Source: SAR86 cluster bacterium (GTDB lineage Bacteria; Pseudomonadota; Gammaproteobacteria; Magnimaribacterales; D2472). From it: a stretch of DNA of 46,774 nucleotides. The notes beneath the pieces were generated by a model. It was given only the letters and a program-made list of their open reading frames with translations. It searched no databases and had not been told where the DNA came from. The stretch is taken from the NCBI GenBank assembly GCA_003331545.1, contig QOPC01000004.1, positions 1 through 46,774 on the forward strand, read 5' to 3'. Shown piece after piece: positions 1 through 46,774 of the stretch; position 1 is the stretch's first letter; every line of letters begins with the position of its first letter. Position numbers and translations under genes: made by a program.

Positions 1-1
1 T

Positions 2-295
2 AAAGATTTGCTAGTGAATGTAAATTTTCCTGATCTCTCATCTGAGCAAGTTATGGGAACCAAAATAACTAAATTAGCTAAAAGAGGAGTGCCAGACACA
101 CCAGATTTTCTTCGTAGCCTTGAATCATCAAAATTTTATAGTTTTGGACCATCTGGAAAAATTTTGCCAGGCCAAGTTCAGACAGATATTCAGGCAATTG
201 AAGAAAATTATATTTCTATAACAATTTTGGACTACAACTTAAGTGCTGAAATTGATGATTGGCATTTATACAAAGAGTTTTTTAATTGTGAATAA
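2..295 (+). CDS. surE: 5'-nucleotidase SurE, C-terminal fragment (gene starts before window)
   Basis: Open frame runs from the window edge; 'LLVNVNFPDLSSEQVMGTKITKLAKR' resembles the SurE C-terminal half; followed by pcm and nlpD as in gammaproteobacteria. Confidence 0.85.
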   Translation, partial: KDLLVNVNFPDLSSEQVMGTKITKLAKRGVPDTPDFLRSLESSKFYSFGPSGKILPGQVQTDIQAIEENYISITILDYNLSAEIDDWHLYKEFFNCE

Positions 296-965
296 TTCAG
301 GTTTCACATTTACTCGTGTCAAAGATCAAATGATCCAAGAACTACTTGATATGGGAATAAAAGATTTTCGCGTCCTTGATGCACTGAGTCAGGTTTCAAG
401 GCATATTTTTTTGGATGAAGCATTGTGGAGTCGTGCTTATGAAAATATGGCATTGACCATTGGTTACAAACAGACAATTTCTCAACCATACATTGTTGCA
501 AGAATGACCGAACATTTAATCTCCCATACATCAAGACGTGGCAAAGTTTTAAATCAAGTTCTTGAAATTGGATCTGGTTGTGGTTATCAATCTGCTGTTT
601 TATCCCATTTTGCAAATGATGTTTTTGCAGTTGAAAGAATTAAACCTCTAGTTTTAAAATCTAGAGAAAACCTCAGAGACTTAAAGATTAGAAATGTTGA
701 AGTAAAGCATGCAAACGGATTTGATGGATGGGAAGAGAATAAAAAATTTGACGGAATAATTTGTGCTGCTGCGCCCAGAAAATATCCAGAAGAATTGCTT
801 GAGCTGCTTGAAATAGGTGGAAAACTTGTTATCCCTGCAGGAAATGAGGGCGAACAAAAACTTTTTGTAATTACTAAAATTAGTGATACAGAAAATGAAG
901 AAATTATTCATGAAGACGTTGCTTTTGTCCCAATGCTTCCAGGAATTTCTAATGGAGAAATATAA
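288..965 (+). CDS. pcm: Protein-L-isoaspartate O-methyltransferase
   Basis: SAM-binding motif 'VLEIGSGCGYQSAVLS' and 'TISQPYIVARMTEHL'. GTG start at 288 overlapping the surE stop is more plausible than the ATG at 243. Confidence 0.92.
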   Translation: MNNSGFTFTRVKDQMIQELLDMGIKDFRVLDALSQVSRHIFLDEALWSRAYENMALTIGYKQTISQPYIVARMTEHLISHTSRRGKVLNQVLEIGSGCGYQSAVLSHFANDVFAVERIKPLVLKSRENLRDLKIRNVEVKHANGFDGWEENKKFDGIICAAAPRKYPEELLELLEIGGKLVIPAGNEGEQKLFVITKISDTENEEIIHEDVAFVPMLPGISNGEI

Positions 966-967
966 AG

Positions 968-1690
968 ATGAATGATCAAATCAGATATTCTCTTGCCGGA
1001 TTTTGCATGGGCATTGCAGAATTGATTCCAGGTATTTCAGGAGCAACGGTTGCAGTAATTTTTAAAATTTACCCAAACTTAATTTCAATCTTAAGCAAGT
1101 TGAGAATTAATAACTTGTCTTTCAACTTCTTATCTCTTTCCAAGACATTTCAATTCAAAGTCTCGCTACCATTAATTGTTTCAATGCTTGCCGCAATTAT
1201 TTTATGCTCAAACTTAATTAATTTTTTGATCAGTAATTATGAAACCACATTTCTATTCTTTTTGGGTTGGTTGATGATTTTCTTATCAATTTACACAGCA
1301 GATTTTTTTAAAGCTTTATTTCAAAGACCTAAATTAATGTTATTTTTATTTGCTGGGATTTTAATAGGACTTGGCTTACAAAAATTAAGTTTTGGTTCAG
1401 GTGAAATAACAACAATGTACTTATTTATTGCTGGGTTGGCAGCTTTTTCATTTTTCTTAATACCAGGTATCTCTGGTAGTGCCATGTTAGTGGTCTTGGG
1501 TGTATATGCCCCAGTAATTCAGGGTATCGCAAATTTTAATTTGAATTTATTGATTCCGTTTGCATGTGGTTGTTTATTTTCTCTTCTTATTCTTCCTAAG
1601 CTTATTTTTAATTTATATTCAAAAAACGAACAAAATCTTACGTATGTATTTTCGGGGTTGATCTTTTCCTCAGGTTTTTTATTATTGTGA
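968..1690 (+). CDS. DUF368 family membrane protein (putative undecaprenyl-phosphate translocase)
   Basis: Two copies of the PGISG motif ('ELIPGISGATVAVIFKIYPNLI', 'LIPGISGSAMLVVLGVYAPVI') and multiple TM segments, typical of DUF368. Confidence 0.88.
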   Translation: MNDQIRYSLAGFCMGIAELIPGISGATVAVIFKIYPNLISILSKLRINNLSFNFLSLSKTFQFKVSLPLIVSMLAAIILCSNLINFLISNYETTFLFFLGWLMIFLSIYTADFFKALFQRPKLMLFLFAGILIGLGLQKLSFGSGEITTMYLFIAGLAAFSFFLIPGISGSAMLVVLGVYAPVIQGIANFNLNLLIPFACGCLFSLLILPKLIFNLYSKNEQNLTYVFSGLIFSSGFLLL

Positions 1691-2334
1691 TTAAGATTCC
1701 ATTCAAGATAATTTTTTTATTACATGTTTTGGTTGTTTCAAGCTGTTCTTCGTTAGACGTTTTAAAAGAAAATTACCAAAACTTTTTATCAACTTCTTCA
1801 AATAAATTTTATGTTGTAGAAGAGGGAGATTCTATTTGGTCGATTTCAATAAAATTAAATTTAGATCCACAGTTGCTTATTTCAAACAATAATTTAAATA
1901 AGCCATATATTATTTATCCTGATCAAAAATTAGCACTTTATAAATACTCAAATATTCAACCTAGTTTTAATAAAGATTATATTTCACAATGGCATCACCC
2001 TTTGAAAGTTAATTCAAAGCCAGCAAAAGAAAAAGATTCATGGTTAGTTTATAAAGAATCTAAAGGGACTCCAATTCATTCAATATATCAGGGTAAGATT
2101 GTTGTCTCTGGACCTGATATCCCTGGTTATGGCAACCTAGTCATGATTTCTCATCCATATGGTTACTTGAGTCTTTATGCCCACTGCGACAAAATATTTG
2201 TTGAGCAAGGAGACGAGGTCGGCAAGGGTGCTGTCATTGCACATGTAGGTAATTCAGAAGCGCCCCATCCAATGTTAAGATTTCAACTTCGCAAAGGTGG
2301 ACAACCAGTCAGCGCGTCAGGCATTAATTTTTAA
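1687..2334 (+). CDS. nlpD: LysM + M23/LytM-domain lipoprotein, NlpD-like (degenerate LytM)
   Basis: Lipobox 'VVSSC', LysM 'YVVEEGDSIWSISIKLNLDPQLLISNN', LytM-like C-terminus 'YGNLVMISHPYGYLSLYAHCDKIFVEQGDEVGKGAVIAHVG'; overlaps the DUF368 gene by 4 bp. Confidence 0.88.
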   Translation: MIKIPFKIIFLLHVLVVSSCSSLDVLKENYQNFLSTSSNKFYVVEEGDSIWSISIKLNLDPQLLISNNNLNKPYIIYPDQKLALYKYSNIQPSFNKDYISQWHHPLKVNSKPAKEKDSWLVYKESKGTPIHSIYQGKIVVSGPDIPGYGNLVMISHPYGYLSLYAHCDKIFVEQGDEVGKGAVIAHVGNSEAPHPMLRFQLRKGGQPVSASGINF

Positions 2335-2345
2335 TCTCTATATAA

Positions 2346-2669
2346 CTATCTTTCTAATAAATGGATTTTCTCTTTAATTTGAGCATACTCTTCAGCTTCA
2401 GGTAGCTTTTCTTTTTCCTCAGTAATATTTGGCCAAACCTCACTCAACTCTGCATTTATTTCAATAAAATCAATTTGATCGTCTGGCAGTTCATCTTCAG
2501 AAAAAATTGCATCAACAGGGCACTCAGGCTCACACAAAGCGCAGTCAATACACTCTTCAGGATGAATTACTAAAAAATTTGGACCTTCATAAAAACAATC
2601 AACAGGGCATACTTCCACACAGTCTGTATGCTTACATTTAATACATGATTCTGTAACTATAAATGCCAT
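2346..2669 (-). CDS. fdxA: 7Fe-8S ferredoxin FdxA
   Basis: '[48 protein letters not shown]', with FdxA-type tail ending in 'LLER'. Confidence 0.95.
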
Positions 2670-2747
2670 TTAATGATGAAATTGTAAATTAAAATGAATC
2701 TTAACAATGACTTATCAACAAGTCAGCATGAATTTGATAATATTTAT

Positions 2748-2775
2748 TTTACATTTATGAAATTTGTAATATACT
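2748..2775 (+). promoter_or_regulatory. Candidate sigma70 promoter of recA (TTTACA-N16-TATACT)
   Basis: -35 TTTACA 2748-2753, -10 TATACT 2770-2775, spacer 16; the -10 overlaps the LexA box. Confidence 0.6.
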
Positions 2776-2791
2776 GTACAAATATACAGTA
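2772..2791. promoter_or_regulatory. LexA (SOS) box upstream of recA
   Basis: TACTGTACAAATATACAGTA matches the gammaproteobacterial LexA consensus TACTGT-N8-ACAGTA, 13 bp before the recA ATG. Confidence 0.93.
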
Positions 2792-2804
2792 AAAGGAGAG
2801 CACA

Positions 2805-3812
2805 ATGTCAGATAAAGATAAAAACCTAACGGAAGCCCTATCCCAAATAGAAAAGCAGTTTGGAAAAGGCACTGTAATGAAAATGGGGGATAGGGAGATT
2901 GTTGATATTCCATCTGTTTCAACAGGATCACTTGGGCTAGATATTGCTCTTGGTATAGGAGGTCTTCCAAAAGGAAGGGTTGTTGAAATTTTTGGCCCTG
3001 AGTCATCAGGCAAGACAACATTAACATTACAAGCCATAGCCGAATGTCAAAAAGCAGGTGGCACGGCAGCATTTATTGATGCTGAGCATGCCCTAGATCC
3101 AAATTATGCTGAAAAACTTGGAGTAAATGTTGATGAACTTTTACTTTCTCAACCTGATACTGGTGAGCAAGCCCTTGAAGTTACAGATATGCTTGTAAAA
3201 TCAGGTAGTGTTGACTTAGTTGTTATTGATTCTGTGGCAGCGCTTACTCCTCGAGCTGAGATTGAAGGAGATATGGGTGATCATCATATGGGACTTCAAG
3301 CCCGCTTAATGTCTCAAGCATTGAGAAAAATTACAGGTAACATTCAACGTTCTAATTGTATGGTAATTTTTATTAATCAGATCAGAATGAAAATAGGCGT
3401 AATGTTTGGCAATCCTGAAACCACTACCGGCGGTAATGCCCTAAAGTTCTATTCTTCAGTTCGTTTAGACATTCGAAGGATCGGTGCAGTCAAAGAAGGC
3501 GAGGAAGTAGTTGGAAATGAAACCAGAGTTAAGGTAGTCAAGAACAAGGTTTCACCTCCATTTAAACAAGCTGAATTTCAAATCATGTACGGTGAAGGAA
3601 TTAATGTTGAGGGAGAAATTTTAGAACTTGGACAAAAACTTGAATTAGTAGAAAAATCAGGTTCCTGGTACAGTCACAATGGAGAAAAGATTGGACAAGG
3701 CAAAGTCAATGCAAGCAAGTTTTTAAAAGAAAATTCTAAGATTAGAGACGCATTAATTAAAGAGATCAGAAAGGCTTACATACCTACAGTCAAGAAAGCC
3801 GCAAAGAAATAA
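2805..3812 (+). CDS. recA: Recombinase RecA
   Basis: Walker A 'GPESSGKTT', '[29 protein letters not shown]', '[36 protein letters not shown]'. Confidence 0.99.
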
Positions 3813-3876
3813 TCATTCTTTAACTTGTTAAAAAGTCTAAAAATTGATTAAGATACTCTCATCATAGGAGAGAGTT

Positions 3877-5055
3877 ATGTCTAATAATGCATATATAGTT
3901 TCAGCTGTTAGAACAGCTGGAGGGAAGAAAAACGGTAGCTTAAGTCTTTGGCATCCTGCTGACCTTGGCGCAAAGGTTTTAGACGAACTTGTTCGTCAAT
4001 CAGGAATTGAACCGGAATTAATTGATGATGTTATTTTTGGTTGTGTAGATCAAGTAGGCGCTCAATCAGGCAATGTGGCTAGAAATGCAATACTCGCATC
4101 AAGTCTACCTGAGTCAGTTCCAGGTACGTCTGTTGACCGTCAATGTGGTTCCTCTCAACAAGCTATTCATTTTGCTATACAGGCAGTCATGTCTGGTACA
4201 CAGGATGTTGTTATTGGTGGCGGAGTTGAAGTAATGTCAATGGTTCCGATAGGTGCTAGCATAAAAGATGGATTCGACGCAGGTCATGGTTTGCCATTCG
4301 ACTCAGACGGAATGAAAGAAAGGTATCCCGGAATATTCTTTTCACAATTTAGTGGCGCTGAAATGATGGCAGAAAAATGGAATTTGTCTCGAGAAGATTT
4401 AGACAACTTTGCTCTTAGCAGTCATCAAAAAGCTGCTGCAGCTGTAGAAGGAAAGTATTTTGATAGAGAGATTCTTCCCATTCAAGCAAAAAATGCAGAT
4501 GGTAAATCCGACATGGTGTTTAATGATGAAGGAATTAGATACGATGCTAGCTTTGAAGCTTTATCAGGACTAAATCCTGTAACAGAAGGAGGCGTAATAA
4601 CCGCCGGTAATGCCAGTCAAATTACTGATGGAGCGGCCGCACTCCTCATATGTAACGATGAAGGTCTAAAGAAAGTCAAATCAGACCCAAGGGCAAAAAT
4701 TACAGGCATAAGCGTTGTTGGGGATGATCCAATCATGATGCTGGGAGGTCCCATACCTGCATCTCATAAAGTCTTAAGGGCAACAAACCTTAATATCGAA
4801 GATATAGATTTATACGAGGTTAATGAAGCCTTTGCTCCTGTTCCACTATCTTGGGCTATAGAGCTCAAAGCAGACTTGGCAAAATTAAATGTGAATGGAG
4901 GAGCTATGGCTCTTGGTCATCCTTTGGGAGCTACTGGGGCTAAGCTAATGACAACTCTTCTTCACGAGCTTGAGCGAACAAATGGCAAATACGGTCTTCA
5001 AGCTATTTGCGAGGGCGGAGGAACCGCAAATGCAACAATAATAGAGAGAATTTAG
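3877..5055 (+). CDS. Acetyl-CoA C-acyltransferase (thiolase)
   Basis: 'DRQCGSSQQAIHFA', 'NVNGGAMALGHPLGATGAKLMTTLLHELER', 'GLQAICEGGGTANATIIER'. Confidence 0.93.
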   Translation: MSNNAYIVSAVRTAGGKKNGSLSLWHPADLGAKVLDELVRQSGIEPELIDDVIFGCVDQVGAQSGNVARNAILASSLPESVPGTSVDRQCGSSQQAIHFAIQAVMSGTQDVVIGGGVEVMSMVPIGASIKDGFDAGHGLPFDSDGMKERYPGIFFSQFSGAEMMAEKWNLSREDLDNFALSSHQKAAAAVEGKYFDREILPIQAKNADGKSDMVFNDEGIRYDASFEALSGLNPVTEGGVITAGNASQITDGAAALLICNDEGLKKVKSDPRAKITGISVVGDDPIMMLGGPIPASHKVLRATNLNIEDIDLYEVNEAFAPVPLSWAIELKADLAKLNVNGGAMALGHPLGATGAKLMTTLLHELERTNGKYGLQAICEGGGTANATIIERI

Positions 5056-6336
5056 TTATAGATTTTTGAAATGTTCGAAGATAGTTTCAATATCTTCATA
5101 AGCACCAATCGAGGTTTTACCATCTCTGTGCATTAACTCTATTTCATTTTTTTCTAGATATTGCTTGCCTATAATAATATTCATTGGAATACCAATTAAT
5201 TCAGCATCTTTCATTTTGGTTCCATAACCATCTTTCCTATCATCTAAAATAACCTCATACCCCATAGAAGATAATTTCTCATACATGTTAATTGAAGCGC
5301 TTGCTATTTTTTCATCTTTTTCAAAACCAATTGCAACTATATTTACATCAAACGGAGTTATTGATTCAGGCCAAATTATGCCCTTGTCATCATTATTTTG
5401 CTCTATTGCAGCTGCTACAAGTCTTGAGACTCCGATGCCATAACAGCCCATATAAAGATTTTGTGCTTTACCCTCTTTATCAAGAACATTAGCATTCATA
5501 AGGTTTGTATACACTTCTCCCAATTGAAAAATATGTCCAACTTCAATCCCTTTTTTAATTTCTATAACACCTTTGCCATCGGGAGATGGCTTGCCTTGAA
5601 GAGACTGAAGATCCTCTCCATCTTTTAATAGAAGTTCTGTATTGATAGCAAACTCAGAGGAATCGCTAACAGCAATAGTATCCTCTCCATTTTCAGCTAA
5701 AACATGAAATTCTTCAGAAACATCACCACCAATTGCACCAGAATCTGCCTTTACAATCTTATACTTCAATCCTAATCTATCAATAATTTTTTTGTATGTT
5801 TCTCTCATCAATTGGTATGACTCATCTAGAGAACTTTGATTTATATTAAAGCTATATGAGTCCTTCATTAGAAATTCTCTTCCTCGCATAACACCATATC
5901 GAGGCCTGACTTCATCTCTAAATTTAGTTTGAATTTGATAAATATTTAACGGTAATTCTTTATAACTTTTAACATTATTTCTAATTAAATCTGTTATTAC
6001 TTCCTCATGAGTAGGTCCTAAGCAAAAATCTCTATCGTGTCTATCTTTGATTCGTAATAGTTCAGATCCCATCTTTTCCCATCTTTGTGTTTCTTCCCAA
6101 AGTTCTCTTGGTTGAACCATTGGCATTAACACTTCTTGAGCCTCAGATAAATTCATTTCCTCTCTGATAATATTTTCAATTTTTCTAAGAACTCTCAAGC
6201 CTAGGGGAAGCCACGTGTATATTCCAGAGCTAACTTTTCTGATCATTCCTGCTCTTAGCATTAATTTATGACTAACTACTTCTGCATCTTGAGGCGTATC
6301 TTTTAAAGTTGGTAAAAAAATCTTAGACCAAAACAT
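5056..6336 (-). CDS. proS: Prolyl-tRNA synthetase lacking the INS editing domain
   Basis: '[25 protein letters not shown]', '[23 protein letters not shown]', '[18 protein letters not shown]'; only 426 aa. Confidence 0.96.
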
Positions 6337-6390
6337 TTTTTATATTTGAAATTTCATTTAGTTTATAATTCTATATTTTTTTAGAGACTT

Positions 6391-6681
6391 ATGCCGATTT
6401 ATGAATATAAATGCTCAAAATGTGAGCATCAATTTGAAATTATTCAACGATTTTCAGATAATCCACTTGAAAGTTGCCCTGAGTGCGGTCAAAAATCCAT
6501 AAAAAAATTAGTTTCTGCACCATCTTTTAGGCTTAAAGGAGGAGGCTGGTATGAAACTGATTTTAAAACTGGCTCTAAAAAGAATATAGTAGATGTTAAG
6601 GATGAAAAATCTAAACAGCCTAGCGAAAAAACAAAAACTACTGAAAAATCTAAAGAGAAAAACTCAGATACAAAAACTTAA
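6391..6681 (+). CDS. FmdB-family zinc-ribbon protein with Lys/Ser-rich tail
   Basis: 'MPIYEYKCSKCEHQFEIIQRFSDNPLESCPECGQKSIKKLVSAPSFRLKGGGWYETDFK'. Confidence 0.92.
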   Translation: MPIYEYKCSKCEHQFEIIQRFSDNPLESCPECGQKSIKKLVSAPSFRLKGGGWYETDFKTGSKKNIVDVKDEKSKQPSEKTKTTEKSKEKNSDTKT

Positions 6682-6696
6682 ATAAGAGAAAGAAAA

Positions 6697-8463
6697 ATGC
6701 GTTCACATTACTGCGGAGATATTAATAGATCAGATATTGGTAGCGATATTGAAATCTCTGGTTGGGTTCATAAGAGGAGAGACCACGGAGGTGTAATTTT
6801 TCTAGATATCCGTGACTTACATGGAATAGTGCAAGTAGTATTTAATCCAGATTTAAAAGAAGTTTTTGATAAAGCAGATTCTTGTAGAAGTGAGTTTGTG
6901 GTAAATATTCAGGGATTAGTTAGAGAAAGAATTGATGGAGCCATAAATACTAAGATGGCAACAGGTGAGATTGAATTAGAGGCAAAAAGTTTAAATATTT
7001 TTAGCTCAGCAGTTACCCCTCAATTTCCACTTGATGATTACCAAGATGTTAATGAGGATATAAGACTTAAAAATAGGTTTGTAGATTTGAGACGTCCTGA
7101 TGTTAATCAGAGATTAGTCAAGCGATCTAAAATAACCTCAAAAATAAGATCGTTCTTAGAAAAAAATAATTTTAATGAAATAGAGACTCCTATTTTAACA
7201 AGAGCAACCCCAGAAGGAGCAAGGGATTATCTGGTTCCAAGTAGGGTGCATCCTGGAGAATTTTTTGCATTACCTCAATCTCCTCAATTATTTAAACAAT
7301 TACTAATGATTGGTGGGCTGGACAAATATTATCAAATAGCTAAGTGCTTCAGAGATGAGGATCTGCGAGCTGATAGACAACCTGAATTTACTCAGGTAGA
7401 CATAGAAGCTTCTTTTATTTCAACTGAGGATATTATTAATCTAGGGGAAGAACTGATAATCTCTTTACTCTCTGAATTCACTGATTATCAAAAAACTAAG
7501 GTTCCAAGAATTCCATATAAAGAGTCCATGGAGAAATATGGTTGTGATAAGCCAGATCTTAGAATTCCACTGGAACTTATCGATATTTCTGCTCTTGTCA
7601 AAGACGAAGAATTTAAAGTATTTTCTGGACCAGCCAATGATCCTTCCTCAAGAGTTGTGGCTTTGAAAGTTCCAGACGCTGCCGATATGACTAGAAAAAA
7701 AATTGATGCATATACAGACTATGTTGGCAAATTGGGTGCTAAAGGATTGGCTTATATTAAGGTAATTGAGGTTGATAAAGAGAATGGACTGCAATCTCCT
7801 ATCCTCAAATTTTTTAAGGAGGAAACAATTCATTCGATCATCTCTAATTTAGATGTTCAAAATAACGATATAATTTTTTTCGGCGCTGGAAAGACAAATA
7901 CTGTCAATCTATCAATGAGTGCATTGATAAAGAAACTCGGAGAGGATTTAAATCTAATGGAATGCTCTTGGGCTCCATGTTGGATCATTGATTTTCCAAT
8001 GTTTGAGAGAAATAAAGAAAATAATCTTACTTCTTTACATCACCCATTTACCTTACCGGCAGTATCGGTTAATGAATTAAAAAATGATCCAGATAACTCA
8101 TTGGCTTGTGCATATGATTTTGTTTTGAATGGGTATGAACTTGGCGGGGGATCCTTAAGAGTTTATGAACCCACTATGCAAAAAGAGATATTTTCAATAC
8201 TAGGGATTTCTGAGGACGAAGCTAAAGAAAAATTTGGCTTTCTGCTATCAGCATTGTCATCCGGATGTCCACCTCACGGGGGTATAGCTTTCGGCTTAGA
8301 TAGAATTGTGATGCTCTTGTCCGATACAACTAATATTCGCGATGTGATAGCTTTCCCTAAAACACAAAGCGCTTCTTGCTTGCTTACAGATGCTCCTAGC
8401 ATGGTTTCAAACAACCAACTTGATGAGCTTAATATCAAATCGACTTTTGAACCGGAACAATAA
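6697..8463 (+). CDS. aspS: Aspartyl-tRNA synthetase
   Basis: 588 aa; '[10 protein letters not shown]...[30 protein letters not shown]', '[23 protein letters not shown]', 'GLDRIVMLL'. Confidence 0.98.
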
Positions 8464-9201
8464 ATGGCTGGACATTCCAAATGGGCAAATATTAAGCATC
8501 GAAAAGCAAGGCAAGATGCATCCCGAGGAAAGGTTTGGACTAAGGTTATAAGGGAGATTACCGTTGCAGCAAAAGGTGGTCCTGACCCCAGTGATAATCC
8601 AAGGCTGAGGCTTGCATTAGATAAAGCAAATGCAGCAAATATGCCTAAAGATACAATCAAACGAGCAATTCAAAAGGGTTCTGGAACAGGCGAAATGGGC
8701 ATCATTGATGAATTAACTTTTGAGGGTTACGGCCCTAATGGAGTTGCTATTCTTGTTGAAACAATGACGGATAATAGAAATAGAACTGTTGCAGATGTTC
8801 GCCATGCTTTTTCAAAATTTGGAGGGAATATGGGAACAGATGGCTCTGTTGCTTACCTCTTTAATAAGCTGGGAATTATTCATATATCTCTTTCCTATGA
8901 TGAGGACCAAATTATGGAAATTTCACTGGAAGCTGGCGCAGATGATATTTCTACCACAGATGATTATTTTGAAATTATTACCACGCCAGCAAATCTATCT
9001 AACCTTGTTGAAGCATTTAAGAAAAATAACATTGAAACATTGCTTACTGAAAATACAATGAGAGCTGATACTTTGGTTAATTTGGATCACGAAGCATCTG
9101 AAAAAGTTTTTAAAATTATGAATTTTATGGATGACCTGGATGATGTCCAAGAGGTTCATACGAATGCAGAGTTTCCAGAAGATTTTTCTGGAGAGGGGTA
9201 A
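8464..9201 (+). CDS. yebC: YebC/PmpR family transcriptional/translation regulator
   Basis: 'MAGHSKWANIKHRKARQDASRGKVWTKVIREITVAAKGGPDPSDNPRLRLALDKANAANMPKDTIKRAI'. Confidence 0.97.
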   Translation: MAGHSKWANIKHRKARQDASRGKVWTKVIREITVAAKGGPDPSDNPRLRLALDKANAANMPKDTIKRAIQKGSGTGEMGIIDELTFEGYGPNGVAILVETMTDNRNRTVADVRHAFSKFGGNMGTDGSVAYLFNKLGIIHISLSYDEDQIMEISLEAGADDISTTDDYFEIITTPANLSNLVEAFKKNNIETLLTENTMRADTLVNLDHEASEKVFKIMNFMDDLDDVQEVHTNAEFPEDFSGEG

Positions 9202-9203
9202 TT

Positions 9204-9626
9204 TTGTCAATCAATTCTAGAACCAAAGGAGCAAATTTTGAAAGAGAGATTGGCAACTTGCTTGTAGAACAGCTAGGTTTAAATCAGCCAGTTAAAAGAA
9301 TTCTAGAGCAAACCAGGACAAAAGAATTACCAGACTTGAAGTTAGGAAGATGGTGTTTGGAATGCAAAAGATATGGTGACGGCTCTGAGCCACCTCAAGA
9401 TTGGTGGGATCAAGTTTTAGCAGCTACCGGAGATGGAGAATTTCCAGCTTTGATATATAAGTTTAATCGTCGACCAATTAAAGTGAGAATACTTGCAGGC
9501 AGTATAATTCCTGAGCTAGATTTTTCTCCAATGACGATTGATTTAATGTGGGAAGATTTTGTAAAAATTCTTCAATACCTTTTTCAAGTAGATATAGAGC
9601 AACATGAATCCTCGTTTCAGGCCTAA
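9204..9626 (+). CDS. PD-(D/E)XK superfamily nuclease, putative phage-type Holliday-junction resolvase
   Basis: TTG start; 'MSINSRTKGANFEREIGNLL' + 'PDLKLGRWCLECKRYG' (D44...E53-x-K55) + 'WWDQVLAAT...PALIYKFNRRPIKVRI', resembling phage PDDEXK resolvase-like proteins. Lies where ruvC/A/B normally is. Confidence 0.72.
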   Translation: MSINSRTKGANFEREIGNLLVEQLGLNQPVKRILEQTRTKELPDLKLGRWCLECKRYGDGSEPPQDWWDQVLAATGDGEFPALIYKFNRRPIKVRILAGSIIPELDFSPMTIDLMWEDFVKILQYLFQVDIEQHESSFQA

Positions 9627-10020
9627 AGATTTTCATTGTAGAGTTTTCGTAGAGGATACTGATTTTCAGGGCGTTGTTTATCATGCAAATTATCTCAAAT
9701 ACCTTGAGAGGGCTCGATCTCAGTTTCTCATTGAGAATAATTTATCTCAAACAAATGCAATGTTGAAAGACAATGAGTCTTATGTAGTCAAATCCATCAA
9801 CCTTTCATATTTTCATCCAGCAAAATTAGAGGATGAATTAATCGTTTGCACTGAAATTGAGCTATTTAGCAAAGCTAGAGCTATATTTTTTCAATCTGTT
9901 TTAAATTCAAAAAATGATACACTCATCTGCAAGGGCGAAGTTGAAGTTTGCTACATTCAAAATGACTCAGGCAAACCAAAATCTTTTCCCTTGGGTTTAA
10001 TAAAATTATTTCAGAACTAA
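9604..10020 (+). CDS. ybgC: Acyl-CoA thioesterase YbgC (Tol-Pal associated)
   Basis: Hot-dog thioesterase motif 'VFVEDTDFQGVVYHANYLKYLERARSQFL'; overlaps the upstream nuclease by 23 nt. Confidence 0.94.
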   Translation: MNPRFRPKDFHCRVFVEDTDFQGVVYHANYLKYLERARSQFLIENNLSQTNAMLKDNESYVVKSINLSYFHPAKLEDELIVCTEIELFSKARAIFFQSVLNSKNDTLICKGEVEVCYIQNDSGKPKSFPLGLIKLFQN

Positions 10021-10021
10021 T

Positions 10022-10702
10022 ATGGATGACTTTTCAGTTTTAGATTTATTTCTGCAGGCAAGCCTTATTGTTCAAGCTGTAATGGTCTTATTATTAGTAG
10101 TTTCAATTATTTCATGGATTGCTATTTTTGAAAGATATTTCAATCTAAGCCGAATTAAACAAGCCAATCAAGCATTTGAAAAAGAATTTTGGTCTGGCAA
10201 AGATCTTAATCAACTGTATGAAAATATCATTGAAACTCCCAGTGATGAATTAGTTGGCTCTTTGCGAGTTTTTAAGCATGGATTTGAAGAATTCTTAAGA
10301 CTAAGCAAGGGTCAACAAATTACAATTGAGGATCTTGAAAGTGTCAATAGAGCCATAAGAGTATCTTTGGCAAGAGAGGAGGAGTCATTAATGCTTCATC
10401 TTCCATTTCTTGCTAACGTTGGATCAGTGAGTCCATATGTTGGACTTTTCGGAACTGTTTGGGGGATTATTAACTCTTTTCAAGGACTTTCAGATGCAAC
10501 TCAGGCAACAATTAATGCCGTTGCTCCTGGAATATCAGAAGCACTCGTAGCAACCGCTTTGGGTCTTTTTGCTGCAATTCCAGCAGTGGTTGCCTATAAC
10601 AGGTTTGCTTCAGACTCAGATACTCAATTGCAGCAATCTTCTGTGTTTGGCGAAGAGTTAGCCAGCATTCTTTATAGACAAACGGTTAAAGCAAAGCTTT
10701 GA
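10022..10702 (+). CDS. tolQ: Tol-Pal proton channel subunit TolQ
   Basis: 'FLANVGSVSPYVGLFGTVWGIINSFQGL', 'APGISEALVATALGLFAAIPAVVAYNRF'. Confidence 0.97.
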   Translation: MDDFSVLDLFLQASLIVQAVMVLLLVVSIISWIAIFERYFNLSRIKQANQAFEKEFWSGKDLNQLYENIIETPSDELVGSLRVFKHGFEEFLRLSKGQQITIEDLESVNRAIRVSLAREEESLMLHLPFLANVGSVSPYVGLFGTVWGIINSFQGLSDATQATINAVAPGISEALVATALGLFAAIPAVVAYNRFASDSDTQLQQSSVFGEELASILYRQTVKAKL

Positions 10703-11121
10703 TATATAGAATTGGAAAAAGAAAAAAGCTGAACGCTGACATTAATGTTGTTCCATACATTGATGTAATGTTAGTTCTATTGATTATATTTATGGTGCTT
10801 TCTCCTCTTCTTATTCAAGGCATTGAGGTAAACCTCCCTAAAACAGATACGACCAAAATGTCAGTTTCAAGCGAGCCACTTGTAATTTCAATTGACAGAC
10901 AAGGCGATTACTTCATTAATCTTGGCGAAGAGCAATTACCAATTTCTTTAGTGGAGTTAAAAAATAAAGCTAAAATTATTTATCAAGCAAATCCTGATAT
11001 TGAAATTGTTTTCAAAAGTGATGCAAGGGTACCTTTTGACTATGTGGCAAAGGGCATGGCAAGTATTCAAAGTTTAGGAATTCAAAAAATAGGAATTATC
11101 ACCTCGGGCTATGATAGCTAA
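10699..11121 (+). CDS. tolR: Tol-Pal subunit TolR
   Basis: ExbD/TolR-like 'ADINVVPYIDVMLVLLIIFMVLSPLL'; TTG start overlapping the tolQ stop. Confidence 0.95.
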   Translation: MIYRIGKRKKLNADINVVPYIDVMLVLLIIFMVLSPLLIQGIEVNLPKTDTTKMSVSSEPLVISIDRQGDYFINLGEEQLPISLVELKNKAKIIYQANPDIEIVFKSDARVPFDYVAKGMASIQSLGIQKIGIITSGYDS

Positions 11122-11746
11122 TTACAGATATTTACAAGCATCGCTATTTTCTTTTTGTATTCATGCAGCTCTTTTTTTATATATATATGGCACCTTTGAT
11201 ACCAACACATCTCAAACATTGTTGATATCAAAGCCTCTTCAAATAGAGCTAAAGTTTGATCTGCCAACTCAAGATAAAAAAAAACTAATCCCTGCCGCCG
11301 CTAAGGTTGCAGAAACCTCAGTAGAGAAAATCCCCCAAGAAAATGTCTACTCTAAAGTAAATGATTCTATTCGCACTAAAGAAAGCAATGCTTTGATTGA
11401 ATCTAGCATAGCTAATCTTTTATCAGAAGAAAGTGAGACTGAAATGAACAAAGAGCAACAAGAAATATCAATGTATGCGCAAAAAATTATCTCGACCATA
11501 GAGAGTGCTTGGATGAAACCAAGAAATATACCTGAGGATCTAGTTGCAAATTTAAGACTTAAAATTCGATCTTCTGGAAGGATTGTTGAAGTAGATCTTA
11601 TAAAAAGTAGCGGCAATCTAAGATTCGATAACTCATCCATGCAAGCTGTAAGAAGAGTGGAAACTTTTAATTTCTTTAATTCAATGCCCAAAACCATATA
11701 TGAGAATGAGTTTCAAACCGTTGCAATAAGCTTTAATCCATCATGA
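11111..11746 (+). CDS. tolA: TolA, short form
   Basis: N-terminal TM, C-terminal TolA/TonB-like domain 'MYAQKIISTIESAWMKPRNIPEDLVANLRLKIRSSGRIVEVDLIKSSGNLRFDNSSMQAVRRVE'; position between tolR and tolB. Confidence 0.88.
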   Translation: MIANYRYLQASLFSFCIHAALFLYIYGTFDTNTSQTLLISKPLQIELKFDLPTQDKKKLIPAAAKVAETSVEKIPQENVYSKVNDSIRTKESNALIESSIANLLSEESETEMNKEQQEISMYAQKIISTIESAWMKPRNIPEDLVANLRLKIRSSGRIVEVDLIKSSGNLRFDNSSMQAVRRVETFNFFNSMPKTIYENEFQTVAISFNPS

Positions 11747-13029
11747 AACAAAACTTATTTTTAGCTACTTTATTGCTTATGCCAAACATGATTTTTGGTG
11801 AACTCTTTTTAGAGATTACGAAAGGCTCAGAGGATCCTTATAAAATAGCGATGATTTCATTTGAGGGTGACTCAAGAATTTCAAAGCAACTTAATAAAAT
11901 AATGCGAAATGACCTCATTCGCACGGGCGAGTTTTATATACTTGATGAAGGGCTATTGTTACCAGTAAATTTTATCAATGATGAGCTAGTTTATAGTGAT
12001 TGGAAGTTGCTCGGAATGGATTATTTAGTAACTGGCAAGATAGTCAAGTTAAGTAATTCTGTAGATATTAGCTATGAAATCTATGATGTTCATAAAAAAA
12101 GAAAGCTCCGAAGTTCAAAAGTTTTTGGTATACCCAATCAAATTAGACAGCTTGCTCATTACACAAGCGATGGAATCTATGAATCAATAACTGGTATCAA
12201 AGGCATTGCTGCTACAAGACTTTTATATGTCAATGAAATAAAAGATTCTAAATCAATTTCTGCATACAAGTTGATGTTGGCTGATTCTGATGGTGCTAAT
12301 GAAAAAACTCTTTTATCAAGCTCTGAGCCAATTATCTCACCCTCTTGGTCACCTGATGGCAAAAAAGTAGCATATGTATCATTTGAAACAGGAATCGCAA
12401 AAGTTTTTATTCAAGAAATTGCTTCGGGAAATAGGGAGGCAGTATTATCAAAGGAGACTCAGATAAGTTCTCCCTCATGGTCTCCAGACGGTAAATACCT
12501 TTCTTTGACTCTTTACCAAGATGGAAATGCAGAAATTTATATTTTACGATTGCGCGATAAGACCCTAACAAGGATGACCAATCAATTCGCAATTGATACT
12601 GAGTCTTCTTGGTCTCCTAAAGGAAATAAAATTCTATTCACAAGTGGTCGCTCAGGTTCACCTCAAATATATGAGCTAGATCTTAGAAAATTAAATCCAA
12701 AAGCAAAACGTATTTCATTCGAGGGAACCTATAATGCAAAAGCTTCATATCTTCCCAAGGAGGAAGGAATTATTTTTGTTCATCGGTCTGATGATGGCTT
12801 ATTTCATATTGCTCTCAAATATAAAAGAGAGAACTTTATCAGGATCTTGACTGAAGCAAAAATGGACGAATCTCCTAGTGTTGCTCCTAATGGTAATATG
12901 GTAATCTATGGTATTAAAGAAGAAAATCTAAGCATGCTCGCCGGATTTAGTCTTAGCGGTGCCAAATTTAAGTTACCTGCATCAAGTGGCGAAGTGAGAG
13001 AGCCTGCCTGGTCAAACTTTTTAAGATAA
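11743..13029 (+). CDS. tolB: Tol-Pal periplasmic beta-propeller TolB
   Basis: Repeated 'PSWSPDGKKVAYVSFE', 'PSWSPDGKYLSL', 'SSWSPKGNKILFTSGRSGSPQIYELDL'. Confidence 0.97.
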   Translation: MKQNLFLATLLLMPNMIFGELFLEITKGSEDPYKIAMISFEGDSRISKQLNKIMRNDLIRTGEFYILDEGLLLPVNFINDELVYSDWKLLGMDYLVTGKIVKLSNSVDISYEIYDVHKKRKLRSSKVFGIPNQIRQLAHYTSDGIYESITGIKGIAATRLLYVNEIKDSKSISAYKLMLADSDGANEKTLLSSSEPIISPSWSPDGKKVAYVSFETGIAKVFIQEIASGNREAVLSKETQISSPSWSPDGKYLSLTLYQDGNAEIYILRLRDKTLTRMTNQFAIDTESSWSPKGNKILFTSGRSGSPQIYELDLRKLNPKAKRISFEGTYNAKASYLPKEEGIIFVHRSDDGLFHIALKYKRENFIRILTEAKMDESPSVAPNGNMVIYGIKEENLSMLAGFSLSGAKFKLPASSGEVREPAWSNFLR

Positions 13030-13053
13030 TTTACTCGAAATGGAATAATAATT

Positions 13054-13527
13054 ATGAAAAATTCACTCAATCAATTTCTTGCTCTATCAACGATACTAAT
13101 TTTTTCTGCGTGTAGCTCTGTTCAAATAACAGAAGAAGCAGTTGCTGATCAAAGTGTTGCTGGGGTATCAATTACGTCAAAATCTACAGCTACCCAAGCC
13201 ATTTTAGCAAATGCAGTAGTTTACTTTGAGTATGATCAGTTCAATCTCACTGCTAAATCAATACAAGCCTTAAAAGGCGTTAGCGATCTTATGAAAAGAA
13301 ATTCTAAAATTACAATTTCAATTGAGGGGCATGCTGATGAAAGAGGTACTAGAGAATATAACCTAGCTTTGGGTCAAAGACGTGCCGAGTCAGTTGCAAA
13401 TTATTTGATTGCAAATGGAATTCAGAGAAATAGGTTAATCACAAAAAGTTATGGAGAAGAGAGACCGCTATCTCTTGGATCTAATAATTCTGCTTGGTCA
13501 AAAAATAGAAGAGTTGAAATCAAGTAG
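13054..13527 (+). CDS. pal: Peptidoglycan-associated lipoprotein Pal
   Basis: Lipobox 'FSACSS'; OmpA-C motif 'ISIEGHADERGTREYNLALGQRRAESVANYL'. Confidence 0.97.
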   Translation: MKNSLNQFLALSTILIFSACSSVQITEEAVADQSVAGVSITSKSTATQAILANAVVYFEYDQFNLTAKSIQALKGVSDLMKRNSKITISIEGHADERGTREYNLALGQRRAESVANYLIANGIQRNRLITKSYGEERPLSLGSNNSAWSKNRRVEIK

Positions 13528-13539
13528 CCTACTATTTGA

Positions 13540-14175
13540 ATGAAATTTATTTTTGCTATCTTCGCTTTAGCACCACTTTATTCATTTTCACAAGAAGTTG
13601 ACGCTTCTGACATATTATTTTTAAAGATACAGGAGCTTGAAGGTGAGATTGCTACCTTAAGAAGTGAGATTGAGTCACAGGCATATTTGATTGAAAAACT
13701 ATTAAATGAGGAGACGGATCAATTTGATGTTGATAGTGCATTGGATACTGATATTAATCCTGAGTTAGATACATTTAGATTTGAAGGCATTAATGACAGC
13801 AAAAGCATCGACGAGGTTTATGATCAAGCTATTCGTGAGTTAAATGATAAAGATTTTCAGGCATCAAAAAAATCTTTTAACTATTTGGCAAGTAATTTTA
13901 ATGATGACGAAAAAATTCCGTTAAGTTTATTTTGGCTTGGAGAAATTTCATTACTAGAATCCAATCTTGACGAGAGCGATCGTTTTTTTCAAAGATTGGC
14001 TTCAGACTTTCCTGATCATTGGAGAACACCATTAGCTCATAAAAAAATCGGTGATATTTTAATGATGTCAGGCGAAACTGAAGCTGCTAAAGCTAAATAT
14101 CAATTTGTTCTTCAGGCATTTCCTAACAATTCTGCTTCATCTTTGGTCTTGCAGTTATTAGAAAATATGGAATAA
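13540..14175 (+). CDS. cpoB: CpoB/YbgF, Tol-Pal associated coiled-coil TPR protein
   Basis: Coiled coil 'KIQELEGEIATLRSEIESQAYLIEKL', TPR region 'YDQAIRELNDKDFQASKKSFNYLASNF'; follows pal. Confidence 0.9.
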   Translation: MKFIFAIFALAPLYSFSQEVDASDILFLKIQELEGEIATLRSEIESQAYLIEKLLNEETDQFDVDSALDTDINPELDTFRFEGINDSKSIDEVYDQAIRELNDKDFQASKKSFNYLASNFNDDEKIPLSLFWLGEISLLESNLDESDRFFQRLASDFPDHWRTPLAHKKIGDILMMSGETEAAKAKYQFVLQAFPNNSASSLVLQLLENME

Positions 14176-14202
14176 TCACATCTTTTTATGGAATCCTATC
14201 TT

Positions 14203-14278
14203 GGGTCGCTAGCTCAGCTGGTAGAGCAGTTCGCTTTTAACGAATTGGTCACAGGTTCGAATCCTGTGCGACCCACCA
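14203..14278 (+). tRNA. tRNA-Lys (anticodon TTT at 14236-14238), CCA encoded
   Basis: GGGTCGC/GCGACCC acceptor stem, AGCTCAGCTGGTAGAGC D-arm, CTTTTAA anticodon loop, GGTTCGAATCC T-arm, 3' ACCA; closely matches E. coli tRNA-Lys. Confidence 0.97.
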
Positions 14279-14299
14279 TCTTAAATTCAATAAATCTAG

Positions 14300-15556
14300 A
14301 TGATGATTAATTCTATTAAAAAATCGCTTCACAGGCTTTCGTTATCTTTTACAAAAGAATCGGGTCTTGCTGGTCTATTTTTTTTCCTAGTTTTATGCTC
14401 TTGGTATATATTGCGGCCAGTAAGGAATGAAATGGCTGTTCAAAATGCCGATATATTGCCTTATCTGTTAGGAGTAGGAGCATTTGTGATGCTTCTTTTG
14501 AATCCTATTTATTCATGGCTTGCTTCGCAAAGGAATTTAAGAGGAGTATTGGTGGGCTGCTACTCATTTTTTATTTTAAATTTATTAGCTTTTATAGTGC
14601 TCTGGGAATTCTTTGAGCTTTCATCTGCAGTTTGGCTAAGTCAAATTTTCTATGTTTGGTGTAATGTTTATTCTTTTTTTGTAGTTTCTATTTTTTGGGT
14701 GGTAATCATCAATTTATTTAGAGGGGAAGGAGCAGCAAATGTTTTTGGTGTAATTGCTGCTGGTGGATCACTGGGCGCTTTTCTTGGCTCTGAAATCTCA
14801 AAACAATTAGCATCAACCTTTAATGAATCAGGGATTATCTTTTTTACATTAATATCTATTTTATTTCTTATTTTTGCATTGTTAGTAGGCCTTACTTTAC
14901 TTAAAAGATTTATTTCTTTAGAAGGCATTAATCAAGCTTCGGGAGGAACAAGTTTTGATGCATTTAAAAATTTAATTTCTTCATCACAAATAAGATCAAT
15001 TGGAATGTACATGTACTTATGGACAGCAATGATGACCATTCATTGGGTTACCTCTATTAATATTGTGAATGAGTGGTCCTCAGATGGGGGCAATAGAATA
15101 ATTTTCTTTAGTAAAATAGAGCAAACTGTCACAATTTTGACTTTGTTTACTCAATTTTTCTTAACTTCTGCAATTATAAGGTTTGCAGGACCAAAGAGTA
15201 TTTTGATGCTTTATGGATTTTTATTTATAGCAGCATTTATTGGTTATTATATCAATCCATCAATTGGATATGTTTTTGTTATAACAATCGTCTTAAGATT
15301 ATTTGAATACGGCATAAACAAACCAACAAGAGAAGTTGTTTTCAGTTATTTGAAAAAAACTGATAGATACAAGTCAACAGTAATGGTTGATACTTTTTTT
15401 GTTCGGATGGGAGATTTTTCTGGCAGTGGGTTTGTTCTCTTATCTAAATCGGCAGGATTGGTATTTTCACAAGTACCATTGTTAGCTATTCCATTTGCGG
15501 GTTTTTTAGCGTTGCTTGGTTTTAAAATCCCTCCCAAAGAAAGAATTAGTTCCTAA
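14300..15556 (+). CDS. MFS-type transporter, NTP/NDP exchange (Tlc/Npt-like) superfamily
   Basis: Multiple TM segments with 'LCSWYILRPVRNEMAVQ' and 'FWVVIINLFRGEGAANVFGVIAAGGSLGAFLGSEI', resembling non-symbiont ATP/ADP translocase-like MFS proteins. Confidence 0.65.
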   Translation: MMINSIKKSLHRLSLSFTKESGLAGLFFFLVLCSWYILRPVRNEMAVQNADILPYLLGVGAFVMLLLNPIYSWLASQRNLRGVLVGCYSFFILNLLAFIVLWEFFELSSAVWLSQIFYVWCNVYSFFVVSIFWVVIINLFRGEGAANVFGVIAAGGSLGAFLGSEISKQLASTFNESGIIFFTLISILFLIFALLVGLTLLKRFISLEGINQASGGTSFDAFKNLISSSQIRSIGMYMYLWTAMMTIHWVTSINIVNEWSSDGGNRIIFFSKIEQTVTILTLFTQFFLTSAIIRFAGPKSILMLYGFLFIAAFIGYYINPSIGYVFVITIVLRLFEYGINKPTREVVFSYLKKTDRYKSTVMVDTFFVRMGDFSGSGFVLLSKSAGLVFSQVPLLAIPFAGFLALLGFKIPPKERISS

Positions 15557-16983
15557 ATACCTCTCCTTTTAGCTAATCTACTTTGAACAAATTTAATTTT
15601 TGTCATTATAGTTTCTGAGGTTTGAAAAGAATTGCCAGATAGACTTAAAGCAAATTGAAATTGATTTAGAGCATTATCAAAATCACCAATAAGAGTAAAA
15701 TATTCACCACGACTAAGATGGTAGCCAACAATATTTTTTCCAGCTCTTTGCACTTCGGATAATTGCATCCACAAACTTGGATTACGATTTTTGCTGATCA
15801 GAAGATCTCTTAAAATTTCTTCAGCTTTAATTGTTTCTTTTTTTGCACTTAATATTTTCGATTTAAGTATTGAGGCTGGATAATTATCAGGAGAAATTTT
15901 CAGAACTTCATCAATTGTTTGTTTAGCGTCATCAAGGCGCTGTCCAGATAACAAAATTTCTGATTTTGTAATATTTAGAATTAGATTTTTTGGAAATTTA
16001 TTTAATATCTCACTAATTAATTTTAGCGCTTCTTCAGTTTGGCCGTTAGATTGCAAAGCAGATATAAATGAATACTTATTTTCATTAGTGGGGTTATCTG
16101 CATAAAGGCTTTCAAAGAATCTCACCTTAGTTTGAGGCGAGTAATCCGCATATCTCTCCTTTAATCTTCCCTTAACAAACTCAAAGTTAATTGTGTTTTT
16201 TTTGCCACCAGAAAACTCTATTTGATCAGCTGCGTTAAATGCATCACTTACTCTAGATGATGTGATGGGGTGAGTTAATAAAAATTCTGGTGGATTATCA
16301 CCTGCCAATTTTCTTATTTTTGCCATATTTTCAAACATTTCACCCATTCCTGCAGGATCATATCCAGCCGCAATTAAGTTATTAAAGCCATATCTGTCAG
16401 CTTCTCTTTCAAAAATCCGACTGTAACGAAGTTGCTGTTGTGCCAATGCGGCTGGACCTGCAATAAAAGCAGACGGATTATTTGAAATAATTGCTAATGC
16501 AATAGCAGAGACCATAACTAAAGATGATGCCAAATTAGTATCTCTCCCTCTTAAAACATTTCTAGCAAAATGACGTTGACTTAAGTGAGCCAGCTCATGA
16601 CCAAGAACTGATGCTAATTGAGCTTCATTATCTGCATTTAAAAATAAGCCTCCATTGACACCAATTACACCTCCAGGAGCTGCAAAGGCGTTTAAAGATT
16701 TTTCATCAATTAGTACAATAGTGAAATCTCTATCCCTTACTTGAGATGTTTCTGATAGCCTATAAATAAGTAGTTCAGTGTACTCCTGAATAATTGGATC
16801 ATTGATTAGTGGAGCTTGTGCATAAACTTGTTCAAGGAATCCTTGACCTATCATTCTTTCTTGTTCTAAGGAGACTACTCCTGATACTCGATCACCTAAA
16901 TTTGGTAAATTAAGATCTTTTTCTTGTGAAAAAATGGTTGGTGATACTAACAATAGAAGAATAAGGGTGCGAACGATTAACAT
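15553..16983 (-). CDS. bepA: M48 metalloprotease with TPR repeats, BepA-like
   Basis: HExxH in 'VLGHELAHLSQRHFARNVLRGR', 'FEREADRYGFNNLIAAGYDPAGM', C-terminal TPRs; next to perM as in E. coli. Confidence 0.92.
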   Translation of the reverse strand: MLIVRTLILLLLVSPTIFSQEKDLNLPNLGDRVSGVVSLEQERMIGQGFLEQVYAQAPLINDPIIQEYTELLIYRLSETSQVRDRDFTIVLIDEKSLNAFAAPGGVIGVNGGLFLNADNEAQLASVLGHELAHLSQRHFARNVLRGRDTNLASSLVMVSAIALAIISNNPSAFIAGPAALAQQQLRYSRIFEREADRYGFNNLIAAGYDPAGMGEMFENMAKIRKLAGDNPPEFLLTHPITSSRVSDAFNAADQIEFSGGKKNTINFEFVKGRLKERYADYSPQTKVRFFESLYADNPTNENKYSFISALQSNGQTEEALKLISEILNKFPKNLILNITKSEILLSGQRLDDAKQTIDEVLKISPDNYPASILKSKILSAKKETIKAEEILRDLLISKNRNPSLWMQLSEVQRAGKNIVGYHLSRGEYFTLIGDFDNALNQFQFALSLSGNSFQTSETIMTKIKFVQSRLAKRRGI

Positions 16984-17071
16984 ATTTCTACTTTTTCAGA
17001 TACAACGAAGCTTACACTATTGATTAATTTGAATTAACATATCATTTCTGAGACAAAATAATATATAAAAA

Positions 17072-18127
17072 GTGCTTGAAGACATAAATAATTTATTTAA
17101 AAAAATTTTTTCTAATGAAGAAACCCTTGTATTTGCTTTATTGCTGACAAGTGCCTTTTTAACTCTATTTTTTTTTGGCAATCTCTTAACTCCATTTCTT
17201 ATAAGTATAATTTTTGCATATTTGCTTGTAGGTATGCAAAATCGACTTGAAGCATACGGTTTAAATAGTACTCTTGCATTAATTGTTACATATAGTTTTT
17301 TCTTGATTCTCGGTATTGCATTGATGGTTTGGTTAGGCCCATTGGTATATCAGCAACTTCAATCTTTAATTTTGGAAATTCCTAAATGGGTAAACTCATT
17401 TATGATATTTGTTCAAAATGTCCCAGAAAAATATCCAGATTTGGTCTCCTCAGATCAAATTACAAAATTTTTGCAAACTCTTTCTGGTCAAATAACGACA
17501 ATATCTGAAGATTTCCTAAAAGCTTCAATAACCGGAATACAGAATACAGTGACTATTGCTATTAATTTGGTATTACTACCAATTCTTGTTTTCTTTTTTT
17601 TATTTGACCGAAAGTCTATTATTTCTGATTTCTTAGGTGTTTTGCCTAAAAAGAGAGCAATGCTAGAGAAAGTTTGGGTTGAAATGGATGACCAGTTAAG
17701 CAATTATGCTAGAGGTAAAGCCATTGAGATTTTAATAGTAGGATTAGCAGCTGCAATTCTCTTTATGTATTTTGACTTGCAATACGTTGCTTTGTTATCT
17801 GTTCTTGTGGGCTTTTCAGTCCTGATACCTTTCATAGGAGCTTTTGTTGTAACCATTCCAGTTGCAGCAGTTGGCCTGCTTCAATTTGGATTAACATTTG
17901 ATTTTTGGCTTTTGATGGGACTCTATGTAATTTTGCAAATGTTAGACGGAAATTTGTTAGTGCCGATACTGTTTTCTGATGCTGTTAAGCTTCATCCGGT
18001 TATAATCATCCTAGCTGTTTTTATTTTCGGCGGTATGTTTGGTTTTTGGGGTATCTTTTTTGCAATTCCAATCGCAACATTAATCAAGGCTATCTGGAAC
18101 TCATGGCCAGAGAATCAATCAAGCTAA
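17072..18127 (+). CDS. perM: AI-2E/PerM family permease
   Basis: 'FAYLLVGMQNRLEAYGL', 'MLEKVWVEMDDQLSNYARGKAIEILIVG', 'MLDGNLLVPILFSDAVKLHPVIIILAVFIFGGMFGFWGIFFAIPIATLIKA'; GTG start. Confidence 0.92.
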   Translation: MLEDINNLFKKIFSNEETLVFALLLTSAFLTLFFFGNLLTPFLISIIFAYLLVGMQNRLEAYGLNSTLALIVTYSFFLILGIALMVWLGPLVYQQLQSLILEIPKWVNSFMIFVQNVPEKYPDLVSSDQITKFLQTLSGQITTISEDFLKASITGIQNTVTIAINLVLLPILVFFFLFDRKSIISDFLGVLPKKRAMLEKVWVEMDDQLSNYARGKAIEILIVGLAAAILFMYFDLQYVALLSVLVGFSVLIPFIGAFVVTIPVAAVGLLQFGLTFDFWLLMGLYVILQMLDGNLLVPILFSDAVKLHPVIIILAVFIFGGMFGFWGIFFAIPIATLIKAIWNSWPENQSS

Positions 18128-18131
18128 TAAT

Positions 18132-18608
18132 TTATCCTACTAATTCCTTCGAAGCATCTAGAACTTCTTGGACGTGTCCCTTGACTTTAACTGCTCTCCA
18201 TTCTTTAACTATTTTCCCTTTTGTATTGATTAAAAATGTACTTCTATCAACACCCATATACTCTCTGCCATACATAGATTTAAGCTTCATAACCCCAAAA
18301 GCTTTGCAAACTTTTTCATCTGGATCAGACAAAAGCTCAAATGGAAATTTTTCATTAGATTTAAATTTTTCATGAGATTTTATTGATTCCCTTGAAACAC
18401 CTAAAATTTCAGTATTTAACTTTTTGAACTTTTTATAATTATCTCTGAATTCCTGGCCCTCAGTGGTACATCCAGGTGTTGAATCTTTGGGGTAAAAATA
18501 TATAACAACATTTTTATTATTAAAAGATTCATTAGATATAGTTTGTTCGCTGGTTGCATCAGCATTAAACTTTGGGCATTGCTTTCCTACTAAATTTTTA
18601 GCCATCAT
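18132..18608 (-). CDS. bcp: Thioredoxin-dependent thiol peroxidase (Bcp/PrxQ)
   Basis: 'NVVIYFYPKDSTPGCTTEGQEFRDNYKKF', 'YMGVDRSTFLINTKGKIVKEW'. Confidence 0.95.
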   Translation of the reverse strand: MMAKNLVGKQCPKFNADATSEQTISNESFNNKNVVIYFYPKDSTPGCTTEGQEFRDNYKKFKKLNTEILGVSRESIKSHEKFKSNEKFPFELLSDPDEKVCKAFGVMKLKSMYGREYMGVDRSTFLINTKGKIVKEWRAVKVKGHVQEVLDASKELVG

Positions 18609-18654
18609 TTCTCCAAAAAAAAGTGTATAGTTTCATTTTTTACTGAAAACATAA

Positions 18655-19554
18655 ATGATGCAACCTTTACAAGGAAGTTTAGTCGCTCTTGTGACCCCAA
18701 TGTCTATCGATGGCAGTGTAGATTTTCATGCTTTAGAGCAATTGGTTGAATGGCACATTGACTCTGGAACAAGTGGAATTGTTTCTGTCGGAACGACTGG
18801 AGAATCAGCAACAGTAAATGTAAAAGAACATCTAGAAATTATTGAAAAAACTATAAATTTTGCAAACGGCAGAATTCCAGTTATCGCGGGTACTGGAGCC
18901 AACTCCACCCTAGAGGCTATCGAATTAACACATACTGCATCTAAGCTGGGAGCAGATTATGCACTCATCGTCACACCTTATTACAATAAACCTAATCAAG
19001 AAGGTTTATATCAACATTTTGTTAAAATTGCAGATTCTGTAGACATTCCTCAAATTCTCTACAATGTACCATCTCGAACAGCATGTGATTTAAGGCCAGA
19101 GACTGTGTCGAGGCTCTCCGAGCACCAAAATATCATTGGAATCAAGGAAGCTTTGGATGATACAAATAGAATGACCGACCTTATGAAAATAGCTGAAAGC
19201 ATAATTGACAAAAAATACTTTTCTGTTCTATCAGGCGATGACCCTACCTTCAATTTTTTTATGGCAAATGGTATAGATGGGGTTATTTCAGTTGCTGCAA
19301 ATATCATTCCTAGCCAGATTTCAAAAATTTGTTCTCTAAATTTAGCTAAGCAGTTTAAAGATGCAGAAGAATTAAATTTAATTTTCAAGGATCTTTATGA
19401 ATTTTTGTTTATTGAATCAAATCCAATACCTGTTAAGTGGATGCTATCCGAAATGGGAAAAATTCAATCTGGGATTAGACTTCCTTTGGTACCTTTTGAT
19501 GAAAATTTTCATGAGAAGACCAGAAATGAGATGTTAAAATTAAAATTAATATGA
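18655..19554 (+). CDS. dapA: 4-hydroxy-tetrahydrodipicolinate synthase
   Basis: 'GSLVALVTPMSIDGSVDFHALEQLVEWHIDSGTSGIVSVGTTGESATV', 'YNVPSRTACDL', 'GIKEALDD'. Confidence 0.98.
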   Translation: MMQPLQGSLVALVTPMSIDGSVDFHALEQLVEWHIDSGTSGIVSVGTTGESATVNVKEHLEIIEKTINFANGRIPVIAGTGANSTLEAIELTHTASKLGADYALIVTPYYNKPNQEGLYQHFVKIADSVDIPQILYNVPSRTACDLRPETVSRLSEHQNIIGIKEALDDTNRMTDLMKIAESIIDKKYFSVLSGDDPTFNFFMANGIDGVISVAANIIPSQISKICSLNLAKQFKDAEELNLIFKDLYEFLFIESNPIPVKWMLSEMGKIQSGIRLPLVPFDENFHEKTRNEMLKLKLI

Positions 19555-20552
19555 AATGTTATAAAAACTATTTATTCTTCTTTACTCTGTTTTTCTCTGC
19601 CTCGTGCTCTTACATAACTGGACCTGAGGGACTATTTCCAGAGAAAAAAGACGACTTTTTTGAAGAAAGACTGTCCCCTGATCTAAAATTGTCGTCGCCT
19701 GATGTGTTAATTAATAAAGATGACCATTATCCTCCAATCAATCAAGATATTAATGCTGTAAGTGTTCAAGATATTCCTGCTCCAAGACAAATATTCTCAT
19801 CAGGGGGATCTAATGAAGTTCAGCTGAGGCGACTTGGAGAACTAATGTGGGTCTATATAGAAACTTTACCCTCTACTTCATGGCCAATTGCTAAAAATTA
19901 TTTTGAAACATCTTCAATGTCCATTATAGAATCAGATCCTGATGCTGGAATTATGCTGATAAAGTTTTCAGATTTAATAAATTTTAAAATCACAATTGAG
20001 CATGGCATTAAAGAAGCCTCAACAGAAATTTTTCTTTCCCAGTATTCAAATGATGAGGAAGTATCAATGGATCAAGATGTACAATTTATTCAAGATGAAC
20101 TTGAAAAAATAGTTGAATTTTTTGCTAGCTCTGCAGCTTCATTTTCAGGAACATCACTGGCTGCACAGAATTTAAACGATAGAAAAAAAGCTAAGATTTT
20201 TAATATTAATGATCAAACTATTATTGAACTAAATTTGGGTTTTGATAGGGCTTGGTCAGCAGTTACAAGAGCACTAAAAGCTGGAAATATAACTTCAAAT
20301 GACATTGACAGAGATAGTGGAATATTCCTTGTTAGTTATTCAGTAGAATCTGAAAGTAGTGGCTGGTTCTCTTTTTTAAATTTTAATAATGATGATAAGG
20401 GTAACGACTCACTATTGCTTGGAGAAGCTGCAGAATTTAAAATATTACTTGAATCAAAAAATGACAAAACAAATATTCTTGTTGAATCACTGGATGGAGA
20501 AGAGGAGGCAGCTGAAGACCTTTTATCTAAAATTAATGAACTGTTAAGCTAA
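19551..20552 (+). CDS. bamC: BamC (NlpB)-like outer membrane assembly lipoprotein
   Basis: Lipobox '[15 protein letters not shown]', two-lobe BamC-like architecture; between dapA and purC as in E. coli. Confidence 0.88.
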
Positions 20553-20556
20553 AAAA

Positions 20557-21276
20557 ATGGAAAAAATATCTCAAATTACTACTGGAAAAGCCAAATCTTT
20601 GTATACCACCAATGAACCCGATCAATTAATTATGGAATTCAGGGATGATACGTCTGCTTTTGATGGTAAAAAAATGGAAGCTTTAGATAACAAAGGAAAA
20701 GTAAATAATCAATTTAATGCATTTGTTATGGAGTTTTTAGCATCTGAAGGTATAGAAACCCACTTTATCAAGCTTCTTTCTAATCAGGAATCTTTGGTGT
20801 ACAAGCTTGAAATGTTTCCAATTGAATGTGTAGTTAGAAATAGGGCAACAGGCTCACTTTGCAAACGTCTAGGCATTGAAGACGGATTGATACTTGATCC
20901 ACCGTTATTCGAGTTTTTTTTGAAAGATGATGATTTAGGAGATCCTCTCATAAATGATCACCATATTGAATCATTTGGCTGGGCATCTCAAGAAGATGCT
21001 GACGCAATGAGAGAATTAACTCTAAAAATTAATGATATTTTAGTAGGATTTTTCATGGAGGCTAACCTGATACTAGTGGATTACAAATTAGAGTTTGGAA
21101 AATTCCAGGGAAAAATGCTTCTTGCTGATGAATTTACCCCAGATGGATGCCGTCTGTGGGATAAAGATACATTAACAAAAATGGATAAAGATAGATTCCG
21201 TCAAGATTTAGGAAACGTAATAGAAACCTATGGCGAGGTAGGGGAAAGACTTGGAATGCAGATAAAACTTGACTAA
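20557..21276 (+). CDS. purC: Phosphoribosylaminoimidazole-succinocarboxamide synthase (SAICAR synthetase)
   Basis: '[30 protein letters not shown]', '[23 protein letters not shown]', '[29 protein letters not shown]'. Confidence 0.98.
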
Positions 21277-21289
21277 TTTAGTCAGGTAT
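21265..21289. promoter_or_regulatory. Type-1 IscR (Rrf2/[2Fe-2S]) binding site
   Basis: AAACTTGACTAATTTAGTCAGGTAT vs consensus ATASYYGACTRWWWYAGTCRRSTAT: 24/25 matches; immediately upstream of iscR. Confidence 0.88.
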
Positions 21290-21296
21290 TGATAAT
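21269..21296 (+). promoter_or_regulatory. Candidate iscR promoter (TTGACT-N16-GATAAT)
   Basis: -35 TTGACT 21269-21274 lies in the IscR box and purC 3' end; -10 GATAAT 21291-21296. Confidence 0.65.
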
Positions 21297-21302
21297 ACCT
21301 GC

Positions 21303-21743
21303 ATGAACTTCACAACAAAGAGTCGCTATGCAGTTAATGCTCTAGCTGATCTAGAATTCCTTTCAGATGACAACACCCCGGTTGCATTAACTGAGATAGC
21401 TGCAAGGCAAGGCATAGATCTAACTTATCTTGAGCAATTATTTAGAAAACTAAGGATTGCAGGTATTGTAAAGAGTGTTCGAGGAAGAAACGGAGGGTAT
21501 ATATATGCCGAACATCCTCAAAAAATAAGCATTAAAACTATCATGAACGCTGTTGAAGAGAACTTAGATGCAACCAATTGTGCTGGAACTTCATCATGTC
21601 GTGCGGGACAAAAATGCAATTCCCATAAATTATGGGATGATTTAAATAATGTTGTCGATAATTTTTTAAGTGATATATCTATATTAGATCTTGTAGAAAA
21701 GCCTAAGAGACCCCATATACTTCTTAAGGAAATACAATCATGA
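21303..21743 (+). CDS. iscR: Rrf2-family iron-sulfur regulator IscR
   Basis: '[19 protein letters not shown]', '[22 protein letters not shown]', cluster motif '[22 protein letters not shown]'. Confidence 0.96.
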
Positions 21744-22966
21744 GTAGCAATATAAAATTACCAATTTACATGGATTATGCATCTACAACTCCCGTTGATC
21801 CTAGAGTTGCAAAAAAAATTTCTGATCATTTGACTCTTGATGGAAATTTTGGAAATCCTGCTTCTCGTTCTCATAAATTCGGATGGCAGGCTGAGGAAGC
21901 TGTCGAGGAAGCTAGGTCCCATGTGGCTAACTTAGTTAATTGTGATCCAAGAGAAATAGTTTGGACCTCAGGTGCGACTGAGGCAGATAATCTTGCAATC
22001 AAGGGTATTGCTAATTTTTATCAAAAAAATGGAAAGCACATCATTACATCTAAAATAGAACACAAGGCAGTGCTGGATCCTTGCAGACAACTTGAAAGAG
22101 ATGGTTTTGAGGTAACTTACCTTGAGCCTAATGAGGGAGGTTTAATAACCGCTGAGGCTATCTCGAACGCAATAAGAGAAGATACAATTTTAATTTCAAT
22201 TATGCATATCAATAATGAATTGGGCACAATTAATGATTTAGATAGCATTGGAACACTTGCTCGTGAAAAAGGAATATTTTTTCATGTAGATGCTGCCCAA
22301 AGTACCGGAAAAGTTGCTATTGATTTAACTTCTCTTCCAGTCGACTTGATGTCATTTTCAGCACATAAAACATACGGGCCTAAGGGAATAGGAGCATTAT
22401 TTGTTCGAAGAAAGCCTAGAGTAAGAATTGAAGCACAGATACATGGAGGCGGTCACGAGCGAGGCATGCGGTCTGGAACATTAGCTACACATCAGATTGT
22501 TGGGATGGGAGAAGCCTTTAGAATTGCTAAAGAAGAAATGGATGCCGATACAAAAAGAGTTGAAGCTTTGCATAAAAGGTTTTTTGAATCGGTATCAAAT
22601 ATTGAAGAAGTCTACGTTAATGGAGATCCTGATAACAAAGTGAGCAATATTTTGAACATTAGCTTTGCATATGTGGAAGGCGAATCTTTGATTATGGCTT
22701 TAAAAGATATAGCAGTATCGTCAGGATCTGCCTGTACATCTGCAAGCTTAGAGCCATCTTATGTTCTCAGAGCTCTTGGAAGGAAGGATGAACTAGCCTC
22801 AAGTTCCATTCGTTTTTCTTTTGGAAGATTCACAACCGATCAAGAGGTTGATTATACCGTTTCGTTAATAAACCACGCAGTTGAAAGGCTCAGAGAGTTA
22901 TCACCTCTCTGGGAAATGTATCTGGATGGAATTGATTTGGATACTGTAGATTGGCAAACGCACTAA
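21740..22966 (+). CDS. iscS: Cysteine desulfurase IscS
   Basis: '[17 protein letters not shown]', '[47 protein letters not shown]', '[21 protein letters not shown]'. Confidence 0.98.
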
Positions 22967-22982
22967 ATATTGGGAGGTATTT

Positions 22983-23387
22983 ATGGCATATAGTAAAAAA
23001 GTAGTTGATAAATTTGAAAATACTATCAACGAACCAGCAAAGTTTAATGTTGGGAGATTTGATCCCAAAGAAATAAATGTTGGAACAGGAATGGTCGGTG
23101 CACCAGCGTGTGGTGATGTTATGAAGCTTCAAATTAAATGTGAAAGCCAGGGAAACACTCATGTGATCAAAGATGTTAAATTTAAGACCTATGGTTGTGG
23201 GTCTGCAATAGCCTCATCTAGCGAATTAGTTGAGATGTTGATTGGTAAAACTCTTGAGGAAGCCAAGGAAATTAAAAATATAGACATTGTCGAGGCACTG
23301 GAACTGCCTCCTATCAAAATTCATTGCTCTGTTCTTGCAGAAGATTCTATCCGACAAGCGATTGAGGATTACGAGCAGAAACAGTAA
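22983..23387 (+). CDS. iscU: Fe-S scaffold IscU
   Basis: 'GMVGAPACGDVMKLQIK', 'FKTYGCGSAIASSSELVEML', 'LPPIKIHCSVLAEDSI'. Confidence 0.98.
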   Translation: MAYSKKVVDKFENTINEPAKFNVGRFDPKEINVGTGMVGAPACGDVMKLQIKCESQGNTHVIKDVKFKTYGCGSAIASSSELVEMLIGKTLEEAKEIKNIDIVEALELPPIKIHCSVLAEDSIRQAIEDYEQKQ

Positions 23388-23392
23388 AACAA

Positions 23393-23740
23393 ATGGAAAA
23401 GTTTTCCTCAAAAGAGCTAAGATTTTCTGATAGAGCCATTTCACATTTTAGTACCAGCCTGAGCAATAATGGTGAAGGTGATGGCATTAGAATAGGAGTT
23501 AGAAAAGCTGGATGCTCCGGTTTCGAATATTTTTTTGAGTTTGTTGATGCCAAATTAACTAATGCAACTGATTTCATTTTTGATGAAGGCAACATTAAAA
23601 TCTATGTTGACCAAGATAGCCTAGATTATTTGAGAGGTAGTCTGGTAGATTATTCTGAAGATGGCTTTAATCAAGGCATCAAGTTTCATAATCCAAATGC
23701 TAAAGCAGTTTGTGGTTGTGGCGAAAGCTTCACTATTTAG
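23393..23740 (+). CDS. iscA: Fe-S assembly A-type protein IscA
   Basis: 'GIRIGVRKAGCSGFEYFFEF', 'GCGESFTI'. Confidence 0.95.
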   Translation: MEKFSSKELRFSDRAISHFSTSLSNNGEGDGIRIGVRKAGCSGFEYFFEFVDAKLTNATDFIFDEGNIKIYVDQDSLDYLRGSLVDYSEDGFNQGIKFHNPNAKAVCGCGESFTI

Positions 23741-23741
23741 C

Positions 23742-24080
23742 ATGGCAAAAATCAAAATGTTACCTCATTTTGAGTTATGTCCTGATGGGGCTGAGTTCGA
23801 AACAAAAAAAGATGAATCAATTTGTGAAGCTGCCTTAAGAAATGGTATCAAGATAGAGCATGCATGTGAAATGTCATGTGCGTGTACTACATGTCATGTT
23901 ATTGTAAGGGAAGGATTCGATAGCTTAGAGGATGCTTCAGAGACAGAGGAAGATATGCTTGATAAAGCTTGGGGTCTAGAATCAAACTCCCGATTAAGCT
24001 GTCAAACAGTTCCAGATGAGGGAGATTTTACTGTTGAGTTACCAAAATATACTATCAATCAAGTTTCTGAGGACCACTAA
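23742..24080 (+). CDS. fdx: ISC-type [2Fe-2S] ferredoxin
   Basis: 'IEHACEMSCACTTCHVIVREGFDSL', 'SRLSCQTV'; ATG at 23742 is preferred over the track start 23661, which overlaps iscA. Confidence 0.94.
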   Translation: MAKIKMLPHFELCPDGAEFETKKDESICEAALRNGIKIEHACEMSCACTTCHVIVREGFDSLEDASETEEDMLDKAWGLESNSRLSCQTVPDEGDFTVELPKYTINQVSEDH

Positions 24081-24280
24081 TGAAAAATACATGGTCTGAC
24101 ATACTTGAAATAGCAATAGATCTTGCTGAGACTTTTCCTGAAGTAGATCCTAAATGGATTAGTTTTCCTGATTTGCATCAAAAGATATGCAGTTTAGAAA
24201 ATTTTGATGATGATCCAAATGGATCAAACGAAAAAATACTAGAAGCAATTCAGATGTCATGGATGGATGAATTAGGATAA
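24080..24280 (+). CDS. iscX: IscX Fe-S assembly protein
   Basis: 'WSDILEIAIDLAETFPEVDPKWISFPDLHQKICSLENFDDDP...LEAIQMSWMDE'. Confidence 0.95.
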   Translation: MKNTWSDILEIAIDLAETFPEVDPKWISFPDLHQKICSLENFDDDPNGSNEKILEAIQMSWMDELG

Positions 24281-24286
24281 CTCCCC

Positions 24287-24292
24287 TATAAT
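24287..24292 (+). promoter_or_regulatory. Consensus -10 element upstream of ndk
   Basis: Perfect TATAAT 24 bp before the ndk ATG; no clear -35. Confidence 0.4.
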
Positions 24293-24315
24293 GTCGCAAA
24301 TTCTGGAGTAATCAT

Positions 24316-24735
24316 ATGACAATACAAAGAACACTTTCAATCATTAAGCCTGATGCTACTTCAAAAAATATTATTGGAAAAATAATAGATAGATTTGAGG
24401 AAAGTGGCCTTAAGATTATTGCAGGAAAATTAATACACATGGATAAAGAAAAAGCCGCTGGCTTTTACGCTGAGCATGATGGGAAACCTTTCTTCCCTAA
24501 TCTTGTGGAATACATGACCTCTGCTCCAGTTTTTGTCCAAGTTCTTGAGGGAGATAATGCTGTCTCAAAAAATAGAGAGCTAATGGGAGCCACTAATCCA
24601 AATGATGCAGATCCAGGAACCATCAGAGCAGACTTTGCCGAAACAATTGATGCTAATGCGGTTCATGGATCAGATTCAGCTGAAAGCGCGACCAGAGAAA
24701 TTGCTTATTTTTTTGATGATAATGAAATCTTTTAA
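24316..24735 (+). CDS. ndk: Nucleoside diphosphate kinase
   Basis: '[19 protein letters not shown]', '[20 protein letters not shown]'. Confidence 0.98.
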
Positions 24736-24739
24736 CTGA

Positions 24740-25834
24740 GTGCAAAAAGAAAAAATTAACCTGCTTGGATTTACCCACGAGCGACTGGTTGAATTTTTTG
24801 ATTCGATAGATCAACCTCGCTTTAGAGCCTCTCAACTTCTAAAATGGATCCACCAAAGGGGAGTCATTGATTTCATGTTGATGACTGATTTTAGTCTTGA
24901 ATTAAGAAATAACCTATCTGTCATTGCTGAAGTTAAGCCACCTTCTGTTGAAGAGTGTCATGTGTCACCCGAGGGAACAAAAAAGTATTTAATTAAGCTA
25001 GAGTCGGGCTCAATGATCGAGATGGTAAAGATACCAGAGAAAAAGAGGATGACTTTGTGTATATCTTCTCAAGCAGGATGTGCACTGCAATGTACTTTTT
25101 GTGCTACTGGGGCACAGGGCTTTGAAAAAAATTTATCAGATGCTGAAATTATTGGTCAGTTATGGCTGGCTAATTTCTATGATTCTTCAAGTCCTTTGAT
25201 CTCCAATGTTGTATTTATGGGCATGGGCGAGCCACTTTTAAATGTTGAAAATGTGCTTTCATCTATTAGCCTCATGCTGCATCAAAATGCTTATGGCTTG
25301 TCCAAAAGGAGAATTACCTTAAGCACCTCAGGAATTGTTCCAGAGATTAATAAACTTGCTGAAAGAACAGACGTTTCATTGGCAATATCTTTGCATGCAG
25401 CCAATAATATTCTTAGAGATGAGATTGTTCCGATAAATAAAAAATATCCATTAAATGATTTACTGGATGCTTGTAAGCAGTATTTAAACAATCAAAGCAA
25501 ACGCAAAACAATTACCATTGAATACATATTAATAGATGGGATAAATGATTCTATAGAGCATGCTAAAGATTTAGTGAAAATTTTAAAAGGATTGCCTTGC
25601 AAGATTAATCTCATTCCATTTAATCCTTTTGAGGGTTGTGATTACATGCGTTCTAAAGAAGACACTATAAAAGATTTTAAAAATTTTCTAGTGAAAAAAG
25701 GCTTCATTACTACTCTTAGAATCACAAGAGGAGACGCAATTGATGGCGCATGTGGACAGCTCGTAGGAAACCTTAAAAAAAGTGTGAAAGGCAAAAATAA
25801 TAAAAATTCAATTAATTTAATAAATACCTTATGA
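24740..25834 (+). CDS. rlmN: 23S rRNA/tRNA adenine-C2 methyltransferase RlmN
   Basis: Radical SAM 'CISSQAGCALQCTFCATGAQGF', 'VVFMGMGEPLLN'; GTG start. Confidence 0.96.
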   Translation: MQKEKINLLGFTHERLVEFFDSIDQPRFRASQLLKWIHQRGVIDFMLMTDFSLELRNNLSVIAEVKPPSVEECHVSPEGTKKYLIKLESGSMIEMVKIPEKKRMTLCISSQAGCALQCTFCATGAQGFEKNLSDAEIIGQLWLANFYDSSSPLISNVVFMGMGEPLLNVENVLSSISLMLHQNAYGLSKRRITLSTSGIVPEINKLAERTDVSLAISLHAANNILRDEIVPINKKYPLNDLLDACKQYLNNQSKRKTITIEYILIDGINDSIEHAKDLVKILKGLPCKINLIPFNPFEGCDYMRSKEDTIKDFKNFLVKKGFITTLRITRGDAIDGACGQLVGNLKKSVKGKNNKNSINLINTL

Positions 25835-26406
25835 ATCTTAAGTCTGCACACACAGGAAAGATTGGAAAGATTTTTAGAGATCAGCGAATCCAAAGGTCCC
25901 TTAGTGAAATTGAGGTTGCAGAAAGAGCGCTGATTAATATCGAGTATATCAAAGCTATAGAATCTGGTGACTACTCAATTTTTCCTGCAAGAACTTATGC
26001 GCTTCAATATTTTGAAAAATATGCAAAGTTTCTTGGTCTAGAAGTAAAATTTTTTGATATCTATAGTTCTGAAGTTGTAGCCCAGGCTAATAGAGAGGAT
26101 CTACCCGAGGAAATCTTCGAACCATTCTTAGAAAAAAACAAGATATTTAGCTCAATTCTATTTGTACTAACTTTTATAGCAGTTATTTTTTTATTTACTT
26201 CTAAGGATAATGTTTCAGAGAGCAATCCAATGAAAATTCAAGAGATAGAAGTTAATATCTTATCTGATGATAATATAGACGCTAGCATGATAACCCATCC
26301 TGAAATTGATGGGCTGCATACTGAGATTGATAGCTTTTTAAATCAAGATAAGCTTGATTCCGCAGAGGTTAGTGCTAATGTTGATAGAACTGATCCTACA
26401 TCATGA
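25831..26406 (+). CDS. rodZ: RodZ-like HTH membrane protein, short form
   Basis: Xre-like HTH '[57 protein letters not shown]' + one TM '[18 protein letters not shown]'; between rlmN and ispG. Confidence 0.85.
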
Positions 26407-27500
26407 ATAATTCTTGGATAGAAAGAAAAAAAACAAATCCTATTTTTGTTGGTGATGTTGGTGTTGGCGGGGATTTTCCTATCTCAATTCAATCTATGAC
26501 TAATACCAATACTGCTGATGTTCAGGCAACTATTGGCCAAATAGAGGATTTACAGGCAGCTGGCGCTGACATTGTAAGGGTGTCAGTTCCTGATAAAGAT
26601 TGTGCAAAGGCATTTAAGAAAATTAAGAATTCAGTTTCTTTGCCCCTTGTTGCAGACATTCATTTTGACTATAAAATTGCTTTACTTGTAGCTGATTCTG
26701 CTGATTGTCTTAGAATTAATCCTGGAAATATAGGCAAGGCAAATAAAGTAAAGGAAATTATTCATGCTGCAAATGATAATAATATTCCCATAAGAATTGG
26801 CGTTAATGCTGGCTCTTTAGAAAAAGACTTACAAAAGAAATATACAGAACCTAATGCTGACGCTTTAGTTGAATCGGCATTGCGACATGTGGAGATATTA
26901 GATAGGCACAACTTTACCAATTTCAAATTAAGTCTTAAAGCTTCAAACATTCAAATGACAGTTGAAAGTTATAGAAAGTTTTCTAAATTGCTTGATCAAC
27001 CCTTGCATCTAGGAATCACTGAATCAGGAAGCTTCAGAGCAGGTTCCGTAAAATCATCTATTGGGTTGGGTATGCTGCTTTCTGAGGGTATTGGAGATAC
27101 TATCAGAGTTTCTCTAGCTTCTGATCCGGTTGATGAAATTAAAATTGGATGGGATATTTTAAAAAGTCTTAATTTAAGAAGTAGAGGTATTAGAATAGTC
27201 GCATGCCCTAGTTGTTCTAGGCAAAACTTTAATGTTATAGAGGTAGTGAACGAACTTGAAACAAGATTTGAGGGAATATCGGAAGATTTAGAAGTGGCTA
27301 TAATTGGCTGTTATGTAAATGGTCCTGGAGAATCTAAGGCAGCAGATGTTGGCTTGACAGGTGGTCCAAGCAACTTGCTCTATGTAGATGGCTTGCCTTC
27401 AAAAAAAGTTTCTAATGAGAAACTTATTGATACAATAGAGGAGCAGGTAAAAGAGCAGCTGGAAAAAAGAAATACATCCAATATTATTGCAAAAGGTTAG
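26403..27500 (+). CDS. ispG: 4-hydroxy-3-methylbut-2-enyl diphosphate synthase
   Basis: '[19 protein letters not shown]', 'LRINPGNIG', '[14 protein letters not shown]', '[11 protein letters not shown]'. Confidence 0.98.
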
Positions 27501-27503
27501 AAA

Positions 27504-28748
27504 GTGAAGATTCAATCATTAAGAGGCATGCCTGATCTTTTTCCTGAAGATTTAGAAAGATGGCATTTATTTGAATCCAAGCTTGCAAAGGTCTTCAATT
27601 CTTTTAATACCCATCAAATTCGAGTGCCATTCCTGGAGTCCACCGAGCTATTTTTAAGATCAGTGGGTGGCGCATCTGATATTGTGAATAAAGAACTATA
27701 TTCATTCTTAGATCGCAATGAAGAAAGTATTTGTCTAAGACCTGAGGGAACAGCCGGTGTAATTAGAGCAATCATTCAAAAAAAACAAGAACAAGAAACA
27801 CATAAACTTTGGTACCAAGGGCCAATGTTTCGATATGAAAGACCCCAAAAAGGGAGATTGAGGCAGTTTCATCAGATTGGAGTTGAATATCTTGGATTTG
27901 AAGAGGGAATTTCTGAATATGAGTTAATTTCAATGGTTATACATATCAATCAATCAATTGGCATCAAAGACTTTACATTGAAGGTAAATCATCTTGGAGA
28001 TGAGCAAGCTAAAGAAAGTTTTAGTAAAGCGCTTGTAAGCTTTCTTAAGCCACATATTGATGATCTGCATGAAAAAGATCAATCGAGATTAAATTCTAAT
28101 CCTATGAGAATCTTGGACTCTAAAGAGCAATCTACGCAGATATTGCTTGAAGGCGGTCCTAAATTTCAGGATTTTATTTCCGAAAGTTCAAATAAATTTT
28201 TACAAAATCTTATCGATGCATTTAAGGATCAATGCAATATTCAAATAGATCACTCGTTAGTAAGGGGATTGGACTATTATTCTGGAATTGTTTTTGAGGC
28301 TGTCTCAGAAGATCTTGGAGCTCAAGATGCTTTTCTTGGTGGGGGTAGATATGACAATCTATCTCAGCAACTTGGGGGCAAACAAATGCATGCAATTGGT
28401 TTTGCAATTGGCGTTGAGAGAATCTTAGAACTTTTCAATACTCAAAATATAAAACAGCCACCAAAAGTTGGGTTCATTGTTACAGGAGAGCAGATTCCTC
28501 AAAAAACCTCTAAAATAGCTCAAGATTTAAGGGTAGCTAATAATAAAATTATTCTTCAAACATTTCTCAGTAATGGAAGCTTAAAATCTCAACTCAGAAA
28601 AGCAAATAAGAATAATTGCAATTTTGTAATCATAATAGGTGATACTGAGCTAAAAAATGAACAAGTAATCTGGAAAGACCTTTCTGAGGATGGGGATCAA
28701 GAGCTCCTCAGCCTTCAGGAAATTACAGATAAATACATAAATCTCTAG
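27504..28748 (+). CDS. hisS: Histidyl-tRNA synthetase
   Basis: 'SLRGMPDLFPEDLERW', 'CLRPEGTAGVIRAI', 'LVRGLDYYSGIVFEA', 'GGGRYDNLSQQLGG'; GTG start. Confidence 0.97.
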   Translation: MKIQSLRGMPDLFPEDLERWHLFESKLAKVFNSFNTHQIRVPFLESTELFLRSVGGASDIVNKELYSFLDRNEESICLRPEGTAGVIRAIIQKKQEQETHKLWYQGPMFRYERPQKGRLRQFHQIGVEYLGFEEGISEYELISMVIHINQSIGIKDFTLKVNHLGDEQAKESFSKALVSFLKPHIDDLHEKDQSRLNSNPMRILDSKEQSTQILLEGGPKFQDFISESSNKFLQNLIDAFKDQCNIQIDHSLVRGLDYYSGIVFEAVSEDLGAQDAFLGGGRYDNLSQQLGGKQMHAIGFAIGVERILELFNTQNIKQPPKVGFIVTGEQIPQKTSKIAQDLRVANNKIILQTFLSNGSLKSQLRKANKNNCNFVIIIGDTELKNEQVIWKDLSEDGDQELLSLQEITDKYINL

Positions 28749-28756
28749 GAGACATA

Positions 28757-29392
28757 ATGGCAGAATATAGTTCAGACGAAGAAAGATTTGCAGCATTGGT
28801 AAATTTTTTTAAAGATAATAAAAATATACTTCTAATTGTCCTCTCTGTCATATCAGTATTTTTTATTACTTCAATAAGTTTAAATTCATATAATAATTCT
28901 CAAAACGAAAAAGCAGCAGAAATTTATGATGCCTGGTTTTCAACTTTTAGCAATGATTCAAAAGATGGACAAGATTATTACAATAGCTTGCAAACTAAAT
29001 ACTCTAATACTGGATATGCACAACTTGCAACAATGATCAAAGCTTCTTCTCTTGCCAGAGAAGGCGATCTTGATTCAGCTTTAATAGATTTTTTGGAATT
29101 ATTAGATGCCTCATCTGGCATATTTGGAAATGAGATGCTTAGCTCAATTGCAAAGATTAATATTGCACGAATTGAATTAAGCAAAAAAAATTACACAGAT
29201 GTTTTGAAAACCCTTGAATCATTTAATTCAAATTCTGAGCACTCTCTTGTTTATGAGATCAAAGGGGATGCTTTATTGGGACTGCAAAAAAATGACTTAG
29301 CATTAGATCAATATTCCCTGGCTCTTGAAAATACTCAAAATGAGTCTCAAAAGTCACTGATAAAAATGAAGATAAATAGAGTTAATAACTAA
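28757..29392 (+). CDS. yfgM: YfgM-like single-TM TPR protein
   Basis: N-terminal cytosolic segment, one TM, TPR-like ending 'GDALLGLQKNDLALDQYSLALENTQNESQKSLIKMKINRV'; between hisS and bamB. Confidence 0.88.
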   Translation: MAEYSSDEERFAALVNFFKDNKNILLIVLSVISVFFITSISLNSYNNSQNEKAAEIYDAWFSTFSNDSKDGQDYYNSLQTKYSNTGYAQLATMIKASSLAREGDLDSALIDFLELLDASSGIFGNEMLSSIAKINIARIELSKKNYTDVLKTLESFNSNSEHSLVYEIKGDALLGLQKNDLALDQYSLALENTQNESQKSLIKMKINRVNN

Positions 29393-29397
29393 ATTTC

Positions 29398-30543
29398 ATG
29401 AAAAAAAATATATTCCTAAGCATTTTTTTACTGCTAATATCCTCTTGTTCAACATTAGCTTTTTGGTCAGATGATTCTGAGGAAGATCTAATTGAACCTG
29501 TTTCTTTAGAATCTATCAAAGATGAATACTCAATCTCAGTAGAGTGGAAGAAATCTTTTAAAGGCGAAAATAGCTTAGGCTCTTTTAAACCATCATTTTA
29601 CTCAGGTAGCATGCTAATTGCAGATCCAGAGGGTAATGTTCATTCAGCAAATGCTGTATCTGGAAAAATTAATTGGCAGATAAATCTCGATCGAGAATTG
29701 TCATCAGGTGTAGCTTCAGGTTTTGGGAAACTAGTTGTATCAGACATAGATGGTTTTGTAATAGCAATTGACTCTGAGAGACAAGAAATTCTTTGGGAAA
29801 AAAATATTGGTGGTGAAATCCTTTCTAACGCAGTGATCAGTGCCTCTCATGTGATTGCAAAGAACTCAGTAGGCGAGCTTGTTGCCTTGGACTCTTCTTC
29901 AGGTGAAAAAAATTGGTCATTTAGATCTCAATTACCAGCATTAACAGTTAGGGGGACTGGCGAGCCGATTATAGAAGATGGTATTGTTTTCTCTACATTT
30001 GATAACGGTCGATTGGCAGCATTTCAATTAGATACTGGCTTTTTTTTATGGGATGCTCCCATATCTTTTTTGGAGGGGTCCTCAGAACTTGAAAATCTTA
30101 TAGATGCAGATTCTGCTCCAATTTTAGCAAAGCAATTAATTTTTGCGACAAACTACCAAGGAAATCTCACTGCGTTTGATATTGCTCAAAAAAGACCAGT
30201 GTGGAATGAAGATGCCTCTTCTTTTTATTCACCAATTGCTGTCAATAACATGATTATGGTGATCCAAGATGATAGCTCAATTATTTCTTTTTCACTTAAC
30301 AATTTATCGAAATCATGGACTTCAGAGGAATATCTTAGAAGAGATTTATCTAATGGGGCTGTTTATAAAAATTTACTGTTAGTTGGAGATTTAGAAGGCT
30401 ATGTTCATGTAATAAATCCATTGACTGGCATTACTGTTGGAAGAAAAAAAGTAACAGGAAAACCAATAATGAGCATTGTTACTTTTAGAGATCTTGCGTA
30501 TGTCGTTGATCAGGATTCTAATATAGTTGCAATTAAGCTCTAA
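29398..30543 (+). CDS. bamB: Outer membrane assembly lipoprotein BamB
   Basis: Lipobox 'LISSCSTL', PQQ-like propeller repeats 'GKINWQINLDRELSSGVASGFGKLVVSDIDGFVIAIDSERQEILWEKNIGGEILSNAVIS'. Confidence 0.95.
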   Translation: MKKNIFLSIFLLLISSCSTLAFWSDDSEEDLIEPVSLESIKDEYSISVEWKKSFKGENSLGSFKPSFYSGSMLIADPEGNVHSANAVSGKINWQINLDRELSSGVASGFGKLVVSDIDGFVIAIDSERQEILWEKNIGGEILSNAVISASHVIAKNSVGELVALDSSSGEKNWSFRSQLPALTVRGTGEPIIEDGIVFSTFDNGRLAAFQLDTGFFLWDAPISFLEGSSELENLIDADSAPILAKQLIFATNYQGNLTAFDIAQKRPVWNEDASSFYSPIAVNNMIMVIQDDSSIISFSLNNLSKSWTSEEYLRRDLSNGAVYKNLLLVGDLEGYVHVINPLTGITVGRKKVTGKPIMSIVTFRDLAYVVDQDSNIVAIKL

Positions 30544-30557
30544 GATGTCCTTAAAAA

Positions 30558-31949
30558 ATGTTAAATTCTATCGCAATTCTTGGCCGACCTAATGTAGGTA
30601 AGTCTTCCTTATTTAATAAACTTACAAAAAGTAGGAATGCAATAGTCTCTGATTTCTCTGGTCTTACGAAAGACAGAAATTTTGGATATGTATCAATAAA
30701 AAATCAACAATATCTATTTATTGATACTGGAGGAGTCGGTTCTGAGATTACAGATTTTAGCGAAGCAATCACTCAACAAGCTTTATTAGCTGCTGAGGAT
30801 TCAAATTTAATCTTGTTACTCTTTGATGCCTCAGAAGAATTAACTTCTGATGATATTAATTTATTCGAAATAATTCGAAAAATGAATAAAAATTTTTTTA
30901 TTGTTTTAAATAAAATTGATATCAAGAAAAGATCTAACCTTAAAGATGATCTCTTAAAACGGGGTTCTGGAGAAATACTTGAAGTGAGTGCAGAGCATTC
31001 AAAAGGCATTAAAGAATTGCAATCATATATATCAGAACAGTTTAATGAGGATCATTTAATAACCAATACCAATGAGGATTTAGGAACAAAAATAGCTGTG
31101 ATTGGAAGACCTAATGCAGGTAAATCTACCTTTATTAATCAATTTACTAAACAAGATCGTTTAATTGTTTCAGAAATTCCGGGAACAACCATTGATTCCA
31201 TTCATGTGCCATTTATTTTCGATAAAGAAAATTTTGTTTTTATTGATACTGCTGGAATAAGAAAAAGGTATAAACAGAGTCATGCTGTTGAATATTTTTC
31301 TTATGTTAGAGCTATGCACTCTGTCGATGAATCTGACATTGTATTACTGTTGATAGATGCAACTGATGGAGTTGTTGATCAAGATCTTAGAATTTTAAAT
31401 TTGATAAGGGGTTACGGGAAACCAGTTGTAGTTGCTCTCAACAAAGTAGATGAATTATCAGCTAAGTCGATAATCCAGCTAAGTGAAACGAAGAAATTTC
31501 AAAATTCAGCATTAAATGACTTGGTTATAGTAGAGATTTCCGCATTACACAAACGTGGATTTAAAAAACTTTTTAATGCTTTGGCAAGAGTTAACAAATT
31601 AGCACAAACAAAGTTTACAACTGGTAAATTGAATAAACTGCTTTCAAAGTTTACTAGTCTGACAAATACTCCAAGTATTGCTGGTAGACAAATCAAGATG
31701 AGATATGTTCATTTTGGAGGTATCCATCCTACAAAATTAATAATTCATTCTAATTTTTCATCCAAAATACCTGCAAATTATAAACGTTACCTAATCAATT
31801 CATTTAGGCATGAACTTGACCTTAAAAGTATTGAATTAAGTATTAGTTTTAAAAAGGGGGATAACCCCTACGAGGGCAAAAAAAATAAATTATCTACAAG
31901 ACAAATAAAAAAGAAAAAGCGTCTTATCAAGCATACAAAAAAAAGTTAA
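30558..31949 (+). CDS. der: GTPase Der (EngA)
   Basis: Two G domains 'ILGRPNVGKSSLFNKLT' and 'VIGRPNAGKSTFINQFT', KH-like C-terminus with basic tail. Confidence 0.98.
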   Translation: MLNSIAILGRPNVGKSSLFNKLTKSRNAIVSDFSGLTKDRNFGYVSIKNQQYLFIDTGGVGSEITDFSEAITQQALLAAEDSNLILLLFDASEELTSDDINLFEIIRKMNKNFFIVLNKIDIKKRSNLKDDLLKRGSGEILEVSAEHSKGIKELQSYISEQFNEDHLITNTNEDLGTKIAVIGRPNAGKSTFINQFTKQDRLIVSEIPGTTIDSIHVPFIFDKENFVFIDTAGIRKRYKQSHAVEYFSYVRAMHSVDESDIVLLLIDATDGVVDQDLRILNLIRGYGKPVVVALNKVDELSAKSIIQLSETKKFQNSALNDLVIVEISALHKRGFKKLFNALARVNKLAQTKFTTGKLNKLLSKFTSLTNTPSIAGRQIKMRYVHFGGIHPTKLIIHSNFSSKIPANYKRYLINSFRHELDLKSIELSISFKKGDNPYEGKKNKLSTRQIKKKKRLIKHTKKS

Positions 31950-31991
31950 ATAATTTTCTTATATTGTAGTATAACTACAATGAATAATGTC

Positions 31992-32020
31992 TGTATGTAC
32001 TATTTTATATACATTTTTTT
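31992..32020 (+). terminator. Candidate AT-rich intrinsic terminator after der
   Basis: TGTATGTA-CTATTT-TATATACA (8-bp stem incl. one G-U) followed by T7. Confidence 0.45.
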
Positions 32021-32130
32021 AATTATTGACTTTAAAAATTACATAAACTTAAATAGCACTACATATTTAACTAAGAATATATTTATTTTAATTGGTACAA
32101 TTAATATAGTTAGATATAAGAAGGGAACAT

Positions 32131-32526
32131 ATGTCTATTAACCACAACAAAGTTAGGCCAGTTTATATGAATTTATTTCAGATTAGGCTTCCTATTTCTG
32201 CGATTTCTTCAATAACCCACCGATTGGCTGGAATATATATATTTTTTATCTCTCTTCCTCTCTTTCTATTCCTTCTCTATTTTACAACAAAAAGTTACAA
32301 TGACTTCATGTTCATCCAACAAGCTTTTAATAACTCAATATTTTTTTCAACATTTGTCTCTTTTAGTTTTCTAGTTTTTGCATATCACATATTAACTGGT
32401 GTTCGTCATTTGCTTCAGGATTTACATATTGGTGAATCATTAAGTGCCTCAAGAGTTTCATCCTATATAGTTTTTATATTATGGTTTTTGTTGACATTGT
32501 TTGTCATTTGGATGTTTTACCTATGA
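32131..32526 (+). CDS. sdhC: Succinate dehydrogenase cytochrome b556 subunit
   Basis: 'RPVYMNLFQIRLPISAISSITHRLAGIYIF', 'YHILTGVRHLLQDLHIG'. Confidence 0.95.
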   Translation: MSINHNKVRPVYMNLFQIRLPISAISSITHRLAGIYIFFISLPLFLFLLYFTTKSYNDFMFIQQAFNNSIFFSTFVSFSFLVFAYHILTGVRHLLQDLHIGESLSASRVSSYIVFILWFLLTLFVIWMFYL

Positions 32527-32882
32527 TAGGTTCTACTTTATTCTTTGCTCAGCGTTTTTCAGCTGTATTTTTATTGGCCTATGTTATTTGGCTAATTACC
32601 TTTTTCATTTTTAATCAACCCTTCGAATTTAGTACTTGGGTTCAGTTTACAAATCAACAGAAATTTCTTATTTTTACCAGTGCAGTTGCTTTAATAATTC
32701 CATTGCATGCATTCATTGGTTTATGGACGATAGGCACTGATTACTTTACTCAAAGAACACTTGGTTTTCTTAATAATCGTTTGTCTCAATATGCCGGTCT
32801 CATCAGGGGTGCTTATACTTTCTTATTCACTATTTGGGGTTTTTTAATTGTTTTTTTTATTTTATTTATTATCTGGAGCTAA
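32523..32882 (+). CDS. sdhD: Succinate dehydrogenase membrane anchor subunit
   Basis: 'AQRFSAVFLLAYVIWL', 'IIPLHAFIGLWTIGTDYF'; start at 32523 (ATGA overlap with sdhC) preferred over the track start 32481. Confidence 0.92.
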   Translation: MIGSTLFFAQRFSAVFLLAYVIWLITFFIFNQPFEFSTWVQFTNQQKFLIFTSAVALIIPLHAFIGLWTIGTDYFTQRTLGFLNNRLSQYAGLIRGAYTFLFTIWGFLIVFFILFIIWS

Positions 32883-32885
32883 ATT

Positions 32886-34667
32886 TTGAGTACTTTAAAT
32901 TCATCTAATATAAAAACTCTAGAGTTTGATGTTCTGGTTATTGGCGGTGGTGGATCAGGAATGAGAACCTCATTAGAGTTAGCAAAATCTGGATTGAAGA
33001 CAGCTGTTGTATCAAAAGTTTTTCCAACAAGATCTCATACTGTTTCAGCCCAAGGAGGAATTACCTGTGCTATTGCCAGCGCAGATCCTCAAGATGATTG
33101 GCGCTGGCATATGTATGACACTGTTAAAGGCTCTGATTATATTGGAGATCAAGACGCGATTGAGTATATGTGTTCAGAGGGCCCAAAAGCTGTATTTGAG
33201 CTTGAGCATATGGGCCTTCCATTTTCTAGAACAGAGAATGGGAGAATTTATCAAAGACCTTTTGGCGGTCAGTCTAAGGATTTTGGAAAGGGCGGACAAG
33301 CGGCAAGAACTTGCGCTGCTGCAGATAGAACAGGACATGCTTTGCTTCATACTCTTTATCAAAATAATGTTAAAGAGGGTTCTAATTTTCTTAATGAATG
33401 GTTTGCAGTGGACTTAGTTCTAAATCAATTTAAAGAAGTAACTGGAGTAGTTGCATTTTCCATTGAATCTGGCGAGGTTGCCTATCTCAAAGCACAAGCA
33501 ACAGTATTAGCTACAGGTGGAGCAGGAAGAATTTATTCCTCCACAACAAATGCTCTTATAAATACAGGAGATGGTCTTGGAATGGCTTTAAGAGCAGGTA
33601 TTCCAGCACAAGATATGGAGATGTGGCAATTTCATCCAACCGGAATATATGGAGCGGGCTCTCTTGTTACTGAGGGGTGCCGAGGAGAAGGTGGTTACCT
33701 CATAAATAAAGATGGCGAAAGATTCATGGAGAGATATGCACCTAATGCTAAAGATCTTGCTGGAAGAGATGTTGTGGCACGTTCAATGGTTCTAGAAATC
33801 TTAGAGGGCAGAGGATGCGGTGATGATAAAGATCATGTATATCTAAAACTTGATCATTTGGGGGCAGACGTATTAAACGCGAAACTTCCTGGTATTTGTG
33901 AGCTTTCTAGAACATTTGCTGCAGTAGACCCAATATATGAGCCTATTCCAGTAGTTCCTACATGCCACTATATGATGGGCGGCACACCTACAAATATCCA
34001 TGGTCAAGCATTTAACATTGGTAGTGATAATAATTATATTCCTGGTCTATTTTCCGTAGGTGAAGCAGCATGTGTTTCTGTTCATGGTGCAAACAGACTC
34101 GGTGGGAATTCACTTTTAGATTTAGTTGTCTTTGGAAGAGCCGCCGGAATTCATATCAATGAAGCATTAAAATCAGGTGGTGGGGTTGCTGATGCTAATA
34201 AAGATGATATTGATAAAGCTCTTGATGGCTTGAATAAGTTAAATGAATCAACCTCTGGACATGAAGTATCATCTGTGAAGAAAGAACTTCAAGAAGTCAT
34301 GCAAAATTATTTTGGAGTATTTAGAAGAGGAGATTACATGGAAAAAGGTGTTGCTGCACTTTCTGATATTAGAGAAAAAATTAATAATTTATATGTTGAA
34401 GATAAAAGTTCTGCCTTTAACACCAATAGAGTTGAAGCAATTGAACTTCAGAATTTATTTGAGGTCGCTGAAGCAACAGCTATTTCATCTCTTCAAAGAA
34501 CTGAAAGCAGGGGAGCTCATGCTAGAGAAGATTTTCCTGACAGAGATGATGAAAATTGGCTCTGTCATTCATTATATGATCCAACCACGAAGGTTTTAGG
34601 GAAAAGACACGTAAACTTTGAGCCTCATCAAGTCGAAGCATTCCCTCCAAAAATTAGAACTTACTAG
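32886..34667 (+). CDS. sdhA: Succinate dehydrogenase flavoprotein subunit
   Basis: '[48 protein letters not shown]', '[20 protein letters not shown]'; TTG start. Confidence 0.98.
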
Positions 34668-34679
34668 ATATCCAAACCA

Positions 34680-35417
34680 ATGATAAGTATTAACATTTAT
34701 AGATATAACCCAGAAACTGATCAGTTTCCTTACATGCAGACCTTTGAGTTTGAGAAACCTAAAAGAGATATCATGGTTTTAGAGCTTTTAAATCAGTTAA
34801 AAACAAAAGACCCCACTATTTCATACAGAAGATCATGCAGGGAGGGAGTTTGTGGCTCTGATGGTATGAACATAAATGGAAAAAATGGTTTGGCATGTAT
34901 TACTCCTTTATCTTCTGTGATTAAAAAAAATAAATTAGACCTTAGGCCATTGCCTGGACTTCCAGTTGTAAGGGATCTGGTAGTAGATATGACTGAATTC
35001 TATGCTCAATATGAAAAGATTAAGCCTTTCCTTCAAAATGATACTCCCGTTGACATTGGGGAAAGACTCCAATCTCCAGAAGATAGAGATAAATTGGATG
35101 GTTTATATGAGTGCATTTTATGCGCATGCTGTTCAACAAGTTGCCCATCATTCTGGTGGAATCCTGATAAGTTTGTAGGCCCGGCTGCTCTTCTTCAGGC
35201 TTACAGGTTCATAGCTGACTCTAGGGACACAAAAACTGCAGAAAGACTTCAAAGTTTGTCTGACCCATTCAGTGTTTATAGGTGCCACGGAATTATGAAT
35301 TGTGTCAGCGTATGCCCAAAGGGTCTTAACCCGAATGAGGCGATCGGTGAAATTAAATCAATGCTCCTTTCTAATAAAAATAAAAAAAATATTATTACCT
35401 CAGATAAAGTTGGTTAA
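34680..35417 (+). CDS. sdhB: Succinate dehydrogenase iron-sulfur subunit
   Basis: 'SYRRSCREGVCGSDGMNINGKNGLACIT', 'LYECILCACCSTSCPSFWW', 'CHGIMNCVSVCPKGLNP'. Confidence 0.98.
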   Translation: MISINIYRYNPETDQFPYMQTFEFEKPKRDIMVLELLNQLKTKDPTISYRRSCREGVCGSDGMNINGKNGLACITPLSSVIKKNKLDLRPLPGLPVVRDLVVDMTEFYAQYEKIKPFLQNDTPVDIGERLQSPEDRDKLDGLYECILCACCSTSCPSFWWNPDKFVGPAALLQAYRFIADSRDTKTAERLQSLSDPFSVYRCHGIMNCVSVCPKGLNPNEAIGEIKSMLLSNKNKKNIITSDKVG

Positions 35418-35423
35418 GAAAAA

Positions 35424-38240
35424 ATGAATAATATGGAGAGATTTTGGGCCACCTCTCATACAGCTGGTGCTCAAAGCGCATATCTTGAATCCTTATACGA
35501 ATCTTACCTAAAAGATAGCTCATCCATCCCGCAAGACTGGAAAATTTACTTTGATTCTTTGCCCAATGTAAACGATTCGCAGAAAGAAGTTTCTCACCAA
35601 GAAATAATCAATAGATTCAGAGAGGAGGAGGTTAATACGTCCTCAGATTCTGCAGCTCAAAAAATTCAACCTAGCTATAAACAAACTAAGGTTTCTCAAT
35701 TAATTCAAGCATATAGAAGCAGAGGGCATTTAAATGCAAACCTAGATCCGCTAGGCTTAAAGCTTTCTCGAAATTGTGAGGACTTGGATATTGGATTTCA
35801 TGATTTAGAGTCCACGGATTTATCTGATGAATTTGAACTAGATTCATTAGACATAGGTAAAAAGTCAGCTAAATTGTCTGAAATTATCCAAGCATTAGAA
35901 AAAATATATTGCGGCACTTTAGGGGTCGAATATAACTATATTTCGTCATTAAATGAAAGAAAGTGGTTTCAAAAAAGGCTTGAGCCAAACTTAGGAAATT
36001 TAGAATTTAATCCAGCAGAGCAAAAATATATATTAAAACGTTTGAGTTCAGCAGAGGGCCTTGCAAAATTCCTGGCATCAAGGTATCCAGGTATGAAAAG
36101 ATTTGGAATTGATGGAGCTGAATCACTAATTCCATTGGTTGACAGCCTGATTCAAAATTGTGGTGTCTTTGGTGCAGAGCAGATTTGTTTTGGAATGGCA
36201 CATAGAGGAAGATTAAATCTTTTGGTAAACGTTTTGGGGAAGTCTCCAAAAGAACTATTTACTGAATTTGAAGAGGATTATGAGTTAGAAGGTGCTAGTA
36301 CAGGAGACGTTAAGTATCATCTTGGCTCATCAACCAATATTTTAACTCCCAATGGAGAGGTGCATGTTTCATTAGCCAACAATCCATCTCACCTCGAAAT
36401 TGTTGATCCAGTTGTCCTTGGTTCCGTAAGAGGAAGACAAGATAGACTGAAGGACAAAAATAAAGAACTTGTAATTCCGATCTTAATTCATGGGGATGCA
36501 TCTTTTTCCGGGCAAGGAGTTGTAATGGAAACACTGCAGATGTCTCAAACTAGAGGCTATGGTGTGGGGGGAACAATTCACGTAATAGTTAATAATCAAA
36601 TAGGCTTTACTACATCAAATGAGGAGGATTCTCGCTCGACTCAATATGCAACTGACGTGGCTAAGATGATCGAAGCTCCAGTTCTACATGTAAATGGTGA
36701 TGATCCTGAAATGGTTGTATTCGCTGCTAAATTGGCTTGTGAATACAGATACAACTTTAAAAAAGATATTGTCATTGATATGTTTTGCTACAGAAGAAGA
36801 GGACACAATGAAGCAGATGAGCCCTCCTCAACGCAACCAATCATGTACCAAAAAATTGCAAATCAAGCCTCTGTTAAGAGTTCCTATCAAGATAAACTCA
36901 TCTCTTTAAAAGTTGTGACTCAGTCTGAATGCGATGAGTCAGAAAAAAAATATAGATCAGCAATAGAACAAGGAGATTCTGTTGTACACAACCTTGCTAC
37001 TAAGCCGAATGAGTCTATGTGGTTTGATTGGACACCATATATGGATCAAAAAGGGGACGTTAAAATTGAATCTTCATTCGATAGAGAAAAATTCAAAAAT
37101 CTTGCCTATCAAGCATTCTCGCCACCTGAGAATTTTGTTTTACAGAGACAAGTGCAGAAAATTTTTTCTGATAGGCTTGAAATGGCAGATGGAAGCATTC
37201 CTGTAAACTGGGGTTTTGCTGAAAACATGGCTTATGCAACCCTTTTAGATCAAGGATATCCTATTAGATTTTCTGGCCAAGATATAAGAAGAGGAACATT
37301 TTCTCATCGGCATGCAGCTGTTTTTAACCAAGAAGATGGCAAAGCACATATGCCTTTGGTTCAGATTGCAGAAAACTCTAATACAACACTTGATATCTAT
37401 GATTCTCTTTTATCAGAGGAAGCTGTTCTTGGTTTTGAATATGGCTATTCTGCAACAAGCCCATATGGATTAGTTATATGGGAGGCTCAATTTGGAGATT
37501 TTGTTAATGGAGCTCAGGTTGTTATTGATCAATTTATTGTTTCTGCTGAGCACAAATGGGAGAGGTTATCTGGACTGGTTATGCTTCTTCCCCATGGGTA
37601 TGAGGGTCAAGGACCAGAACACAGTAGCGCAAGATTAGAAAGATTTCTGCAATTATGTGCATATGAAAATATTCAAGTATGTGTCCCAAGCACCCCAGCT
37701 CAGATATATCACTTACTAAGATTCCAAACCATTCGCATGATGAGAAGACCGCTTGTTGTCATATCACCTAAGAGCCTATTAAGAAATCCACAGGCAGTTT
37801 CTTCAATTCATGAATTGACCGATGGCTTTTTTCAGTATGTGATTGATGACTGTCTTGAAGACCCAGAGAAGGTTGAAAAAGTAATTATGTGTTCAGGAAA
37901 AGTTTTTTATGATCTATCGTCAAAAAGAGAAGAACTTGGCATTGAAAATGCTGCTCTAATAAGAATCGAGCAACTATATCCATTTCCATATGACACTCTT
38001 GAAAAAATTCTTAAAACTTATAAAAATGCTGTCAAATTTGTTTGGTGCCAAGAAGAACCAACAAATCAAGGAGCTTGGTATAACCATCGTCATAGGTTGC
38101 AGGCAGTGCTAGATAGGATGAATATAAAAAATGAAATAGCATTGGTGAGTCGAGAAGCCTCATCAGCACCCGCAGTAGGATTAAATAAATTACACAATCA
38201 ACAACAAGAAGCTTTGGTAAAAGAAGCTTTATTATTCTAG
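35424..38240 (+). CDS. sucA: 2-oxoglutarate dehydrogenase E1
   Basis: '[34 protein letters not shown]', '[27 protein letters not shown]', '[24 protein letters not shown]'. Confidence 0.98.
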
Positions 38241-38250
38241 AGAAATAATT

Positions 38251-39510
38251 ATGTCTACAGAAATCAAATCACCAACATTCCCAGAGTCTGTCGCAGATGG
38301 AACTATTGCAAACTGGGTAAAGAAAGAGGGCGATCAGGTAAAACAAGATGAAGTAATTGCTGAAATAGAAACAGATAAAGTAGTTTTAGAAGTTGTTGCC
38401 CCATTTGATGGAAAAATCTCTAAAGTTCTAAAACCTGCAGGAGAAACTGTTTTAAGTGCTGAGCTCATAGCAGAATTTGAAAAAGGATCAATTAGCGAGG
38501 AATTAGAAGCTACTAAAGTTGAACCATTGGAGGAAACTGAAGAAATAGAGGAGGTTGCAGTAACTGAAGAAGCAAAAGAAGAAGTGGAAATAGAAAATCA
38601 AAATGAACATTCATCAGATCGTAATGGGCCAGCGGTTAAAAAATTATTAAAAGAATATGATCTCAATCCTGATGATATTGCGAGCTCCGGAAAAGGGGGA
38701 AGAGTTACCAAAGCCGATGTAATTAATCATTTAGATCAGCCTAGCAAAGAGATTGTTCAACAGGAAATTGAGCAGCATTCAGCAAATCAAGCCCAAGCAA
38801 ATTCCTCTGAAAGAATAGAAGAGCGTGTACCAATGTCCAGACTGCGTTCAACTATTGCCAATAGATTGCTTACCGTTAAACAAGAAACCGCAATGCTAAC
38901 AACTTTTAATGAGGTTGATCTCAAACGAATCAAAGACTTGAGAGCTAAGTATGGTAAAAATTTTGAAGAGGAGCATGGAGTCAAATTGGGTTTCATGGGC
39001 TTCTTTGTATTAGCATCAGTTCAAGCTTTAAAGAAATTTCCATTAGTAAATGCTTCCATTGATGGAACTGATATTGTTTATCATGGGTATCAGGATGTAG
39101 GTGTTGCTGTCTCTACTGAAAGGGGCTTAGTAGTTCCTGTAATTAGGGATGCAGGTAATCTAAAAATAACTGATGTTGAAAGATCTATTTTAGATTATTC
39201 AGATAAAGCCAGGAGTGGAAAACTTTCAATCTCTGAAATGCAGGGAGGTACATTTACAATTTCTAATGGTGGCGTCTTTGGATCCTTATTATCTACGCCA
39301 ATTTTAAATGCTCCTCAAACTGCAATACTGGGAATGCATTCTATTCAAGATCGACCTGTTGCAATAGATGGTGAGATTGTGATCCGTCCGATGATGTATT
39401 TGGCTCTCAGCTACGACCACAGATTGCTTGATGGAAAAGATGCAGTTTCATTTTTGATAGCTATCAAAGATCAATTAGAGTCTCCCGAAAAACTCTTATT
39501 AAATCTATAA
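38251..39510 (+). CDS. sucB: Dihydrolipoyl succinyltransferase (E2o)
   Basis: Lipoyl '[14 protein letters not shown]', E3-binding '[32 protein letters not shown]', catalytic '[17 protein letters not shown]'. Confidence 0.97.
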
Positions 39511-42091
<2,581 letters not shown>

Positions 42092-42095
<4 letters not shown>

Positions 42096-42961
42096 GTATA
42101 TTGGTTGATAAAGATACTCGTTTGTTGGTTCAAGGTTTTACCGGTTCTCAAGCTACATTGCATTCAGAACAATCAATTGAATATGGAACAAATATTGTTG
42201 GAGGAGTTACCCCTGGTAAAGGAGGGCAGAAACATTTAGATATTCCAGTTTTTAACTCTGTTCATGAGGCTGTTGAGGCCGTAAAACCGAATGCTTCAAT
42301 CATTTTTGTTCCTGCTCAATTTTGTAAAGATTCAATCTTAGAGGCAGCCGATGCTGGAATAAAATTAATTATTTGCATTACCGAAGGAGTTCCAACTTTG
42401 GATATGCTTATTGTAAAAAAGAAAATTGATGAGTTAGGTGTAACATTAATAGGTCCAAACTGCCCAGGGGTCATAACACCAGGTGAGGCAAAATTAGGAA
42501 TAATGCCAGGTAGTATCCATATGCAAGGATCGGTGGGCGTTATCTCTAGATCTGGCACCTTAACTTACGAAGCGGTCAAGCAAACAACCGATCTAAAACT
42601 TGGCCAAAGTACTTGCGTTGGTATAGGTGGCGATCCAATCCCTGGAACTTCTTTTATTGATGTCTTAAAAATGATGGAGGCAGATGACCAAACCAAAGCA
42701 ATAGTCATGGTTGGAGAGATTGGCGGAACGGCTGAAGAAGAAGCTGCAGAGTATATAAGAGATCATCTCTCCAAACCTGTAATTTCATATATTGCTGGTC
42801 AAACCGCTCCAGCTGGTAAAAGAATGGGCCATGCAGGTGCAATTATTGCTGGAGGTAAGGGCACGGCTGCAGACAAAATTAAAAAATTAGAGGAATGCGG
42901 CGTTCACATAGCTGAAAATTTGCTTCAAATTGGCTCTAAAGTTAAAGAAGTTCTGGGTTAG
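42092..42961 (+). CDS. sucD: Succinyl-CoA synthetase alpha subunit
   Basis: '[35 protein letters not shown]', '[20 protein letters not shown]', '[16 protein letters not shown]'. Confidence 0.98.
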
Positions 42962-44348
42962 ATCTTGCTATGAATTTGCTAGCAATATAATTCAACCTTG
43001 GAATAATTAAACCTGCAAATATTGTTAAACCAGTAATCATGCCTATCCAGATACCTGATGGGCCCATGGGGTCTCCAAATATCCCAAAATAAGTTAAAAA
43101 ATATCCAACAGGTAAAGCAACAAACCAGTAGGTTAAAATGATCATTAGCATTGGAGCAAATGTATCCTTGTAACCTCTCAGACTTCCTAAGGCACCCATT
43201 TGCATCCCATCTGGAATCTGAAAAATTGCGCCAAATAATAAAAGATTCATTGCAATTGTTGCAACAGCTAGATCTGAAGAGTAAAGCGAAACAAGATTGT
43301 CTCTGAAAATTAAAATAATCACCATATTCAATATTGCTCCCGCAAAACAGATGAAGATGGCAATATTGGAAGCGTACTTAGCTTGATGTAATTTTTTCTC
43401 ACCTACTAAGTTACCTATTCTGGTTGCAGCTGCAAGACCAAAAGATAAAGGCAAGATGAACAAAACACTTACTATATTTATTGCTACTGTATGCCCACTA
43501 ATTACTGTGGCTCCAAGCGACCCCAATATCAAAGCCGCGCCTGAAAACATGCTTAGTTCTACAAACACCCCAAAACCAATAGGCAAACCTAATTTAAGAG
43601 CTTCCTTGGTTGTATCCAAATTTGGTAAAGAGAATTTTGAAAATATTTTTGTTGGTCTATATTCTTTCTTTTTAATTATGACTAAAACTAAAACGATTAC
43701 TCCAATAACTACATTTATAGATGTTGCAATTCCACAGCCAACTCCTCCCATTGGAGGTATGCCAAAATAACCATAAACAAAAATAATGTCCAAAGGGATA
43801 TTTAAAACCATTCCAATAAATGCAACCCAAAAAACAGGAAGAGTAAGACCCATGCCTTCGCTGTAGCACCGAAGACATGTAAAAAGCATATTGGCAATAA
43901 AACCAAATGACATTGCTTTTAAATAGCCATCTGAAATCTGTGCAATATTCTCCTCAATATCAAAGAAGGGAATAAAAAAACTTAAATTTCTATAAAGAAT
44001 AAAACCAATAAAACCTAAAGCGAGGCTAACCCAAAGAATTTCTCGGACTTTTTGCCCAATTTCTTCATATTTCCTTGCTCCAAAAAGTTGAGCAACTATT
44101 GGAGTTACAGCAAATAGACACCCACCCAAAAGAAAATAAAATGGCATAGAAAGCGCGTTACCTATAGCTAACCCGGATAAATCTAGTGCGCTCGCTCTTC
44201 CTGCAACTATAGTATCGGTAACTCCCATCCCCATGTATGAAATTTGTGACCCATAGATTGGAATACCTATTTTAAGTAATTGTTTTAGTTCTTTTAATAA
44301 ATTTTTCAAAAAATAAGCCCAGAAATTTCTCGGTACTTTATCATACAA
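42942..44348 (-). CDS. MATE-family multidrug efflux transporter
   Basis: 12-TM type protein, '[33 protein letters not shown]', '[20 protein letters not shown]'. True start could be the TTG at 44309. Confidence 0.92.
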
Positions 44349-44375
44349 GGACTAGATTAAAATCGGAGATGAAAA

Positions 44376-45095
44376 ATTAGAAAAGACAGTCGCCCATATT
44401 GGTTAAAAAAAATTGCTTCAAAGCTAACTCTGCGATATGTAAACAGATTTCTTAGGCCTCAATTTAAAAGTTTAGGAAAGGGGCCCGTATTTTTTAAACC
44501 AAGATTTATTAAATTATTTGGTTCTAATATATCCGTTGGCAACTTTCCGACATTTATTTCTGCGCCAGATGATTATATTCAAATTACTAGTTGGGATACT
44601 GGTGAATGGAATGGAAAAGTTGATATTGGGAATTATGTATTAATTTCTCCTGGTGTAAGAATCATGGCTGCAGAGAGTGTGATGATTGGTGATTCTTGCA
44701 TGTTTGGGCATGGAGCGTGCGTAACTGACGCAGATTGGCATGGAATTTATGATAGAACAAAAGTTGTTGGAGATCCTAAACCAGTTGTATTAGATGAAAA
44801 CGTTTGGATTGGCGAGGATTCCATGATCTGCAAAGGGGTTAAAATTGGAAAAAATTCTATTATCGGAGCAAGGTCAGTTGTTACAAAAGATATTCCTCAA
44901 AATACTATATATGCAGGAAATCCAGCAGTATTTATTAGAGATCTTGATGATGGTGAATTTACTACCCGCAAAGATTTTTTCAAAGATCCAATTAAATTAG
45001 CTAAAGATTTTGATTTACTTGATCAATATACACTAGGTCAAAATTCTATCTTTGGCTGGATAAAAAGCTTATTCTTCAGGGATAAATCCCATTGA
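44376..45095 (+). CDS. Left-handed beta-helix acyltransferase (CatB/WbbJ-like), apparent ATT start
   Basis: Frame extends upstream of the track ORF: '(I/M)RKDSRPYWLKKIASKLTLRYVNRFLRPQFKSLGKGPVFFKPRFIKLFGSNISVGN...', then hexapeptide repeats 'VWIGEDSMICKGVKIGKNSIIGARSVVTKDIPQNTIYAGNPA'. In-frame TGA at 44370-44372. Confidence 0.82.
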   Translation: MRKDSRPYWLKKIASKLTLRYVNRFLRPQFKSLGKGPVFFKPRFIKLFGSNISVGNFPTFISAPDDYIQITSWDTGEWNGKVDIGNYVLISPGVRIMAAESVMIGDSCMFGHGACVTDADWHGIYDRTKVVGDPKPVVLDENVWIGEDSMICKGVKIGKNSIIGARSVVTKDIPQNTIYAGNPAVFIRDLDDGEFTTRKDFFKDPIKLAKDFDLLDQYTLGQNSIFGWIKSLFFRDKSH

Positions 45096-46213
45096 TAAGA
45101 ATAACTGCAGATTCTCAGATACCTGAAATCGAGAATAGTTTAGCTGAGTTTCTCAAGGCTGATTATTCTATAGATTATTTTGATTCAAATACCCTCACTG
45201 CTTGTGATCTAAAAAACACAGACGCTTTATTGGTTCGATCTACTTTATCTGTAAATCAAGCGCTATGCCAGGACACCAAAATCAGCTTTGTAGCATCTGC
45301 AACAGCTGGAATTAATCACTTAGATATAGACTATTTAGATAGCAAAAATATCAGTTGGTCCTATGCTCCTGGATGTAATGCTTTTAGCGTAATCCATTAT
45401 GTGCTGGCAGCAATTGGTGAATTGATAAAAGATGGAATGTTGAATGTAAGACAGAGCATTGGCATTGTAGGCTATGGCAATATTGGCAAAAGACTATATA
45501 AACTTCTCAAAGCTCTAAATTTTGAAGTTTATGCATGTGACCCATTTTTAGCAAACCCTGAATTGGTTTCTTTGGATAAGGTGCTTGCATGTGATTTAGT
45601 AACCATTCATGTTCCGCTTTCTGCTAGTGGCCAATATCCAACATTGAATATAATAAATGAGTCTCATATAGAAAAACTTTCAAACAAGATCCTCATTAAT
45701 ACATCTAGGGGGGAGGTTGTATCTGAAGAGCTTGTGCTGCAATCTCAAGACCTAATTTATATTGCTGATGTTTGGATGAACGAGCCTTCGCCGTCTTTAA
45801 AAATGATAGAAACATCTTATATTGCAACGCCTCACATTGCAGGTTACAGCATAGAGGGAAGATTGAATGGAGCTAAAATTATTGCTAAGGAGTGTGCAAA
45901 AATATTTAAATGCTTGAAGCCCAGCGAAACTAAAACTGTACAGCCTTCTGCATGGCCTTATGATCTTAATAATATAGTTCGAGATATTCATAATGTTTCA
46001 TTCCCTATTTCACTTTTTAATAGCGAGCTAGATCTAAAATCAATTTCAGATTCATTTAAAAAACTTTCAATTGCAAATTTAGAAAGTGGTTTTAGGTTGC
46101 AAAGAGAAAGTCATTCTCCAAGAAATGATTTTAATTCCTTCTCATTTAAGGGTATTAGTGAGCTAGATCAAGAGCTAGATCTAGGATTTTTCAATGAATT
46201 AGGAGGAGCATGA
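45092..46213 (+). CDS. pdxB: Erythronate-4-phosphate dehydrogenase
   Basis: 'VASATAGINHLDIDYLDSKNISWSYAPGCNAFSVIHYVLAAI', 'IGIVGYGNIGKRLYKLL', 'DVWMNEPSP...ATPHIAGYSIEGR'; TTG start. Confidence 0.94.
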   Translation: MIRITADSQIPEIENSLAEFLKADYSIDYFDSNTLTACDLKNTDALLVRSTLSVNQALCQDTKISFVASATAGINHLDIDYLDSKNISWSYAPGCNAFSVIHYVLAAIGELIKDGMLNVRQSIGIVGYGNIGKRLYKLLKALNFEVYACDPFLANPELVSLDKVLACDLVTIHVPLSASGQYPTLNIINESHIEKLSNKILINTSRGEVVSEELVLQSQDLIYIADVWMNEPSPSLKMIETSYIATPHIAGYSIEGRLNGAKIIAKECAKIFKCLKPSETKTVQPSAWPYDLNNIVRDIHNVSFPISLFNSELDLKSISDSFKKLSIANLESGFRLQRESHSPRNDFNSFSFKGISELDQELDLGFFNELGGA

Positions 46214-46774
46214 GATCTCTAAATCTTTTGCCCAGTCTGGAGATCTACTAGCAAAATACTCGAATTGTTCCAACTCATCATAGGGATGAGTAATTACCTG
46301 AATTAAAGTCTCAAGCACAGAGAGATTTAAATTTTCTGCTGCTTCAATTGCTTCTTGAGCCATGTAATTTCTAAGAATAAATTTGGGATTATTTTTATTT
46401 ATAAGTGATACTTTCCCCTCAATAGATGAAGGCTCAATTTTATGTCGAGCTTGATAGGATTTTATCCAGGACTTAGCAATATGTGTATTGAGTTCAGGAG
46501 TTTCCTCGTTGGTTATGGCTTGAGAAATATTTCTAAATGTATTTGTATAATCTAACTTTTCAGATTCCATAATATCCAATAAACCTTGAATTAATTGCGC
46601 ATCATCTTTATTTAATTTTATAAGCCCAAGTTTTTTTTGATAAAGCTTAGCTAGAGTTTTTTGAAAAATTGGCTCGTATGTTTGCAAAATCTCACCTTGG
46701 CTTTCTTCAGAAACTAAAGATGATAGGGCATGACCAAGAGCAGAACAGTTCCATAATCCTATATATGGCTGATT
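46199..46774 (-). CDS. selO: Protein adenylyltransferase SelO (YdiU/UPF0061), C-terminal fragment (continues past window)
   Basis: Frame is open to the window end ('NQPYIGLWNCSALGHALSSLVSEESQGEIL...'); 'NPKFILRNYMAQEAIEAAENLNLSVLETLIQVITHPYDELEQFEYFASRSPDWAKDLEISCSS' with the C-terminal Cys motif. Confidence 0.94.
   Translation of the reverse strand, partial: NQPYIGLWNCSALGHALSSLVSEESQGEILQTYEPIFQKTLAKLYQKKLGLIKLNKDDAQLIQGLLDIMESEKLDYTNTFRNISQAITNEETPELNTHIAKSWIKSYQARHKIEPSSIEGKVSLINKNNPKFILRNYMAQEAIEAAENLNLSVLETLIQVITHPYDELEQFEYFASRSPDWAKDLEISCSS

Follow-up and report, generated by a model that had tools for sequence, protein, structure and literature searches.

Wherever RecA exists, the RuvAB branch-migration motor is treated as near-universal. 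A survey of 117 bacterial genomes identified two RecA-positive genomes without RuvAB, both of which keep RecG (PMC1193525). In E. coli, RusA replaces RuvABC provided that RecG is present (PMC5055574), and the small phage nuclease Hjc_15-6 cuts junctions in vitro (PMC8805305). Non-orthologous replacement of a resolvase is already known as well, i.e., for RecU. For a phage Hjc-like nuclease taking over the position of the entire ruvCAB block, and doing so twice in free-living lineages, we found no earlier report. Likewise, no paper in our literature search linked SAR86 to RuvC or RuvB; such papers may exist elsewhere.

Here, we study a locus from a SAR86 cluster bacterium. The window, i.e., the whole stretch of DNA analysed (46,774 nt), belongs to contig C28 of a 0.86-Mb genome with a completeness of 71%. 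It contains an open reading frame of 140 aa with a TTG start (9204-9626, forward strand, as are all window genes given in the following), which begins 2 nt 3' of the yebC stop codon and shares a 23-nt overlap with ybgC. The upstream boundary of this slot is yebC (8464-9201), the gene directly 5' of ruvC in outgroups, which is itself preceded by the conserved aspS (6697-8463). Downstream, the slot is bounded by ybgC (4HBT thioesterase, 9604-10020), followed by the conserved operon tolQ-tolR-tolA-tolB (10022-13029). The same window encodes a RecA that is 70% identical to E. coli RecA (2805-3812) and is the expected source of junctions needing resolution. Given the evidence below, the open reading frame likely encodes an Hjc-like Holliday-junction resolvase of phage origin that became fixed on the chromosome and took the place of ruvC, ruvA and ruvB in the ancestor of SAR86.

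The putative active site consists of E13 (codon 9240-9242; the catalytic Glu of motif I), D44 (9333-9335; motif II, PD) and E53-C54-K55 (9360-9368; motif III, ExK), which correspond to Glu10, Asp40 and E53-V-K55 of Hjc_15-6, respectively (PMC8805305). E13, D44, E53 and K55 are invariant in an alignment of 26 diverse homologues, as are W67, W68 and Q70. A preliminary description of the window had placed these four residues, the gene's distance to yebC and overlap with ybgC, the adjacent tolQRAB genes and the nearby RecA exactly as we find them. Across one genus, the slot nuclease shows a dN/dS of 0.03-0.05, i.e., strong purifying selection. This low ratio, the homologues in 92/100 genomes of the order (see below) and a family match above the curated cut-off establish the open reading frame as a real gene.

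The family in question is PDDEXK_15 (PF24608, a phage putative PDDEXK endonuclease), which the SAR86 protein matches with 30.9 bits (cut-off 27 bits, E 3e-7) and which is matched by all homologues of the alignment (26/26 at E <= 0.01). It also matches phrog_244 (PHROG 244), annotated as 'RusA-like Holliday junction resolvase', with E 1.6e-11. The RusA profile (PF05866) does not match the protein, and E. coli RusA has no match in the complete SAR86 genome G032, which carries the slot nuclease. Since no RusA homologue is found there, the PHROG label is to be read as 'resolvase' rather than as membership in the RusA family. Neither of the archaeal Hjc profiles (PF01870, NF040854) matches the SAR86 protein, and searching the PDB with its sequence or profile gave no significant match to any solved resolvase. 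Among defence families, one weak chance match was the only one obtained. NCBIfam assigns no name to the protein, i.e., annotation pipelines overlook the slot nuclease.

PD-(D/E)XK folds serve many different functions. The AlphaFold2 model of the SAR86 protein, predicted as a single chain, is confident (pLDDT 88.6), and the top 13 neighbours found by Foldseek in the PDB are all archaeal Hjc (2wcw, 2wiw, 2eo0, 1gef; probability 0.87-0.99). The match itself is modest, with a best E of 1.7e-3 (probability 0.99) and TM values of 0.4-0.6. When compared to a viral structure library, 22 models are found at E <= 1e-3, 2 of which are named Holliday junction resolvases. The protein is thus predicted to adopt a restriction-endonuclease fold, with Hjc closest among solved structures.

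To assess the distribution of the gene, we used 100 genomes of the order from four families and 20 genera. The slot nuclease is present in 92/100 of them and in 38/40 of the high-quality ones. Among the eight genomes without it, two are at 90% or more complete; the gene is likely absent from the eight because of a missing contig. In all chromosomal loci examined over the four families (49/49), the nuclease lies between yebC and ybgC or tolQ, and the same position is observed in 80/80 loci of named SAR86 genomes. In family f4 (L048, L059), no ybgC was detected between nuclease and tolQ, such that the slot reads yebC-nuclease-tolQ. Outside of the order, the arrangement is yebC-ruvC-ruvA-ruvB-ybgC-tolQ-tolR-tolA-tolB in the outgroup genome G101 and aspS-nudB-yebC-ruvC-ruvA-ruvB in E. 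coli. That is, as read from these relatives, ruvCAB occupied the slot before the nuclease in SAR86 ancestry.

Next, we consider the loss of RuvABC. Profile searches for RuvC (PF02075), RuvA_N and RuvB_C detected none of the three above cut-off in the order (0/100 genomes each), while E. coli and other controls were positive. This count includes the single-contig genomes G026, G032, G061, G063, G065 and G068. Across the class, the same search method finds RuvC in 350/370 genomes. A lone RuvA_N match in G074 was rejected, as its 19.8 bits are below the cut-off of 23.6 bits. Matches to RuvB_N (PF05496) within the order reach about 31 bits or less and were judged to be generic AAA ATPases, given that the order has no RuvB_C and that RuvB finds weak tblastn matches in G032 (one of them coincides with dnaX). 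In this tblastn search of the complete G032 chromosome, E. coli RuvA and RuvC are unmatched and RuvB yields weak AAA-type matches, none of them full-length.

The preliminary description had assumed yebC-ruvC-ruvA-ruvB-ybgC-tolQRAB as ancestral order, which G101 displays directly, and had proposed that a phage-like Hjc/PDDEXK resolvase replaced RuvC in place, with loss of RuvAB. The searches, the predicted fold and the tree (see below) support this proposal. Of the observations named there as refuting, the two open to computation did not turn up: no ruvC, ruvA or ruvB above cut-off is found elsewhere in the 100 genomes, and the predicted fold is of the restriction-endonuclease type.

A second lineage provides a comparison. 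Two RuvC-less genomes, G133 and G349, are members of family f38 (Gammaproteobacteria, about 1 Mb; family genomes 0.7-1.1 Mb). Here, the slot holds a different PDDEXK_15 protein of 104 aa (L148:1477-1791, reverse strand; L149:1498-1812, forward strand), which is found in the slot of all f38 genomes having yebC (9/9), and the genome-wide search, which covered RuvC, found it in 0/12 f38 genomes. In the sister families f149 and f168 of the same order, RuvC is present in 8/8 genomes and the slot reads yebC-ruvC-ruvA(-ruvB). The f38 protein matches Hjc_15-6 (7bgs) directly (E 9e-5), scores below the Hjc cut-offs (19.9 vs. 21.1 bits for PF01870, 16.6 vs. 70 bits for NF040854), and has phage relatives that carry Holliday junction resolvase annotations. 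Its AlphaFold2 model was set aside as too poor to use (pLDDT 45.6). Aligning SAR86 and f38 slot proteins with hhalign gives a probability of 95.5% (E 1.4e-8, 90 columns). In the tree, the two nucleases fall into different regions of a family dominated by phage sequences, each among phage proteins, and a single clade of the two is rejected (AU p 6.6e-7). The swap of ruv for a nuclease thus happened twice independently. A Fisher's exact test relating presence of the slot nuclease to lack of RuvC (7/8 vs. 3/350) yields p 7e-12, a value that ignores phylogeny and rests on two events. As for other RuvC-less genomes of the class, G102, G103, G120, G142, G149, G179, G337, G342, G384 and G414 are also without a yebC match, and G211 and G425 show partial yebC matches only. 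In the RuvC-less G161 (C1 about 6330-8500, L162), yebC is followed by an opposite-strand open reading frame that contains repetitive stretches; a nuclease is not found in the slot.

The same tree supports a phage origin of the SAR86 slot nuclease. The genes next to viral homologues (112 neighbours) most often belong to the families of primosomal and replication-initiation proteins, DNA polymerase, DnaB and primase-helicase; RecT, too, is among the top 25 neighbour families. For instance, the isolate phage CRP-811 encodes a PDDEXK endonuclease, a PD-(D/E)XK nuclease-like protein, an ssDNA-binding protein and a RepA helicase, while the homologue in phage C72C1 adjoins a replication initiation protein and lies near a Sak-like annealing protein. 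These neighbourhoods fit a role in recombination and replication; alone, they do not single out junction cleavage. One SAR86 genome also carries such a module: a second, divergent PDDEXK_15 gene (L057:4017-4436, G037 contig 4) is found in a prophage-like recombination/replication locus of the same family, together with a RecE-like exonuclease, an unassigned open reading frame and a primase/helicase. Furthermore, homologues on marine viral contigs (L281:4977-5417, L284:4995-5414) are placed inside the SAR86 chromosomal clade, and a SAR86-only clade is rejected (p 0.001). Such viral copies suggest gene exchange between SAR86 and phages.

We also surveyed the branch-migration motor RecG. All but two of the tested genomes from families f2-f4 have it, as do f38 and, within f1, the genera g1 and g8. 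Its wedge domain is found in 0/13 tested genomes of the SAR86 genera g2, g5, g6 and g7 but is present in other SAR86 families. In the complete genome G026, the surroundings of the G032 recG are preserved, with recG itself gone from between the same two flanking genes (gap at C1 about 1,124,778-1,124,831, i.e., L490:14778-14831). G026 was read in part, and a RecG that has moved to another site or has strongly diverged is excluded by profile search alone. With RuvAB absent and RecG missing, no known branch-migration motor was found in these genera. Since the substitution by RusA depends on RecG (PMC5055574), the RecG-less genera offer a test case in nature for a resolvase that works without a motor. 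We lean slightly towards the view that RecA-dependent recombination in g2, g5, g6 and g7 runs by one small phage-derived resolvase without a dedicated branch-migration motor, i.e., with neither RuvAB nor RecG.

Gene position alone does not imply shared function. We infer a resolvase role because the SAR86 protein shares its family with the f38 protein that matches a proven resolvase, and because of its Hjc-like predicted fold, its catalytic residues and the two independent ruvCAB replacements at one locus. On the sequence level, the SAR86 protein is linked to solved resolvases via common Pfam/PHROG families and via the f38 protein.

In the alternative that survives best, the nuclease would cut branched DNA or flaps in general (T7 endonuclease I-like debranching, fork cleavage, recombination clean-up) and would sit in the slot by chance, with SAR86 junctions being resolved otherwise (RecG-driven migration into forks, YqgF) or tolerated. 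PD-(D/E)XK nucleases are diverse, and phage resolvases are typically promiscuous on branched DNA (PMC3864405). Moreover, YqgF, which could act as a resolvase, is present in G032, and some genera have RecG as well. However, most genomes have YqgF alongside RuvC/RecU, and it is no simple substitute (PMC1193525), several genera keep the nuclease without RecG, and the closest folds are those of Hjc. A chance location also does not sit well with one family filling the slot twice independently, exactly where ruvCAB was lost. We thus consider this explanation unlikely.

Far less probable still is that streamlining removed ruvCAB since there is little recombination, with the nuclease being an unrelated acquisition (e.g., a gene for defence or one domesticated from a phage) that plays no part in recombination. 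SAR86 genomes are indeed small (0.7-1.8 Mb), and the G032 chromosome lacks more than RuvABC: RusA, RecC, RecJ and RecQ are without any match, and RadA, RecB, RecD and RecN yield weak or partial matches, none convincing. That is, RecBCD, RecJ, RecN and RadA are missing along with RuvABC. Yet G032 keeps RecA, RecF, RecO, RecR, PriA and XerCD; RecG and YqgF are present in it as well. The strong purifying selection, the near-universal and position-locked presence over four families and the single weak defence-family match argue against an unrelated acquisition, too.

Finally, the window's genome being 71% complete could hint at ruvCAB genes hidden elsewhere, but such an artefact of incomplete genomes is effectively refuted by 0/100 positive genomes, single-contig ones included and controls positive, by the full tblastn of G032 and by the 350/370 RuvC recovery of the same method.

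Returning to the preferred reading of a phage-derived resolvase in place of ruvCAB, the enzyme would form a homodimer carrying two PD-(D/E)XK active sites (E13, D44, E53, K55; Mg2+). It would recognise by shape the four-way junctions that arise from RecFOR-RecA exchange, or reversed forks, and would nick two opposing strands, with the products being sealed by ligase. In doing so, it would serve as the main resolvase of the cell and would not need the RuvAB motor. In lineages that retain RecG, junctions could be moved by RecG; in genera without it, the enzyme would act on freely migrating junctions.

RuvC, RuvA and RuvB are thus lacking from an entire order of bacteria that abound in the ocean, and RuvC is independently lacking from a second lineage. 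This makes it testable whether free-living bacteria can do without motor-driven branch migration, and whether a core function of the chromosome can pass to resolvases from phages. Should the motor-less reading for g2, g5, g6 and g7 hold, a phage Hjc-like nuclease taking the place of all of ruvCAB would be a repeatable streamlining route in free-living bacteria.

Among known systems, Hjc_15-6 (Thermus phage Tth15-6, PDB 7bgs/7bnx; PMC8805305) resembles the SAR86 protein in being a small PD-(D/E)XK protein with E-...D-ExK motifs and an N-terminal KGxxxE helix, in its phage origin and archaeal-Hjc-like fold, and in its sequence match to the f38 slot protein. It differs in that it is a phage gene with the motif SD/EVK instead of PD/ECK; furthermore, its sequence does not significantly match that of the SAR86 protein directly, and the latter has a C-terminal two-helix extension of its own. 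Archaeal Hjc (PF01870; 1gef, 2wcw, 2wiw) provides the best solved fold matches, the same catalytic constellation and resolution by a single enzyme, whereas the slot proteins are under the Hjc family cut-offs and are encoded on a bacterial chromosome. RuvC within RuvABC shares the chromosomal position and presumably the role, but differs in fold and family (RNase H-like vs. PD-(D/E)XK), and SAR86 keeps no RuvAB motor. RecU in Firmicutes is likewise a small dedicated resolvase and a non-orthologous replacement of RuvC; there, however, RuvAB is kept and RecU is rarely located beside ruvAB (PMC1193525), whereas in SAR86 the whole ruvCAB block gave way to one gene in place. RusA, finally (E. coli prophage DLP12/phage 82), is also phage-derived and able to work without RuvAB, but it is silent in E. 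coli, whereas the SAR86 gene is fixed and replaces ruv.
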